DNA of 64,000 nt from assembly GCF_003346815.1 (NCBI RefSeq), contig NZ_CP031217.1:1798001-1862000 (forward strand). Reading direction: 5' to 3'. This document shows, in pieces, positions 1-64,000 of the stretch (position 1 is its first letter; the number at the start of each line of letters is the position of its first letter). This DNA is from Halarcobacter bivalviorum. GTDB taxonomy: Bacteria > Campylobacterota > Campylobacteria > Campylobacterales > Arcobacteraceae. The notes under the pieces were generated by a model. It worked only from the letters and a program-made list of their open reading frames with translations. It had not been told where the DNA came from and searched no databases. The position numbers were made by a program, and so were the translations under genes.

Positions 1-769
1 CGTACAACCAAAAATCATAGTATGTGGTGCTTCAGCATATGCAAGAGAGATTGATTTTAAAAGATTTAAAGAGATAGCTGATGAAGTAGGAGCTATTTTA
101 TTTGCAGATATTGCACACATTGCAGGATTAGTAGCAGCAGGAGAGCACCAATCTCCATTTCCATATGCAGATGTTGTAACAACTACAACTCATAAGACTT
201 TAAGAGGTCCAAGAGGTGGTATGATTATGACAAATGATGAAGAGATTGCAAAGAAAATCAATTCAGCTATTTTCCCAGGATTACAAGGTGGACCATTAGT
301 ACATGTAATAGCAGCAAAAGCAGTAGCATTTAAAGAGATTTTAGATCCATCATGGAAAGAGTATGCAAAACAAGTAAAAGCAAATGCAAAAAAACTAGGA
401 GAGGTATTAGTTTCAAGAGGATATGATATTGTATCAGGTGGAACAGATAATCACTTAGTATTAGTAAGCTTTTTAAATAAAGATTTTTCAGGGAAAGATG
501 CAGATGCAGCATTACAAAATGCAGGTATTACAGTAAATAAGAATACAGTACCAGGTGAGACAAGATCTCCATTTGTTACAAGTGGTGTAAGAATTGGTTC
601 TCCTGCATTAACTGCACGTGGAATGAAAGAGAAAGAGTTCGAATTCATTGCAAATAAGATTGCTGATATTTTAGATGATATTAATAATACTGATTTACAA
701 GAGCAAATCAAGTTAGAGCTTAAAGATTTAGCTAATAACTTTGTTATCTATAACCAGTCGACTTACTAA
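1..769 (+). CDS. glyA: Serine hydroxymethyltransferase, 3' part (5' end outside window)
   Basis: PLP enzyme that interconverts serine and glycine while loading tetrahydrofolate with a one-carbon unit; cytoplasmic. The reading frame is already open at base 2 and runs to TAA at 767-769, so only the N-terminal part is missing. The PLP-lysine segment [14 protein letters not shown] is visible near bases 180-220, followed by [20 protein letters not shown], both typical of bacterial GlyA. The first ATG in the window, at 221, lies inside this active-site segment and is not the start. It is followed 33 bp later by the SPOR-domain gene on the same strand. The folate link with folD at 16 kb is metabolic only. 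Identification is secure. Confidence 0.97.
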
Positions 770-802
770 AGGGAGTCAAACCGAAATTAATAAGGATTAA
801 TT

Positions 803-1750
803 ATGGAAATTAAAGGCGAAGATTTTATAAAAAAAGTTCAGTTAAAACAAGAAGAAACTGAGATTGAACAAAGATTAAATGAAATTAAAAGTGCACAAGC
901 TATTTATCAAGAACAACAAAATCATCAGGAACAACCAGAGCCTAGATTAAATCCTGATTTAGATAAAGAGATTAGAATGCAAGAAGAACAAGAATATAGC
1001 GATATTATGCTAGGAAAAGCTACTTCTTCAAGTACAAATAATGAAAACAAAAAGAAGTATTTAGTATTAGGTCTAGTTCTAGTAATTTTATTTTTACTTA
1101 CAATTATAATTATTCGTCTTTTAACAAATGATTCAACTGAAAATGAGTCTTTTTCTAAAGCAGGAAAAGAGAATACTCAAACTATTATCGAAGATGAGAA
1201 TATTGAAGAGCAATATCAAAAAATCATCAATGAGAAATTAAAGAATATTCAAGAAGAGAATCAAAAAGAGCCAGCTTCTGAAGTAGCTGATCCAAAACTT
1301 GATCTTCAAAAAATTGAAGAAAAAGAAAAGGTTGTTGAACAAAAAGTTGAAAAAACAGAACCAGATGTTTTCAATGTAACTAAAGAGACAAAACCAGAGC
1401 CTAAACCTGTAGTTAAAAAACCTGAGCCAAAACCAGTTGTTAAAAAAGAAGAACCTAAGCCTGTTGTAAAAAAGACAACTCCTAAAAAAGAAGTAACTCC
1501 AACTGTTACACAAAAACCAGTGGGAACTTATGTTCAAGTTGGTGCTTTTTCTAAAATGCCAAATGACAAATATTTAACAACAATTACTCAAAAAGGTTTC
1601 AAATATAAAATCTATAAAGTTTCAATAAACAATAAAATGTTCCATAAAGTTTTAATTGGTCCTTATAACTCAAGAGGTCAGGCAAAACTTGCGATAGACA
1701 ATATTAAAAAAGAACTTAATATTTCTGGGGCATTTATTTTAACATTCTAA
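803..1750 (+). CDS. SPOR-domain membrane protein
   Basis: 315-residue bitopic inner-membrane protein. It has an acidic, Gln-rich cytoplasmic N-terminus (1-82), one membrane helix at about 86-107, and a long periplasmic linker of Glu/Lys followed by Lys-Pro-Glu-Pro repeats (about 180-235). The C-terminal SPOR domain (about 240-315) begins GTYVQVGAFSKMP and ends near VLIGPYNSRGQAKLAIDNI. SPOR domains bind glycan strands stripped of stem peptides at division sites, so a role at the septum or in peptidoglycan maturation is inferred. The start is set by AAGGA followed by ATTAATT before the ATG. It lies between glyA and trpE. The linker repeats are low-complexity protein sequence, not DNA tandem repeats of note. 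The exact cell-division partner cannot be read from the sequence. Confidence 0.88.
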   Translation: MEIKGEDFIKKVQLKQEETEIEQRLNEIKSAQAIYQEQQNHQEQPEPRLNPDLDKEIRMQEEQEYSDIMLGKATSSSTNNENKKKYLVLGLVLVILFLLTIIIIRLLTNDSTENESFSKAGKENTQTIIEDENIEEQYQKIINEKLKNIQEENQKEPASEVADPKLDLQKIEEKEKVVEQKVEKTEPDVFNVTKETKPEPKPVVKKPEPKPVVKKEEPKPVVKKTTPKKEVTPTVTQKPVGTYVQVGAFSKMPNDKYLTTITQKGFKYKIYKVSINNKMFHKVLIGPYNSRGQAKLAIDNIKKELNISGAFILTF

Positions 1751-1765
1751 AAGGCTATATCTATA

Positions 1766-3178
1766 ATGCAATTTTATTCAAAAGAACTTTTTCTAGATCA
1801 ATTCACACCTGTTTCGATCTATGAAAAAGTTAAAGAACTATATAAAGATGAACTTACTTTTCTTTTTGAAAGTACAATAAACTCTAGTGATGGGAACTAC
1901 TCATTTATTTTTATTGGACAAAGAGAAAGGGTTTGGCATGAAAATAATAAAACCTATTTTAAGAATGAAGAGGGAAAGACAAAAGAAGTTAATTCAAATC
2001 CTTTAAAATTTTTACAAAAATATTATAAACAATTTGACAAATCAATTTACAAACAAAAAGCTAGAGAGTTAGGTATTGGCTTAATTGATGGTTTTATTGG
2101 AAATGTTGGTTATGATATTGGAAAAGAGTTTGAACCAAAACTAAAAGCTTCAATGGATAATTTAGTTGACCAATTAAACATTCCTGATTTAGACCTAGTT
2201 AGACCTAAAATTATTTTAGGATTTTCACATAAAACTTCAAAATTAGTAATGATAACTTCTTTAGAAGAGAAAAAAGAAGATTTAGAAAAAATAGAAGAGA
2301 AGTTATACTCTCCTTATATTTATCAACCACTAAAAAAAGCAGAACTTTTAGATGAAGGTAAATTTAATTACACAAAAGAAGAGTTCTTTGAAATGGTTGC
2401 AAAATCTAAAGAGATGATTAGATCAGGAGATGTTTTTCAAATACTTATGTCTAATAGATTTATTCAAAAAGCTAAAGTTGACCATTTAAGTTTTTATAGA
2501 GCCTTAAGAAGTAAAAATCCTAGTCCATACCTATTTTTCTTAGAGTTTGAAAAGTTTTGTATTGCAGGAAGTTCTCCTGAAGTAATGATAAGACTTGTAG
2601 ATGGACATATCCTCTTAAGACCAATTGCTGGTACAAGAAAAAGAGGAAAAAATATTGATAGAGATTTAGAGCTTGAACAAGAACTACTAAGTGATGAAAA
2701 AGAGAGAGCTGAGCATATTATGCTTATTGACCTTGGAAGAAATGATGTGGGAAGAGTTGCAAAAAAAGGAACAGTAAAAGTTACTGACCTTATGAGAGTT
2801 GAAAGATATTCTCATGTTATGCATATTGTATCCGATGTTGAAGCTATGATTGATGATGAAAAATATGATATGTTTGACCTTTTTGCTGCAACTTTTACAG
2901 CAGGAACAATGACAGGTGCTCCCAAAATTCGTGCGATGGAATTAATTGCCCAATTTGAAGGAATAAAAAGAAACTTCTACTCTGGAAGTATTGCATATTT
3001 TGGTTTTGATGGAAATATGGATTCAGCAATTACTATTAGAACAACAATGCTTACAGAAGATAAAGTTATCTTCCAAGCAGGGGCTGGAGTAGTAGCTGAT
3101 TCAAAGCCTGAACTAGAGTATTTAGAAGTTCATAATAAACTTGCTGCAAATATTGCAACACTAAAAGATTTATCATAA
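1766..3178 (+). CDS. trpE: Anthranilate synthase component I
   Basis: 470 residues, normal for TrpE. It makes anthranilate from chorismate, the first step of tryptophan synthesis, using ammonia supplied by the TrpG amidotransferase. The chorismate-binding domain fills the C-terminal half, with [40 protein letters not shown] and [18 protein letters not shown], all hallmark motifs. No trpG or other trp gene is adjacent, so this is a detached trpE with its partner elsewhere. PabB or a salicylate-forming homologue is the alternative, but the [10 protein letters not shown] motif and the length favour TrpE. It lies 15 bp after the SPOR gene and 11 bp before pdxJ, so cotranscription is likely. Confidence 0.9.
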
Positions 3179-3189
3179 AAAGGAAGAGT

Positions 3190-3966
3190 ATGTTATTAGG
3201 TGTAAATATTGACCATATTGCTGTTTTAAGAGAAGCTAGAAAAATAAATGACCCAAACCCTTTAGATGCTTTAGGAATTTGTAAAGTTGCAGGTGCAGAC
3301 CAGATTACTATTCACCTAAGAGAAGATAGAAGACATATCCATGATAATGATGCAAAAGCAATTATTAAACATAGCTCTTTACCAGTAAACTTAGAGTGTT
3401 CAATTGATGAAGAGATTATTGATATAGTTTGTGAGCTAAAACCTGCGAGAGCAACACTTGTTCCTGAAAAAAGAGAAGAAGTTACAACAGAGGGTGGCTT
3501 AAATTTAGATGCAAACTTTGAGAAAATCAAAAATGCAATTAAAAAACTACATGATAATGAAATTGAAGTATCTTTATTTATTGACCCAACAAAAGAGATG
3601 ATTGAATTAAGTTCAAAACTAAAAGTTGAATGGATTGAATTACATACTGGAACTTTTGCAAATATCTATGCAATGCTTCATAGTAATTTAAGTCAAACAC
3701 ATCATACAATTGAAGAGTTTGAACTTCCTAAAAAAGTATTAAAAGACTTATTACATAAAAGTAGAAAAGAGATTAAAAAAGGTGCTTCTTTAGCACAAGA
3801 ATTAAATCTTAAAGTTGCTGCAGGTCATGGTTTAAATTACCAAAACGTAGGACTAATTTCATCTATAAAAGCAATTGAAGAATTAAATATAGGACAAAGT
3901 ATTATTGCTAGATCTGTGTTTACAGGTTTAGAAAAAGCAATAAAAGATATGAAAGAACTGTTATGA
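3190..3966 (+). CDS. pdxJ: Pyridoxine 5'-phosphate synthase
   Basis: 258 residues. It condenses 1-deoxyxylulose 5-phosphate with 3-amino-2-oxopropyl phosphate to form pyridoxine 5'-phosphate, the last ring-forming step of the DXP-dependent vitamin B6 pathway. The TIM-barrel N-terminus LLGVNIDHIAVLREAR, the segment QITIHLREDRRHI and the C-terminal GHGLNYQNVG are family signatures. The stop overlaps the pdxA start (3963-3966, ATGA), so the two B6 genes are translationally coupled. This gene order is common in Campylobacterota. The ribosome binding site is AAAAAGGAAGAGT just before the ATG. Confidence 0.97.
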   Translation: MLLGVNIDHIAVLREARKINDPNPLDALGICKVAGADQITIHLREDRRHIHDNDAKAIIKHSSLPVNLECSIDEEIIDIVCELKPARATLVPEKREEVTTEGGLNLDANFEKIKNAIKKLHDNEIEVSLFIDPTKEMIELSSKLKVEWIELHTGTFANIYAMLHSNLSQTHHTIEEFELPKKVLKDLLHKSRKEIKKGASLAQELNLKVAAGHGLNYQNVGLISSIKAIEELNIGQSIIARSVFTGLEKAIKDMKELL

Positions 3967-4904
3967 GTTTAGAAAACAAACCTAAAATTGCCATCTCAAT
4001 TGGCGATTTAAACGGTATTGGAATAGAAATTGCACTACTTGCACATGCAAAAATATCTAAATATTGTATTCCTATTTATTGTATAAATAAAAGTATGCTA
4101 AAAGAAGCTGCAAAGCTTTTAAATCTTCAAATTCCAGAAGATTTTCAAATTCATAATATAAAAGGTGATTTTGAAATAAAACCTGGAATAGTTACAAAAA
4201 AAAGTGGTAAATTCTCTTATGACTCTTTTTGTGAAGCAATTGATTTAGCTTCTAAAAACAGAGTTTCTTCAATAGTAACTCTGCCTGTAAATAAAGAGTC
4301 TTGGAATAAAGCAGGCATAAAATATAAAGGGCATACTGAAGTATTAAGAGACTTTTTTGGTAAAAATGCAATTATGATGTTAGGATGCAAAAAAATGTTT
4401 GTATCTTTATTCACAGAACACTGTGCTTTAAAAAAAGTTCCTAAAAAAATCAATGAAAAAGATTTAACCACTTTTCTAATAGATTTCCAAAAAAGTGTAA
4501 ACTCAAATAATATTGCAGTATTAGGATTAAATCCTCATGCAAGTGACAATGGTGTTTTAGGAGATGAAGAAGTAGAGATTTTCAAAGCTATTAAAAAAGC
4601 AAATAAGATATTAAATGAAAATATTTTTAAAGGTCCTTTAGTTCCAGATACAGCTTTTTCTCCAATGTCAAGAAAAAACTACAAATATTTTGTAGCAATG
4701 TATCATGACCAAGGCTTAGCCCCTTTAAAAGCTTTATATTTTGACCAAAGTATAAATGTAAGTCTAAATCTTCCTATTATTAGAACTTCTGTAGACCATG
4801 GAACAGCTTTTGATATTGCATATAAAAAAGATAGAAAACTTAATACAAAAAGTTATATTAATGCAGTAAAAGAAGCTGTTAATTTATATGAAAAAAGAAA
4901 ATGA
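3963..4904 (+). CDS. pdxA: 4-hydroxythreonine-4-phosphate dehydrogenase
   Basis: 313 residues. This NAD-dependent, metal-binding enzyme produces the amino-oxopropyl phosphate that PdxJ uses. Visible motifs are ISIGDLNGIGIEI at the N-terminus, GHTEVLRDFF, the metal-site region LGLNPHASDNG, GPLVPDTAF, and AMYHDQGLAPLKAL with the metal-ligand histidine, then RTSVDHGTAFDIA. It overlaps pdxJ by 4 bp upstream and the next ATPase gene by 4 bp downstream (ATGA), which makes a tight three-gene unit. No truncation or unusual residue was noticed. Confidence 0.96.
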   Translation: MSLENKPKIAISIGDLNGIGIEIALLAHAKISKYCIPIYCINKSMLKEAAKLLNLQIPEDFQIHNIKGDFEIKPGIVTKKSGKFSYDSFCEAIDLASKNRVSSIVTLPVNKESWNKAGIKYKGHTEVLRDFFGKNAIMMLGCKKMFVSLFTEHCALKKVPKKINEKDLTTFLIDFQKSVNSNNIAVLGLNPHASDNGVLGDEEVEIFKAIKKANKILNENIFKGPLVPDTAFSPMSRKNYKYFVAMYHDQGLAPLKALYFDQSINVSLNLPIIRTSVDHGTAFDIAYKKDRKLNTKSYINAVKEAVNLYEKRK

Positions 4905-5968
4905 ATACTTTAGAGTATTGTCATGAATTTGAACTTTCAAAAATAAACTTTAAAGAGAGAAAAACTAGGATAACTCATCCAAAAACAATTATTTCAGGCC
5001 CTTTGAGGTCTGGAAAAACCTTCTTAATTTTTGATTATCTCTCAAACTTTGAGACAAAAGAGTTTTTATATATTGATTTTAATGATATTAGAAACTCTAA
5101 AGAGATTATTGAAAAAAATCTTGAAGAATACATATTTAGAAATAATATAAAAGTACTAATACTTGAAAATTTTGATTTCTCATTTAAAATACCCTATTGT
5201 GAAAGTGTTATTATCTCTACTTATGAAAAAAAAGAGTTAAAAGGTTATAAAAATCTCTTTCTTACTCCTTTAGATTTTGAAGAATATTTATTACATGAAA
5301 ATAAAAATCAAAATATTACTCAAAGTTTCAATACCTTTTTAAAACATGGAAATCTTCCACAATCTGTTAACTTACCTGAATATAAAGTCTATTATGAGCT
5401 ACAAAATATTTTAAAACTCTATGCTTATGATATAACAACAGAAAAGATTTTAAAAATATTATTTGAAAATATTGATGAAAAAAAATCCTTAAATCAACTT
5501 TTTATTAATCTAAAACAAGAGATAAAAATCTCAAAAGATAAGTTTTATGCTATGTGCAAAAAATTTGAAGATGAAAAAATTATTTATTTTATAAAAAAAT
5601 TTAATCAAGATAAAGCTACTAAAAAAATATACTCTTATAATTCAGCTTTTTTAAACTCAATTACCCATAAGAAAAAATTTAAAAATGAATTAACAAATAT
5701 TATTTTTCAAGAGTTATTAAATCAAAAAGATGACATATTTTATCTAGATTATATTGATTTTTATTTACCAAACAAAAATATAGCAATCTGCTCTATACCT
5801 TTTTTTAACTCAATGCTAATGGCAAGTCAACTAAAAAAAGTATTAAAAACTGCACATGAATACAAAATCAAAAATATCTATATTATTACTGTTTCAAATA
5901 ATGAATTTATAAAAAAAGAGTCCTTACAAATTAATGTTTTACCATTTTATGAATGGGCATTAAGTTAA
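4901..5968 (+). CDS. P-loop ATPase of unknown role (DUF4143-like C-terminus)
   Basis: 355 residues, cytoplasmic, Lys/Asn-rich. The Walker A motif GPLRSGKT is at residues 33-40, and a Walker B-like strand FLYIDFND follows. A second hydrophobic strand, VLILENFDF, could carry the acidic residue. The C-terminal half (LNQLFINLKQEIKISKDKF onward) resembles the helical or restriction-endonuclease-like tail of AAA ATPases with a DUF4143 domain. No substrate or partner can be named. The start overlaps pdxA by 4 bp, so it is translated with the B6 genes. A similar position upstream of pyrH is, as I recall, shared among related genomes, but I could not check this. Confidence 0.6.
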   Translation: MNTLEYCHEFELSKINFKERKTRITHPKTIISGPLRSGKTFLIFDYLSNFETKEFLYIDFNDIRNSKEIIEKNLEEYIFRNNIKVLILENFDFSFKIPYCESVIISTYEKKELKGYKNLFLTPLDFEEYLLHENKNQNITQSFNTFLKHGNLPQSVNLPEYKVYYELQNILKLYAYDITTEKILKILFENIDEKKSLNQLFINLKQEIKISKDKFYAMCKKFEDEKIIYFIKKFNQDKATKKIYSYNSAFLNSITHKKKFKNELTNIIFQELLNQKDDIFYLDYIDFYLPNKNIAICSIPFFNSMLMASQLKKVLKTAHEYKIKNIYIITVSNNEFIKKESLQINVLPFYEWALS

Positions 5969-5999
5969 ATTTATTAACTTTTTTTTTAGAATCTTTTAG

Positions 6000-6737
<738 letters not shown>

Positions 6738-6799
6738 ACATAACTAACATTTAAAAAATATAAAAACTCCCTTTTTTGGGAACCAACAAAAGGAAAAAT

Positions 6800-7015
6800 A
6801 TGAGACTAGAAGAAAGAATGGCAAAAGCTTTAGAAAAAGTAAATAATGATAGATATATTTTATCTATTGCTGTTGGACAAAGAGCTGATGAATTAAGTAA
6901 AGGTGCAAAACCATTACTTGAAAAAAATACTCAAAATATGAAATATACTGATATTGCAATTGACGAGATTGCTGAAGGCCTACTAAAAATAGAAGGTTTA
7001 GTAGATAAAAATTAA
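6800..7015 (+). CDS. rpoZ: RNA polymerase omega subunit
   Basis: 71 residues. Omega is a small subunit that helps fold and assemble the beta-prime subunit. The start is the ATG at 6800 (MRLEERMAKALEKV), preceded by AAAAGGAAAAAT; a TTG at 6776 in the same frame has no ribosome binding site and adds eight unlikely residues. Core motifs are RYILSIAVGQRADEL and a helical tail with YTDIAIDEIAEGLL. It is followed by spoT, the usual partner across many bacteria; omega is part of the ppGpp binding site 1 in E. coli RNA polymerase. The stop codon lies within a perfect inverted repeat (7010-7046). Confidence 0.93.
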   Translation: MRLEERMAKALEKVNNDRYILSIAVGQRADELSKGAKPLLEKNTQNMKYTDIAIDEIAEGLLKIEGLVDKN

Positions 7016-7046
7016 TTATAAAAGCTTTAAGCTTTTATAATTAATT
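7010..7046. repeat. Perfect 18-bp inverted repeat between rpoZ and spoT
   Basis: The left arm (7010-7027) and right arm (7029-7046) are exact reverse complements around a single T at 7028, with AAGCTT at the inner end of each arm. The rpoZ stop codon is in the left arm and the right arm ends 12 bp before the spoT ATG. The RNA would form a long AT-rich hairpin. No T-run follows on the plus strand, so it is not a classic intrinsic terminator. It may tune read-through, mRNA processing or spoT translation. Confidence 0.6.
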
Positions 7047-7058
7047 AAAAAGATCAAT

Positions 7059-9197
7059 ATGGATCCATTTATAGAAAAAATAGAGAGTATAAATACTCTT
7101 GATGATGCTATCCACCTTCTTTATTCAGAAGCAAAAATCACTCCAAAACTTCAAGATATTATTGACTTTGTTATTGAGGCTCACAAAGGACAATATAGAA
7201 AAAGTGGAGAACCCTATTCAGTTCATCCAATACTTGTGGCATCTATTGCTTCTCACTTTTCAAAAGAAGAAAATGTAATTGCTACTGCTTTACTTCATGA
7301 TGTTGTTGAAGATACTAAATATGATATTAATTTTATTAGAAGTAATTGGGGAGATGAAGTTGCCCATATGGTTGATGGACTTACAAAGATTGATGAAATT
7401 AGAGAACATGAATTAGCTCCTTCTGATTCAGATAAAAAACTAATTGCATCTGCACTTACTTTTAGAAAAATGCTTATTGCATCTATTGATGATGTAAGAG
7501 TACTAGTTGTAAAACTTTGTGATAGATTACATAATATGTTAACTTTAGATGCCCTTCCTCATAAAAAACAATTAAGAATTGCAGAAGAGACCCTTGTGGT
7601 ATATGTTCCTATTGCACATAGATTAGGTATTTCTACTATCAAAAATACTTTAGAGGATTTAGCTTTTTTTTACATCTACCCACAAGAGTATAAAAAGATT
7701 GATGAGTTTATACAAGAACATCAACATGCTATTCAACTAACATTTAATAAATTTATTTCATCTACTAAAAAGCTACTTGAAAAAAATGGTTATGACTTAA
7801 GTAAAATACAAATCAATAGTAGAATAAAACACCACTATTCAATTTATTTAAAAATGCAAAGAAAAGGTGTAAGTATAGATGAAGTACTTGACCTACTTGC
7901 TATTAGAATTTTAGTGGAAGAAGATATTGATTGCTATAAAGTTCTTGGATTTTTACACCTAGAGTATAAACCACTTATTTCTAGATTTAAAGATTATGTT
8001 TCGACCCCTAAAGAAAATGGTTATCAAACTATTCATACAACTGTATTTTATAACTCTAAAATATATGAAGTACAAATTAGAACTTTTGAAATGAATAAAA
8101 TTGCTGAATATGGTATTGCTGCTCACTGGATGTACAAAAGTGGAGCTAAGCATCAACCAAATTTAAATTGGCTAAAATCCCTAGAATACTCAACTGAGAA
8201 TATAGAAGAATTTTATCAAGATACAAAAGATGACCTATTTTCAGAAGATATAGTAGTTTATTCTCCCCATGGGGATACTTTTAATCTTCCACGTGGTTCT
8301 ACTGCTTTAGATTATGCATATGCAGTACATACTGATGTAGGTAGAAATGCAGTAGAGTGTCACATCAATAAAGTAAAAAAACCTTTATTGACAGAATTGA
8401 AAAGTTCTGATATTGTATCAATCAAAACTGTTGACTATGCAATCCCTAGATGTTCATGGACTGATTTAGTAAAAACAACTAGAGCTAAAAAACAAATTAA
8501 GTTTTTATGTTCTCAAAGATTAAGAGAAATTGATGAGTTAGCAGGTAGAAATATTTTGAATACACTCTTTTCAAAATATTTTGACAACATTACATCACTA
8601 GTAAAAACAGAGTCTTTACAAAAGGTTCCACAAAATCTTGATTACTTTAAACACTTAAAACATGAAATTGAGAAAAAAGTAATAGAAAAACAAGGTTTTG
8701 TAGCTAGATTTAAAATGTATACTAGTAAAATCAAAAAATTTAAATTTGATAATATACTTATATATTCGAATTTTAGTATTAATTCTGTATCATTTGACCA
8801 CTGTTGTCACCCTAAGTTTGCCGATGAAATCGTAGCATTTAGGGAAGGAAATAAAGCAGTTATTCATCATAAAATGTGTGACAAAGCTTATAAAAAGCTC
8901 ATGAGCAATGATGAAATGCTTTTTTGTAAATGGACAAAAGATACACTTTACCACTATAAAATGGTAGTTAGCTTACCTAATACTAAAGGTGAGTTAGCAA
9001 GACTTCTTATGTATATGAGTCAATTTGAAGGTTATATTTTATCTGTTGACTATGGTAGAGAAAAACACTCTTACAGACAATATTGTGATATTGAATTTGA
9101 AGTTAATAAATCAAATATTGAAGAAGTAAGAAAATTAATAGAAAAAAAAGCAAAAGTTATTGAATTCTTTTCAAAAAAAGATGCATATAACAAATAA
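7059..9197 (+). CDS. spoT: Bifunctional (p)ppGpp synthetase/hydrolase
   Basis: 712-residue long RSH protein, the single stringent-response enzyme usual in Campylobacterota. Domain order: HD hydrolase (about 30-190, with [13 protein letters not shown] and [10 protein letters not shown]), synthetase (about 230-350, with [16 protein letters not shown] and [13 protein letters not shown]), TGS (about 390-450, [20 protein letters not shown]), a helical region with [14 protein letters not shown], and a C-terminal ACT domain (about 635-705). Intact HD residues suggest that hydrolase activity is kept. It follows rpoZ and precedes tyrS by 17 bp. The ribosome binding site is weak, and an unusual hairpin lies just upstream. 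Confidence 0.93.
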
Positions 9198-9214
9198 GTT
9201 TAAAAAGAGGATTT

Positions 9215-10423
9215 ATGGAAGAACAAATTAAAGAAGCTTTAGCGGAAATTCAAAGAGGAACTGCGGAAATAATTGATATTGAAAGAATTGAAAAGCTTAT
9301 TAGAAACTATTATGAAAACGGTGAGAATTTTTATGTAAAAGCTGGTTTTGATCCTACTGCTCCTGATTTACACTTAGGACATACTGTTCTAATTCAAAAA
9401 ATGGCAACATTCCAAAAATTTGGAGGAATTGTACAATTTTTAATTGGTGATTTTACTGCAACTATTGGTGACCCAACAGGAAAAAGTGAAACAAGAAAAG
9501 TTTTAAGTACAGAACAAGTATTACAAAATGCGGAGACTTATAAAGAGCAAGTTTTTAAAATCTTAGACCCAGAGAAAACAAAAGTAATGTTTAACTCACA
9601 ATGGTTAAAAGAGCTAGGAACAGCTGGATTAATTAATCTTGCTTCAAATTTAACAGTTGCAAGAATGCTAGAAAGAGATGATTTTGCTAATAGATATGCA
9701 AGTAACACTCCTATTGCTGTAAGTGAGTTTACATATCCACTACTTCAAGGTTATGATTCAGTTGCAATGAATACTGATATCGAAATGGGAGGAACTGACC
9801 AAAAGTTTAACTTACTTATGGGAAGAACTTTACAAAAAGCATATAACTGTAAAAAACAACAAGCTGTATTAATGATGCCTATTTTAGAAGGTTTAGATGG
9901 AGTTCAAAAAATGTCTAAATCATTAGGTAACTATATTGGTGTTACAGATGAAGCAAATGATATGTTTGGAAAAGTATTATCTATTTCTGATGATTTAATG
10001 TGGAGATACTATGAATTGTTATCTGCAAAATCATTAAAAGAAATTGCACAAATTCAAAGTGATGTAGAAAATGGTAAATTACATCCTAAAAAAGTAAAAG
10101 AAGCCTTAGCTGTAGAAATTGTAGATAGATATCATGGTAAAGGTTCAGGAGAAGAAGCTAAACTAGAATTTGAAAAAGTATTTGCTAAAAAAGATATTCC
10201 AACAGATATGCCAGAATTCGAATTTGAAAATGGTATTTGGATTTGTCAAGCATTAGTTGATGCAGGATTAGTAAACTCTACTTCTCAAGCAAGAAGAGAT
10301 GTGAAATCAAATGCTGTTTCAGTAAATCAAGAAAAAATTAGTGATGATAAATTAAATTTAGAAATAGGTGAATATGTTTTACAAAAAGGTAAAAAAAGTT
10401 TCGCTAAGATAATAATAAAATAA
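9215..10423 (+). CDS. tyrS: Tyrosyl-tRNA synthetase
   Basis: 402 residues, class I aminoacyl-tRNA synthetase. The HIGH-type motif appears in [13 protein letters not shown] (about 47-59) and the KMSKS loop in [11 protein letters not shown]. The segment [20 protein letters not shown] carries the tyrosine-binding residues. The C-terminal S4 RNA-binding domain (about 340-400) includes [14 protein letters not shown]. Length fits the longer TyrZ-like bacterial type. It is preceded by AAAAGAGGATTT and followed 12 bp later by the fabX-like gene. Confidence 0.96.
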
Positions 10424-10435
10424 AGAAGGTCAGGT

Positions 10436-11512
10436 TTGAAAATAGGTAAATATGAGATAAAGCATCCAATAATCCAAGGGGGAATGGGTGTTGGAATTAG
10501 CTGGGATAGATTAGCTGGAACTGTAAGTAAAGAAGGTGGACTAGGAGTAATCTCAGCAGTTGGTACAGGATACTATAAAAGTGAAAATGTACATATTATA
10601 ACTAGAAAAGATAAACCAAAAGATGTTGCAAACTTTTATTCAAAAGATGCCTTAAATGAAATTGTAAAGAATGCAAGAAAAATCTGTGGGGATGCACCTT
10701 TAGCTTGTAATATTCTTTATGCAATTAATGATTATGGTAGAGTTGTAAAAGATGCTTGTGAAGCAGGTATTAATATAATTATCACAGGTGCTGGTATCCC
10801 AACAAATATGCCAGAATTTACAAAAGATTATCCAGATGTAGCTCTTGTTCCTATTGTTTCAAGTGCTAGAGCTTTAAAACTTATTTGTAAAAAATGGAAA
10901 AGATATAATAAAATTCCTGATGCAGTAATCGTTGAAGGTCCTTTAAGTGGTGGACACCAAGGATTTAAATATGAAGATTGTTTTAAAGAGGAATTCCAAT
11001 TAGAAAATATTGTTCCACCTGTAATTGAAGAAGCAAAAAACTGGGGAGAAGATATTCCTATAATTGCAGCTGGTGGGATTTGGGATAAGAATGATATTGA
11101 CAAGTTTTTAAATCTTGGTTGTGCTGGAGTTCAAATGGCAACAAGATTTATTGGAACACATGAATGTGATGCTGATATTGCTCTTAAAAAAGTTCTTATC
11201 GACTCAAAAGAAGAAGATATTAAACTTATGAAATCACCTGTTGGATTACCAGCAAGAGCTGTAAGAACTAACTTACAATTTTCTATAGAAAATAAAACTG
11301 CTCCTAAAGTAGCTTGTATCTCAAACTGTGTTGCACCATGTCATAGAGGGGTTGAAGCAAAAGCAGTTGGATATTGTATTGCAGATAGACTAGGAGCTGC
11401 TTATCAAGGTGACTTAGATACAGGTTTATTCTTCACAGGTTCAAATGGTTATAGAATGGATAAAATAATTTCAGTTCATGAGCTAATGGAAAAACTGATA
11501 AAAGGAGAATAA
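10436..11512 (+). CDS. fabX: FabX-like flavoenzyme (decanoyl-ACP dehydrogenase/isomerase type; nitronate monooxygenase fold)
   Basis: 358 residues, FMN-binding TIM barrel of the nitronate monooxygenase superfamily. The N-terminus has PIIQGGMGVGISWDRLAG, the active-site histidine is in PLSGGHQGFKYED, and IPIIAAGGIWDKNDI and VQMATRFIGTHECDA follow. Four cysteines are spaced C294-x3-C298-x3-C302-x11-C314, the kind of motif that holds a [4Fe-4S] cluster in Helicobacter pylori FabX, which introduces and isomerises a double bond in C10 acyl-ACP during unsaturated fatty acid synthesis. The start is TTG at 10436, six bases after AAGG. By comparison with FabX this is a lipid enzyme rather than a nitronate oxidase; the assignment is inference. 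Confidence 0.72.
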   Translation: MKIGKYEIKHPIIQGGMGVGISWDRLAGTVSKEGGLGVISAVGTGYYKSENVHIITRKDKPKDVANFYSKDALNEIVKNARKICGDAPLACNILYAINDYGRVVKDACEAGINIIITGAGIPTNMPEFTKDYPDVALVPIVSSARALKLICKKWKRYNKIPDAVIVEGPLSGGHQGFKYEDCFKEEFQLENIVPPVIEEAKNWGEDIPIIAAGGIWDKNDIDKFLNLGCAGVQMATRFIGTHECDADIALKKVLIDSKEEDIKLMKSPVGLPARAVRTNLQFSIENKTAPKVACISNCVAPCHRGVEAKAVGYCIADRLGAAYQGDLDTGLFFTGSNGYRMDKIISVHELMEKLIKGE

Positions 11513-11513
11513 A

Positions 11514-12905
11514 ATTCTTAAAAAGTTTTTTCTTCTAACTCTATTTATACTATTAACAAACTTTTCTGTTCTTGCAAATACTCTTGATGATTATAATAAT
11601 GCAAGAATGGAATACCTAAAGGCTGTTCTGAACAATGATAAAGCCAAAGAAATTGATAACTTAAAAATACTTATTTCTACTGGGAAAAAACTAAATAAAA
11701 ATATTTCAAAATATGAATCTGAATTAAATAAATATAATAAAGAAAATAAAAAACATATCAAAATTGAACCAATTAAAATTGAAGAACCTAAAAAAATAGA
11801 AAAAGCTAAAATCTCTAAAAAAATAAAAGAAGATACTGATAATTACAAATATACAATAAAATCTGTAGAATCAAGAAATAACATGGTTATTATTGATTTT
11901 AAATCTCCTGTTTCAAAAAACTTTATAAAATTTTCAGAAGAAAAAGCTAAATCTGGCTTCCAAGATATATATGATATAAAAGGAAGTTTTAAAGATGCAC
12001 ATCCCACAAAATTAAAAATTGATGGTGTAAAACAAATAGTAATAAAACAAGAAACACCTACTACACTAAGAATACTTTTTGAAGATAATAAAAATCTAAA
12101 AACTATATACTTTTTTGTAAATAATAAAAGACTTATCTTAAAAGTATTAGATGTAGAAAAAGAGAATAAAACAACTACAAATAAAATAGTTAAAAAAGCA
12201 AAAAAAGTTCAATATAGACCAGGGCTTAATAAAGTAGTTGTTATTGATGCTGGACATGGTGGTAAAGATGTAGGAGCAGTTGGCCCTAATAAAAGATATG
12301 AAAAAATAGTTGTATTTGAAGTGACAAAATATCTTGAGTCTTATTTGAAAAAAAGAGGATATAAAGTCTATCTAACTAGAAATAAAGATAGATTTATAAA
12401 AGTGAGAAATAGAACTATCTTAGCAAATGAAAAAAAAGCAGATATCTTTGTTTCAGTGCATGCTAATGCTGCTCACAAATCAAAAGTAAACAAACTAAAC
12501 GGTATAGAAACTTTCTTCTTAAGTCCAGCAAGAAGTGAAAGAGCTAAAAGAGTTGCAGCAAAAGAGAATAGTTCTGATGTAAGAAATATGAGTGGCTCAA
12601 CAAAAAAAGCTTTCTTAGAATCACTTAATAGACCAAGAATTACTGCTTCTCATAAACTATCAATTGATATTCAAAGAAACATGCTTTTTAGTACAAGAAA
12701 AATTCATAAAGATGTAATTGATGGAGGGGTAAGAGAAGGACCATTTTGGGTTTTAGTTGGAGCTCAAATGCCATCAGTTCTAATAGAATTAGGATATATA
12801 ACTCATCCTAAAGAATCTAAAAGACTATATAATTCAAAATATCAAAAGGCTTTAGCAGAAGGCATTGCTAATGGGATTGATTCATATTTTTTAAAAAATC
12901 CTTGA
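11514..12905 (+). CDS. Exported N-acetylmuramoyl-L-alanine amidase (AmiC-type), apparent ATT start
   Basis: 463 residues from an ATT at 11514. It cleaves the amide bond between N-acetylmuramate and stem peptide, chiefly at division septa. The ATT start gives a good signal peptide (LKKFFLLTLFILLTNFSVLA) and sits six bases after AAGGAG (11502-11507); an in-frame TAA is at 11499-11501, and the first ATG, 11607, would remove the signal. A Lys/Glu-rich linker is followed by an AMIN-like region (about 95-190) and an Amidase_3 domain (about 238-460) with VVIDAGHGGKDVGAVG, FVSVHANAAHKS and SVLIELGYITHPKES, which carry the zinc and catalytic residues. The ATT may be genuine or a substituted ATG. The 3' end overlaps the convergent Nudix gene by 38 bp. 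Confidence 0.85.
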   Translation: MLKKFFLLTLFILLTNFSVLANTLDDYNNARMEYLKAVLNNDKAKEIDNLKILISTGKKLNKNISKYESELNKYNKENKKHIKIEPIKIEEPKKIEKAKISKKIKEDTDNYKYTIKSVESRNNMVIIDFKSPVSKNFIKFSEEKAKSGFQDIYDIKGSFKDAHPTKLKIDGVKQIVIKQETPTTLRILFEDNKNLKTIYFFVNNKRLILKVLDVEKENKTTTNKIVKKAKKVQYRPGLNKVVVIDAGHGGKDVGAVGPNKRYEKIVVFEVTKYLESYLKKRGYKVYLTRNKDRFIKVRNRTILANEKKADIFVSVHANAAHKSKVNKLNGIETFFLSPARSERAKRVAAKENSSDVRNMSGSTKKAFLESLNRPRITASHKLSIDIQRNMLFSTRKIHKDVIDGGVREGPFWVLVGAQMPSVLIELGYITHPKESKRLYNSKYQKALAEGIANGIDSYFLKNP

Positions 12906-13311
12906 TTTTTGCAATAAGATGAACTTGTTTATGTTTTATTTTTGGTAAATCATCAATATCAAAAAATTTAACCTTTGAATTTTCCCAAGATAGATAGTTT
13001 TCTTGAAGTTTATCTTTTGTGAAATAAGAATCTATATTCTCAATTTTTTTTGCATTTACTATCCAAATACCAATATCTTTTTCTTCATTTTCCTGAGAAA
13101 AATATTTTTCAAAAAGATAAGTTTGAACATTAATTCCACACTCTTCTTTAAACTCTCTTTTTGCACACTCTTTGGCATTCTCGCTCTTAAGAATAACACC
13201 TTTTAAACAACCCCATCTATCTAAACTTTTAACTGATTTACAAAGTAAAATTTTAATGCTATTTTTTTCTATTTTATATAATAAAATTCCATAGGCTTTT
13301 ACTTTACTCAT
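12868..13311 (-). CDS. Nudix hydrolase
   Basis: 147 residues from the ATG at 13311 (MSKVKAYGILLY). The Nudix box is intact, reading GVILKSE, seven residues, then REFKEECGI, matching GX5EX7REUXEEXGU. Such enzymes hydrolyse nucleoside diphosphates linked to another moiety; the substrate is not predictable. An ATG 48 bp upstream adds a poor N-terminus, and the chosen start overlaps the LptF/G stop by 8 bp, typical for coupled genes. RNA pyrophosphohydrolase (RppH) usually lacks this N-terminal form, so I leave the symbol blank. The 3' end overlaps the convergent amidase gene. Confidence 0.82.
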   Translation of the reverse strand: MSKVKAYGILLYKIEKNSIKILLCKSVKSLDRWGCLKGVILKSENAKECAKREFKEECGINVQTYLFEKYFSQENEEKDIGIWIVNAKKIENIDSYFTKDKLQENYLSWENSKVKFFDIDDLPKIKHKQVHLIAKIKDFLKNMNQSH

Positions 13312-14374
13312 ATTTCTTTCTCTTTCTATAAATAAGATATGTAATACTAAACCATACAAATAGAGGTAATAATAAAGAAAGTTCTGGTTTTATCACTCCA
13401 CTATTAGAGAATTTATATAACATAAAGAAAACTCCCCAAACAACAAGTGTTCCAAAAATTGTTAAAGAAGTGTAACTACCCATATTAAAAAATCTTCTAT
13501 TTAAAGAAGTAAAAATAAAGATAATCATAATTAAAGGCAGTATGAAAAAAGGAATAAATATTTCATAATAAATAGCTGCACGAATTTTATCTGTATTTAC
13601 ACCTTGCTTTTCAAGTAAAGATAATGCAGAAATTGCATCTAAAATAGAAAAACTAGATTTCTCTTCGTATACATTATCTAAGATTTTTGGTTTAAAGCCC
13701 TCTAAAGTGTTTAAAAACTTCTCATATCGTACTTCAAGTCTAGATGTTTCAAAGTTCATCTCTTTTGGTTTTTTAACTATTTTTGCATCAACTACATACC
13801 ATTTATTATTTTGAAAATAGGCTTTTTTAGCAATAATAGTCTCAACTAAATCTCTATCTTCAACTTTATAAATATGTATATCTTCTGCTTCTTTTCTTAA
13901 AGGATGAAGCTTTTTAAAATAGATAAAATTATTATCATATTTTAAAAAGATATCACTTTTTGTATTAGAAAAATAGTTTCCATCAAGTATTTTCTTTTTT
14001 TGTTCATAAGAGTAAGCAAGTGGTGTTGTTTGAATACCTATTAAAACAGTTAGTAATAAAAAAGAACTAATTACTGCAGGAAAATAAATATTTATTCTTC
14101 TTGCACCTAAAGAAGAAAATGCAACCAGCTCATTATTTCTTACAAAAATCACTAAAGTAACTATCCAAGCGAATACTAAAGATAATGGTAATGTTAATGT
14201 TAAAGTAAAAAAACTATTATACATAAGATATAAAAGTTGTAAATTTGCAGAGTTTGGTAAATCTTTTGAATTTTGTAAATAATCCATCCCAACGAAAAAA
14301 AGTTGTAATGACATTAGTACAATTATAAAATTAATTAGATATTTTTTTAGAATGTATTTTGTTATTATGCTCAT
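13304..14374 (-). CDS. LptF/LptG-family lipopolysaccharide export permease
   Basis: 356-residue inner-membrane protein of the YjgP/YjgQ family. It is one of the two permease halves that, with the LptB ATPase, extract lipopolysaccharide from the membrane and pass it to LptC. Three helices near the N-terminus (about 12-30, 55-80, 98-118), a periplasmic beta-jellyroll region (about 120-260) and three C-terminal helices (about 270-350) match the family. FVRNNELVAFSSLGARRINIYFP is the conserved coupling-helix region. LptF and LptG cannot be told apart reliably here. It lies 4 bp after pth on the minus strand and overlaps the Nudix gene. Confidence 0.88.
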   Translation of the reverse strand: MSIITKYILKKYLINFIIVLMSLQLFFVGMDYLQNSKDLPNSANLQLLYLMYNSFFTLTLTLPLSLVFAWIVTLVIFVRNNELVAFSSLGARRINIYFPAVISSFLLLTVLIGIQTTPLAYSYEQKKKILDGNYFSNTKSDIFLKYDNNFIYFKKLHPLRKEAEDIHIYKVEDRDLVETIIAKKAYFQNNKWYVVDAKIVKKPKEMNFETSRLEVRYEKFLNTLEGFKPKILDNVYEEKSSFSILDAISALSLLEKQGVNTDKIRAAIYYEIFIPFFILPLIMIIFIFTSLNRRFFNMGSYTSLTIFGTLVVWGVFFMLYKFSNSGVIKPELSLLLPLFVWFSITYLIYRKRKKYE

Positions 14375-14378
14375 ATTA

Positions 14379-14933
14379 TTATTTCAATGTAAATTTTGAT
14401 TTTACTTCGTCAATTGGTTCACTTTTAAGTGCTTCAATTGCTTTAATAGTATGAGTGATTATACCTTCTAATTTATTTAATTCCTCTTTTGAGAAGTTTG
14501 ATAATACATAATTTGCAACATCAGCTTTATCTGCTGGTTTACCAATACCTATTCTCACACGAATATACTCTTTACCAATATGAGAATCAATTGATCTTAA
14601 ACCATTATGACCACCATGTCCTCCACCTATTTTAAACTTAACAGTTCCAAAAGGTAAATCTAAATCATCATGAATCACAATAATATCTTCAATATCAATT
14701 TTATAATAATCTTTTATAGAGACAACAGCTTGTCCAGAATTATTCATATATGTAGTTGGTTTAGCAAATAAGTTATAGCCAGATTTTAAAAGATCTGCTT
14801 TAAAGTTTGATTTGTTTATATTTGAAGAAGACTGTAAGCCTTTAGTCATCTCATCGATAACTAAAAAACCTACATTATGTCTAGTTAATTGGTATTTTTC
14901 ACCAATATTTCCAAGACCTACAATTAAGTGCAT
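14379..14933 (-). CDS. pth: Peptidyl-tRNA hydrolase
   Basis: 184 residues. It recycles peptidyl-tRNA released prematurely from ribosomes by cutting the ester between peptide and tRNA. LIVGLGNIGEKYQLTRHNVGF holds the catalytic histidine, KPTTYMNNSGQAV is the second signature, and HDDLDLPFGTVKFKIGGGHGGHNGLRS is the third. It follows rplY with a 13-bp gap, the standard rplY-pth pairing in bacteria, and precedes the Lpt permease by 4 bp. Confidence 0.97.
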   Translation of the reverse strand: MHLIVGLGNIGEKYQLTRHNVGFLVIDEMTKGLQSSSNINKSNFKADLLKSGYNLFAKPTTYMNNSGQAVVSIKDYYKIDIEDIIVIHDDLDLPFGTVKFKIGGGHGGHNGLRSIDSHIGKEYIRVRIGIGKPADKADVANYVLSNFSKEELNKLEGIITHTIKAIEALKSEPIDEVKSKFTLK

Positions 14934-14946
14934 TGTAAACCTAAAA

Positions 14947-15483
14947 TTACTTAGCTTTAATTACACCTACAACTGGTACTCTTGGATCTAAGAAACATTG
15001 TACACCTTCTGGTAATACTAAGTTTCTTACTAAGATATTGTCACCAGTATCTAAGTCAGAAATTTGTAAATGGAAAGACTCTGGTAAGTTTTCAAATGTA
15101 CATTTAACTGGAACTCTTTTCTTGTGGAATACAAAAAGACCTTTATTTTTAAGACCTTTTGGTGTACCTTCAACAGTTACAGGAACTTTATAAGTAGCCT
15201 TAACACCTGGTTGTGCAACCATTAAATCAACATGTAATAAATCAGAAGTGATTGGACATTTTTGATATTCTTGTACAACTACTTTTAATACATTTCCATC
15301 TACATTTACATCAAATGCGATAGTTGTTTTGTTTCTTAAATATTTAATGAAATCATTCTTTTTGAATGCTGCATTAACGTTTTCTAAACCTTTACCATAA
15401 ATGTTAGCAATTAAGTAACCATCTCTTCTTAAAGTTTTAGTTGCTTGTTTTGTCATACTATCTCTTGCGATACCCTCTAACAT
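14947..15483 (-). CDS. rplY: 50S ribosomal protein L25, CTC-type
   Basis: 178 residues, the long L25 form with an added C-terminal beta domain (TL5/CTC type). It binds 5S rRNA. It begins [22 protein letters not shown]; the stretch [21 protein letters not shown] is the 5S-binding part, and the C-terminal domain ends near [19 protein letters not shown] precedes the ATG. A TAAAAT box about 45 bp upstream on the minus strand (around 15518-15523) is a plausible -10. It is the first gene of the minus-strand group rplY-pth-lpt-nudix. Confidence 0.94.
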
Positions 15484-15549
15484 AACTTTCCTTTGTTTTA
15501 AAATTGAACGCGTATTTTACTTAAATTTTTATTAAGATTTGTTTAAGCC

Positions 15550-15915
15550 CTATTTTATATTCTTAATATAGTAATATAATGACTTTAATTCTTCATTTGT
15601 CATAAAATATGTAGGCATAACTTTTGACTCTGTTTTATCTGATCTCAATTTATCTAAAAAAACTTCAAAAGATACATTATTTATGGCAGGAGCAATAATT
15701 TTTTTCTCTACTAATTTTTTTGTTTTTTTATCTATCTCTTTATATTTAGCAATAACTACTGGTTTATTACCTTTTTCATGACATTTTATACACCCTACTC
15801 CCCTTGGGTTTTCATATAACATTGCTCCATACTCAAACTTAGTAATAAATGAGTTATCAATGGGATTTGAAAAAAGAGCACTTACTATAAGTAAAATAAA
15901 AGATATAAACTTCAA
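15550..15915 (-). CDS. Small exported monohaem cytochrome c
   Basis: 121 residues. The N-terminal hydrophobic stretch KFISFILLIVSALFS is a signal peptide. The haem motif CIKCH is at about residues 42-46 within GVGCIKCHEKGNKPVV. Possible axial methionines lie late in the chain (VMPTYFMTNEEL), in the position usual for class I cytochromes c. It is predicted to be periplasmic, carrying electrons in a respiratory chain; the partner is unknown. It is transcribed alone, divergent from folD with an 87-bp gap between them. Confidence 0.82.
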   Translation of the reverse strand: MKFISFILLIVSALFSNPIDNSFITKFEYGAMLYENPRGVGCIKCHEKGNKPVVIAKYKEIDKKTKKLVEKKIIAPAINNVSFEVFLDKLRSDKTESKVMPTYFMTNEELKSLYYYIKNIK

Positions 15916-15961
15916 TATAAGCCTTTATTATGTAATTCGATATTAAAAAAGTTTTGGATAT

Positions 15962-15967
15962 TATACT
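15962..15967 (+). promoter_or_regulatory. Candidate -10 box for folD
   Basis: TATACT at 15962-15967 follows a TTTTGGATAT stretch and lies 35 bp before the folD ATG. This is consistent with a vegetative promoter for the folD-lepB-rpiB group. Sequence inference only. Confidence 0.4.
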
Positions 15968-16002
15968 AGCTTAAAATTAAATAGATATGAGGCTAGAACC
16001 TA

Positions 16003-16863
16003 ATGACATTACTAGATGGAAAAGCATTATCAGATAAGATTAAAGAAGAAGTAAGAGTTGAAGTTGAAAAACTTAAAAATGAAAAAAATATCACTCCAGG
16101 ACTAGCTGTAGTTCTTGTTGGTGATGATGCAGCAAGTGCAACTTATGTAAATAGTAAACACAAATCATGTGAAGCTGCAGGTATTTATTCAGAAGTTCAT
16201 ACAAAAGATTCTTCTACAACACAAGAAGAGTTATTAGAGTTAATTGAAAAGATGAACAATGACCCAAAACTTGATGGTATCTTAGTTCAATTACCATTAC
16301 CAAAACATATAGATACAACTACTGTTTTAGAAGCTATTAACCCTTTAAAAGATGTTGATGGATTTCACCCATATAATGTAGGAAGAATGGTATCTAACTT
16401 AGATGCATTTCTACCAGCTACACCATTTGGTGTAATGAGAATGTTTGAAGAGTACAATATTGGATTAAGCGGGAAAAATGTTGTTGTAATTGGTTCATCT
16501 GATATTGTTGGAAAACCAATGGCATCACTTTTAATTAATGCTAAAGCAACAGTAACAGTTTGTAACTCAAGAACAAAAGATTTAGCTTCTCACACAAAAG
16601 CTGCTGATATTGTTGTAATTGCAGTTGGAGTTCCTCACTTATTAAAAGGTGATATGTTAAAAGAAGGTGCTGTAGTTATTGATGTAGGTATTAATAGACT
16701 TGATACTGGAAAGTTAACTGGGGATGCAGATTTTGAAGATTGTAAAACTAAATGTTCATTTTTGACTCCTGTACCAGGTGGAGTTGGTCCAATGACAATT
16801 GGTATGTTATTAAAAAACACTCTTAAAGCAGCATATTTAAGAGATAAAAGAGAAAGTAAATAA
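16003..16863 (+). CDS. folD: Methylene-tetrahydrofolate dehydrogenase/cyclohydrolase
   Basis: 286 residues. Bifunctional enzyme converting 5,10-methylene-THF to 10-formyl-THF with NADP. YVNSKHKSCEAAGI contains the catalytic lysine, KLDGILVQLPLPKHI and DVDGFHP are substrate-site motifs, VVVIGSSDIVGKPMASLL is the Rossmann loop, and PVPGGVGPMTIGMLL is the C-terminal signature. The TAA stop shares its last A with the lepB ATG (16863), so the genes are coupled. The best Shine-Dalgarno candidate, GAGG, is ten bases before the ATG, slightly far. Confidence 0.97.
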   Translation: MTLLDGKALSDKIKEEVRVEVEKLKNEKNITPGLAVVLVGDDAASATYVNSKHKSCEAAGIYSEVHTKDSSTTQEELLELIEKMNNDPKLDGILVQLPLPKHIDTTTVLEAINPLKDVDGFHPYNVGRMVSNLDAFLPATPFGVMRMFEEYNIGLSGKNVVVIGSSDIVGKPMASLLINAKATVTVCNSRTKDLASHTKAADIVVIAVGVPHLLKGDMLKEGAVVIDVGINRLDTGKLTGDADFEDCKTKCSFLTPVPGGVGPMTIGMLLKNTLKAAYLRDKRESK

Positions 16864-17648
16864 TGCTTAGAAAATTATATAACTGGTCCTCTTCATGGAC
16901 TGGTACAATTGTAATTGTATTAACAATTATATTTTTTGTTGCACAAGCATTTGTAATTCCAAGTGGAAGTATGAAAAATACCCTTCTTATTGGAGATATG
17001 CTTTTTGTTAAAAAGTTTTCGTATGGTATTCCAGTTCCTAGAATTCCATGGATAGAACTACAAGTATTACCTGACTTTAAAGGAAATGGACATTTAATAG
17101 ATGGCCCTAGACCAAAAAGAGGAGATATTGTAGTATTTAGATATCCAAATAATGACAATATTCACTATGTAAAAAGAGCAGTTGCACTTCCAGGAGATAT
17201 TGTTGCATTAAAAGAGAAACATCTATTCTTACATCCAAAAGAGGGAAATGAGTTCGTAAGAGCAAACTATCCTAAAGAGAAGATTATTGAAACAGGTGGA
17301 AAACTTTTTGTGGTAAATCCATATAGAGATGAACATCCTGGTATTCACAATGACCCAAGTGTAAAAAGAGATGGTTTACAGCCTTATCAATTATTTGATA
17401 TGATGCCTATTAAAATACCAGAAGATGAATATTTTATGATGGGTGATAATAGAGACCACTCAAATGATTCAAGATTCTGGGGAACTGTAAATTATAAATA
17501 TATTGTAGGAAAACCTTGGTTTATCTATTTCTCATGGGATGAGAACAAAGAAGTTAGATGGGAAAGAGTATTTAGAACTGTTGAATCTTTAGAAGAAGAT
17601 ATGCAAGGTAAAGACATAGAAATAAATCATGAAAAAGGAATATACTAA
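16863..17648 (+). CDS. lepB: Signal peptidase I
   Basis: 261 residues, membrane-anchored serine protease that removes signal peptides from exported proteins. One N-terminal helix (about 13-32) is followed by box B, VIPSGSMKNTLLIGD, with the nucleophilic serine. Box D, IHYVKRAVALPGD, carries the catalytic lysine, and box E reads GDNRDHSNDSRFWG. It overlaps folD by one base and precedes rpiB by one base, so the three form an operon. This folD-lepB adjacency recurs in Campylobacterota. Confidence 0.96.
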   Translation: MLRKLYNWSSSWTGTIVIVLTIIFFVAQAFVIPSGSMKNTLLIGDMLFVKKFSYGIPVPRIPWIELQVLPDFKGNGHLIDGPRPKRGDIVVFRYPNNDNIHYVKRAVALPGDIVALKEKHLFLHPKEGNEFVRANYPKEKIIETGGKLFVVNPYRDEHPGIHNDPSVKRDGLQPYQLFDMMPIKIPEDEYFMMGDNRDHSNDSRFWGTVNYKYIVGKPWFIYFSWDENKEVRWERVFRTVESLEEDMQGKDIEINHEKGIY

Positions 17649-17649
17649 A

Positions 17650-18099
17650 ATGAAATACTTTATTGCAGCAGACCATGCTGGTATTGATTTTAAAGCTTTT
17701 GTAAAAGAACTTTTTGAAAAGAAAGGTCACGAGGTAATCGATTTAGGACCAAATACAAAAGATAGAGTTGATTATCCAGATTTTGCAGCTAAATTATGTA
17801 AAGAAGTATTAGCAAATGAAGGAAGCAAAGGAATTTTAATTTGTGGTTCTGGTATTGGAATGTCTATGGCAGCTAATAAATTTGATGGAATTAGAGCTGC
17901 ACTTTGTCACAATGAATATTCTGCAAAAATGGCAAGAGAACACAATGATGCAAATGTAATTTGTTTAGGGGAGAGAGTTTCTGGATATGGAATGATTGAA
18001 GCTATCATTGATGCATGGGATTCTTCTTCTTTTGAAGGTGGAAGACATGAAGGAAGAGTTGAAAAAATCAACGCTTTATTTGGTTCTTGTAGAGTATAA
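17650..18099 (+). CDS. rpiB: Ribose 5-phosphate isomerase B
   Basis: 149 residues. It interconverts ribose 5-phosphate and ribulose 5-phosphate in the pentose phosphate pathway. The start is the ATG at 17650 (KYFIAADHAGIDFK), just after the lepB stop; an ATG at 17629 inside lepB would add seven residues absent from the family. The active-site cysteine region is GTGIGMSMAAN-like, here LICGSGIGMSMAANK, and ALCHNEYSAKMAREHNDANV is conserved. AAAAAGGAA within the lepB end provides the ribosome binding site. Confidence 0.95.
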   Translation: MKYFIAADHAGIDFKAFVKELFEKKGHEVIDLGPNTKDRVDYPDFAAKLCKEVLANEGSKGILICGSGIGMSMAANKFDGIRAALCHNEYSAKMAREHNDANVICLGERVSGYGMIEAIIDAWDSSSFEGGRHEGRVEKINALFGSCRV

Positions 18100-18128
18100 G
18101 AGACTTGAAAGTTTATCTTTCAAGCCTC
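18100..18128. terminator. Convergent hairpin between rpiB and the GNAT gene
   Basis: CTTGAAAG (18104-18111) and CTTTCAAG (18117-18124) pair exactly around a 5-base loop, extended by GAG/CTC beyond one mismatch. It starts one base after the rpiB stop and contains the stop codon of the opposing gene in its loop. No strong T-run follows on either strand, so termination is probable but may be inefficient. Confidence 0.5.
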
Positions 18129-18532
18129 ATTAATACTCCATCTTCATCTTTATAATACTCTTTTAAAATCTTCACTTCTTTAAAACCAAACTTTTTATAA
18201 AGCATTATTGCTTTTTTATTTGAAATTCTAACTTCAAGCTGTAAAGGCTTTTTCTCTAAATTTTTTAAACTATATTCAATTAAAGAACTAGCTAAACCTA
18301 AACCTTGATATTTATCCAAAATAGCTAAAGAATATAGACGAAAAAAGTTTTTCCTTTTTAACCAAAGGATATAGCCTACGGTTTCGCCTATTTTTACTTT
18401 ATAGATAATACTACTTTTTATATGATAATAAAAAGAACTAAGTTTTAAAGCAAAAATATCATCTTTAAAGAGACTATTTTCAATCTCAAAAAGTCTTTTT
18501 ATATCCTCTTTACTAGCTCTACTTATTTTCAT
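18113..18532 (-). CDS. GNAT acetyltransferase (RimI-like)
   Basis: 139 residues, a single GNAT fold. The acetyl-CoA loop is seen in LAILDKYQGLGLASSLIEYSL, and the C-terminal LQLEVRISNKKAIMLYKKFGFKEV is the usual RimI-type beta strand and substrate edge. RimI modifies the N-terminus of ribosomal protein S18, but many relatives act on other substrates, so the symbol is withheld. The start overlaps the DUF2156 gene stop by 4 bp, suggesting coupled translation. Confidence 0.8.
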   Translation of the reverse strand: MKISRASKEDIKRLFEIENSLFKDDIFALKLSSFYYHIKSSIIYKVKIGETVGYILWLKRKNFFRLYSLAILDKYQGLGLASSLIEYSLKNLEKKPLQLEVRISNKKAIMLYKKFGFKEVKILKEYYKDEDGVLMRLER

Positions 18533-19509
18533 TTTTGATAAATTGTATATTTTGGAATTAACATATTTGGTCTATATGACATTTTTACTTTTTTTAAGTT
18601 TTCAAATCCCATATCATCGCCAACATTTATATACTCAACTAAATATTTATCTTTTAAAAGTTTTGTAAACTCTCTAAATATAAATTGTGCACAACCTAAA
18701 ATCTCAAAATCTGTTTTTTCAATGATTACACTAGCTGTATCTTCATTTATATTTTCACCTACAGTGAAACCTTTTATCTCATCATCAATATAAATTACTA
18801 AACCAATTAAATCTAAATTATTATAATCATTTATTAATCTTTTAATTGCAAATCTTTCAAAATAGATACCATCTAAAAATACTTCAACCTCTTCTTTTGG
18901 CATATAAGTTGTTCTATCTTTTACCCATTTATTAAAAAGATTTAAAATATCTGCTCCATGTTTTTCTTTATCAAGAATCTCTAACCTATGATTTGGATAT
19001 ATCTTTTTAAACTTATTAATCTCATTTCTTTTTGATTTATAAGCATCCCCTTTTAAATCAATTAAATCCTCTACTTTATAGATATAATCAACAAGCTTTT
19101 TTTCAATAATAAAGTCTTTTAACATTTCATAAATTAAAGTACCCTCTTCTAAATAATCAACAAAACCTTCAAGAATATTTTCATGTACATACTCTATTTT
19201 AGAGTAGTTTCTATTACTATTATGTGTATTCATAATTTCAAAGCACTCTAATATCGCTTTATATGTATTCTTCTTTTTCCCTAAAGGAGGAAGAAGCATT
19301 GACATCTCACCTGAGTTTAAAATAAAAAGACAAAAAGTATCATTTACAATAGCATAAAAACCTGTTGCTGTTGATAACCAAACATAATTACCAGAAAATG
19401 TATAATCACTTAGGTTTACATTTACTTGTTTTAAATAGTTTTGCATTTCCTCTTTTGCTCTTAAATCAAAATGTTTAAGCGTATAATTGTTTATTGTCAA
19501 AGTTGACAT
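18529..19509 (-). CDS. DUF2156 protein (phosphatidylglycerol lysyltransferase-like acyltransferase fold)
   Basis: 326 residues, cytoplasmic, no membrane helix. It resembles the soluble C-terminal domain of MprF/LPG synthases (two GNAT-like halves), with motifs such as DLIDLKGDAYKSKRNEINKF and ASVIIEKTDFEILGCAQFIF plus the tail YINVGDDMGFENLKKVKMSY. The membrane flippase part of MprF is absent. It probably transfers an aminoacyl or acyl group, with unknown substrate. It is cotranscribed with the GNAT gene that follows it. The TTATTTATCC context upstream gives an AAGGATAAATAATA ribosome site on the minus strand. Confidence 0.7.
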   Translation of the reverse strand: MSTLTINNYTLKHFDLRAKEEMQNYLKQVNVNLSDYTFSGNYVWLSTATGFYAIVNDTFCLFILNSGEMSMLLPPLGKKKNTYKAILECFEIMNTHNSNRNYSKIEYVHENILEGFVDYLEEGTLIYEMLKDFIIEKKLVDYIYKVEDLIDLKGDAYKSKRNEINKFKKIYPNHRLEILDKEKHGADILNLFNKWVKDRTTYMPKEEVEVFLDGIYFERFAIKRLINDYNNLDLIGLVIYIDDEIKGFTVGENINEDTASVIIEKTDFEILGCAQFIFREFTKLLKDKYLVEYINVGDDMGFENLKKVKMSYRPNMLIPKYTIYQK

Positions 19510-19645
19510 TTATTATTTATCCTTAGATTAATTTTGCGGAATTATACACCTAATTTTTAATTTTGCGTCAAAAATTAAAAAAATAATTTCTAAGCACCTA
19601 TTTATCATTATTATGTGATAATCGATAGCAAAAAAAAGAGTTAAA

Positions 19646-19762
19646 ATGAGAGAAGATTGGGTTGCATATTTAGTAGTTTTAACAGTTGTTGCTTTAATGT
19701 TATTAGGTAAAAAAATGATTTTCTTTACCGATGACTCAAAAGAGAAAAAGGATGATAAATGA
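19646..19762 (+). CDS. 38-residue single-helix membrane peptide
   Basis: Short gene read directly from the sequence: ATG at 19646 after AAAGAGTTAAA, TGA at 19760-19762. The peptide has a hydrophobic helix WVAYLVVLTVVALMLLG (about 5-21) followed by a charged tail ending DSKEKKDDK. Its stop overlaps the next gene's ATG (ATGA at 19759-19762), which argues that it is translated. The peptide resembles small membrane anchors or regulators, but I do not recognise a family. No other hydrophobic partner is adjacent. Confidence 0.6.
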   Translation: MREDWVAYLVVLTVVALMLLGKKMIFFTDDSKEKKDDK

Positions 19763-20988
19763 TTAATCCCAAAATAATAGATTATATCTTTTCTTCTGCT
19801 TCTATTCAACGCTGGAATGACTACCCAAGAATGGTTGAGTTAGTTGAACTTGATAAACAAGCTCATAAATTTATTATTGCTTATTTTATAGCAAAACTTG
19901 AAAAAGATATAAACTATACTCATCTAATAGAAGCTGGTGTTTTTGAGTTCTTAAGAAGAGTTGTAGTTACTGATATTAGACCTGATGTTTTTAGAAATGC
20001 TTTACAAAAAAGAGCCAAAGAGATAAACTCTTGGGTTATTGCAAATTTAAAAGACTCATTAGAAGAGATTGATAATGGTATCTTTTTACAAAAGTTTGAA
20101 GAGTATTTAAACAATCCAAATATCTATAAAAAAGAGAGATTTATTTTAAAAGCAGCCTCTTATCTTGCTACTAGATGGGAGTTTTCTATTGTATATCAAA
20201 CTTCAGCTTTCCTTTCTGATATTGAAGATGTTAAAAAAAGTGTAGATGAAGAGATTGAAGATTATTATGAATTAATTGGTGTTAGAAAGATTGCACTAAA
20301 TAAAAAATTAGCAAAAATTGTTGATTTAAGTGGAAGATTAAGATTCCAAAAAAGATGGGCACAAACACCAAGAGTACCAGAAACTTCTGTTTTAGGGCAT
20401 ATGCTTACAGTTGCAATTTTCTCTTATTTTTATTCTATAAAAGTAAATGCTTGTGAAAAAAGATTAGAAAACAACTTCTTTGTTTCACTATTCCATGATT
20501 TACCAGAAGCTCTTACAAGAGATATTATAACACCTGTAAAATATTCAGTAGATGATTTATCAGATATTATTGCTGAATATGAAATCAAAAAAATAAATGA
20601 TGCAATTTTACCAAATATTCCAGACTCTATTCATGATGAATTTTGTTATTTATTAGGTATGTTTGAAAACCATAAAGATGAATTTGAAAATAGAATTTAT
20701 GAAGATGGCGAGATAAAATTAGTAAATGATATTTCAAAATATAATATGGATAAATACAATGCAATTGATGGTGTTGCTTTAAAACAATGTGATAAATTAT
20801 CTGCTTTTGTTGAAGCAAGTCTATCTATCTCTCATGGAATTAAATCAAAAGAGCTAGTAAATGGTAAAAAACAGATTATGAAATCTTTTAAAGAGATTCA
20901 AGGTGTCGATTTTGGAGCTATTGCTAGAAAAATAGATGAAGAGTTTTGTACAACAGGACAAACTCAAGTTAGAATGGATTTTGACTAA
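19759..20988 (+). CDS. HD-domain phosphohydrolase (YfbR-like)
   Basis: 409 residues. The central HD domain begins around VPETSVLGHMLTVAIFSYFY, continues to NNFFVSLFHDLPEALTRDI with the HD pair, and has a later aspartate near KQCDKLSAFVEASL, matching the H...HD...D metal site of the YfbR group of 5'-nucleotidases. The roughly 190-residue N-terminal region is helical and not recognised. A nucleotide or phosphate-ester substrate is likely but unproven. Translation is coupled to the small membrane peptide upstream by a 4-bp overlap. A strong terminator follows. Confidence 0.75.
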   Translation: MINPKIIDYIFSSASIQRWNDYPRMVELVELDKQAHKFIIAYFIAKLEKDINYTHLIEAGVFEFLRRVVVTDIRPDVFRNALQKRAKEINSWVIANLKDSLEEIDNGIFLQKFEEYLNNPNIYKKERFILKAASYLATRWEFSIVYQTSAFLSDIEDVKKSVDEEIEDYYELIGVRKIALNKKLAKIVDLSGRLRFQKRWAQTPRVPETSVLGHMLTVAIFSYFYSIKVNACEKRLENNFFVSLFHDLPEALTRDIITPVKYSVDDLSDIIAEYEIKKINDAILPNIPDSIHDEFCYLLGMFENHKDEFENRIYEDGEIKLVNDISKYNMDKYNAIDGVALKQCDKLSAFVEASLSISHGIKSKELVNGKKQIMKSFKEIQGVDFGAIARKIDEEFCTTGQTQVRMDFD

Positions 20989-21015
20989 GAAGAAAAAACT
21001 TCTTAGTCAATTTTT
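20981..21015 (+). terminator. Intrinsic terminator after the HD gene
   Basis: TTGACTAAGAAG (20981-20992) and CTTCTTAGTCAA (20999-21010) are exact complements around AAAAAA, followed by five T. The HD-gene stop codon lies in the left arm. It ends beside the stop codon of the convergent TonB receptor gene. Confidence 0.8.
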
Positions 21016-22960
21016 AGAAACTATATTTTAAATTAACGTAAAAATATCTTCCTGGGTCATTTAATAATACTCTATCTCCTCCTGTTTCAACATATCTTAC
21101 ATCTTGATAAGTATTTGTTGAAGCATAAGTTTTATCAAATAGATTATCAACTCCTAAAGTGATATTAAAATTTTTATGGAATTGATTATCATATTTCATA
21201 TTTAATACAGCATATCCTGATAACTCTTGTTCTTTTGCAGTACTATCATAGTTATTCCAATCATCTACTGCTACAACTTCAGTTGTAAATTTCGAAGTAT
21301 CTCTTTCATAAACTAAAGCCAAATTCATTTTTAAAGGTGGAATCTCTGCTAAATCTTTATCTTCATAATTTCCATCTTTTTTCCCTCTTTGATAAGCTAA
21401 ACCATAATCAAGAGTAAAATCATCATTTATTAAATAAAAACCACTAACACTTGTACCATAAACTTTTGCATCAATATTTTCAAATACTCCTGTATTATAA
21501 ATATAATCATCAAGTCTTGAATAAAATAGTTTTGTCTTTATATTGAAATCCCCAATAGTTTTTTCAAAACCTAAATCAACTTCATAGTTTTTAGTTGCAT
21601 TTAAATCATTATTTGTTGCACCATAATATAATTCTCTTGCGTCTGGTACTCTTGAAGATTTACCTACACCTGCAAAAATTTTAGTATCTTTATCTATATT
21701 ATAAATAGAGAAAACATGTCCATTTAATTGATTATAGTTTTTATCAGTTTTACTTGAATCTGTTGCATCAATATTAGTATCATCATATCTTGCTCCCACT
21801 TCTAAGTCTAAAGCACCAAATGATTTTTTATATAAAGAAAACAATGCAATATTTCTTGTATCCGTTGAAGTTAATGAAGTACTATCAACTGTTCCAATAG
21901 AGTTATACATTCTACCTCTCCAGTTTCTTGTACTTGTATCAAGTCCTACAGTTAACTCTCCATTTGCAAAATCAAGTTTATTTTTAAGTTTAGTTCCCCA
22001 AATTGATGATTTCATATGATTTGTCATTATAGCCATAGGAGGCATCATGCCAGCTGTTCTATTTCTTAATGCAGTACTCATTGGGTGGTCTACTTTTGAA
22101 TAATAATACTCTAAATTTAACTCTTTTGAAAAATCTCCTAAGTTTCTTTTTGTATAATCAAAAGTATAAATATCTGAGTCATCATAATCGGCATCCATTG
22201 GTGTATTTGGATATAAAACATTATCACTTCTATTTGCTGTATATGATAAAGTTACTTCTGAAGAATCATCAATATTAAAAATTGCTTTTGTAAGAATAGT
22301 CTCTTTCTCATAAGCTTCAAGTCCATTGCTTTTATATCTATTTGCATAAGGTACATCTTTTTCAATTTGTTGTTCTAAAAAATCATTTCCATCACCATCT
22401 TCATACTGGTCAGATTCTTCTTTTGAAGCTGATAATAATAGTTTTATATGCTCATTTCCACCACTTACAGAAAATGAACCTTTTTTATATCCATAGCTTC
22501 CAAAGTTAAGATTTACCTCTCCTGATAACTCTTCTGTTGGTTTTTTAGTTTTTACTTTTACTAAACCACTTAAAGTACCAAAATTTTCAACATCATAAGG
22601 ACCTTCAATAACCTCTACCGTTTCAATGTTATTTGTTAATACATGAGAAGTTGCAGGATCCATTCTATTAGGGCAAGCTCCATAAATTTTACTTTCATCT
22701 ATTAAGATATTTATATTATCTTTTTTTGCACCTCTTAAGATAATATCATTTGCAATTCCACTTCTTCTAACTAAAGAGATAGAAGGAACTTTTTTTGTTA
22801 GTGTTTCAGCTAAATCTGCTGATTTAATCTCCTCTTTACTTATATTTTTTACAACTTTTTTATTTATCTTTTCAGAAACTTCAATAGTTGGTAAATCAAC
22901 TGTTTCATTTGCTAAAAGAGACAAAGTACAAGCCATTGATAAAGAAATAATCTTTTTCAT
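21014..22960 (-). CDS. nosA: TonB-dependent copper receptor, OprC/NosA-like
   Basis: 648 residues from the ATG at 22960; the ATG 6 bp upstream is too close to the AAGGA ribosome site. Signal peptide at 1-18, then a TonB-box-like PTIEVSE, plug domain (about 35-140) and a 22-strand-type barrel ending DPGRYFYVNLKYSF with terminal Phe. Two features match the copper site described for Pseudomonas OprC (CxxxM plus HxM): C96-P-N-R-M100 in the plug and H-P-M in KVDHPMSTALRNR of the barrel. OprC/NosA import copper and are linked to nitrous oxide reductase maturation. The nos cluster in this window supports that role. A siderophore receptor is the alternative but would not explain these residues. Confidence 0.78.
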   Translation of the reverse strand: MKKIISLSMACTLSLLANETVDLPTIEVSEKINKKVVKNISKEEIKSADLAETLTKKVPSISLVRRSGIANDIILRGAKKDNINILIDESKIYGACPNRMDPATSHVLTNNIETVEVIEGPYDVENFGTLSGLVKVKTKKPTEELSGEVNLNFGSYGYKKGSFSVSGGNEHIKLLLSASKEESDQYEDGDGNDFLEQQIEKDVPYANRYKSNGLEAYEKETILTKAIFNIDDSSEVTLSYTANRSDNVLYPNTPMDADYDDSDIYTFDYTKRNLGDFSKELNLEYYYSKVDHPMSTALRNRTAGMMPPMAIMTNHMKSSIWGTKLKNKLDFANGELTVGLDTSTRNWRGRMYNSIGTVDSTSLTSTDTRNIALFSLYKKSFGALDLEVGARYDDTNIDATDSSKTDKNYNQLNGHVFSIYNIDKDTKIFAGVGKSSRVPDARELYYGATNNDLNATKNYEVDLGFEKTIGDFNIKTKLFYSRLDDYIYNTGVFENIDAKVYGTSVSGFYLINDDFTLDYGLAYQRGKKDGNYEDKDLAEIPPLKMNLALVYERDTSKFTTEVVAVDDWNNYDSTAKEQELSGYAVLNMKYDNQFHKNFNITLGVDNLFDKTYASTNTYQDVRYVETGGDRVLLNDPGRYFYVNLKYSF

Positions 22961-23091
22961 AATCATCCTTGATTTTTTTGTTAATTTTAATATTCAACTG
23001 TTAATTAATTGTTAAAATTTATATATTATTAAGCTTTGTATTAAAATATTTTTTATTTTTATTTATGATATACTTCACCAAAGGAATTTTA

Positions 23092-23313
23092 ATGGCAAAA
23101 ATTACACTTGAGGTAGAGGAAAAAAATCTAAAAACAGTAATGACTATTTTAGATAATTTAAAAGATGGTTTAATAAAAGATATATCAACAAATAAGCAAT
23201 ATAAAGCAATTAAACCTGTTTCAAGTTCTCTTGATAAATCTACAAAAAAACTTCCTCAATCAAATAAATATTTGAGTAAAGAAGAATTCAAAAAAAGATT
23301 AAAAGGAAACTAA
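23092..23313 (+). CDS. Small hypothetical protein
   Basis: 73 residues from the ATG at 23092 (MAKITLEVEEKNLKTVMTIL), preceded by AAAGGAATTTTA; an ATG at 23065 has no ribosome site. The first half is amphipathic helix or strand, the second is a Ser/Lys-rich segment ending NKYLSKEEFKKRLKGN. This looks like an antitoxin-type or small DNA-associated protein, but I recognise no family. It is followed one base later by a membrane-protein gene, so the two are a transcriptional pair. Confidence 0.55.
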   Translation: MAKITLEVEEKNLKTVMTILDNLKDGLIKDISTNKQYKAIKPVSSSLDKSTKKLPQSNKYLSKEEFKKRLKGN

Positions 23314-23314
23314 T

Positions 23315-23725
23315 ATGCAAATAATGTTGATAGCTATTTTATTTATTATTTTAATTGCTTTTACAATATATAAGATTAACAATAAATTTGAGACTAAAGA
23401 GTTTATGATTTTAATTGCTATTTTAGTTTTAGGTTCTAGTTTAGTATATTATTTGTTTGAAAATCAAGAGCAAAAAGTACCACAAATCTTTAAAACAAAA
23501 TATGAGAAAGTATATAATGCAAAAATTGAAAAATTTTCATATGAAAGATTAAATAATAAAATGGTTAGTTCAAAAACTAATTTTATTTATAACTTTGATT
23601 ATATTGTAGTAAAAAATAATGAAGAATATATTTGTAGTTCTAAAAATGTAAAAGTTAAAAAAATAGAAGATGAGTTCATTTTTGAAAACTTTGAAAAACT
23701 AGAAGAAAAGTGTACAAAACAATAA
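23315..23725 (+). CDS. Hypothetical two-helix membrane protein
   Basis: 136 residues. Two membrane helices (about 2-20 and 29-47) are followed by an 85-residue hydrophilic C-terminal domain with two cysteines (about residues 110 and 133). The ATG follows AAAAGGAAACTAAT, which also contains the previous gene's stop. No family recognised. The C-terminal part (YNAKIEKFSYERLNNKMVSS onward) alternates strands and may be a small beta domain. A terminator hairpin follows. Confidence 0.55.
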   Translation: MQIMLIAILFIILIAFTIYKINNKFETKEFMILIAILVLGSSLVYYLFENQEQKVPQIFKTKYEKVYNAKIEKFSYERLNNKMVSSKTNFIYNFDYIVVKNNEEYICSSKNVKVKKIEDEFIFENFEKLEEKCTKQ

Positions 23726-23734
23726 ACTTCAAAA

Positions 23735-23769
23735 AATAATCTATTTTAAAAAACTTAAAATAGATTATT
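23735..23769. terminator. Bidirectional terminator hairpin
   Basis: AATAATCTATTTTAA (23735-23749) and TTAAAATAGATTATT (23755-23769) are exact complements with a 5-base loop. The stop codon of the convergent gene lies in the right arm. AT-rich flanks could serve both directions. Confidence 0.6.
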
Positions 23770-24046
23770 GCCCTCCTCCAATATTTGCAGAGAGTTCTTC
23801 ATGAATATCTAAAGCATTATCATTTTCATATTTTTCTCTAACTTTTTGTAAACTCTCAATGAGGTTATCAATATTTTCAAAAGGAATTTCTAATTGACCT
23901 GTAAGTTTGTCATTTTCTAAAATTTCTATTTTTACTACAGGGTCACTATATTCCCCATATGGTTTTTCCACATAAAAAAGATTTATTGTATCTTTTTTAA
24001 AATGGTGAGCTAATCTAATTGAATCTATTTTTGTACTTGTTTTCAT
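23765..24046 (-). CDS. Hypothetical 93-residue protein
   Basis: Soluble, acidic small protein with no recognised family. It begins KTSTKIDSIRLAHHFKKDTI; the middle reads as beta strands (VKIEILENDKLTGQLEIPF) and the end as a helix (IDNLIESLQKVREKYENDN) with a Gly-rich tail. AAGGAGTTAATT precedes the ATG, but that ribosome site lies inside a hairpin (24049-24070). Flanked by a terminator downstream and an 85-bp gap after nth upstream, so it is probably transcribed alone. Confidence 0.6.
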   Translation of the reverse strand: MKTSTKIDSIRLAHHFKKDTINLFYVEKPYGEYSDPVVKIEILENDKLTGQLEIPFENIDNLIESLQKVREKYENDNALDIHEELSANIGGGQ

Positions 24047-24048
24047 AA

Positions 24049-24070
24049 TTAACTCCTTTTTTGGAATTAA
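24049..24070 (-). promoter_or_regulatory. Hairpin covering the ribosome binding site of the 93-residue gene
   Basis: On the minus strand TTAATTCC pairs with GGAGTTAA around AAAAAA, eight base pairs with one G-T wobble. The GGAG of the ribosome site is in the 3' arm, two to nine bases before the ATG. This could limit translation, for example as a simple RNA thermometer, but short AT-rich stems also occur by chance. Confidence 0.35.
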
Positions 24071-24131
24071 TTAATAATAACAATTATAATAAAAGTTGTA
24101 AATAAAATTTTAAAACTAATTTTTTCTTTTA

Positions 24132-24785
24132 TTATTGAGGTTTAAAAGATTTTGTTGTTTTACATACATGAGGGAAAAGACATGAATTACAATCTGGGTT
24201 TAAAGCTTTACAAGTATATCTTCCAAAAAGAACCATTGCTTGATGAAAAATATGTAAATCATCTTTTAATTTTTTTACTAATTCTGCTTCTGTTTTTTCA
24301 ACTGTTTTTTCATATGAAAGTCCAAGTCTATGAGAAACTCTAAATACATGAGTATCTACAGCCATTAAATTTGCCCCCTCAAATTCAATCATAAATACAT
24401 TTGCAGTTTTATTTCCAACACCTGCTAGTTTGATAAGCTCTTTTTGATTGTGAGGGATATCTCCTCCATAGTTTTCAATAACACTTTGAGCCATTTTTAT
24501 AATATTTTTTGCTTTATTATTAAAAAATGAACAAGTTTTAAGTAACTCTTTTACATCATCTAAAGAAGCCTCAGCAAGAGAAAAAACATCAGGATATTTT
24601 TCAAAAAGTGCAGGTGTTATAATATTTACTCTTTTATCTGTACATTGAGCAGAAAGGATAATTGCAATTAATAATTCATAATCATTTTTATACTCTAACT
24701 CTGTTACAGCACCTGCATATTTTTCAGCAAAAGCCTCTTTTATTATTTGTATCTCTTCTTTAGTTGCTTTTTTTAAGTTTGCCAA
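24132..24785 (-). CDS. nth: Endonuclease III
   Basis: 217 residues. DNA glycosylase/AP lyase that removes oxidised pyrimidines. The helix-hairpin-helix LAGVGNKTANVFM precedes the catalytic aspartate in AVDTHVFRVSHRLGL. The [4Fe-4S] cluster cysteines are C-x6-C-x2-C-x5-C at the C-terminus (CKALNPDCNSCLFPHVC). Last gene of the greA-to-nth minus-strand series, 12 bp after the DJ-1 gene. Shares DNA repair with uvrB two genes upstream. Confidence 0.96.
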   Translation of the reverse strand: MANLKKATKEEIQIIKEAFAEKYAGAVTELEYKNDYELLIAIILSAQCTDKRVNIITPALFEKYPDVFSLAEASLDDVKELLKTCSFFNNKAKNIIKMAQSVIENYGGDIPHNQKELIKLAGVGNKTANVFMIEFEGANLMAVDTHVFRVSHRLGLSYEKTVEKTEAELVKKLKDDLHIFHQAMVLFGRYTCKALNPDCNSCLFPHVCKTTKSFKPQ

Positions 24786-24797
24786 AGCCTTTTCCTT

Positions 24798-25373
24798 CTA
24801 GTTTTTTTTCCAATCAAATTGCATCTGTTTTGCTGTTTTTAGGGCTAATTTTTCATTATAAAGTTTTGAAACAAGATGTAAACTCATATCAATTCCAGCT
24901 GAGATTCCAGCTGAACTTACAATATCTCCTTCATCAACCCATCTTATATTCTCTTTTACTTTTAAAGCTGGAAAACTATTTTTTAAATCTTCAATATCTT
25001 CCCAGTGAGTAGTTACACTATGATTTATCACTACTTTTGCTTTTGCTAATAAAAAAATACCTGTACATACAGAAGCAATAAGTTTTGCTGTTTTTGTTTG
25101 TTGAAAAATCCAATCAATTACATTTTGTTTTTCAAGTTCAGCAGTATGAACACCACCTACAACAATTAAAACATCAAGCTTAGGATGAGACTTAATTGTA
25201 TAATCACTTAATACTTTATACTCACCTCTTGCTTTTACTACTTCATCTTTTTCAGAAATAAAAAATAGATTATGTTTCTCTTTTAAAAATCTATTAGCTA
25301 CTGAAAAGACTTCATAGGGTCCAGAAAAATCTAAAACTTCAGCATTATCGTAAATGTAAATTCCAATATTCAT
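24798..25373 (-). CDS. DJ-1/PfpI-family protein
   Basis: 191 residues, class I glutamine amidotransferase-like fold. The nucleophile elbow is LIASVCTGIFLLA with cysteine at about residue 104, and VVGGVHTAEL and SVTTHWEDIEDL match the isonitrile hydratase/AraC-N-terminal-like branch. It may be a hydratase, glyoxalase or chaperone-like enzyme; the sequence does not decide. It lies one base after the uvrB stop and upstream of nth, so it is in the same transcript. Confidence 0.78.
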   Translation of the reverse strand: MNIGIYIYDNAEVLDFSGPYEVFSVANRFLKEKHNLFFISEKDEVVKARGEYKVLSDYTIKSHPKLDVLIVVGGVHTAELEKQNVIDWIFQQTKTAKLIASVCTGIFLLAKAKVVINHSVTTHWEDIEDLKNSFPALKVKENIRWVDEGDIVSSAGISAGIDMSLHLVSKLYNEKLALKTAKQMQFDWKKN

Positions 25374-25374
25374 T

Positions 25375-27348
25375 TTAAGCCTTCTTTAGTTTTTCAATCT
25401 CATCTCGAAGTCTAATTGCTTCTTCAAAGTTTAAATCTTTTGCTGCTTTTTGCATCTTCTTATTTAACTCAATTAATATCTTTTTTCTCTCTGCTGCTGG
25501 CATTTTTTCAAGCTTTTGTTTTTTCCACGCAACATCATCATACTCTTCAAGTTTTAAATTTTCATCAATTGCTCTTTTAGTTGTTTTTGGAGTTATTCCA
25601 TGCTCTTTATTAAATGCCTCTTGTAAAGCTCTTCTCTCATTTGTTAAATCAATTGCATATTTCATTGAATCAGTAATCTTTTTAGCAAATAAAATCACTC
25701 TTCCATTTTGGTTTCTTGCAGCTCTTCCCATAGTTTGAACTAAAGAAGTTCTACTTCTTAGAAAACCTTCTTTATCTGCATCTAATATCGCAACTAAAGA
25801 AGTCTCTGGAATATCAAGTCCCTCTCTAAGTAAGTTAATTCCAACAAGAACATCAAACTCTCCCATTCTAAGCTCTCGTATTATTTGATTTCTCTCAATT
25901 GCATCAATATCAGAGTGCATATATTTAACTTTAATTCCTAAATCTAAATAATAAGAAGTAAGTTCTTCTGCCATCTTTTTTGTTAGAACTGTTACTAAAA
26001 CTCTCTCATTTTTGGCAACTATTTTTTTTATCTCATCATGAAGTTTTTCTACTTGGTATTCACTATCTTCAATTTGAATAACTGGATCAAGAAGTCCTGT
26101 TGGACGAATAATTTGTTTAGCAACTACTTCACTCTTTTCTAACTCTAAATCTGCTGGTGTTGCACTTACAAAAAGATAAGAAGGAGCTTTATTTATAAAC
26201 TCATCAAATTTTAAAGGTCTATTATCTAAAGCACTTGGTAATCTAAAGCCATAATCAACAAGTACTTCTTTTCTACTTCTATCCGCAGCATGCATCCCTC
26301 TAAATTGAGGAAGTGAAACATGAGATTCATCAACAATTAGTAAGAAATCTTTTCCTATTTGTTCAAAATAATCCATTAAAGAGTAAGGAGTCTCTCCTGG
26401 TTTTAGTCCAGTTAAATGTCTGGCATAGTTCTCAATACCCTTACACATACCAGTTCCCTCAATCATCTCCAAATCAAACTCAACTCTTTGTTTTAATCTT
26501 TGGTACTCTACTAACTTTTGTTCTTTTGTAAAATAGTCAAGTCTTTCATCTAACTCTTCTTCAATCTGTTTTACAGCTTTTCCTAAATTCTCACTTGTAA
26601 CAACGAAAGGGTTAACAGAATAGATAATTGCTTCTTCTAGCTCTTTTGTTTTTTCATTTGTTAAATATTCATGTTTAGTGATTGATTCAACTTCATCTCC
26701 AAAAAATTCAACACGAATATACTCATCTTCAAAATATGCAGGATAAATATCAATTACATCCCCATTTACTCTAAAATCAGCCCTATCAAAAAAAGAGTCG
26801 TTTCTTTTATATCCCATCTCTACAAGTTTAAGTAAAAATTCTCTTTGAGAGTATTCAAAACCAACTTCAATTCTTTGAACCATTGCTTTATATTCATGGG
26901 GATTCCCTAAACCATAGTTAGCTGAAACAGAAGCAATAACAATTACATCATCAAAACTAAGTAAAGAAGCAGTAGCACTAAGTCTTAATCTTTCAAGTTC
27001 ACTATTAATTGAAGAGTCTTTTTCTATAAAAAGGTCTGTTCTAGGTATATATGCTTCTGGTTGATAATAATCATAATAAGATATAAAATACTCCACATGA
27101 TTATTTGGAAAAAATTGTCTAAATTCAGAATAAAGCTGGGCTGCTAAGGTTTTATTATGAGTCATAATAAGTGTTGGCTTTTGTGTTTTCTCTATAACCT
27201 TAGCCATAGTATAAGTTTTACCAGAACCAGTAACTCCTTCTAAAGTTGTATATTTATTTCCAGATAAAATAGAGTTACTTATATCTTCAATTGCTTTAGG
27301 TTGGTCTCCTGCTGGTTCATATTCACTATTAACTTTAAATTGTGTGAT
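25375..27348 (-). CDS. uvrB: Excinuclease ABC subunit B, apparent ATC start
   Basis: 657 residues if begun at the ATC whose first base is 27348. UvrB is the damage-verifying helicase of nucleotide excision repair. From this start the protein reads [19 protein letters not shown] with Walker A GVTGSGKT at 38-45, as expected for UvrB. The only ATG near the start, at 27207, would delete Walker A, so it cannot be the functional start. No ATG, GTG or TTG lies between the upstream in-frame TAA and this point; AGGA is six bases before the second of two ATC codons. The beta-hairpin [13 protein letters not shown], motif DESHVSLPQ, helicase motif [15 protein letters not shown] and the UVR tail are intact. 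Could be a true ATC start or a base substitution of ATG. Confidence 0.93.
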
Positions 27349-27359
27349 GATATATCCTT

Positions 27360-27926
27360 TTAATAGTTTTTATAATTTGCTAAAAAATAAAATAGTATTG
27401 AGATATCTTTATTTGACCATAAATACTCTTTACATAAAGAATCTCTTGTTTGAGTTGTATCTACATGGTTTTCATATTTTTTAATTAAACCTCTTAAAAA
27501 ACTTTTCATATCATTTGCAGAAGCCTTTATTAAAAAAGGATGGAAAATTTTGTTTTGTTCAGGAATAAAAAACTCTTGGTTATTTTTAAACATCATAAAT
27601 AAAAAAGAGATTTGCCAAGTATGCCACTCTTTTTTATCTAATTCATAAATATCCATTTTTTGATAATCAAAAATTTTATAAGATTCATATACTTTTTTTG
27701 TAATATTTAATACCTCAGCTTTTGACATTTTTTCAAGTTGAGAAGGTAAATTAAGTCCTGCAACACTAGGCATATTTACTTTATGATAAGAAGTTTTATT
27801 TTTACTCTTTTTACCATTTCGATTAGGACTATTTTGCATTATTAGCATAATTATAACCACTAATAAAACTACAATAATTACAGCAATTACAATTAGAAAA
27901 GTCATAATTGTATTTTCATTAATCAT
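27360..27926 (-). CDS. Hypothetical membrane-anchored protein
   Basis: 188 residues with one N-terminal helix (about 8-30, very Ile/Val-rich) and a Lys/Ser/Asn-rich spacer. The cytoplasmic-looking helical domain (about 65-188) is rich in aromatic residues, for example [14 protein letters not shown]. No recognised family. Its start overlaps the LpxH-like gene stop by 4 bp, and the uvrB ribosome site overlaps its own stop, so it sits inside the greA-nth operon. The function cannot be inferred from the neighbours. Confidence 0.6.
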
Positions 27927-28618
27927 AAATTAACTCCTTGAAATTCTCCATTAAAAATCATATATTGCTTACTACAACATAAAGAAGGGATATTTACATA
28001 TTTTTGTTTTTCACTTTTGAATATTTTTCCTTGATGAAAATGACCTTCTATAATAATATTTGCATCATAATTTTTTAATCTCTTTTTTGCAAATAAATCA
28101 AAATCACTAATCATAGAACAGATATTTTTTTGAAGAAGTGATTCTTCTATTTTTTTTGAAATAAAATTATTAAAATCAATTAGATTTAAAAAATGCAATA
28201 AAGGTCTATTTCTAATAATCTTGCAATAAAGATTATAATGCCAAGGAGTAAAGATATCTCCATGGGCTAAAGCTATAGTTTTATCTTCATATTTAAAAAA
28301 GATAGGTTGCATTTCTCTTTTATAAACTTTTACAAAAGGAAATAGTTTTTGTAGATTATAATCATGATTTCCTTCTAAATAAAATACTTCAATATTTTGA
28401 GATATTTTATTTATCAAATCAATCACTTTTTTATTAATTTTAATAAAGTATTTACTCTCTCCTGAAATAAAGTCAATCATATCCCCCATCAAAAAAAGTT
28501 GTGATGGGGTCAATTCTTTATTAACTATTTTTTCTAAAAGAGTTAACAACTCTTGATTTTTTTTATTAAAATGAGAGTCAGCTATAAATAATGAATTATT
28601 TTCTAAATTATGGAACAT
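27923..28618 (-). CDS. Metallophosphoesterase, UDP-2,3-diacylglucosamine diphosphatase-like (LpxH type)
   Basis: 231 residues, calcineurin-like fold. The metal-site motifs appear in order: FIADSHFNKK (DxH), FLMGDMIDF (GDxxD), YLEGNHDYNL (GNHD), ALAHGDIFTP and IIEGHFHQGK (GHxH). LpxH removes UMP from UDP-2,3-diacylglucosamine in lipid A synthesis; the Campylobacterota form is divergent, so LpxH is likely but other phosphoesterase roles remain possible. It overlaps argC by 11 bp and the following hypothetical gene by 4 bp. Confidence 0.75.
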   Translation of the reverse strand: MFHNLENNSLFIADSHFNKKNQELLTLLEKIVNKELTPSQLFLMGDMIDFISGESKYFIKINKKVIDLINKISQNIEVFYLEGNHDYNLQKLFPFVKVYKREMQPIFFKYEDKTIALAHGDIFTPWHYNLYCKIIRNRPLLHFLNLIDFNNFISKKIEESLLQKNICSMISDFDLFAKKRLKNYDANIIIEGHFHQGKIFKSEKQKYVNIPSLCCSKQYMIFNGEFQGVNL

Positions 28619-29612
28619 AAGCTATTTTAGGTATTCCTTCATCTTCTTCTAAACCACACATGATATTTGCATTTACAACTGCTTGAGATGAAGCACCTCT
28701 AAGTAAATTATCAATTGACGAATTAATAAAAAGAGCTTTACCATTTGTTTCTACAAAAATATCACAAAAGTTTGTTCCTGCAGTTGATTTTAAATCTACT
28801 GGATTATTTCTAATTCTCACAAATGAAGAGTCTTTATAAGCTTCTTCCAATACTTTTTTAGCATCTATTTCTTCTTTTAAAGTAGCAAATACAGAGACTA
28901 ACATACCTCTTGTTACAGGAAGTAGATGTGGTACAAAATTAATCTGACATTTTGCCCCTTTTATAAGTCTTACTTTCTCTTCTATTTCTGGCATATGTCT
29001 ATGATTAAAAGGACTATATGAGTGACAATTTTCATTTAAGTTTCCAAAATGAGTTACCTCTTTTAATCCTTTTCCAGCTCCACTCATCCCTGACTTTGCA
29101 TCAATAAAAATTTGTGCATCTGTATCAATATAATCAATAAAAGGTAAAAGAGCTAAAAGTGATGCCGTAGGATAACACCCTGGATTCGCAATAAGTTTTG
29201 AATCTTTAATTTCATTTTTATAATATTCAGGCAAACCATAAACTGAATCTTGTATATGTTCTTTATCTTCATGAGGACAATAATGTTTTTCATAAGTTTC
29301 AAGTTCTAATCTATAATCAGCACTTAAATCAACTACTTTTACTCCTAATTCTAAAAGTTCTTTAGCAAAAGACATTGAAGTTTTATGAGGAAGAGCTAAA
29401 AAAGCCAATTGTGCAACTTTTGCCACATCTTTAGCATCAGCTTTAGAAACCTCTACATCAAGTACATCTTTTAAACAAGGATGAAGTTCTTGAACATTTT
29501 CATTCCCTGTTGAATTTGCAATATATGAAATATTAAAAGTAGGATGGTTAATTAAAATCTTAATTAACTCTAATCCTGTATAACCACTTGCACCTATAAT
29601 TGCTACATTCAT
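28608..29612 (-). CDS. argC: N-acetyl-gamma-glutamyl-phosphate reductase
   Basis: 334 residues. NADPH-dependent third step of arginine synthesis. The N-terminal Rossmann loop is IIGASGYTGLELIKIL, the catalytic cysteine is in ANPGCYPTASLLAL, and FNHRHMPEIE carries the active-site histidine. It shares one base with the greA stop (29612) and overlaps the LpxH-like gene. argH of the same pathway is encoded 2.2 kb away on the same strand but in a different transcription unit. Confidence 0.96.
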   Translation of the reverse strand: MNVAIIGASGYTGLELIKILINHPTFNISYIANSTGNENVQELHPCLKDVLDVEVSKADAKDVAKVAQLAFLALPHKTSMSFAKELLELGVKVVDLSADYRLELETYEKHYCPHEDKEHIQDSVYGLPEYYKNEIKDSKLIANPGCYPTASLLALLPFIDYIDTDAQIFIDAKSGMSGAGKGLKEVTHFGNLNENCHSYSPFNHRHMPEIEEKVRLIKGAKCQINFVPHLLPVTRGMLVSVFATLKEEIDAKKVLEEAYKDSSFVRIRNNPVDLKSTAGTNFCDIFVETNGKALFINSSIDNLLRGASSQAVVNANIMCGLEEDEGIPKIAYVP

Positions 29613-30097
29613 TATAGTTCTAACTCCTTATAATATACATTTAAAATTTCAAAAGTAGTCTCTCCTCCAGGTAATGAAGCAGTTAGTTCTTCTCCCTCTT
29701 CTTTTCCTAAAAGTTGTTTTGCTAAAGGAGAATTAAATGAAATCAATCCTTTCTCTGCATTTGATTCTACTCCACCTACAATAGAGTATGTAAACTCTTC
29801 ATCTTTATCTAAATCAAGTAATTCTACCGTTGAACCAAAACTTATTCTATCATGGGGTAAGCTCTCTGGGTCAATAATAATTGCTTTTGAGATAATAGAC
29901 CCTAATTCTGCAATTTGAGCATCTATTAAAGCTAATTTATCTTTTGCTGCATGATATTCTGCATTCTCTTTTAAATCTCCTAGCTGTCTTGCTTCATCAA
30001 GAGCAATTACAGTTTCAGGTCTCTCTTTATTTTTTAAAAATTCTAATTCCCCAGTAATCTTTGTATATCCTACTCTTGTCATTGGCTCTTTATCCAC
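29612..30097 (-). CDS. greA: Transcription elongation factor GreA
   Basis: 161 residues from a GTG at 30097, which follows AGGAGG with six bases between; this gives the family N-terminus DKEPMTRVGYTKITGEL. A longer frame with an upstream ATG near 30199 runs through the divergent promoter region and is rejected. The coiled-coil domain (about 1-75) includes ARQLGDLKENAEYHAAKDK with the acidic tip, followed by the FKBP-like domain. GreA rescues backtracked RNA polymerase by stimulating transcript cleavage. First gene of the minus-strand operon running to nth. Confidence 0.95.
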   Translation of the reverse strand: MDKEPMTRVGYTKITGELEFLKNKERPETVIALDEARQLGDLKENAEYHAAKDKLALIDAQIAELGSIISKAIIIDPESLPHDRISFGSTVELLDLDKDEEFTYSIVGGVESNAEKGLISFNSPLAKQLLGKEEGEELTASLPGGETTFEILNVYYKELEL

Positions 30098-30144
30098 GAT
30101 AAGCCTCCTATATATTGTTTTATTTTCATTATGTATTAATTTGA

Positions 30145-30150
30145 TATAAT
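30145..30150 (+). promoter_or_regulatory. Candidate -10 box for tcdA
   Basis: A perfect TATAAT preceded by TTGA sits 26 bp before the tcdA ATG in the gap divergent from greA. Matches the vegetative -10 consensus; no clear -35, as usual in this group. Confidence 0.5.
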
Positions 30151-30176
30151 ATCGAAAAATTAATAAAAGAGTAGAT

Positions 30177-30827
30177 ATGCAAGAGTATGATAGAACCATA
30201 AAACTATTTGGTGAAGAGAATTTTGAAAAAATAAAAAATGCAAAGGTAATTTTATTAGGTGTAGGAGGAGTTGGAAGTTTTGCTTTAGACTCACTTTACA
30301 ATACAGGATTAACCAATATTACAATAGTTGATTTTGATACTTATGAAGAATCTAATATGAATAGACAATTAGGAAGTCATGGAAATGTAGGAAGAGTAAA
30401 AGTTGAGGCTTTAAAAGAGAGATATCCTAAAGTTGAAGCCATTCATGCAAAAATAACTCCTGAATGGATTGATAATTTTGATTTCTCTTCATATGATTAT
30501 ATTTTAGATGCAATTGATGATGTTGCACCAAAAGTTCACTTAATTCAAAGATACTTTACTAAAATAATAAGTACAAGTGGAGGGGCTAAAAGATTAGACC
30601 CAAGTAAGATTGAATACAAATCTATTTGGGAAACATATAATGACCCTTTTATTAGAAAAATTAGAACTGAACTTAAACAAAGAGGTTTTAAAAAGAAATT
30701 TAAAGTTGTTTTTTCAGGAGAAAATCCTAATTGTATAGAAAAAGGTAGCTTTGAAGCAGTAACTGGTTCATTCGGCTTTATGATGGCTGCAATTACCATA
30801 AATAAGTTACTAAGCAGAGACAAGTAA
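30177..30827 (+). CDS. tcdA: tRNA threonylcarbamoyladenosine dehydratase (ThiF/HesA family)
   Basis: 216 residues, E1-like adenylating fold. Nucleotide loop VILLGVGGVGSFALDSL, the metal/adenylation segment IVDFDTYEESNMNRQLGSHG, and DYILDAIDDVAPKVHLI match TcdA/CsdL. TcdA cyclises t6A37 of tRNA to ct6A using ATP. It is shorter at the C-terminus than the E. coli protein (about 268 residues). MoeB/ThiF are the alternatives, but no sulfur-carrier gene is adjacent and the sequence order is TcdA-like. Confidence 0.84.
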   Translation: MQEYDRTIKLFGEENFEKIKNAKVILLGVGGVGSFALDSLYNTGLTNITIVDFDTYEESNMNRQLGSHGNVGRVKVEALKERYPKVEAIHAKITPEWIDNFDFSSYDYILDAIDDVAPKVHLIQRYFTKIISTSGGAKRLDPSKIEYKSIWETYNDPFIRKIRTELKQRGFKKKFKVVFSGENPNCIEKGSFEAVTGSFGFMMAAITINKLLSRDK

Positions 30828-30875
30828 AGTAATATTTTAGTAATATTTTAAAGTTTATTGTAAGATAAAAACGTA

Positions 30876-30881
30876 TATAAT
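30876..30881 (+). promoter_or_regulatory. Candidate -10 box for cheV
   Basis: TATAAT at 30876-30881 within GTATATAATC lies 27 bp before the cheV ATG, following an A/T-rich stretch. Suggests that cheV has its own promoter rather than relying on tcdA read-through. Confidence 0.5.
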
Positions 30882-30908
30882 CTAGTATATTAGTCAAAAA
30901 GGGCATAC

Positions 30909-31814
30909 ATGAGTGGTATTAATAGTGTCGAGCAAATGACACAAGGTCATTTAAGAAATGTACAGCAATTAGCTGTTTTCTATACTGGTCATAATAATAT
31001 TTATGCAATTAATATTGCAAAAGTTAAAGCATTTGTTATTGCAGAAGAAGTAACTATAAACGATACTCCATCAGATAGTGCTGTTGTTGCTGGAATTGCA
31101 ACTATTAGAGGGGAACCTGTAACTTTAATTAATCTTGATGCATGGCTTGGTATTCCAAAATTAAAACAAGAAGAATATAAACTAATTATTTATTGTGAAT
31201 TTAATCATAAAAAAGTTGGTTTTTTAATTAGAGACATGCTTGATATAGTTGAAAAAACAACAGATGAATTAAGACATACAGAAGAAACTAACTCTAAAGT
31301 TACATATACTACTTATGTAAAAGTAAATAACAAAGATGAATTATGTACTGTATTTAATGCTGAGCAATTATTAAAAGATTTAGGTTGGACAGATGATGGA
31401 GAAGATACATTAAATAAATATGTTGAATCTAAGTTCAATAACCATAAACTTGTATTAGCAGCTGAAGATTCAGGTGTTGCAAGAGAAGTATTAAGTAAAT
31501 TCTTCAAAAAAGCTGGAATCAATTATGAAATTTACAATAATGGTGCATTATTACTTGATAGATTAGAAGAGATTGATCCTGAAAGTGTTGCACTAATTAT
31601 TACAGATATTGAGATGCCAGAAACTGATGGTTTCCAAGTTGCATCATTTGTAAAACAAAGTAGTAAATATGCTCATATTCCAGTTGTAGTAAACTCATCT
31701 ATGACTACAGATGCAGTAAAAAATAAAATGCATAGTATTGGAGTTGATGGATTTATCGGGAAAACTGATATCCAAGCTTTATATGAAGCAGCTAAACAAT
31801 ATTTAGCAAACTAA
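30909..31814 (+). CDS. cheV: Chemotaxis protein CheV
   Basis: 301 residues: a CheW-like coupling domain (about 15-160, with FYTGHNNIYAINIAKVKAFV and LINLDAWLG) joined to a receiver domain (about 175-300). The receiver has acidic-pocket AAEDSGVAREVLSKF, the phospho-acceptor aspartate in LIITDIEMPETDGF, and the conserved lysine in IGKTDI. CheV couples chemoreceptors to CheA and may adapt the signal by phosphorylation. No other che gene is adjacent. It is followed by a strong bidirectional terminator. Confidence 0.93.
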   Translation: MSGINSVEQMTQGHLRNVQQLAVFYTGHNNIYAINIAKVKAFVIAEEVTINDTPSDSAVVAGIATIRGEPVTLINLDAWLGIPKLKQEEYKLIIYCEFNHKKVGFLIRDMLDIVEKTTDELRHTEETNSKVTYTTYVKVNNKDELCTVFNAEQLLKDLGWTDDGEDTLNKYVESKFNNHKLVLAAEDSGVAREVLSKFFKKAGINYEIYNNGALLLDRLEEIDPESVALIITDIEMPETDGFQVASFVKQSSKYAHIPVVVNSSMTTDAVKNKMHSIGVDGFIGKTDIQALYEAAKQYLAN

Positions 31815-31817
31815 AAT

Positions 31818-31843
31818 AAAAAAGACTAAATTTAGTCTTTTTT
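31818..31843. terminator. Bidirectional intrinsic terminator between cheV and argH
   Basis: AAAAAAGACTAAA (31818-31830) directly abuts its exact complement TTTAGTCTTTTTT (31831-31843). The hairpin is flanked by A and T runs, so it works as an intrinsic terminator on both strands; it lies between two convergent genes. Confidence 0.85.
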
Positions 31844-31844
31844 A

Positions 31845-33236
31845 TTAGTTATTCTCTAACCACTTTTTAAAATTCTCTATTTGAATCTCTGTTTGTTGTG
31901 TTGATGTCCCACCAAATGATGTTCTTGCATTCATTGAGTTTCTTAAATCTAAATACATAACTATTTCATCATCTATCTCTTTTAACTCATCATTTGCACT
32001 TCTAATTTCATCTATAGAAAGTTCTGAAATATCTTTATTTAAAGAGTTTGCACAAGTAACTACATCTTTTGTAATATAATATGCTGTTCTAAATGGCATA
32101 CCTTTTTTCTGTACTAAAAAGTCAGCTAAATCAGTAGCACTTAAATGTCCTATTTTACAAGCTGATTCCATTTTGTCTACATTTACAATCATTGTTTTGA
32201 TTACTTCATTTAAAATAGAAATTGAGATTTCAATTGTTTTAACTGAATCAAAAACTCCCTCTTTATCTTCTTGTGTATCTTTATTATATGCAAGAGGTAA
32301 TCCTTTCATTACTGTAAATAAAGAGATTAAATTTCCATAAACTCTTCCTGTTTTTCCTCTTAATAATTCTGGTACATCAGGGTTTTTCTTTTGAGGCATA
32401 ATTGAAGAAGTTGTTGCATATTCATCAGACATTCTTACAAATTGGAATTCATATGAAGACCAAGTAATAAGTTCTTCTGCAATTCTTGAAATATGCATCA
32501 TACTTGTTGAGATATTAAATAGAATTTCTAAAGCAAAATCTCTATCTGATACTGTATCCATTGCATGTGCCGTAGGAGCTTTGAATCCTAATTTTTCACA
32601 AGTAGAATCTCTATTAATATTATGTGGAGTTCCCGCTAAGGCTGCACTTCCTAAAGGAGAATAATTATTTCTTTCATATGAACTTTCAAATCTCTCATAA
32701 TCTCTTTTAAACATATTTGCATAAGCTAACATATGATATCCAAAATTTAATGGTTGAGCATGTTGTAAATGTGTCATACCTGGAATTAAAGTTTTTGTAT
32801 GTTTACTTGCAACATTTACAAAAGTTTCTACTAGCTCTTTTAATTGTGATTTTATAGAAAGAGATTTTTCTTGGACATAAAGTCTAAAATCTGTTGCAAC
32901 TTGGTCATTTCGACTTCTTGCTGTATGTAATCTTTTCCCTGGCTCTCCAATAATTTCAGTAAGTCTAGACTCAACCGCCATATGAATATCTTCATAAACA
33001 AGTGAGAATTTAAACTCTCCACTTTCAATCTCATTTTTTACTTGTAATAGACCTTTTTCTATCGCTTCTTGTTCATCTTTTGTTAAAATACCTTGTTCAC
33101 AAAGCATTGCAGAGTGAGCAATACTTCCTTTTATATCTTGAGCATATAACTCTTTATCAAACATAATTGAAGCATTAAATTCATCTAAAATTTGAGCATT
33201 TGTATTTTTAAGTATTTGATTATTTTGATTTGACAT
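31845..33236 (-). CDS. argH: Argininosuccinate lyase
   Basis: 463 residues, fumarase/aspartase superfamily. Splits argininosuccinate to arginine and fumarate. The signature loop [20 protein letters not shown] is present with the catalytic serine, and [16 protein letters not shown] and [18 protein letters not shown] are family motifs. It is transcribed on the minus strand after a strong terminator behind nifU, so it is a separate unit. It has no neighbouring arg gene except argC at some distance. Confidence 0.97.
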
Positions 33237-33311
33237 TTATAACATTCCTACTTTTTAGCTAATTAAATTGGATTATATCAAATTATAAATTATGATGGTA
33301 TTTATAGTCAT

Positions 33312-33342
33312 AAAAAAAGGCCTATGCAAAGCATAGACCTTT
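33312..33342 (-). terminator. Intrinsic terminator of nifU
   Basis: On the minus strand AAAGGTCTATGC and GCATAGGCCTTT pair around a TTT loop with one mismatch, then a run of seven T. It lies 24 bp downstream of the nifU stop and closes the nifS-nifU transcript. Confidence 0.85.
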
Positions 33343-33365
33343 TATTTTAAAGTAAAATTAATTAA

Positions 33366-34346
33366 TTAGATTGGTAAAACTCTAATATTTTCATCAACTT
33401 TTTGTTTAAGTACTGATTCAATTGCATAAAGTGTTCCAGTATCACCTGAAGCACATCCTGAACATGCACCTAAATATCTAATATATAAATCATAAAATGG
33501 CATATTTTCTTTAATATCAATAATTTCCATGTTTCCACCATCCATCATTAACATTGGTCTAATATCAGCATCTAATACTTCATCAATTGTTTTAATTCTT
33601 TGAACAATTGTCATTTTGTCAAAAGTTGCACTACCTGCAGCACTTGCATCAGCAGCCTCTTTTAATTTTTCTTGCTCCATTTCAGCTCTAACATCTTTTA
33701 ATACATCTACTAAATAGATATCTTTTTCTTCATGCCCACCTGGTTTAATACATGATTTACAAAATGCTCCTGCTTTTGTATAATCAGTAATCTCTTCAAC
33801 AGTTTTTAAATCATTAATTCTAATAACTTCTTGAATAGTTCCTAATGTTACCCTTGCACACTCACAAATAATAACTTCAGTTTCAAAAGACTCCATATCT
33901 ACACCTTTATATGTAGCTGCAGCTTTTTTAATAACATCATAAGCCATTACTGAACAGTGCATTTTTTGAGGTGGTACAGCAGGAACATCTGGATGATCTC
34001 TTAATGCTTTTTCAACATCAATATTAGTAATTTTTACAGCTTCATCAACTGTTTTACCCTCACATAATTCAGCCATAGCGTCACTTGAAGCAATTGCAGT
34101 ACCACATCCAAAAGATTTAAATTTTGATTCTAAAATTTTATTAGTCTCTTCTTCAATACACCAGTAAAGTCTTACTGCATCTCCACATGATTCTGCACCA
34201 AAATCAGCAATAATTAGTTTTCCACCTAACTCTTTTGCTCTTTCTTCAGTGATTTCACCTTGGTGAGTTGGATTATCCATTCTTCTAATAACTTGATTTG
34301 AGTATTCATCCCAAATTGATCCACTAATTAAATCATTTTTTGCCAT
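33366..34346 (-). CDS. nifU: Fe-S cluster assembly scaffold NifU
   Basis: 326 residues with the full three-part NifU layout. The IscU-like domain (about 1-130) has cysteines in AESCGDAVRLYWC, FGCGTAIASSDAMAEL and KMHCSVMAYD. A [2Fe-2S] BFD-like domain follows (about 150-215, CECARV and FCKSCIKPGG), then a C-terminal Nfu domain (about 255-326) with CSGCASGDTGTLY. It builds Fe-S clusters from sulfur delivered by the NifS encoded upstream. In Campylobacterota this pair is the general housekeeping system rather than specific to nitrogenase. Gap to nifS is 128 bp and contains a hairpin. Confidence 0.95.
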   Translation of the reverse strand: MAKNDLISGSIWDEYSNQVIRRMDNPTHQGEITEERAKELGGKLIIADFGAESCGDAVRLYWCIEEETNKILESKFKSFGCGTAIASSDAMAELCEGKTVDEAVKITNIDVEKALRDHPDVPAVPPQKMHCSVMAYDVIKKAAATYKGVDMESFETEVIICECARVTLGTIQEVIRINDLKTVEEITDYTKAGAFCKSCIKPGGHEEKDIYLVDVLKDVRAEMEQEKLKEAADASAAGSATFDKMTIVQRIKTIDEVLDADIRPMLMMDGGNMEIIDIKENMPFYDLYIRYLGACSGCASGDTGTLYAIESVLKQKVDENIRVLPI

Positions 34347-34450
34347 TTATAATATTCCTTTTAAAATGTCCCATTTGAAAAGGGACTTCAATTTTTTCTA
34401 CTTTTTACCACAATTTATAAAAAATTGTTAAAAGTAACAAAACTCTAAAG

Positions 34451-34468
34451 AAAGCAACGAGTTGCTTT
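34451..34468 (-). terminator. Hairpin between nifS and nifU
   Basis: AAAGCAAC and GTTGCTTT pair exactly around a 2-base centre, 7 bp after the nifS stop. The following minus-strand sequence CTTTAGAGTTTT has only a weak T-run. It could attenuate read-through so that nifU is made at a different level from nifS. Confidence 0.45.
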
Positions 34469-34474
34469 TATCTT

Positions 34475-35695
<1,221 letters not shown>

Positions 35696-35746
35696 TTAAC
35701 ACTTTATTATTCCATAATTTTGTGTTAATTCTAATTAAATCGCGTA

Positions 35747-35752
35747 ATTATA
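35747..35752 (-). promoter_or_regulatory. Candidate -10 box for nifS
   Basis: TATAAT on the minus strand, 76 bp upstream of the nifS start. The inverted repeat at 35760-35778 lies 8 bp further upstream, over the expected -35/spacer region. Confidence 0.5.
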
Positions 35753-35759
35753 TTTTAAA

Positions 35760-35778
35760 TAGGATAAAAATAGTCTTA
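35760..35778. promoter_or_regulatory. IscR-like inverted repeat upstream of nifS
   Basis: TAGGAT-N7-GTCTTA, read on the plus strand, inside a 25-bp stretch that matches the suf upstream copy (38147-38171) at 20 of 25 positions by eye, with AAATAGGA and TAGTC shared exactly. On the minus strand the core reads GACTATTTTTATC, close to the type 1 IscR half-site arrangement (GACT-N5-AGTC). It sits between nifS (-) and the ABC binding-protein gene (+), so it could act on either. Regulator identity is inferred. Confidence 0.55.
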
Positions 35779-35866
35779 ATTCAAAAAAGTAGATATTTTT
35801 AATTAATTCTAATAAAAAAATAAGTTTCTTATGAGATAATGTAAAAAACTTTAAAGGTTATTAATT

Positions 35867-36676
35867 ATGTTAAAAAAATTACTATTAACTCTTATAGTAC
35901 CGTTTTTAATGGTATTTATTTCTGGATGTAATGAAAACTCTTCTCAAACAAAAGAAGAGAAGAAAGTATTAAAAGTAGGAATGGAACTTGCTTATCCTCC
36001 ATTTGAAATGAGTGAAAAAGATGGAACACCTTCAGGAGTATCTGTTGATTTTGCTAAAGCTTTAGGTAAAAAGTTAGGAAGAGAAGTAATTATTGAAAAT
36101 ATTGCGTGGGATGGTCTTATTCCTTCTCTTAAGACAGGAAAAATAGATTTAATTATCTCTTCTATGACTATTACTCAAGAGAGAAAAAAGTCAATTGATT
36201 TTTCAATACCTTATGCTCAATCTTCTTTAGCAATTTTAGCAAATAAAAACTCTGAAATTAAAACTATTGAAGATTTAAATCAAGAGGGAAAAAAGGTTGC
36301 AGTAAAAAAAGGCTCAACAGGACATCTCTATGCTAAAGATAATTTACCAAAAGCTGATGTTTTAGTTTTTGATAAAGAGTCTGCTTGTGTTTTAGAAGTT
36401 GTTCAAGGAAAAGCAGATGGCTTTTTATATGATCAATTAACTATTTATAAAAACTATTCTCAACATAAAGATACTACAGTTGCACTACTTCAACCTTTTC
36501 AAAAAGATTTTGAGTATTGGGGAGTGGCATTAAGAAAAGATGAGCCTCTAAAAAAAGAAGTAGATGCTTTTATTAAAGAAGCAAAAGAAGATGGGACATT
36601 TGACTCTTTTGCAAATAAATATTTAACTGATGCTAAAAAAACTTTTGATGAACTTGGCATTGCATTTTTCTTTTAG
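35867..36676 (+). CDS. Amino-acid ABC transporter, substrate-binding lipoprotein
   Basis: 269 residues, family 3 extracellular solute-binding protein. The signal ends with a lipobox, FISGC, so C21 is lipidated and the protein is tethered in the periplasm. The first strand GMELAYPPFEMSEKDGTPSG, then GVSVDFAKALGKKLG and SSMTITQERKKSIDFSIPY, are typical of polar amino-acid binders. The ligand cannot be predicted. AAAGGTTATTAATT precedes the ATG. The permease gene follows after 9 bp. No ATPase gene is found next to them. Confidence 0.9.
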   Translation: MLKKLLLTLIVPFLMVFISGCNENSSQTKEEKKVLKVGMELAYPPFEMSEKDGTPSGVSVDFAKALGKKLGREVIIENIAWDGLIPSLKTGKIDLIISSMTITQERKKSIDFSIPYAQSSLAILANKNSEIKTIEDLNQEGKKVAVKKGSTGHLYAKDNLPKADVLVFDKESACVLEVVQGKADGFLYDQLTIYKNYSQHKDTTVALLQPFQKDFEYWGVALRKDEPLKKEVDAFIKEAKEDGTFDSFANKYLTDAKKTFDELGIAFFF

Positions 36677-36685
36677 GACTAAAAA

Positions 36686-37477
36686 ATTAAACTAAAATAT
36701 CTATTTATAAATGAATTAGGATTTAAAAAAGATAAAAAACTCTCAAGGGTTTCTTATCTTTTTAACTTACTACTACTTACAGTGCTTGTTTGTGTAACAC
36801 TATATTTTATGTTTAAAAATATCTCTTATAGTTTCAACTGGCAAAGTGTTTATGAATATAAAGAGAAGTTTATTGATGGTTTTATAATGACTATTATAAT
36901 CTCATTTTTTGCTCTTATTCTAAGTTTTGCAATTGGACTATTTTTTGCATATGGACAAAACTCAAAATTTATTCTTCTTAGGTTTTTCTCCAGATTTTAT
37001 ATTGAGATTATAAGAGGCACTCCCCTTTTAGTACAAATACTTATCTTTTTTTATGTTTTTGCAAATAATCTAGGTTTTGAAAATAGATATATTGTAGGTA
37101 CTGTAATTCTTGCACTTTTTGCAGGAGCTTATGTGAGTGAGATTATAAGAGGTGCTCTTGAATCTATAGAAGTTGAGCAATTTGAAACAAGCTTAAGTCT
37201 TGGCATGTCAAATTACCAAATGTATAGATATGTGATTTTTCCACAAGCTTTTAGAAGAATGTTACCTGCATTAACTGGTCAATTTGCGAGTATAATAAAA
37301 GATTCATCTTTACTTTCTATTATCTCAATTAGTGAATTTACAATGAATGCACAAGAAGTTAATGCTTATACTTATTCAACTTTAGAGAGTTATATCCCTC
37401 TTGCTCTTGGTTATTTACTTCTAACTTATCCTATCTCTTATTATACAAATAAATTAGAAGCAAAAATCAAAAAATAA
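36686..37477 (+). CDS. Amino-acid ABC transporter permease, apparent ATT start
   Basis: 263 residues from an ATT at 36686. Membrane subunit of a polar amino-acid importer. The first ATG/GTG/TTG in frame is GTG at 36782, which falls within the first membrane helix (VSYLFNLLLLTVLVCVTLYF); the frame is open up to a TAA at 36680. ATT at 36686 follows AGGA (36675-36678) by seven bases and gives the N-terminus KLKYLFINELGFKKDKKLS. The HisM-type segment runs from DGFIMTIIISFF, and the EAA loop, which contacts the ATPase, reads EQFETSLSLGMSNYQMYRYV. The binding-protein gene is 9 bp upstream; the ATPase must be encoded elsewhere. Confidence 0.82.
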   Translation: MKLKYLFINELGFKKDKKLSRVSYLFNLLLLTVLVCVTLYFMFKNISYSFNWQSVYEYKEKFIDGFIMTIIISFFALILSFAIGLFFAYGQNSKFILLRFFSRFYIEIIRGTPLLVQILIFFYVFANNLGFENRYIVGTVILALFAGAYVSEIIRGALESIEVEQFETSLSLGMSNYQMYRYVIFPQAFRRMLPALTGQFASIIKDSSLLSIISISEFTMNAQEVNAYTYSTLESYIPLALGYLLLTYPISYYTNKLEAKIKK

Positions 37478-37480
37478 AGC

Positions 37481-37508
37481 CTCTTAAAATCTTTTAAGAG
37501 ATTTTTTT
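37481..37508 (+). terminator. Intrinsic terminator after the ABC permease
   Basis: CTCTTAAAA (37481-37489) and TTTTAAGAG (37492-37500) pair exactly, then ATTTTTTT. It begins 3 bp after the permease stop and overlaps the 3' end of the convergent GNAT gene. Confidence 0.8.
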
Positions 37509-38002
37509 AAGGCTTTATAAAACTCTTCATACTCCTCTTTTGAAAGAATATTTTGAGATAATAAAAGAAGTTTTAACTCTTCTGCTTTTTGCCTAAAAGG
37601 TATTTGAAAATGTTCATGCTCATTTACTACAAAGCCAAACTTTGCATAAAAGTTTAATCTTTTTTGAGTTATTTCATCAATAATTGGCTCTATTTCTAAA
37701 ACAATATTTTTATTTTCATCTATAAATTTTTGTAAAATCTTAGAACCATATGCTTGACCTCTCAAATTTTTATTTATTGCAAAATGTTCTAAAAAAGTAT
37801 AAGAAGAGATTGTCCAAAAACACACAATTGAAATTAAAACCTCATCTTTTACATAACAAAGCATCTTAAAATTTTCATCTTCTAATACTTCAAAATGCTC
37901 TTCTAAAGTTCTTCTTTCTATCTGTGGAAAAGAATCTAAATAAAGATTCCAAGCTTCATTAAAATATTTATCATCTCTGTTTTTTATAAAAATAAGTTCC
38001 AT
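37484..38002 (-). CDS. GNAT-family acetyltransferase
   Basis: 172 residues from the ATG at 38002 (MELIFIKNRDDKYFNEAW), eight bases after AAGGAT; an upstream in-frame ATG at 38032 lacks a ribosome site. The fold shows in FLEHFAINKNLRGQAYGSKILQKFI (acetyl-CoA loop) and LNFYAKFGFVVNEHEHFQIPF. A C-terminal helical tail (about 135-172) is typical of some Arcobacter relatives. Substrate unknown. It stands alone between a convergent ABC permease and the divergent suf operon. Confidence 0.75.
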   Translation of the reverse strand: MELIFIKNRDDKYFNEAWNLYLDSFPQIERRTLEEHFEVLEDENFKMLCYVKDEVLISIVCFWTISSYTFLEHFAINKNLRGQAYGSKILQKFIDENKNIVLEIEPIIDEITQKRLNFYAKFGFVVNEHEHFQIPFRQKAEELKLLLLSQNILSKEEYEEFYKALKKSLKRF

Positions 38003-38149
38003 TATATTTATCCTTGTAAAATTGAAACGCATAATCTACTCTATTTCACATATTAATATCTTGAAACTAAATTGAAAACTAATTTAAAGTAAAATATTAG
38101 TTTTAGACTTATACTATTTTTTAATGAACATATGTTAAATTTTCTTAAA

Positions 38150-38168
38150 TAGGACAATTTTAGTCCTA
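38150..38168. promoter_or_regulatory. IscR-like inverted repeat upstream of the suf operon
   Basis: TAGGAC-N7-GTCCTA, an exact 6-bp inverted repeat, 19 bp before the sufB ATG. On the minus strand the core reads GACTAAAATTGTC, differing at one position from the type 1 IscR core GACT-RWWWY-AGTC. The same arrangement lies upstream of nifS (35760-35778). Possible -10 boxes are TATACT at 38110-38115 or TTAAAT at 38145-38150; with either, the repeat lies at or just after the start site, where a bound repressor would block transcription. An RNA hairpin is a second reading. Confidence 0.6.
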
Positions 38169-38187
38169 ATTAAACAAAGGCTTTAAA

Positions 38188-39624
38188 ATGAGTGACAACA
38201 AACATTTAAAAGAGATACTTAAACAAGACTATAAACTAGGATTTGAAACACTTGTAGAGAGTGACACTTTTCCAAAAGGTTTAAATGAAGATGTAATAAA
38301 AGCTATCTCTAAAAAGAAAAATGAACCTGCTTGGTTACTTGACTTTAGATTAAAAGCATACAAAATATGGCTTAAAATGGAAGAACCAGACTGGGCACAT
38401 TTAAAATACCCAAAAATAGATTATCAAGATATTTCATATTTTAGTGCTCCTAAAAAAGCATTAGACTCTTTGGATGAAGTTGACCCAGAAATTTTAAAAA
38501 CATACGAAAAATTAGGGATTCCATTAGAAGAACAAAAAATGCTTGCAGGAGTTGCAGTTGATGCAGTATTTGATTCAGTATCAGTAAAAACTACTTATCA
38601 AGAAGAGTTAGAAAAATTAGGAATTATTTTCTGTTCTATTTCAGAAGCAGCACATAATCATCCTGAACTTCTAAAAAAATATTTAGCTTCAGTTGTTAGT
38701 AAAAATGATAACTATTTTGCAACATTAAATAGTGCTGTGTTTACAGATGGAAGTTTTGTTTATATTCCACCAAATACTAGATGTCCAATGGAACTTTCAA
38801 CATATTTTAGAATAAATGCTTTAAATACTGGACAGTTTGAAAGAACTCTAATAATCTGTGATGAAAACTCTTATGTTTCATATAATGAAGGTTGCTCTGC
38901 TCCAAGTAGAGATGAGAGACAACTTCATGCAGCAGTTGTAGAGTTAGTAGCCTTAGAAAATGCACAGATTAAATATTCAACTATTCAAAACTGGTATCCA
39001 GGAGATGAAGAAGGGAAAGGTGGTATTTTAAACTTTGTTACCAAAAGAGGTTTATGTAAAGGAGATAACTCAAAAATCTCTTGGACACAAGTAGAGACTG
39101 GTTCTAGTTTAACATGGAAATATCCTTCATGTGTATTAAAAGGGAATAACTCTGTAGGAGAGTTTTACTCTGTAGCTATCTCTAGTCGTTCTCAACAAGC
39201 AGATACGGGAAGTAAAATGATTCATTTAGGAGAAAATACAAAATCTACTATTATCTCTAAAGGTATCTCTGCAATGAATGGAGTAAATGCCTATAGAGGT
39301 TTAGTAAGTGTAGGGAAAAATGCTAAAAATGCAAGAAATATTTCAGAGTGTGATTCACTTCTTATTGGACATAAATGTAAAGCACATACTTATCCATACC
39401 ATGAAATTAAAAACTCAAGTGCACATATTGAACATGAAGCGACTACTTCAAAAATATCTGAAGAACAACTATTTTATCTATCAGCAAGAGGTATTGATGA
39501 AGAAGATGCAATTGCTATGATTGTAAATGGATTTTGTAAAGAGGTATTAAAAGAACTACCTATGGAATTTGCAGCAGAAGCTAAAGAGTTATTAAGTATC
39601 TCTTTAGAAGGAAGCGTTGGATAA
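38188..39624 (+). CDS. sufB: Fe-S cluster assembly protein SufB
   Basis: 478 residues. Core scaffold of the SufBC2D complex, in which the cluster is assembled. Motifs: [59 protein letters not shown] and the C-terminal [20 protein letters not shown], which includes the conserved glutamate/histidine region shared with SufD. Begins after AAAGG with an eight-base spacer. First gene of sufB-C-D-S-E-T; no sufA or sufR/iscR is in the operon. Confidence 0.97.
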
Positions 39625-39657
39625 AACGAAAAAGAGAACATTTTTAAAGGAAAATAG

Positions 39658-40398
39658 ATGTTAAGTATTAAAGATTTAAAAGTAAATATAGAAAATAAAG
39701 AGATTTTAAAAGGTTTAAATTTAGAGATAAAACCAGGTGAAATTCATGTACTTATGGGACAAAATGGTGCAGGAAAATCAACTTTAGTAAAAACAATTAG
39801 TGACCATTATGATTGTGAAGTTACTGGTGGAGAAATTACATATAAAGATAAAAATCTTTTAGATTTAGATGTTTCACAAAGAGCTAAAGAAGGTATCTTT
39901 TTAAGTTTTCAAAATCCAGTTGAGATTCCAGGAGTAAATAATAGTTATTTTCTAAAAACTATTGTAAATGAAAAAAGAAAATATCATAATGAAGAAGAGT
40001 TAGATGCAATGGGCTTCTTAAAATATACAAAAGAGGAACTATCTAAATTTGAGATTGATAAATCACTTTTACAAAGAGATTTAAATGATGGTTTTTCAGG
40101 TGGAGAGAAAAAAAGAAATGAACTTATTCAACTTCTTCTTTTAAAACCTGATTTAATCATGCTTGATGAGATTGATTCTGGGCTTGATGTTGATGCTGTA
40201 AAGAGTGTAGCAAAAGTTATTAATAACCTATTAGAAGACAAATCTAAATCTTTATTAATGATTACACACTATGACAAACTCTTAAGTCTTGTAAAACCAG
40301 ATTTTGTACATATTTTAAAAGATGGGAAAATAGTTAAAACAGGAGACTACACTTTAGCACAACACCTTGATAGTGTTGGGTTTCAAGGATTGGAGTAA
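39658..40398 (+). CDS. sufC: Fe-S cluster assembly ATPase SufC
   Basis: 246 residues, ABC-type ATPase that drives conformational change in SufBD. Walker A GQNGAGKST, the signature FSGGEKKRNELIQLL and Walker B LIMLDEIDSGLDVDAV are intact, as is the SufC-specific segment FLSFQNPVEIPGVNNSYFL. It lies 33 bp after sufB and 2 bp before sufD. AAAGGAAAATAG precedes the ATG. Confidence 0.97.
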   Translation: MLSIKDLKVNIENKEILKGLNLEIKPGEIHVLMGQNGAGKSTLVKTISDHYDCEVTGGEITYKDKNLLDLDVSQRAKEGIFLSFQNPVEIPGVNNSYFLKTIVNEKRKYHNEEELDAMGFLKYTKEELSKFEIDKSLLQRDLNDGFSGGEKKRNELIQLLLLKPDLIMLDEIDSGLDVDAVKSVAKVINNLLEDKSKSLLMITHYDKLLSLVKPDFVHILKDGKIVKTGDYTLAQHLDSVGFQGLE

Positions 40399-40400
40399 TT

Positions 40401-41432
40401 ATGAAACTAATAGATTTAAAAGATATTAACTTTCCAACAAAAAAAGATGAAGACTTTAGAAAAATAAATCTAAATCCTATCTTAGAAAAAGAGTTTGAAT
40501 ACTCAAAAAACTATAAACTAGATTTAGAACTTGAAGAGAGTCACTCTATTTTATGTAGAACAAATGAATTAGTAAAAATAAATGAGAGATTAAATACAAA
40601 AAACTATGAACTAAATATTAAAGAAGATAGTCAAGAGCCTATAATAATTATTCATAAATTAGAAAATGAAAATAGTATAAACACTAACTCTTTAAGAATA
40701 AATGTTTCAAAAGATGTAAAAGCCTCTGTAATTGAAGTTTTTATAAATGAAAAAAACAATAATTTTTATAGTGTGAATAGAGAGTTTAATCTTCTAGAAA
40801 ACTCAAGCTTAGAGTATTTAAAAATAGAGGATTTAGAAGAAAACAACTCATTATTAATCAATTATGTAAATAACTTAGCTGATAACTCAAAACTAAATCA
40901 TACAAACTTTGAGTTAGGTAAAGGTTTTGCTCTTTCTATTTATAACACCAGTTTAGAAAAAGAGAATGCAACTTTAACTATAAATGGGTTTGTAAACCTA
41001 AAGCAAAGTGCAAATAGTTCTTCAATATTTAACACAGTCCATGAAAATAGAAACAATAAAAGTCAAATAAGATATAAACATATCTTAAATGATAGTTCAA
41101 AAGCTGTATTTGAAGCTATGTCAAAAGTAAATGAGAAAGCTTTTTATTCTAAAGTTTATCAAAGCACAGATACTATTTTATTAAGTGATGATGCTACTAT
41201 TTTTGCAAAACCTCATTTAGAGATAAATATAGATGAACTTGAAGCTAGTCATGGAGCAACAACTGGTTCATTAAATGAGGAGCAACTTTTATATTTACAA
41301 TCAAGAGGTATCGATAAACAAAAGGCTAAAGAGATTTTATTAAAAGCTATAGAGAATGAGATTTTAGATACTATTTTAGACTCAAAAATAAAAGATTTTG
41401 TAATAGATTATAAAAGGAGCAGTTATGTTTAA
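40401..41432 (+). CDS. sufD: Fe-S cluster assembly protein SufD
   Basis: 343 residues. Partner of SufB in the scaffold complex. The N-terminal part is diverged, but the C-terminal beta-helix and tail are clear: FAKPHLEINIDELEASHGAT, then GSLNEEQLLYLQSRGIDKQKA. It overlaps sufS by 8 bp. Identification rests on the tail and on position between sufC and sufS. Confidence 0.92.
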   Translation: MKLIDLKDINFPTKKDEDFRKINLNPILEKEFEYSKNYKLDLELEESHSILCRTNELVKINERLNTKNYELNIKEDSQEPIIIIHKLENENSINTNSLRINVSKDVKASVIEVFINEKNNNFYSVNREFNLLENSSLEYLKIEDLEENNSLLINYVNNLADNSKLNHTNFELGKGFALSIYNTSLEKENATLTINGFVNLKQSANSSSIFNTVHENRNNKSQIRYKHILNDSSKAVFEAMSKVNEKAFYSKVYQSTDTILLSDDATIFAKPHLEINIDELEASHGATTGSLNEEQLLYLQSRGIDKQKAKEILLKAIENEILDTILDSKIKDFVIDYKRSSYV

Positions 41433-42606
41433 AAATGATTTTCCCTATTTTTCAAATAGTGATATTGTCTATTTAGATAATGCTGCAACAACACAAAAAC
41501 CAAAAGAAGTAATCACTTCTCAAGTAGAGTATTATGAAAAATATTGTGCAAACACACATAGAAGTTCTTTTGGGGATGCGAATAAAGCAACATTAAATTA
41601 TGAAAATGCAAGAAAAACTTTGCAAAAATTTATAAATGCTCCAACAAAAGAGCAAATTATTTTTACAAAAGGGGTTACAGAATCTATTAATTTTATAGCC
41701 TCTTCATATGCTAAAAAATTTGATAAAGTAATTATCTCTTCTTTAGAACATCACTCTAATATTGTACCTTGGCATATGCAAGGAAGAACTTTAGGTGAAG
41801 GACTGGAAGTAGTCTCTTGCAATGATAATTTAGATTTTGATTTTGTAGAGTATGAAGATATTTTAAAACAAAATCCAAACTCATTTGTAAGTATTACTCA
41901 TATTTCAAATGCTTTTGGAAAAATCCATGATATTAAAGCAATTATAAAATTAGCTCATAAATACAAATCTGTAGTAATGATCGATGGGGCACAGAGTTTA
42001 GCTCACATGAATATTGATGTTCAAGATTTAGATGTAGATTTTTTTGCAATATCAGCACATAAAACTTTTGGACCAACAGGAGTTGGGGCTATTTATGTAA
42101 AAGAGTCTTTATTAAAAGAGCTTGAACCTTATCAAACAGGAGGAGCAACAATTCATGAGGTAGATTTTCTTTCATCTACAATGCTTGACTCTCCTTATAA
42201 GTTTGAAGCAGGAACTCAAAATATTGCTGGAGTTATAGGCTTTGCAAAGGCTTTAGAATATCTTGAAAAAGTTGGATATGAGGCAATAATGAAACAAGAG
42301 CATGAGCTTTATGAGTATTTGACTGATCAGTTAAGCAAATTACCAAATATTATTTTTTATAATGATACAGAAGATTCTATTGGAAGTAAAAGTTTCAATT
42401 TCAAAAATATTATCCATGATGATATTGGAATTTTACTTGATAAAATGAAAATTGCTTTACGTGTAGGACATCACTGCGCACAACCCATAATGAAACAACT
42501 TAATATAAAAGGGACTATTAGAGTTTCAATAGCTTTTTATAATACAAAAGAGGATATTGATAAGTTAATTACTGCTTTAAAAAAAGCTCTTGATATGCTA
42601 AGGTAA
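41425..42606 (+). CDS. sufS: Cysteine desulfurase SufS
   Basis: 393 residues, group II desulfurase. YLDNAATTQKPKEVI at the N-terminus, the PLP lysine in FAISAHKTFGPTGVGAIYV, and the active cysteine in LRVGHHCAQPIMKQL. Unlike NifS (group I, also in this window), group II enzymes need SufE to accept the persulfide; sufE is the next gene. The start overlaps sufD. Confidence 0.96.
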   Translation: MFKNDFPYFSNSDIVYLDNAATTQKPKEVITSQVEYYEKYCANTHRSSFGDANKATLNYENARKTLQKFINAPTKEQIIFTKGVTESINFIASSYAKKFDKVIISSLEHHSNIVPWHMQGRTLGEGLEVVSCNDNLDFDFVEYEDILKQNPNSFVSITHISNAFGKIHDIKAIIKLAHKYKSVVMIDGAQSLAHMNIDVQDLDVDFFAISAHKTFGPTGVGAIYVKESLLKELEPYQTGGATIHEVDFLSSTMLDSPYKFEAGTQNIAGVIGFAKALEYLEKVGYEAIMKQEHELYEYLTDQLSKLPNIIFYNDTEDSIGSKSFNFKNIIHDDIGILLDKMKIALRVGHHCAQPIMKQLNIKGTIRVSIAFYNTKEDIDKLITALKKALDMLR

Positions 42607-42614
42607 GGATAAAA

Positions 42615-43025
42615 ATGACAACTATTGAAAAAAGAGTTCATGAGATAAAAGAGGATTTAGACTTCTTTGAAGATGAACTACAAAAATATGAATACATTAT
42701 TGATTTAGGCAAAAAATTAGAGGAGTTAGATTCTCAATACAAAGTTGCTGAAAATATAGTTCATGGTTGTACTTCACAAGTTTGGTTAATTTGTGAGAGA
42801 AAAGAAGATAAGCTATTTTTCAAAGGAACTTCTGATGCAGTTATTGTTAAAGGTCTAGTTTATATTATTCTAAAAATCTTTTCTGACTCAACAATTGAAG
42901 AGTTAAAAGAAGCAGATATGGATATTGTTTATGAATTAGGTCTTAGTGAAGTTATTACTCCAAATAGACAAAGTGGAGTAATTGGTATGATGAAAAAAAT
43001 TAAAGAGTATGCTTTAAAAGCATAA
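42615..43025 (+). CDS. sufE: Sulfur acceptor protein SufE
   Basis: 136 residues. Takes sulfur from SufS through a cysteine in AENIVHGCTSQVWLI and hands it to SufB. The middle segment FFKGTSDAVIVKGLVYIIL and the C-terminal SGVIGMMKKIKEYA are typical of SufE. It lies 8 bp after sufS and 11 bp before the sufT-like gene. Confidence 0.95.
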   Translation: MTTIEKRVHEIKEDLDFFEDELQKYEYIIDLGKKLEELDSQYKVAENIVHGCTSQVWLICERKEDKLFFKGTSDAVIVKGLVYIILKIFSDSTIEELKEADMDIVYELGLSEVITPNRQSGVIGMMKKIKEYALKA

Positions 43026-43036
43026 AAGGATTATAA

Positions 43037-43381
43037 ATGTCACTTATTGAAGATAAAGAGGCTTTAAAAGAAGATGTAATTAAAAGATTAAAATCAGTAT
43101 ATGATCCAGAAATACCAGTAAATATCTATGATTTAGGATTAATATATAAAATTGATTTTGAAGAGAAAAACAATTATGTTTTTGCAACAATAGAGATGAC
43201 ACTAACTTCTCCTGCTTGTCCAGTAGCAGAGAGTTTAGTAGAACAAGTTAAATATGTAACTCAAACAGCAGATATTATTGATGAGGCATATGTTCATTTA
43301 GTTTTTGATCCTCCTTGGGATCCTTCAATGATTAGTGAAGAAGGAAAGGAAGTAATGGCTGTTTCTGGAGCTCATATTTAA
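43037..43381 (+). CDS. sufT: MIP18/DUF59 family Fe-S assembly factor (SufT-like)
   Basis: 114 residues, the short DUF59 form. Conserved segment VYDPEIPVNIYDLGLIYKID and the cysteine-bearing TLTSPACPVAESLVEQV are present, followed by VHLVFDPPWDPSMISEEGK, near-universal in the family. These proteins assist maturation of Fe-S enzymes. Position directly after sufE supports that role. It lies next to the MFS gene, which starts immediately after its stop. Confidence 0.88.
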   Translation: MSLIEDKEALKEDVIKRLKSVYDPEIPVNIYDLGLIYKIDFEEKNNYVFATIEMTLTSPACPVAESLVEQVKYVTQTADIIDEAYVHLVFDPPWDPSMISEEGKEVMAVSGAHI

Positions 43382-44527
43382 ATGAAAAGAAATGAGCTTC
43401 TAATTATTATTTATACAATTACAGTTTTATTATCTGTAATGTATGCTACCCAACCTATTCAACCTCTATTAGCAAAAGAGTTTAATGTATCAGTTGTAAA
43501 AGCTTCATCTTTTACAGCTGTTATTATGCTTTTTTTAGCAATATCTCCTATTATTTATGGATATATTTTAGAGTCAGTAAAAACAAAGACTGTGTTAACA
43601 GTAGCTTCAATAACACTTTTTGTGACAAATTTAGCCTTAAGTTTTTCAAATACTTATGAAGTTTTCTTGACTATTAGAACTATCGAAGCAATGATTGTAC
43701 CTGCTATTTTAACTGCTTGTATGACTATTTTAGCAAATGATAAAGAGAATACTAAAGTAAATATGTCTATTTATGTTGCTGCAACTGTATTTGGTGGACT
43801 TGTAGGAAGAGTTTTCTCAGGTTTTATTGCTACAGAATTTGGGTGGAGAGTTGTATTCTTTTCACTTTCATTAGCACTTTTACTTGGTCTTTATTTTATA
43901 AGAAAACTATCTTTTGAAGGGGATACACAATTAGCAAAACCTAAACTAAATGATATTACTAATATTTTAAAAGATAAAAGGTTTGTAGTAATCTACTCTT
44001 TAATGTTTGTTATCTTCTTTATTTTTGGTGGTATTTTAAATATTTTACCATTTAGAATAAAAGAACAAGTTCCAGATATTACAGAGACACAAATTGGTCT
44101 TTTATATCTTGGATATGGTGTTGGAATTGTAGTTTCACTTACTATACATAAAATCATTGCTTTATTTAAAACAGAGCTACCAACTGTTTTAGCAGGAATT
44201 GCTATTTTCTTCCTTGCTACAATAGGATTTTTTAGTTCAAATGCCTTATTCTTATTTTCACTTGTATTCTTATTTTGTTTAGGAATGTTTATCATTCATA
44301 CAGTTGCTACAAGAATAGCAAATTCATTAAAACAAAATCAAAAAGCACTTACTTCAGGAATGTACCTTAGTTTCTACTATTTTGGTGGAGCAATTGGTTC
44401 TTTTGCCCCATCATTTGTATATGCAAATTTTGGTTGGAATATAACTATGTTTTTATTTATATCTATGCTTGTAGGTATCTTCTTTTTTGTTTTTATAAAT
44501 AGAGGTTTATTTAAAAATTTCAATTAA
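43382..44527 (+). CDS. Major facilitator superfamily transporter
   Basis: 381 residues with about 12 membrane helices. The N-terminus (IIYTITVLLSVMYATQPIQP) and the loop VFGGLVGRVFSGFIATEFGWRVVFF are typical of the YnfM-like drug/metabolite branch. Direction and substrate are unknown. The ATG begins the base after the sufT-like stop, so it is carried on the suf transcript, although no Fe-S function is known for this family. Ends by overlapping the convergent EAL gene by 4 bp, with no terminator visible between them. Confidence 0.85.
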   Translation: MKRNELLIIIYTITVLLSVMYATQPIQPLLAKEFNVSVVKASSFTAVIMLFLAISPIIYGYILESVKTKTVLTVASITLFVTNLALSFSNTYEVFLTIRTIEAMIVPAILTACMTILANDKENTKVNMSIYVAATVFGGLVGRVFSGFIATEFGWRVVFFSLSLALLLGLYFIRKLSFEGDTQLAKPKLNDITNILKDKRFVVIYSLMFVIFFIFGGILNILPFRIKEQVPDITETQIGLLYLGYGVGIVVSLTIHKIIALFKTELPTVLAGIAIFFLATIGFFSSNALFLFSLVFLFCLGMFIIHTVATRIANSLKQNQKALTSGMYLSFYYFGGAIGSFAPSFVYANFGWNITMFLFISMLVGIFFFVFINRGLFKNFN

Positions 44528-46779
44528 TCTTCTACTATTTTTTCATTAGGTTTACCTATGTAATATCCTTGGGAATAATTTATTCCCATCGATTTTACAT
44601 AATCAAAAATTTCTTTATTTTCTATATATTCAGCAATAGTTTTAATCCCTAAATTGTCACATAAAAACTTTAAGGTTCCAACCAAAAGTTGAGTTTTTCT
44701 ATTTTCATGAATATCTCTTATTAGTGTTCCATCTATCTTTAGATAATCAATATACTCATTTAGATTAATAATATATTGATAATTAGAATAGCCACTTCCA
44801 AAATCATCAATTGCAATTTTACAACCTAAAGCTTTTACCTCTTTTATAAAATTTAAAAACTCCTCATAGTTTTCAATTGCTTCTGATTCAACAAGTTCTA
44901 TAACTAATTTTTGCCCTACTTTATATTTTTCAATATTTTCATAAATATAAGTTCTTATTTCCTCGGAAGAAATATCTTCTGCACTTAAATTTATAGAAAA
45001 TTCTGTTTCAAGATTTTGAAAATACTCAAAAGACTTCTTTATAATAGACTTTGTTAGCTTTTTATATTTTTTAATATCTTTGGCAATAGATAAAAAGCTA
45101 TCTGGATAGAGTAACTCATCTTCATATTTTAGACGAACTAAAGTCTCATATTTTTCTATCATCTCTTGTTTATTATTGTATATTGGTTGAAAGTGAACTA
45201 TAACATCATCATTTTCTATAGCTTTTTTTACTTTATTTGCTAATCTAATATTATCTTTATTTAATTCAACTCTTTTATCTTCTCTATTATAAATATAAAT
45301 ATTGCTTTTTATAAAGTTTGCTGTTTCTAAAGCGATCTCAGCTTCTTGAACTTTTCTTGCAATATTTGTTGCTTCTTCTGTACTACTAACTCCAATTGTA
45401 CATTCAACTAAAATTTTAAAGTTATTTCTAATCTCAAACTCTTCATTTTCAATATCTTTAAAAAGAGTCTCTACATCCTTTTTTAATAACTCTTTATTAT
45501 CAAAATTATAGATAAAAGCAAATGAGTTTTTATCTATTTTATATAGCTCATAAAATCTATCAGTAAATTCATAATAAGTTAAAAACTTTGCAATAGATTT
45601 AATAAGTTGATTTGCTACTTTATATCCATAAGCATTTGTAACTTTAGAGAAATTGTCTATCTCTAAAATGATTACAATTTTATTTCTGCTTTCATTATTT
45701 TTATAATTAAATAAAAGTCCTTCTTTATTTGGTAAATAAGTTAAATTATCTGTAACCATTTGTGTTTTTAACTTATTTTTTAAAAGCTCAGGAGTTTTTG
45801 AAAAATAGATAATTACAGGAAGAGTTAATAAAATCAATATAATAAAAACCAAATAAGTAATATCTCTATCTTTTTTATTTTGAACAGCTAAATCATGATA
45901 TTTTAAGCCTAATACTAATCTTAACTCTTGTCCTGTTTCAAAAAAGTGCAATTTTTTACTATAAAAAGTGCTTGAAAGATACTCTTCATAAAATAGTGCA
46001 TTTCTTGCATCAAAAGAGTCAAAAGCATCTTTTAATAAGTAAGTATCATACTTATCACTTTTTATACCATATTCAGGATTTGAATGTAAAATAAACTTAC
46101 CTAAGTTATCCACAATCATAACATCATAAAGCAAAGCATTTTCATACTGCTTTAAAAAATCATCAAAACTTATATTTATGATTAAAACTCCAGCTTTTTC
46201 ACCCTTTTCATTAAAGACAACTTTTCCTATTCTTAATGATACTTTTTTAGGTAAAACAAGTTTTCCATATTCTCTTTCTAAATCAAGTTTAGAAAAGCCT
46301 ATTTCTTCTTCTAAATTTTTAAAACGAATGAAATAGTCTCTACTAGATTTATCTTGTAATCTTTCTTCAGGAACTATAAATGAAATCTCTTCATCTCCAA
46401 ATTTACCACTAGGAGCACCTTCTACTCTGATTTTTTCCATTCCATTTATATCTAATAATCTTACTTGTATTGCAGAAGGCAAGCTTTTTTTTACAACTAA
46501 AAATAACTCTTCTAACTCTTTTTTATTCTCTTTTTTATTTATATACCTATTTAAAAGTTCACTTTGAGCTAAAGAAGAAATTGCAAGATTATATGTTTTT
46601 ATATACAGCAAAAGTTCTTTCTCTTTTTCATAAGCCTTACTTCTCATTTGTTCCAATGAAATCTTATTAATATCATTTTTATGTGTACTTTGAAAAGCAA
46701 AAAAAAGTAGACCTAAAAGACATAAAGTAAAAATAAAAAAAAGTGCTAAAAAAGAGTATTTGTAGTTAATTCGCTCCAT
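44524..46779 (-). CDS. Membrane signalling protein with sensor, degenerate GGDEF and EAL domains
   Basis: 751 residues from the ATG at 46779, six bases after AGGA; an in-frame GTG just upstream is less likely. A membrane helix (about 8-28), an extracytoplasmic dCache-like sensor (about 30-300) and a second helix (about 308-327) precede a GGDEF-fold domain (about 345-490). The GGDEF motif is replaced by a KNSFAFIY stretch, so cyclase activity is probably lost. The EAL domain (about 510-750) keeps ETL in place of EAL, DDFGSGYSNYQY and LKIDGTLI, and AEYIENKEIFDYVKSMGI, which suggests a working c-di-GMP phosphodiesterase. Signal unknown. Confidence 0.85.
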   Translation of the reverse strand: MERINYKYSFLALFFIFTLCLLGLLFFAFQSTHKNDINKISLEQMRSKAYEKEKELLLYIKTYNLAISSLAQSELLNRYINKKENKKELEELFLVVKKSLPSAIQVRLLDINGMEKIRVEGAPSGKFGDEEISFIVPEERLQDKSSRDYFIRFKNLEEEIGFSKLDLEREYGKLVLPKKVSLRIGKVVFNEKGEKAGVLIINISFDDFLKQYENALLYDVMIVDNLGKFILHSNPEYGIKSDKYDTYLLKDAFDSFDARNALFYEEYLSSTFYSKKLHFFETGQELRLVLGLKYHDLAVQNKKDRDITYLVFIILILLTLPVIIYFSKTPELLKNKLKTQMVTDNLTYLPNKEGLLFNYKNNESRNKIVIILEIDNFSKVTNAYGYKVANQLIKSIAKFLTYYEFTDRFYELYKIDKNSFAFIYNFDNKELLKKDVETLFKDIENEEFEIRNNFKILVECTIGVSSTEEATNIARKVQEAEIALETANFIKSNIYIYNREDKRVELNKDNIRLANKVKKAIENDDVIVHFQPIYNNKQEMIEKYETLVRLKYEDELLYPDSFLSIAKDIKKYKKLTKSIIKKSFEYFQNLETEFSINLSAEDISSEEIRTYIYENIEKYKVGQKLVIELVESEAIENYEEFLNFIKEVKALGCKIAIDDFGSGYSNYQYIINLNEYIDYLKIDGTLIRDIHENRKTQLLVGTLKFLCDNLGIKTIAEYIENKEIFDYVKSMGINYSQGYYIGKPNEKIVED

Positions 46780-46924
46780 CACTTGTCCTGAAAAATTTAC
46801 CCAATTTTACAAAAGAAAGGTGTCAAAATAGTATCAAAAAATTTTTTTTATTATTATAACTTTATAAAAAAATACCTCTTTTTATAAAAGTTGATTTAAT
46901 AATTTTTATGTAATAATGTCTATT

Positions 46925-47227
46925 ATGGCAAAAGAATATAAAATACAAAAGAAAAAAACAGTTGCAACAACTGTATCACAAGTGACATTTAGAATACTTG
47001 TTACAATAGCAATAATAATTTTTGCATATCTTATTTATGACAAAATGGATTTTGCAAATGGTGGCTTTGACTTTAGTTCAGCGGATAGAAACAAGGTTGA
47101 AACTAAAACACCAGAACAATTAAAATGGTTCGATGACTTCAAGGGAGTAGAAAATGTTCCTAGTAAAAAACAACTTGAAGAAAAAAATGAGAAGTCAGGA
47201 AACTTTTTAGGATTTGGTTCAAAATAA
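46925..47227 (+). CDS. Small single-helix membrane protein
   Basis: 100 residues from ATG 46925 (AKEYKIQKKKTVATTVSQVT); ATG 46916 in the same frame adds three residues and is equally possible. One membrane helix at about 25-42, then an acidic hydrophilic tail with DRNKVETKTPEQLKWFDDF. No Shine-Dalgarno sequence is visible before either ATG, and a TAATAAT stretch lies at the presumed 5' end, so a leaderless or near-leaderless transcript is possible. I recognise no family. The next 54-residue membrane gene follows 12 bp later. Confidence 0.6.
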   Translation: MAKEYKIQKKKTVATTVSQVTFRILVTIAIIIFAYLIYDKMDFANGGFDFSSADRNKVETKTPEQLKWFDDFKGVENVPSKKQLEEKNEKSGNFLGFGSK

Positions 47228-47239
47228 CAGGAGAATAAT

Positions 47240-47404
47240 ATGGAAATAATTTTTTTAATCTTTTCTATATTAGTACTATTTTTTATAATTTTTGCACTTT
47301 TTCAAACATTTAAATATTATAAAACAATGAAAAAGTTTAAAAAAAGAAAAGAAGAAGGTGCAACAAAAGAAGAACTTGAAAAAGAATTCAAGTTCTTTGA
47401 TTGA
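47240..47404 (+). CDS. 54-residue membrane peptide
   Basis: ATG at 47240, TGA at 47402-47404; AGGAG precedes by six bases. The peptide is a strongly hydrophobic helix (about 3-24, EIIFLIFSILVLFFIIFALF) followed by a Lys-rich segment and an acidic helical end (EEGATKEELEKEFKFF). Its ribosome site, spacing and placement 12 bp after another small membrane gene argue for a real gene pair. No family recognised. Confidence 0.6.
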   Translation: MEIIFLIFSILVLFFIIFALFQTFKYYKTMKKFKKRKEEGATKEELEKEFKFFD

Positions 47405-47426
47405 CTTGAAGTAAAATTACTTCAAG
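47405..47426. terminator. Hairpin between the small membrane genes and tolC-like gene
   Basis: CTTGAAGTAA (47405-47414) and TTACTTCAAG (47417-47426) are exact complements around AA, starting on the base after the small gene's stop. CTTTATCTTTC follows on the plus strand. The genes converge here, so it probably terminates both. Confidence 0.6.
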
Positions 47427-47428
47427 CT

Positions 47429-48673
47429 TTATCTTTCTAAAATTCTGTCTAAAGAAGCCTTAGCTAAAAATCTATCATAAAAAGCATTATCAAAACTCTG
47501 TTTTGCTTGTGCTAATAAAAAGTTTGCATTGATTAAATCTGTAGTTGTAGATAAACCCTCTTTAAACCTATTATTTACAATTTTATAATTCTCTTTTGAT
47601 TGCTCTAAAGAGATTTTTGCAGTCTCATAGTTTAACTTAGAAACATCATACTCCTCAACTGCATTTTCATATTGAAGTTTTATATTTAATTTTAACTCCT
47701 CTAAATCCTCTTTAACTTGTAAACTCTTTTTTCTTAAAATGATAGTTTCAGCATAATCAGCTCCACCATTAAAAAGATTCCATTTTACATTTACAGTTGC
47801 AGTTGACTGCTCATCATTTTCTAAAGTATCAGAATTTAAAGAAGAATCTTCTCCATATTTTGTATGTGCTAAATTTAAAGATACAGATGGTAGTGAAGTT
47901 CCATAAGAGTTTGCATTTTTTTGACTCAATAAAGCTTCAATACTATTTTTCAATGCTTTAATCTCACTTCTTGAAAAAATTTCATCCTCTTTATAATCAA
48001 AAATAAAAAAAGTATCTTTATTTAAATCTTTAATATTCTCATCTTTAGATAACTCGCCACCTAAAATATTTTTTAAGTTATACCAAGAAACTTTTGAATC
48101 TGCTTTTGCTCTTGCTAAATTTTGTTTTGCTTGTAGCATTTGTGCGTTTACTTGAAGTAAATCATTTTTTGCTAATAAACCTTGTTCAAACTTACTTTGT
48201 GCATCTTTATATTGATTTTGTAAAAGTTTATATGCATTTTCTATGGTCTCAATATTTTTTAAACTCTTTAAATAATTTATATACTTCACTTTTGTTTCAT
48301 ATACTAAATCATGTTTTGAAGCCTCTAAAGTATATTTTGAAGCAAGTTTATTTTTTTGTGCAGCATCTAATGTATAATAATCTTTTAATCCACTAAAAAG
48401 ATTATATGAAATTATAGCACTTGCATTTGCATTATCTTTACCCTCACCTAAGTCATACTTATTTGCATTGTATGTATAAGAAGTATCTACTTTAGGTAAA
48501 AAACCTGCTCTACTTTTTCTTACATTTGCTTTTGCTTCATCATAAATATATTGTTGTTTAATATAGCTATTATTATTTATCAAAGCTATATCAATAGCTT
48601 CATTTAAATCTAAAGCATATAAATTTACCCCTAAAAATGTAAGGGGTAAAAGTTTTACTATTTTTTTATTCAT
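47429..48673 (-). CDS. TolC-family outer-membrane efflux protein
   Basis: 414 residues from the ATG at 48673 (NKKIVKLLPLTFLGVNLYA is a signal peptide), which follows AAGGAAGTTTTT; an ATG 30 bp upstream precedes the ribosome site and is rejected. Two repeated halves of outer-membrane efflux (OEP) domains: DLNEAIDIALINNNSYIKQQ at the start and a second repeat around LNIKLQYENAVEEYDVSKL. It forms the trimeric exit duct for the adjacent RND pump. Last gene of the tetR-DUF2798-adaptor-RND-tolC operon. Confidence 0.93.
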   Translation of the reverse strand: MNKKIVKLLPLTFLGVNLYALDLNEAIDIALINNNSYIKQQYIYDEAKANVRKSRAGFLPKVDTSYTYNANKYDLGEGKDNANASAIISYNLFSGLKDYYTLDAAQKNKLASKYTLEASKHDLVYETKVKYINYLKSLKNIETIENAYKLLQNQYKDAQSKFEQGLLAKNDLLQVNAQMLQAKQNLARAKADSKVSWYNLKNILGGELSKDENIKDLNKDTFFIFDYKEDEIFSRSEIKALKNSIEALLSQKNANSYGTSLPSVSLNLAHTKYGEDSSLNSDTLENDEQSTATVNVKWNLFNGGADYAETIILRKKSLQVKEDLEELKLNIKLQYENAVEEYDVSKLNYETAKISLEQSKENYKIVNNRFKEGLSTTTDLINANFLLAQAKQSFDNAFYDRFLAKASLDRILER

Positions 48674-48683
48674 AAAAACTTCC

Positions 48684-51600
48684 TTATGATTTACTAACAT
48701 CAACAGGCTCTTTACTCTTTTTATTTTTAACTCTTTGCTCTAACTTAATGAAAAACATTAAAAGTGCAGGAGTAACAAAAATTGTAAAGATAGTTGAGAA
48801 GGCTAATCCACCTGTAATAACAGAACCTAAACCTCTATAAAACTCACTTCCTGGTCCTGGAATTAAAACTAAAGGTAACATACCAAAAACAGAAGTCATT
48901 GAAGACATATAAATAGGTCGAACCCTTGTTCTTGTAGCTTCAATTACTGCTTGTTTATGTTCCATTCCTTTATTTCTTATATAATTTAAACTTTGGTGAA
49001 CTATTAAAATTGCATTATTTACAACAATACCAACTAAAATAATAAATCCAAGCATAGTTAAAATATCCAAAGTTTGTGGGGCAATAAAGGTATTTGTTAA
49101 AGCAAGACCAATAAACCCACCTGCTGTTGCTAAAGGAACTGTAAACATAATAACTATTGGATATAAAAAGTTTCCAAATAGTGATGCCATAAGTAAATAA
49201 ACAATAACTAAGGCTAATATAAAGTTTCCTAAAAGTAAACCTATTGTCTCAGTTAACTTATCTGCTGTTCCTGACATTCCAATTTCTACTGATGAAGGAA
49301 TCATTCCTTGAGTTTTCATTCCCTCAAGCATTCCACCAATAATCTTCATTGCCTCTTCAATAGTCATACCTTGAGGAGGAGTTACTTGAAGAGTAATTGT
49401 TCTTTTCCCATCTAGGTGTCTAATTTCACTAATACCTGTAGTAAACTCTGTTGTAGCCAAAGATGAAACAGGAACTAAAGAAGAGTTAGGTAAAGCTATT
49501 TGAGAAGCTAAAATATCTTCAGGAGATTTAATCATCTCATCATCAGCTTTTAATACTAAATCTATTTTCTTTTTACCCTCTTGTTCAAAATCACCAATTT
49601 TTCTTCCATCCATTAGAACATCAACAGTTACTCCTAAATCTTTAGAACTAAGACCTAAAGCTCTTAATGCATCCTGATTGGGCTTTAACCTTACTTCAGG
49701 ATAAAGTAACTCAACTGATGGTACTGGTCGAACTTGACTTCCTTGTAAAGTCTGCATTGTTGCACCAAAAAGCTGTGCTCCTACATTTGCAATATCTTCA
49801 ATCTTTTCACCTGAGATATCAATATTTACATTATTTCCTTCTCCAATTCCATCTTCAAAAACTCCTGATTGAATAGATACACCAAAAATAGAAGGCATAG
49901 AATTCACAAGTGGAGCAAACATAGGAATTAAGTCTCTTGCTCTATCTTCATGAACAGATGTTCCACCAAAAAGATTAAAATCTCCAAAAGAGATATAAAA
50001 AGCTCTATTTAAACCAGGAATATCGACTACATCTTTATTTACATGTGGTTCTATACCTTTCATTAAGTATGCACCCATCTCATATCTTTCTTCATATGAT
50101 AAACCAGGAGGAGCAATTAAGATATTAAAAATTAAATTCTTATTTCCTTGTGGTAAATAATCAAGCTTAGGAAATAGAAGATAAATTGTTCCCACAGAAA
50201 AAATAGCTAATGATAAAATAGTAATTACTTTTGATTTAACATCTTTAAGTGATAGATTTACTACTGACATAATTATATTAACTGCTTTATGTCCTATTTC
50301 AACTATTTTTCCACTCTCTTTTATCTCTTTTTTAGAAAAAGAAGCAAACTTTTTCCAAAGCATTGGAATAACTGCAATTGAAACAAATAAAGAGAAGGTT
50401 ACAGCTGATGTTACAGCAATTGCAATATCTTTAAATAGTTGTCCTGCTTCATCTTCTAAGAAGATAATAGGTAAGAAAACAGCAATAGTTGTAAGAGCAG
50501 AAGCTATTAAAGCTCCCCATACTTCACTTGCACCTTTATAAGCAGCTTCTGAAATACTCTCCCCTGCTTTTCTATGTCTATCAATATTTTCTAAAACAAC
50601 AATAGCAGCATCGACCAGCATACCAACAGCAAAAGAGATACCTGCAAGCGAAATAGTATTTAAACTTCTTCCCATTGCAGAAAGAATAATAAATGTTCCA
50701 ATAATAGAAATTGGAATAGCTACAGAAACAACTGCTGTAGGAGAAATACTTCTTAAAAAGATTATTAAAATAAGAACGGCTAAAATACCACCAATAATAA
50801 TATTTTGTTGAACTAAATCAACAGAACCAACAATATATGGTCTCTCATCATAAATCCAATGAATTTTTAAGCCATTATCTTTTAAAATACCTGCATTTAA
50901 TTCATTTACTATTTTTTCTACATCATTTGTTAGTTTTACAACATTTACTTCAGAACTTGGTTGAACACCTAAAAAAATACCATCTTTTCCTAAGAACATA
51001 GCAACAGTACTTGGAGTTTCATATCCAAAATTTACTTTTGCTATATCTTTTACTCTTACTCTTTGTTCTCTATTTGAGATTAAAATAACCTCTTCAATAT
51101 CTTTTATACTTTTAAATTTATGTACTGTTCTAATTCTATAAGAACGTCTTTCTAAATTTTGAAGTCCTGCAGATACATCTACATTCTCATTTTGTAAAAT
51201 ATTTATAACTTGAGGAATAGTAAGACCATAAGAAGCAAGTTTGTTAACATCAAACTCAATTTGCATCTCTTGTTCTCTTCCTCCACCACCCATAGTTCCA
51301 GAAACACCGTCAACTCTTCTAATAACTGGTTTGATTTCATCTTCAAAAAATGTTTTATATTCATCAATATGTCTTGTGTTATTATCTAAAGTTTGTAACA
51401 TCATCCAAATAACAGGACTTGCTGTTGCTGTTTCTATTACAGGTTCTTCTACATCACTAGGATATGAACTTACTTCATTTAATTTATTTGATACATCTTG
51501 TAAAGCAGCTCTTAAATCTGTTCCTAATTTAAAAGTTAGTGTAACTTCTCCATAATCATCTTTTGAACTTGATTCATATTCTATTAAGTTATTTAAACTT

Positions 51601-51815
51601 TTTAGGGTATCTTCTTGCTCTTCAATAATTTCCCTCTCTATTTCATAGGGAGTTGCTCCAGGCCAAACCGTAGTAATTTTAATCTCAGGTTTAGTTACTG
51701 TAGGAGTTAATTGATAAGGAAGTTTTGACAATGATAAAAAACCAAATAATACTACTATTAGTACAGAAACTATTATTGTTACTGGGTTTTTTATGGAAAA
51801 CTTAATTAAATCCAT
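48684..51815 (-). CDS. RND efflux pump inner-membrane transporter (HAE1/AcrB type)
   Basis: 1043 residues, full-length RND transporter with 12 membrane helices and two large periplasmic loops. N-terminus KFSIKNPVTIIVSVLIVVLF; conserved AVGMLVDAAIVVLENIDRH in helix 4, bearing the proton-relay aspartates, and GFIILVGIVVNNAILIVHQS near the C-terminus. It exports hydrophobic compounds or antimicrobials using proton flow; the substrate is unknown. It lies 85 bp after the adaptor gene, in a gap with a GC-rich hairpin, and 10 bp before tolC. Confidence 0.95.
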   Translation of the reverse strand: MDLIKFSIKNPVTIIVSVLIVVLFGFLSLSKLPYQLTPTVTKPEIKITTVWPGATPYEIEREIIEEQEDTLKSLNNLIEYESSSKDDYGEVTLTFKLGTDLRAALQDVSNKLNEVSSYPSDVEEPVIETATASPVIWMMLQTLDNNTRHIDEYKTFFEDEIKPVIRRVDGVSGTMGGGGREQEMQIEFDVNKLASYGLTIPQVINILQNENVDVSAGLQNLERRSYRIRTVHKFKSIKDIEEVILISNREQRVRVKDIAKVNFGYETPSTVAMFLGKDGIFLGVQPSSEVNVVKLTNDVEKIVNELNAGILKDNGLKIHWIYDERPYIVGSVDLVQQNIIIGGILAVLILIIFLRSISPTAVVSVAIPISIIGTFIILSAMGRSLNTISLAGISFAVGMLVDAAIVVLENIDRHRKAGESISEAAYKGASEVWGALIASALTTIAVFLPIIFLEDEAGQLFKDIAIAVTSAVTFSLFVSIAVIPMLWKKFASFSKKEIKESGKIVEIGHKAVNIIMSVVNLSLKDVKSKVITILSLAIFSVGTIYLLFPKLDYLPQGNKNLIFNILIAPPGLSYEERYEMGAYLMKGIEPHVNKDVVDIPGLNRAFYISFGDFNLFGGTSVHEDRARDLIPMFAPLVNSMPSIFGVSIQSGVFEDGIGEGNNVNIDISGEKIEDIANVGAQLFGATMQTLQGSQVRPVPSVELLYPEVRLKPNQDALRALGLSSKDLGVTVDVLMDGRKIGDFEQEGKKKIDLVLKADDEMIKSPEDILASQIALPNSSLVPVSSLATTEFTTGISEIRHLDGKRTITLQVTPPQGMTIEEAMKIIGGMLEGMKTQGMIPSSVEIGMSGTADKLTETIGLLLGNFILALVIVYLLMASLFGNFLYPIVIMFTVPLATAGGFIGLALTNTFIAPQTLDILTMLGFIILVGIVVNNAILIVHQSLNYIRNKGMEHKQAVIEATRTRVRPIYMSSMTSVFGMLPLVLIPGPGSEFYRGLGSVITGGLAFSTIFTIFVTPALLMFFIKLEQRVKNKKSKEPVDVSKS

Positions 51816-51834
51816 TTATATATTCCTTTAACTT

Positions 51835-51856
51835 GTTCCCCAAATTTCAGGGGAAC
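51835..51856. repeat. GC-rich hairpin inside the efflux operon
   Basis: GTTCCCC (51835-51841) and GGGGAAC (51850-51856) pair exactly across an 8-base loop, in the gap between the adaptor and RND genes. No T-run follows on the minus strand. It may protect the upstream mRNA or set the ratio of adaptor to pump. Confidence 0.5.
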
Positions 51857-51900
51857 CTTTTAGCTTATAATTTCTTTTTTAAAAAAATAACAATTTATCT

Positions 51901-52896
51901 CTATTTATTTAATACTTTTACAGGAGAGTCAGGGAATACTCTTTCATTCCCTTTTTTTACTACATCCATACCTTCGTGTAAACCTTCCGCAGCAATTGCA
52001 ATTTTATCTCCAAGATAACCTACAATCTGTACTGGTGTCATATATGCTGTCATTTTATCTGTAACCGTAAATACAACATTTTGTCCAAATCTTTTAATAA
52101 CAGCATCTCTTGGTACAACTAAAGCTTCAGTTTTACCATTTTTAGAAAGGCTTACTTTTGCTTCTTGACCATCAAATACAAATTCATCTTTTATATCTGC
52201 TTTAAATTTAACAGGAAAAGTTCTTGTTACTTTATCTCCTGCTGGAATAGCAGCAAGTAATCTTGCTTTTAAACTACTATTTGCAACTGTTACTTCATAA
52301 ACATCATCTTTTTTTAAGCCATTAACTACTGATAAAGGAATATTAAAAGTAATTTCTACTTTAGAAGTATTTACTACTGTTAAAAGAGGTGTTCCTGCAT
52401 TTACCCATTCACCTAAGTCAATATGTCTTTCAACTACAACAGCATTATATGGAGCTTTAATTTGCTTTTTTATAGCTTGAATTTCTAATTCTTTTAAAGT
52501 ACTTTTTGCAGTAATATATTTTAGTTTTACATCATCAAACTCTTTTTGAGAGATAGATTTTTGCTCTAATAACTTTGTATATCTCTCATAATCTTTTTTA
52601 GTTGTTGTTGCATTTGCTCTTGCTGATTCAACTTGTGCATTTAAAATATCTGCATCAATTTGAACAAGAGTCTTATTTTTCTTTACTTTGTCTCCAACTT
52701 CAAAATTGATTGCTTTTACAACACCAGAGTTTTGTGCAGCTAATACTGACTTTTTATCAAACTTAATAGTTCCAACAAACTCTTGTAAAGGGTTAACTTC
52801 TGATTTTACAATTTTTGAAGTCTCTACTAAAGAAGGACCTCCCATAGCAAAAAGTGAAGCAGAAAAAATAGTTAAACTTAATAATTTTTTTATCAT
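51901..52896 (-). CDS. RND efflux periplasmic adaptor subunit
   Basis: 331 residues. Signal peptide (IKKLLSLTIFSASLFA), barrel-sandwich lipoyl-like halves (VVKAINFEVGDKVKKNKTLV and IKAPYNAVVVERHIDLGEWV), a short coiled hairpin (about 90-145) and a C-terminal beta-barrel and membrane-proximal domain. It bridges the RND pump to the TolC-family duct. There is no lipobox. The start shares one base with the DUF2798 gene stop (52896). Confidence 0.93.
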   Translation of the reverse strand: MIKKLLSLTIFSASLFAMGGPSLVETSKIVKSEVNPLQEFVGTIKFDKKSVLAAQNSGVVKAINFEVGDKVKKNKTLVQIDADILNAQVESARANATTTKKDYERYTKLLEQKSISQKEFDDVKLKYITAKSTLKELEIQAIKKQIKAPYNAVVVERHIDLGEWVNAGTPLLTVVNTSKVEITFNIPLSVVNGLKKDDVYEVTVANSSLKARLLAAIPAGDKVTRTFPVKFKADIKDEFVFDGQEAKVSLSKNGKTEALVVPRDAVIKRFGQNVVFTVTDKMTAYMTPVQIVGYLGDKIAIAAEGLHEGMDVVKKGNERVFPDSPVKVLNK

Positions 52897-53126
52897 TATT
52901 TTTCCTCTTTAATTAATTTATTTGTAATTTTCTGTACCATAGGAGCAACAAAAAATACTATTGGAAAAGCACATATAAAGGCTTTTACAAATGCTTCCAT
53001 CCATTTACCTATAAATCCATCAATAAAACCTAGATTTATAAAGGTAATAACCATGCTCATAATAAAGCTCATAAATAAAGACATAAAAAAGGCAAAAGTT
53101 AGCCTTCTATACTTTGGGTTTATCAT
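52896..53126 (-). CDS. DUF2798 small membrane protein
   Basis: 76 residues with two membrane helices (about 9-32 and 45-65). The sequence RRLTFAFFMSLFMSFIMSMV with later GKWMEAFVKAFICAFPIVF is typical of DUF2798, a family often encoded with efflux or regulator genes. Function is unknown. It overlaps tetR by 4 bp and the adaptor gene by one base, so it is tightly coupled in the efflux operon. Confidence 0.85.
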   Translation of the reverse strand: MINPKYRRLTFAFFMSLFMSFIMSMVITFINLGFIDGFIGKWMEAFVKAFICAFPIVFFVAPMVQKITNKLIKEEK

Positions 53127-53725
53127 TTTTTAATCTCAATTAGCTGTAAAATAGTTCCAATAAACTTTTCATAATCTGCTCTAACATCGAAATTCGCTTG
53201 ACTCATTTTTCTTAGAGCAAGTCCTTTATGATAAGTTAAAATTCCATCTGCTAAGTTAAGAGCATCCTCTTTTATCTCACCTTTTTTTATAGAATCTTCT
53301 AAAATTTTAATTAGTTCTCCACCAAAAAATTCATTTTTCTCACAATTAAACTCTTTCATTGATGGGTTTTCTTCTGCTAAAACAATCGATAAAAACTCTT
53401 TATATCCATTGAAGTGTTTCATGTTTTCTTCTGAATTATTTAATACAAAATCAAAAAATAGTTCAAATTTATCTTCAATAGTATTTAACTTTGCAACCTC
53501 TTTTGTAAACTCTTCATGGTGCTGTTCTATATGCATATTTATAATTTCAAAAATAATATCTTCTTTGTTTTCAAAATATTCATAGATAGTACCCTTACCT
53601 ATTCCTGCTGTTTTCGCAACCTCAGCAACAGTAAGTTTTTTCATTCCAACTTCATGAATTAAATCAGAACAAGATAGTGCAATCTCTCTTCTTTTCTCTT
53701 CTTTATTTATTTTTCTTGGGCTCAC
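53123..53725 (-). CDS. TetR-family transcriptional regulator of the efflux operon
   Basis: 200 residues. The N-terminal helix-turn-helix is clear: LTVAEVAKTAGIGKGTIYEYF, then ENKEDIIFEIINMHIEQH. The C-terminal ligand domain is diverged, as usual. It is the first gene of the efflux operon and is probably autoregulated: two GACC/GGTC palindromes lie 49-124 bp upstream of its start. The ligand is likely a pump substrate. No database comparison was possible. Confidence 0.92.
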   Translation of the reverse strand: MSPRKINKEEKRREIALSCSDLIHEVGMKKLTVAEVAKTAGIGKGTIYEYFENKEDIIFEIINMHIEQHHEEFTKEVAKLNTIEDKFELFFDFVLNNSEENMKHFNGYKEFLSIVLAEENPSMKEFNCEKNEFFGGELIKILEDSIKKGEIKEDALNLADGILTYHKGLALRKMSQANFDVRADYEKFIGTILQLIEIKK

Positions 53726-53773
53726 GTTTTATCTCCTCTCAGATAAAAGTAATCAAAAGTTTTACTTTTTGAC

Positions 53774-53786
53774 TGACCGTCGGTCA
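53774..53786. promoter_or_regulatory. TetR operator candidate 1
   Basis: TGACCGTCGGTCA, a perfect 6-bp inverted repeat around a central T, 49 bp upstream of the tetR start. Half-site TGACC is shared with the second palindrome. Typical of TetR-family sites and placed over the likely promoter of the efflux operon. Confidence 0.7.
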
Positions 53787-53838
53787 ATTACTCAAATCGA
53801 AGTATAGAAAAAGAAAGCTTAAATCAAATTTAAAAACC

Positions 53839-53849
53839 GACCACTGGTC
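53839..53849. promoter_or_regulatory. TetR operator candidate 2
   Basis: GACCACTGGTC, a perfect inverted repeat around a central C. Its centre is 64 bp from the first operator, close to six helical turns, in the gap between tetR and selO. It may also affect selO, whose stop lies at 53905. Confidence 0.6.
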
Positions 53850-53904
53850 AGTTTCTAATTATTTTATTTATTTTATTAAAAAAAAGTGTAGAGAAAGTGG
53901 TCTT

Positions 53905-55359
53905 TTATGAAGAACAAGAAAGTTGTAAATTTGCAAACTTATTTAAAGTTGGTTTTGCATACCTTTCAAATTCTTTATGCTCATCAAATGGGCTTTGTGC
54001 TATCTTTAACAAATCATTTACTAAAGTGAAATCTTTCTTTTCAGCCATCTCAATTGCCTCTTGAAGCATATAGTTTTTAATGATATATTTAGGATTTGTT
54101 TTTTTCATTATTTCTTTCATAAATTTTAAATCTTGATTTTGTTTATTTACTATTTCTTTATATTTATCAAGCCAATCTAATAAAGCTTCTTTATATGGTA
54201 CAAAATCTAAAATAGCTGAAAAATCATCAAAAGAATCAAGATTTGTCAATTGCCAAAAGAAGAAATTGTAATCACATTTTGATACTTCTAAAGCTTCAAG
54301 TAATTCAAGGACTAAATCAATATTTGAATCGCCAGCTAAATCAATATCTAGTCCTAATCTTTTATTCATAAGTTCTAAATAATGTTTTTGATTTGAAGAG
54401 ATAAAAGTTTGAAGATATTCTAATAACTTTTTCTCATCACAAACATCTTTTAAAGCATGAGCTAATACTTCTAAATTCCATCTTGCTACATAAGGTTGAT
54501 TAGAATAAGAGTATCTTCCTTCTATATCAGTATGATTACAAATACATCCCATTTCAAAATTATCCATAAAAGCAAAAGGACCATAATCAATTGTAAGTCC
54601 AGAAGTAGACATATTATCTGTATTCATAACTCCATGCATAAAGCCATAAGCCATCCACTGTGATATAAGTTTTGCAGTTCTATCTACAAGCTCAAAATAG
54701 AATCTTTCATAAGAGTATTCAACTCCTTGTAAATGAGGATATGAATTTTTAATTACATAATCAAGAAGTTGTTTTAAATGTTTTATATCATCTTGTTTTG
54801 CAAAATATTCAAAGGTTCCTATTCTAATCCATGAAGTTGAGAGTCTTAAAACTATTGCACCTGTTTGTTCTTGTTCATAAGGTCTATAAACTGGACTACT
54901 TGAACCAATAAGAGCTAATGCTCTCGTAGTTGGTACTCCTAAAGCATACATAGCCTCACTCATAATATATTCTCGAATACTAGACCTTAAAACAGCTCTA
55001 CCATCCCCTTGTCGTGAATATTTAGTAAGCCCTGCTCCTTTTGTTTGTAAATGCCATTTGCTAATTTTCCCCAAATTTATAGCTCGTCCATCTCCTAATT
55101 GAGGAACATAATATCCAAACTGATGACCTGAATAAACTTGGGCATAAGGTATAGAGTTTTTTAAAAAATTTTTACCATTTATAAAATCAATAAAATCTTC
55201 TGTTTCACACTCTTCATAATCTAAGCCTATCAAATTGCAAGCTTCTTTAGAATAACTTATAAGATGTGCTTCTAAAAGTGGTTGTGGTTTTACTTTTTGA
55301 TAAAACTTTTCAGCAAATTCAAAATAATCACAATCTACTTCTAATTCATTTAGTTTCAT
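53905..55359 (-). CDS. selO: Protein adenylyltransferase SelO (YdiU)
   Basis: 484 residues, pseudokinase-fold enzyme that transfers AMP to Ser/Thr/Tyr side chains. Conserved stretches are AQVYSGHQFGYYVPQLGDGR, HLQTKGAGLTKYSRQGDGRA, HGVMNTDNMSTSGLTIDYGP and FAFMDNFEMGCICNHTD. The C-terminus is SCSS, with cysteine at residue 482, the position where animal SelO has selenocysteine. In E. coli SelO acts in redox homeostasis. It is transcribed divergently from the thioredoxin-like gene at 55476; the AAGG ribosome site is just before the ATG at 55359. Confidence 0.95.
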   Translation of the reverse strand: MKLNELEVDCDYFEFAEKFYQKVKPQPLLEAHLISYSKEACNLIGLDYEECETEDFIDFINGKNFLKNSIPYAQVYSGHQFGYYVPQLGDGRAINLGKISKWHLQTKGAGLTKYSRQGDGRAVLRSSIREYIMSEAMYALGVPTTRALALIGSSSPVYRPYEQEQTGAIVLRLSTSWIRIGTFEYFAKQDDIKHLKQLLDYVIKNSYPHLQGVEYSYERFYFELVDRTAKLISQWMAYGFMHGVMNTDNMSTSGLTIDYGPFAFMDNFEMGCICNHTDIEGRYSYSNQPYVARWNLEVLAHALKDVCDEKKLLEYLQTFISSNQKHYLELMNKRLGLDIDLAGDSNIDLVLELLEALEVSKCDYNFFFWQLTNLDSFDDFSAILDFVPYKEALLDWLDKYKEIVNKQNQDLKFMKEIMKKTNPKYIIKNYMLQEAIEMAEKKDFTLVNDLLKIAQSPFDEHKEFERYAKPTLNKFANLQLSCSS

Positions 55360-55475
55360 TAAATACCTTAATATAATTTCCGAATTATAAAATAAGATGT
55401 TTTTTCTCTCATTTAACTAAACAAATACTTTATAAAGTTAAGGTATATTACAAATAACATATAAAAGGAGAAAAG

Positions 55476-55841
55476 ATGAAAAAGTTTTTATTTTTATTTT
55501 TATTTAGCTTTTCTTCACTATTCGCTTTTGAAGAACTTTCAGAAATAGATTTTGAAGATAAAATTGCTAATAAAAATGTAATCATAGATTTTTATAGTGT
55601 ATATTGACCTGCTTGTAAGGTTCTGGGTTGGAACATTAAAGAGTATAGTAAAAACAAGCGAGATGATGTAACTATCTATAAAGTTAACGTAGGAAAAGAG
55701 ATGAATATTGCAAGTCATTTTGACTTACTTGGTGTTCCTGCAATTGCATTTTTAAAAGATGGTAAACTCATAATTTTAGAGTATGGAATCAAAAATGCAA
55801 AAACATTAAAAGAGCTTGAAGAAGAATATTTCGGTAAGTAG
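55476..55841 (+). CDS. Exported thioredoxin-fold protein with in-frame TGA at the redox cysteine (probable selenoprotein)
   Basis: 121 residues if the TGA at 55605-55607 is read as selenocysteine. Strong ribosome site AAGGAG (55465-55470) and a signal peptide (KKFLFLFLFSFSSLFA, cut about residue 17). The thioredoxin core reads VIIDFYSVY-U-PACKVLGW, so the TGA is residue 44 and C47 completes a UxxC motif in place of CxxC. The cis-proline loop LLGVPAIAFLKDGK (about residue 88) is intact, and the frame runs 77 more codons to TAG at 55839-55841. A G-rich hairpin (55617-55637) starts ten bases after the TGA. It is predicted to be periplasmic, with a DsbD-gamma-like context (PACK). A nonsense-mutated pseudogene is the alternative; no other lesion is seen. 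No selA/B/C/D genes are in the window. Confidence 0.75.
55617..55637 (+). promoter_or_regulatory. Candidate bacterial SECIS hairpin
   Basis: Within the coding sequence: GTTC (55620-55623) pairs with GAAC (55631-55634), a T-G pair closes the loop GGGTT (55625-55629), and AA/TT extend the stem beyond one G-A mismatch. The loop begins 17 bases after the TGA, close to the spacing in E. coli fdhF, and it starts with G. The codons here (CTG, GGT, AAC) are unusual for this AT-rich genome, as expected if RNA structure is under selection. Confidence 0.6.
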
Positions 55842-55862
55842 TTTACTTACTGAGATATCTCA
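55834..55862. terminator. Two small palindromes after the thioredoxin-like gene
   Basis: GTAAGTA/TACTTAC around GTT (55834-55850) is followed directly by TGAGATATCTCA (55851-55862). They lie between convergent genes, so a weak bidirectional terminator is plausible. No T-run. Confidence 0.35.
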
Positions 55863-55863
55863 G

Positions 55864-57462
55864 TTAATGAGGTAAGAAAATAGTAAACTCTGCACCATTT
55901 TCAACATTTTTAGCTTCAATACAACCTTTAAATTGATTTTTTATAATCATCTTTGACATATATAATCCTATTCCTGTAGAAGACTTCTCTTTTTTTGTAT
56001 TAAAAGGTTTAAATATATCTGATATTGGCTCTATTTTTATTCCTCCTGCATTATCTTTTATACATAAAATAATATGTTCTTTTGTATCTTTAAGAGTTAT
56101 TTGAAGAATAGGGTTTTCTATCTTGTTTAATTTTATAATATCTATACTGTTTTGAATTATTGATAAAACAATATGGGCTAAACTATTTGAATTCCCATAG
56201 ATTTTTATTTGAGAATCTATCTCTTTTATTAAAGTCACTTCATTTAACCTTAAAATAGAATCTACTATTTTTAAAGCCTGTTCAATTGAAATAATAGGAT
56301 TAAAAACTGTATTTTCTGTCTTTTTATAAAAATCTTGAAAATTTGTAATTGTTTCTGACATAAATTGAATAATCTCTTCATTTACAACTGCTTCTTTTAA
56401 GATTTCTTCATCTTTAGTCTTTTTTCTTATATACATACAGTTAAAGCTTAGTTGAGCTAAGGGTTGCCTCCATTGATGGGCGATTATAGCAATCATTTCC
56501 CCTAATGCTGCAAACTTAGATTGTTGTTCAAGTATTTTATCATTGAGTTTTTCTTTAGAGATATCTTGAATATTTGCAACAATTGCAATATCTTTATTTT
56601 CTCCACTTGTCCCAAAAGAGATTCTAATAGGAAATCTTTCTAAGTTCTTATTTACTGCTTCCACTTCTTGAACATTCTTTATATTTTTTGAGTTTAATAT
56701 TTCATAGATATTAGGTACAATTTTTTCAAACTCTGATTTATTTAACATCTCATCTTTTGTATATTTAAATATATTTTGGGCTTCTTTATTAAATGTTCTT
56801 ATTTTAAAATTACTATCAAGGGTAATAATAGCATTTGTACTTGATTCAATTACTGCATTTGAAAACTCTTTTTCCATAATCAAATCATTAGTTCTTTTAT
56901 TTATTTTTCTATTTGCTGGCATAAAAATAAATAATGCTTCAAAGAGTAAAGTGATTAAAGTTGAGATTAAAATAAAAGTTTCTACACGTTGTAATTTTCT
57001 TGTATTTTCCTGTGCCTCTTTTAAATAAACTACGACTGCTTTTTCTAAATCAAGCAATAAACTTTCAGAGTTTTTTAATACATAGTTTTGACTTCTTCCA
57101 TCTCTATTTTCATAAAATCTTTTAGCATGAAAAAGATACTCTCTAACTTTTTTATCTAAATAAATTTTTTCTCCATAATAGACATTTTTTAATTCATCTG
57201 ATAGTTCTAAAGAAGTTAAAGTTTTATGATTTTCTTCCATCTCTTTAATTTTTACTTTTAATTTATCAATTTTATAATAAATTGCAAAGAAGGCAATTTC
57301 TCTAGTAATAATTTTCTGATTACCACTCATATTTACGAGCTTGGCATCATTTGATTGAATACTTAAAAGCTTACTTAAATTAAAAAAAGCCAATAGTGAT
57401 AAAAACGCAATAATCGTTAAAGCTAATACATATCTTTTAGTAAAACTTAAGCTTTCAAACAT
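55864..57462 (-). CDS. Sensor histidine kinase with PilJ/NarX-like sensor region and PAS domain
   Basis: 532 residues. Membrane helices at about 10-30 and 163-182 flank a helical periplasmic sensor that begins LVNMSGNQKIITREIAFFA, resembling the nitrate-binding P-box or PilJ-type helix of NarX-like sensors. A PAS domain (about 190-300) follows, then a HisKA-type H box with H329 in IIAHQWRQPLAQLSF and a HATPase domain with NSIDIIK, CIKDNAGGIKIEPI and STGIGLYMSKMI. The HQWRQPL box is very common in Campylobacterota. It is divergent from the response regulator gene (71 bp) and next to nos, so control of denitrification is a reasonable guess. Confidence 0.85.
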   Translation of the reverse strand: MFESLSFTKRYVLALTIIAFLSLLAFFNLSKLLSIQSNDAKLVNMSGNQKIITREIAFFAIYYKIDKLKVKIKEMEENHKTLTSLELSDELKNVYYGEKIYLDKKVREYLFHAKRFYENRDGRSQNYVLKNSESLLLDLEKAVVVYLKEAQENTRKLQRVETFILISTLITLLFEALFIFMPANRKINKRTNDLIMEKEFSNAVIESSTNAIITLDSNFKIRTFNKEAQNIFKYTKDEMLNKSEFEKIVPNIYEILNSKNIKNVQEVEAVNKNLERFPIRISFGTSGENKDIAIVANIQDISKEKLNDKILEQQSKFAALGEMIAIIAHQWRQPLAQLSFNCMYIRKKTKDEEILKEAVVNEEIIQFMSETITNFQDFYKKTENTVFNPIISIEQALKIVDSILRLNEVTLIKEIDSQIKIYGNSNSLAHIVLSIIQNSIDIIKLNKIENPILQITLKDTKEHIILCIKDNAGGIKIEPISDIFKPFNTKKEKSSTGIGLYMSKMIIKNQFKGCIEAKNVENGAEFTIFLPH

Positions 57463-57533
57463 AATAGTCCTAAATATTTTTAATCTAATAATGCTATCAT
57501 AGTTTTCATCAGATTTAAAAATGGACTATAAAA

Positions 57534-58220
57534 ATGATAGAAAAATATGAGATTAAACTTAAAAAATCTTCTATTCTTTTAGCAGAAGATGAAGAGAATT
57601 TAAGAGATAGTTTTAAGAAGGTATTACTCCTTTATGTACAAAAAGTCTATACTGCTTCTGATGGAGAAGAAGCTTTAGAACTCTATTATAAACATAAACC
57701 TGATATTCTTATTACTGACCTTAAAATGCCTAAAATAAATGGTTTAGACTTAATTAAAACTATAAGAAAAGAAAATGAAGAGATTCCTATTATAGTTACA
57801 AGTGCCTATACAAATCAAGAATTTTTATTAGAATCAATTAAGTTATCCTTAGTTGAATATGCTGTTAAACCTATTAGAGAAATTAATTTATCAGAACTTC
57901 TTGAATCATGTGCAAAAATTCTAATAAAACATTCAAGAACAATAATTAAGCTAGCAGAAAATTGTTATTATGATTATGATAATAAAACCTTTACTTATAA
58001 AGAAGAGACTACACTTTTAACAAATAAAGAGATTGATTTTATAGAAATACTTTTAAGTCACAGAGGAAATCTAGTAACTAAATATAAAATAGAAGATAAA
58101 CTATATATCTATGAAGAAGCTCCACCAAGTGCCCTAAAAAACTTAGTTTTTAAATTAAGAAAGAAACTAAAAGTTGATATTATTAAAACAGTATCAAAGC
58201 TTGGTTACATGATAGAATAA
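57534..58220 (+). CDS. Response regulator with winged-helix output
   Basis: 228 residues. Receiver domain (about 12-125) with acidic pair LLAEDEENLRD, phospho-acceptor D62 in LITDLKMPKINGLD and lysine in EYAVKPIREINLSE. The OmpR-type winged-helix DNA-binding domain (about 140-228) has LTNKEIDFIEILLSHRGN and ALKNLVFKLRKKLKVDII. It is the natural partner of the divergent histidine kinase. The next gene downstream is nosZ on the same strand, 211 bp away. Confidence 0.88.
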   Translation: MIEKYEIKLKKSSILLAEDEENLRDSFKKVLLLYVQKVYTASDGEEALELYYKHKPDILITDLKMPKINGLDLIKTIRKENEEIPIIVTSAYTNQEFLLESIKLSLVEYAVKPIREINLSELLESCAKILIKHSRTIIKLAENCYYDYDNKTFTYKEETTLLTNKEIDFIEILLSHRGNLVTKYKIEDKLYIYEEAPPSALKNLVFKLRKKLKVDIIKTVSKLGYMIE

Positions 58221-58353
58221 CTAATTTTATCATTTTCAAAAATTTAAAACTACAGCGACCCAAAAGAAACTTACCCTATTATAGAATTACTTTAAGATTA
58301 AATATTAATTATATGAAATAAGTTTTAATTAATTTTAAAACTTCCTTTTTTTA

Positions 58354-58367
58354 TTGATATTTGTCAA
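58354..58367 (+). promoter_or_regulatory. FNR/CRP-type box upstream of nosZ
   Basis: TTGAT-ATTT-GTCAA differs at one base from the FNR consensus TTGAT-N4-ATCAA. Its centre (58360.5) is 41.5 bp before the start site expected from the -10 box at 58390-58395, the class II activation geometry. Suggests control by a CRP/FNR-family regulator responding to low oxygen or NO. Confidence 0.65.
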
Positions 58368-58384
58368 TTTATGCAGTCGACGAA

Positions 58385-58404
58385 AATAGTATATTAATAC
58401 TATT
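58385..58404 (+). promoter_or_regulatory. nosZ -10 region inside an inverted repeat
   Basis: TATATT at 58390-58395 is the best -10 box, putting the start near 58402. It lies within AATAGTAT-N4-ATACTATT, an exact 8-bp inverted repeat, which could be a second operator. A 30-base leader with GAAGGAGAAG precedes the ATG at 58432. Confidence 0.5.
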
Positions 58405-58431
58405 AACTTTTTGTAAGAAGGAGAAGTTAAG

Positions 58432-61029
58432 ATGAAGAAGTCATATAAAATACTCTCTTCGTTAGTTTTGGGTAGTACACTTACAACTTCTGTTGCATTA
58501 GGGGCAACAAATGAATTATCTAAAGTAATGAAAGAAAGAGGGCTCTCTGAAATTGATGTTATTAGAGCAGCTAAAACATATAACCCTACTGGAATCAAAG
58601 ACAAATATGTTGTTTTTTCATCAGGTGGACAATCAGGACAAGTAATTGTTTATGGTGTTCCCTCAATGAGAATTCTAAAATATATTGGAGTATTTACCCC
58701 AGAGCCTTGGCAAGGGTATGGATACGATAAAGACTCACTTGCAATATTAAGACAAGGAAATATCAGAGGTAAAGAGATTAACTGGGGAGATACACACCAC
58801 CCTGCTTTATCTGAAACTGATGGAAAATATGATGGAAAATGGTTAGCAATTAATGATAAAGCAAATCCTAGAATTGCAATTATTGACTTAGGAGATTTTG
58901 AAACAAAACAGATTGTTCCAAATCCAGTTTTCAAATCTGACCATGGTGGTGCTTTCTTTACACCTAATTCTGAATTTATTATTGAAGCTGCTCAATATGC
59001 AGCACCTTTTGATAATGAATATCACCCTATAGAGGACTACAAAGAGACTTATAGAGGTGGAGTAACTATGTGGAAATTTGACCCAAAAATTGGGCGAATT
59101 TTACCTAAAGACTCTTTTACTATTGAATTTCCTCCTTATCATCAAGATTTATCTGATGCAGGAAAAGGAGAGAGTAATGGTTGGGGATTTACAAACTCAT
59201 TTAATACAGAGATGTATACAGGTGGAATAGAAGTAGGAATGCCACCAAATGAAGCTGGTATGTCAAGAAATGATACTGACTTTTTACATGTATACAACTG
59301 GAAAAAACTTGCAGAACTTGCAAAAAATCCTAAAAATGTAAAAATTGTTAATGACCATAGAGTTATTCCAATTGATGTTGCAGTTAAAAATAATGCCCTA
59401 TTTTTAATTCCCGAAGCTAAATCTCCCCATGGAGTAGATGTATCTCCTGATGGTAGATATATTATTGTTTGTGGGAAACTAGATACTCATGCTTCAGTTT
59501 ATGATTTTAGAAAAATCAAAAAACTAATTGATAATAAAGAGTATTCAGGGAAAGACCCTTATGGAATTCCTATTCTTGATATGAAAAAATCATTACATGG
59601 ACAATTAGAGTTAGGACTTGGGCCTTTACATAATCAATATTCACCTATTGACGGACAAGTATATACTTCTTTATATGTTGATTCTCAAGTTGTAAAATGG
59701 GATTATAAAAAACTAAAAGTTTTAGATAAAGAGAATGTTCACTATAACATTGGTCACCTTGCAGGAATGGAAGGAAAATCAGCAGATCCTCAAGGGGAAT
59801 ATATCATTGCTTTAAATAAACTTTCAATTGATAGATTCCAAAATGTAGGACCTCTACATCCTCAAAATCACCAATTAATTGATATTTCTGGTAAAACAAT
59901 GGACCTTTTAGTTGATATGCCTCTACCTTTAGGAGAACCTCATCAAGCTGTTGCTATTAGAGCTAGTAAATTACATCCTCATGTAAGATACAAAATGGGA
60001 ACTAATAGTAAAACAGGAAAAGAGCATATTGGAAAAACTCTTGCGGGACAAGAAAGAATTGAAAGAAAGGGAAATCATGTAACCGTGTATGCTACTTTAG
60101 TTAGGTCACATATTAACCCTGAAAGAATTACTGTAAATAAAGGTGATTTAGTAACTATTCATATGACAAATCTTGAAAGAGCACAAGATGAAACACATGG
60201 ATTTACAATTGATAACTATAACCAACACGGTTCATTAGAACCAGGAGAAACAACAACTTTAGAGTTTGTTGCTGATATGGAAGGGGTATTCCCTTACTAT
60301 TGTACAGAGTTTTGTTCTGCGCTTCACTTAGAAATGATGGGATATTTAATGGTTAAAGATCCTAACAAAAAATATGAGAGTGCACAAAAGTTAAAAATGA
60401 AATCAATGACTACGCAAGAGTTAAAAGCAGAATATGACAAAACTGTTGCGGTAAATAAAGCAACAGATGCTGTTATTCAATCAGTAGTTAAATTTTTAAA
60501 AGATAATAAATTTGAAAACCATAAAGTTGTTGCAGATTTAGTAACAGATGCACTTGACCAATACAACAAAATTCCAGAACAAAAGAAAAAATCAGATGAA
60601 GCTTTCAAAAAAGGAGATATTGAAAAAGCAATTCTTTTTGAAAACATGATTTGGCAACTAATGGTTAAAACAGCCGATGTTGGGATTAGAGCAAAAGATA
60701 CTTTAGTTAGAAAAATTGCAACTAAGCAAAGTGCTTCTGCTGCAAGAGGAGAAAAAGCTTTTGCAGAAGGTGGTTGTAATGGATGTCACGTAATAGGAAA
60801 AGTATCTTCAGGACCTGACTTAACAGGAGTTTTACAAAGACATGAAAATGGTGTTAAATGGGTTAGTAAATTTATTCTAGAACCAGAAACAATGTATGAT
60901 GATCCATATGTAAAAGGGATGATTGATTATTTTAATTTAAAAATGCCTAATCAACATATGACAGAAGAAGAGACAAAAGACATTATTGAATATCTAAAAT
61001 GGATTGATGAAAATGCCAACCTTTTCTAA
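58432..61029 (+). CDS. nosZ: Nitrous oxide reductase, clade II with C-terminal cytochrome c domain
   Basis: 865 residues. Reduces N2O to N2 in the periplasm. The Sec-type signal peptide (KKSYKILSSLVLGSTLTTSVALGA) has no twin-arginine motif, as in clade II. The beta-propeller carries CuZ histidines in DTHHPALSE, DHGGAFF, SPHGVDVS, LGPLHNQY and GHLAGMEG. The CuA site is C624-x3-C628-x3-H632-x2-M635 in CTEFCSALHLEMMGYL. A C-terminal haem domain (about 765-865) holds C782-x2-C785-H786, as in Wolinella cNosZ, letting a quinol chain feed electrons directly. Followed by nosB, nosD and nosG. Confidence 0.98.
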   Translation: MKKSYKILSSLVLGSTLTTSVALGATNELSKVMKERGLSEIDVIRAAKTYNPTGIKDKYVVFSSGGQSGQVIVYGVPSMRILKYIGVFTPEPWQGYGYDKDSLAILRQGNIRGKEINWGDTHHPALSETDGKYDGKWLAINDKANPRIAIIDLGDFETKQIVPNPVFKSDHGGAFFTPNSEFIIEAAQYAAPFDNEYHPIEDYKETYRGGVTMWKFDPKIGRILPKDSFTIEFPPYHQDLSDAGKGESNGWGFTNSFNTEMYTGGIEVGMPPNEAGMSRNDTDFLHVYNWKKLAELAKNPKNVKIVNDHRVIPIDVAVKNNALFLIPEAKSPHGVDVSPDGRYIIVCGKLDTHASVYDFRKIKKLIDNKEYSGKDPYGIPILDMKKSLHGQLELGLGPLHNQYSPIDGQVYTSLYVDSQVVKWDYKKLKVLDKENVHYNIGHLAGMEGKSADPQGEYIIALNKLSIDRFQNVGPLHPQNHQLIDISGKTMDLLVDMPLPLGEPHQAVAIRASKLHPHVRYKMGTNSKTGKEHIGKTLAGQERIERKGNHVTVYATLVRSHINPERITVNKGDLVTIHMTNLERAQDETHGFTIDNYNQHGSLEPGETTTLEFVADMEGVFPYYCTEFCSALHLEMMGYLMVKDPNKKYESAQKLKMKSMTTQELKAEYDKTVAVNKATDAVIQSVVKFLKDNKFENHKVVADLVTDALDQYNKIPEQKKKSDEAFKKGDIEKAILFENMIWQLMVKTADVGIRAKDTLVRKIATKQSASAARGEKAFAEGGCNGCHVIGKVSSGPDLTGVLQRHENGVKWVSKFILEPETMYDDPYVKGMIDYFNLKMPNQHMTEEETKDIIEYLKWIDENANLF

Positions 61030-61037
61030 AAAAGAAG

Positions 61038-61069
61038 AAGAAGAGAAGAAAATACTCTCTTCTCTTCTT
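61038..61069 (+). repeat. 12-bp-arm hairpin after nosZ
   Basis: AAGAAGAGAAGA (61038-61049) pairs exactly with TCTTCTCTTCTT (61058-61069) across an 8-base loop, 9 bp after the nosZ stop. Only one T follows, so it is more likely a stabilising 3' stem or partial terminator that lets nosZ be made in excess of nosB. Confidence 0.55.
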
Positions 61070-61081
61070 TATACACGAAGA

Positions 61082-61120
61082 TTTAAAATATAAGCTAAGA
61101 AAAGTAACTTATATTTTAAA
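61082..61120 (+). repeat. 13-bp-arm hairpin upstream of nosB
   Basis: TTTAAAATATAAG (61082-61094) pairs exactly with CTTATATTTTAAA (61108-61120) across a 13-base loop. It occupies the rest of the nosZ-nosB gap and ends 24 bp before the nosB start. Confidence 0.5.
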
Positions 61121-61144
61121 ACTCTACGAAGAAGGACAAAAAAA

Positions 61145-61939
61145 ATGCATACAAGTTTTATAAAATCAAAAATTTATGCCCTAATTGCACTAATATTAAT
61201 GACCTTAGCATTTACTTTTCCAATGATTGCTTTCCATGGAACTTTAAATAAAATTGATGCAGGAAAAGAAGATGAAATCTCTTCTTTAGCAATTAAGGTT
61301 TGGAATTTTTACAATCAAGGTAGATATAAAAGTACAACTGTACCAAAAGAAGCTTTCAATGATTTAGAAAAAATGATTGATACTTCTTCTGAAATTGGTG
61401 TTGCTTCACTTCCTATTTGGACCTGTAGTTTAGAAGCACCAAACTATCCTAAAAAAGCTTTTCCAGAGGGAATTCCTGTATTTTTCCATTTTGATGGATT
61501 TTCAGGAGAGGTTCATGAGATGAATACAATTAATCACTATGTAGGGATGGACCCTATGTGGAAAGGTGGAGTACTTGAAAGAGAAATAGGAATATATGCT
61601 TTATTAGGTCTTTCTTTATTTATGATTTATTTTATTCTTTTTCATAAAAAGATTTTTACATACATAATGTACATCCCTGCAGCACTACCTCTTTTATTTA
61701 TTGCAGATTATTCTTATTGGTTATATTGGTTTGGCCACAATCTACATGATTGGGGTGCTTTTAAAATAAAACCCTTTATGCCAACTGTTTTTGGAGATGG
61801 AAAAATTGCTCAATTTACAACTCATTCATATCCTACTATTGGATTTTATATTTTATTGTTAATTGGTCTATTTTCACTTTTATCTATTCTTTCAAAAAAT
61901 AAAGCAATGAAAGAAACAAAGATTGATTATAAGGTTTAA
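61145..61939 (+). CDS. nosB: NosB membrane protein of the clade II nos cluster
   Basis: 264 residues with about four membrane helices (about 10-28, 157-174, 180-200, 236-255) and a periplasmic segment between the first two. In Wolinella and other clade II N2O reducers nosB follows nosZ directly, as here; its biochemical role is unsettled. DGFSGEVHEMNTINHYVGMD and YWLYWFGHNLHDWGAF are prominent segments with histidines that could bind metal. GAAGGACAAAAAAA precedes the ATG. nosD follows after 3 bp. Confidence 0.85.
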   Translation: MHTSFIKSKIYALIALILMTLAFTFPMIAFHGTLNKIDAGKEDEISSLAIKVWNFYNQGRYKSTTVPKEAFNDLEKMIDTSSEIGVASLPIWTCSLEAPNYPKKAFPEGIPVFFHFDGFSGEVHEMNTINHYVGMDPMWKGGVLEREIGIYALLGLSLFMIYFILFHKKIFTYIMYIPAALPLLFIADYSYWLYWFGHNLHDWGAFKIKPFMPTVFGDGKIAQFTTHSYPTIGFYILLLIGLFSLLSILSKNKAMKETKIDYKV

Positions 61940-61942
61940 AAA

Positions 61943-63184
61943 ATGCTAAAGCTATTGATTTTTACTCTTTTTTTATCTTTTACTTTTTTAAAAGCAAATC
62001 TATTACAAGAGACAATAGATAAAGCTAAAGAAGGTTCAATTCTAAAACTTTCAAAAGGAGTATATAAAGGTTCAATCTTAATAAATAAACCTCTTACAAT
62101 TATTGGGAAAGAAGAAGGTGTAATCATTGATGGAGAAGGAGAAGGTACTGTAGTTACAATTAAAAGTCCTTATGTTACTTTAAAAAACTTAACTATTCAA
62201 GGAAGTGGGGATAAACATGAGAATATAGACTCTGGAATAAAAATTTCAGATTCAAAACAATCAGAAATTTCTAATTGTATTATTAGAGACTCTCTTTTTG
62301 GTATTGATATCTCAACAACAAATAATTCAATTTTCTCAAACAACTATATAACTTCAAAAAAGTTAGATTTAGGCCTTAGAGGTGATGGGGTTAGACTATG
62401 GTATTCAAATGACAATATCATTACAAAAAACAAATTAGTAAAATCAAGAGACATGGTAGTTTGGTACTCTCATGGAAATGAAATATCAGAAAACTTTGGA
62501 GAATATAATAGATATTCTTTACATTTTATGTATGCAGGTAAAAACTTTGTAAGAAATAATACTTATCAATATAACTCTGTAGGTATTTTCTTTATGTATA
62601 GTAAAGACACTATTGCTACAGGAAATGTTGTAAAAAGTTCTTTAGGTACTACTGGTATGGGAATAGGACTTAAAGATGTTTCAAATTTCACTCTTAAAAA
62701 AAATACAGTTATTTACAATGCAATAGGAATTTATATTGATCGTTCTCCTTTTGAACCAGACACAAATAATTGGATAGAAGAAAATCAAATTTTATATAAC
62801 TCAGAAGGTATTCATTTTCACTCACTTAGTGAAAACAATATTATTAAAGGAAACTATATTTCTGGAAATATTGAGGATGTTGTAAATGATAGTAGAGGTG
62901 CGAGAACCTATCAAAATGAAATAGTTGGAAATTATTGGGATAGTTATGAAGGTTTTGATAAAAATAGAGACAATATAGGAGATACTCCGCATAAAATATA
63001 TCAATATGCAGATCAACTTTGGGTATATAACCCAACAGTTAAATTTTTTTATGGTTCTCCTGTTATCTCATTATTAAACTTTCTTGCAAAACTAGCTCCT
63101 TTTAGTGAACCAATATTTTTATTACAAGATGAAAAACCAAAGTTAAAAAAACAAGGATTTAATTATGATAAAAAAGAGCAATAA
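61943..63184 (+). CDS. nosD: Periplasmic copper-maturation protein NosD
   Basis: 413 residues. Signal peptide (LKLLIFTLFLSFTFLKA) and a right-handed beta helix built from repeats such as SEISNCIIRDSLFGIDISTT and NIITKNKLVKSRDMVVWYS. NosD helps build the CuZ cluster of NosZ with the NosFY transporter and NosL. C-terminal NYWDSYEGFDKNRDNIGDTP is typical of NosD. It overlaps nosG by 20 bp (63165-63184). Confidence 0.95.
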   Translation: MLKLLIFTLFLSFTFLKANLLQETIDKAKEGSILKLSKGVYKGSILINKPLTIIGKEEGVIIDGEGEGTVVTIKSPYVTLKNLTIQGSGDKHENIDSGIKISDSKQSEISNCIIRDSLFGIDISTTNNSIFSNNYITSKKLDLGLRGDGVRLWYSNDNIITKNKLVKSRDMVVWYSHGNEISENFGEYNRYSLHFMYAGKNFVRNNTYQYNSVGIFFMYSKDTIATGNVVKSSLGTTGMGIGLKDVSNFTLKKNTVIYNAIGIYIDRSPFEPDTNNWIEENQILYNSEGIHFHSLSENNIIKGNYISGNIEDVVNDSRGARTYQNEIVGNYWDSYEGFDKNRDNIGDTPHKIYQYADQLWVYNPTVKFFYGSPVISLLNFLAKLAPFSEPIFLLQDEKPKLKKQGFNYDKKEQ

Positions 63185-63908
63185 AAGAAGAGATTTTATT
63201 AAGTTCTCAACACTTGGTATTTTAGGGTTGAGTCTTGGTGGAGGTATTATAATAAGTCCTTATGCACTACAAGCAGAGATGAGACTTAGACCTCCTGGAG
63301 CAGTAGAAGAAAAGGAGTTTTTAGCACTTTGTATTAAATGTGGACAATGTTTACAAGTTTGTCCATACCACTCAATCAAATTAGCAGATATGGCAAAGGG
63401 GCACGGAGTAGGAACTCCATATATAGATGCCAGAGAAAGAGGCTGTTATGCTTGTAGTGCTGTACCTTGTGTTTTAGCCTGTCCAAGTGGAGCTTTAGAC
63501 CATAAAATTGAAAAACCAGAAGAGATACAAATGGGAATTGCAGTTTTAGAGTTTAAAAATAGGTGTATTGCATTAACAAATACTCCTGTTCCTAAAGGTC
63601 ATAGTAAAAGAATCCATGATTTTGTTAACAAGCAAAATAATATAACCCAACTAGAACTTGATATGTTAGAAAAACTTGATAAGTTTGAAGGAGAGCCTTG
63701 TACTATTTGTGCAGATATGTGCCCTTTACCAAATCCTTTAAGTGCAATCTCTATGGTTCCTGAAGAAGAAGGAAAAAGACCTGAAATATATGAAGGATGT
63801 GTTGGATGTGGTGTTTGTGAAGAGTTATGTCCAGCAAATGAACCAGCTATTGTTGTAAAACCTAGATTAACATATGAAGATTATTATATCAAAGGATTAA
63901 AATCATGA
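63165..63908 (+). CDS. nosG: Ferredoxin-type protein NosG
   Basis: 247 residues, NapG-like. Twin-arginine signal KRRDFIKFSTLGILGLSLGG, then four [4Fe-4S] motifs: CIKCGQCLQVCPYHS, CYACSAVPCVLACPSG, CTICADMCPLP and CVGCGVCEELCPANEP. In the proposed clade II pathway NosG and NosH pass electrons from menaquinol to cytochromes and on to NosZ. Overlaps nosD by 20 bp and the next gene by 4 bp (ATGA). Confidence 0.93.
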   Translation: MIKKSNKRRDFIKFSTLGILGLSLGGGIIISPYALQAEMRLRPPGAVEEKEFLALCIKCGQCLQVCPYHSIKLADMAKGHGVGTPYIDARERGCYACSAVPCVLACPSGALDHKIEKPEEIQMGIAVLEFKNRCIALTNTPVPKGHSKRIHDFVNKQNNITQLELDMLEKLDKFEGEPCTICADMCPLPNPLSAISMVPEEEGKRPEIYEGCVGCGVCEELCPANEPAIVVKPRLTYEDYYIKGLKS

Positions 63909-64000
63909 TAAAAAAAATATTATTACTTGTAGCACTTCTTTTAATAAGTTCTGGTTGTACAGAAAAAAAAGAGAAAAGTACTCTTATAGAAAAAGAGAGT
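63905..64000 (+). CDS. Start of a lipoprotein gene, probably nosC-type cytochrome (3' end outside window)
   Basis: 32 codons visible: IKKILLLVALLLISSGC is a lipoprotein signal with the lipobox cysteine at residue 18, then a Lys/Glu-rich stretch. The ATG overlaps the nosG stop. In Wolinella-type clusters a small monohaem cytochrome (nosC1) follows nosG, so this is the likely identity, but no CxxCH lies within the visible part. Confidence 0.55.
   Translation, partial: MIKKILLLVALLLISSGCTEKKEKSTLIEKES

Follow-up and report, generated by a model that had tools for sequence, protein, structure and literature searches.

Does the in-frame TGA at positions 55605..55607 (+) of this stretch of Halarcobacter bivalviorum DNA (64,000 nucleotides, hereafter the window) break a thioredoxin gene, or does it encode selenocysteine (Sec) in a working one? 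The gene around it occupies 55476..55841 of the forward strand (+), where the frame, the Pfam match, the family search and the alignment together define 121 residues followed by a TAG stop at 55839-55841 (+). A ribosome-binding site, AAGGAG, can be read directly at 55465..55470 (+), 5 nt before the ATG at 55476. The translation, MKKFLFLFLFSFSSLFA-FEELSE...FYSVY-U-PAC...GVPAIAF..., opens with a signal-peptide-like stretch at 55476..55526 (+), recognized by eye, which suggests export. When the TGA is translated as Cys for Pfam and NCBIfam scoring, residues 20-112 match PF00085 with an E-value of 3.6e-16 (59.5 bits, the cut-off being 23.5). No NCBIfam model scores over its cut-off, the best being the thioredoxin equivalog TIGR01068 with 66.2 bits against 96.8. 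The TGA is residue 44 by the frame and by comparison with relatives, and the resolving Cys47, placed by frame and alignment, is the TGT at 55614..55616 (+). Both the UxxC motif (U44-P-A-C47) and the cis-Pro, Pro88, are present in the translation. In a 32-row alignment Pro88 is invariant, and most rows share, by eye, a similar N-terminal start and a ...FAFE-like boundary. AlphaFold, given the single sequence of the window protein, returns a poor model (pLDDT 51). The first-pass annotation had claimed the AAGGAG site, a thioredoxin core, a TGA exactly three codons before a Cys, an intact cis-Pro loop and an open frame of 77 codons after the TGA, and all of these hold.

Thioredoxin matches are found in every one of the 104 family genomes searched, and among the matches listed 22 copies in 20 of these genomes, query included, are of the Sec type. 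In all 22 the TGA occupies the identical codon, a Cys follows at +3 and the frame is otherwise open up to its normal end, at 110-125 residues; the sequence used for one copy (L048) starts at query residue 13, and the extraction of another (L044) begins two codons past an ATG. Among the matches listed from 397 phylum genomes, 42 of them from the same family, there is one further TGA copy outside the family, in G418 from another family of the same order, with a matching stretch beyond its TGA. The distant weak matches listed also include some with a stop, one TGA in G082 and one TAA each in G089, G046 and G038. G082 and G089 align stop-free as ordinary WCGPC thioredoxins and were left out of the count. 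A single-protein search of genome contigs returned just one match, an ordinary Lachnoclostridium thioredoxin, and a plasmid search returned 31 records, all below 60% identity, of which the 10 listed are trxA.

The coding sequence is under purifying selection on both sides of the TGA. Against the closest relative, G061, dN and dS are 0.044 and 0.348 before the TGA and 0.123 and 0.704 after it. In the 30 most similar of the 231 Sec pairs, dN is lower than dS on both sides wherever it was computed, two upstream values not having been obtained. The downstream dN/dS ratio across these 30 pairs ranges from ~0.08 to 0.84, with the high values coming from distant pairs.

A hairpin with a GGGTT loop had been described in the first-pass annotation as starting 17 bases after the TGA; the hairpin and its loop are there, but it starts 12 nt after the TGA. 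Folding, covariation and RNAalifold place this SECIS apical hairpin at 55620..55634 (+), with the stem GUUCU/GGAAC formed by 55620-55624 and 55630-55634 and the loop GGGUU at 55625-55629. Folded alone, the 61 nt from 55605 (55605-55665) are undistinguished (z –0.11, with 86 of 200 shuffles folding as well), so the case for the hairpin rests on comparison. The Sec set comprises 22 sequences, 18 of them distinct; in its hairpin columns 16-20/26-30, 97.8% of the 90 cells are paired, and sliding the partner by 1-3 columns lowers the pairing to 27.8-70.0%. Two-sided changes affect 3 pairs and 18 cells in this set, against a shuffled mean of 6.0, and the covariation score is 0.609 against 0.357 when shuffled, with the caveat that related sequences may beat such shuffles even without structure. 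Two other shuffle measures give the helix no support: double-change pairs are matched in 207 of 500 shuffles and further pair types in all 500. RNAalifold, run on 21 of the 22 sequences, arrives at the same five pairs. At base 22, in the loop, every Sec row (22/22) has G, compared to 13 of 24 Cys rows. In the Sec copy L049 two of the five pairs are broken in the fixed register, and a 5-bp stem shifted by one base can be seen by eye.

In a set of 24 Cys homologues, 23 of them distinct, these columns are 67.0% paired, with no double-change pairs, no such cells and a score of 0.119. This Cys set is what is left of 30 non-TGA relatives, fetched from part of those listed, after removal of the revertant L013 described below, the second L028 gene, L055 (whose location coincides with that of L034) and three ordinary thioredoxins. 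The hairpin thus covaries in the Sec genes and not in the Cys homologues. An RNA model of the Sec-thioredoxin hairpin, searched against its own genome at E-values up to 10, gives 31 matches, of which the gene itself has an E-value of 4.7e-9 and the other 30 a best of 0.075. Six of these 30 were inspected: one has no TGA at the expected place, four have stops nearby and one, L080 (G000:C1:582421-582457; E 1.07), has a TGA preceded by 30 and followed by 37 open codons, and may lie antisense to a gene. Because the model is specific to the Sec-thioredoxin gene, its other matches say little about further selenoproteins.

The first-pass annotation had also proposed looking for the sel genes, and selA, selB, selC and selD are all present in the same genome, a single contig (C1) of 2,684,688 bases. 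selA lies at C1:1070842-1071915 (E 4.4e-142) and selB at C1:1068963-1070780 (289.7 bits against a cut-off of 242.25). For the tRNA-Sec gene, selC (C1:1072194-1072288), ARAGORN reports tRNA-SeC with anticodon tca, and the score of 48 bits against a gathering score of 47 is to be read with the fact that the same model matches every one of 14 control genomes and passes the cut-off in 5 of them. Two further genes have one in-frame TGA and a 5-bp hairpin, namely selD, identified by the family search at C1:1072399-1073316, and a match to the formate dehydrogenase alpha subunit (FdhA) at C1:1083455-1084963, which stays below its model cut-off (463.2 against 666.25). Numbered from the U of the UGA (base 1), the first base of a hairpin with a 5-bp stem and 5-nt loop is 15 in SelD and 16 in the thioredoxin on folding, and 17 in FdhA on pairing by eye. 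Of the 20 Sec-thioredoxin genomes, taken from the matches listed, 19 have a SelA match, compared to 52 of the 84 others (Fisher p 0.003, relatedness ignored). The exception, G096, has a Sec-type copy, is 86% complete and falls outside the 71 genomes with a SelA match; in G097 the SelA match is partial only.

These observations bear directly on the other ways in which the TGA could be read. If the gene were a pseudogene, an ordinary thioredoxin with a nonsense mutation at the catalytic Cys codon, a single base would separate its TGA from TGT or TGC, and the genome does lack the dsbD-linked Cys copy considered below. Decay of this kind is nevertheless extremely improbable, since the same codon is TGA in all the Sec-type copies listed with no other early stop, selection persists downstream of it, and compensatory changes maintain the hairpin. 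Close orthologues, the other comparison that the first-pass annotation had suggested, likewise have the TGA at a single codon and are free of other early stops. A misreading of TGC or TGT as TGA during sequencing or assembly has a vanishingly small probability, as judged from the assembly: the TGA recurs in other genomes, and the covarying hairpin is specific to the TGA-bearing genes.

The UGA could also be decoded as another amino acid, such as Trp or Cys, the identity of the residue being predicted here from the sequence. We regard this as very improbable. UGA terminates 7 of 51 chosen window ORFs of at least 150 codons, and is therefore a normal stop; a tRNA-Sec with anticodon tca is encoded, and SelD and FdhA of this genome have hairpins like that of the thioredoxin gene. 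The reading of the gene as a Sec-thioredoxin, with which the first-pass annotation had begun, is supported by the sel genes, the conserved single TGA codon and the covariation of the hairpin. Very probably, the in-frame UGA encodes selenocysteine at the catalytic position, and we put the probability that this is a genuine selenoprotein gene, with Sec at the catalytic position of a thioredoxin, at roughly 95%.

What the Sec-thioredoxin does is suggested by the genes next to its Cys paralogues. In eight of the nine stand-alone Cys loci read (G066, G059, G058, G035, G036, G005, G080 and G030, the exception being G339) the Cys gene immediately precedes dsbD and is flanked on its other side by a divergent rhodanese gene; neighbours were identified by clustering, with Pfam applied to a single dsbD and a single rhodanese gene from the eight loci. 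In G086 and G087 the Sec gene sits in the place before dsbD. In the query genome dsbD (PF02683; L106, C1:2470764-2472512) stands beside a divergent rhodanese-like gene, and the ~170 bases between the two hold no thioredoxin; the dsbD locus is likewise without a thioredoxin in G061, G062 and G063. The Sec gene appears to have taken over from the Cys paralogue that normally precedes dsbD, and by analogy with the dsbD-linked Cys paralogues the Sec-thioredoxin is probably a periplasmic reductant fed by DsbD.

In the window the neighbour is a different one. The gene for the protein adenylyltransferase SelO (PF02696, E 5.9e-133), an open frame of 484 codons, lies at 53905..55359 on the reverse strand (–), divergent to the Sec gene with 116 bp between the start codons. 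Relatives of the genes at window positions 48684-53725, which we take to be an efflux-like cluster (an RND-type transporter, a membrane-fusion-like protein and a TetR-like regulator), adjoin selO in several other loci. Further along the window, 58432-61029 encodes an 865-residue protein that is presumably nitrous-oxide reductase-like, with a c-type haem motif near its end.

The divergent arrangement admits another function, in which the protein is a true Sec-thioredoxin but, instead of being a client of DsbD, contributes with SelO to stress defence. Of the 23 Sec copies 10 have selO as divergent neighbour, as does one Cys revertant; by their handles these loci span three genera, and some of the Sec copies without this neighbour lie near contig ends. 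SelO is cytoplasmic, whereas the thioredoxin has a signal-peptide-like start; the Sec gene precedes dsbD in G086 and G087; and adjacent genes need not work together. A partnership with SelO therefore appears rather unlikely to us, and we retain DsbD as the probable electron donor.

The distribution of Sec and Cys suggests how the present arrangement could have arisen. A tree of 50 proteins, which leaves open 19 of its 47 inner branches, unites all 23 Sec rows with two Cys rows in a single group of 25. The Sec/Cys label changes 3 times on this tree, compared to a shuffled mean of 16.9, and none of 500 shuffles is as low. Of these two Cys rows, the second L028 gene sits on a long branch and is of uncertain place. 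The other, L013 (G092:C25:48354-48710), is Cys-coding, and over the first 33 bases from the codon its sole difference from the Sec gene L020 is TGA to TGT, with the hairpin intact. Such near-identity is what a recent return to Cys predicts, and L013 is apparently a recent Sec-to-Cys reversion. The tree as a whole fits one gain of Sec and two losses. In G091, the locus L028 holds a Sec thioredoxin (1501-1857) and a divergent Cys paralogue (1925-2281) in tandem, and this genome also encodes one more Sec copy (L049) and one more Cys copy (L052).

According to the mechanism that we propose, SelB with Sec-tRNA would bind the hairpin immediately downstream of the UGA, and Sec would be inserted by the ribosome at residue 44, as the observed sequence features and covariation suggest. 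The thioredoxin would be exported to the periplasm, if its N-terminus has been read correctly by eye. There Sec44 would be the nucleophile that attacks substrate disulfides and Cys47 would resolve the intermediate, with electrons presumably supplied by DsbD, as the dsbD-linked Cys paralogues imply. We extend this only tentatively to a longer history, which we consider possible but doubtful: a duplicated exported thioredoxin may have gained Sec once, left the dsbD operon for the place divergent to selO and replaced the Cys version here, and Sec may have been lost in a relative by a single-base codon change. Replacement of the Cys version would make periplasmic thiol reduction in this organism hinge on the supply of selenium. 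If this is true, the periplasm would have a reducing pathway that depends on selenium and is perhaps expressed together with the SelO adenylyltransferase.

Sec-thioredoxins are already known; the lineage found here is real and little noticed. The biochemistry of a bacterial Sec-containing thioredoxin was reportedly studied by Kim et al. in 2015. Ordinary gene finding stops at the TGA, so a gene of this kind can be missed or called a pseudogene. Table 1 of PMC1794560 gives seven members for Sec-containing thioredoxin (UxxC), and Sec-containing thioredoxin is likewise tabulated in PMC9312934. In PMC13188914, thioredoxin is entered above the 'Predicted with high confidence' heading, and certain bacteria are stated to have Sec-containing thioredoxin; the ocean survey PMC2398784 lists thioredoxin-like families with UxxC. 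Closer to the present group, the extract of Cravedi et al. 2015 (PMC4607533) describes one Sec thioredoxin among the epsilonproteobacterial proteomes studied, and selenoprotein hairpins of 5/6 bp with an invariant loop G. The excerpted text of the Arcobacter butzleri genome paper (PMC2147049) mentions selenocysteine for formate dehydrogenase only. The clade is described in no title or abstract opening that was found in the open-licence literature. Our analysis adds a well supported lineage to a group for which the extract of PMC4607533 reports one Sec thioredoxin. Its Sec copies, its Cys paralogues, some of them in the same genomes, and the apparent recent return to Cys form a compact natural series in which one can ask why a bacterium retains selenium in an exported thioredoxin.

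The gene has the same protein name as the Sec thioredoxin in the extract of PMC4607533, and the same kind of hairpin with the invariant loop G. That is one protein, possibly of the same clade, compared to 22 copies in 20 genomes among the matches listed here. More generally, it shares with published bacterial Sec-thioredoxins the PF00085 domain, the UxxC motif, the in-frame UGA with a SECIS-type hairpin and the Sec machinery. It differs from them, as far as their descriptions go, in its signal-peptide-like start and in belonging to a Sec clade that stands beside a dsbD-operon Cys paralogue and, among the matches listed, is confined almost to one family. The dsbD-linked WCPPC thioredoxins (L018, L053, L054, L055, L056, L057 and L058) are related and have the same kind of start, but they have Cys instead of Sec, no covarying hairpin and a different genomic place. 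In the 32-row alignment the Cys rows other than the revertant are 35-44% identical to the Sec-thioredoxin. Periplasmic thioredoxins of the SoxW and CcmG type are reductants fed by DsbD or CcdA, and the protein encoded here would be their like as a periplasmic reductant.
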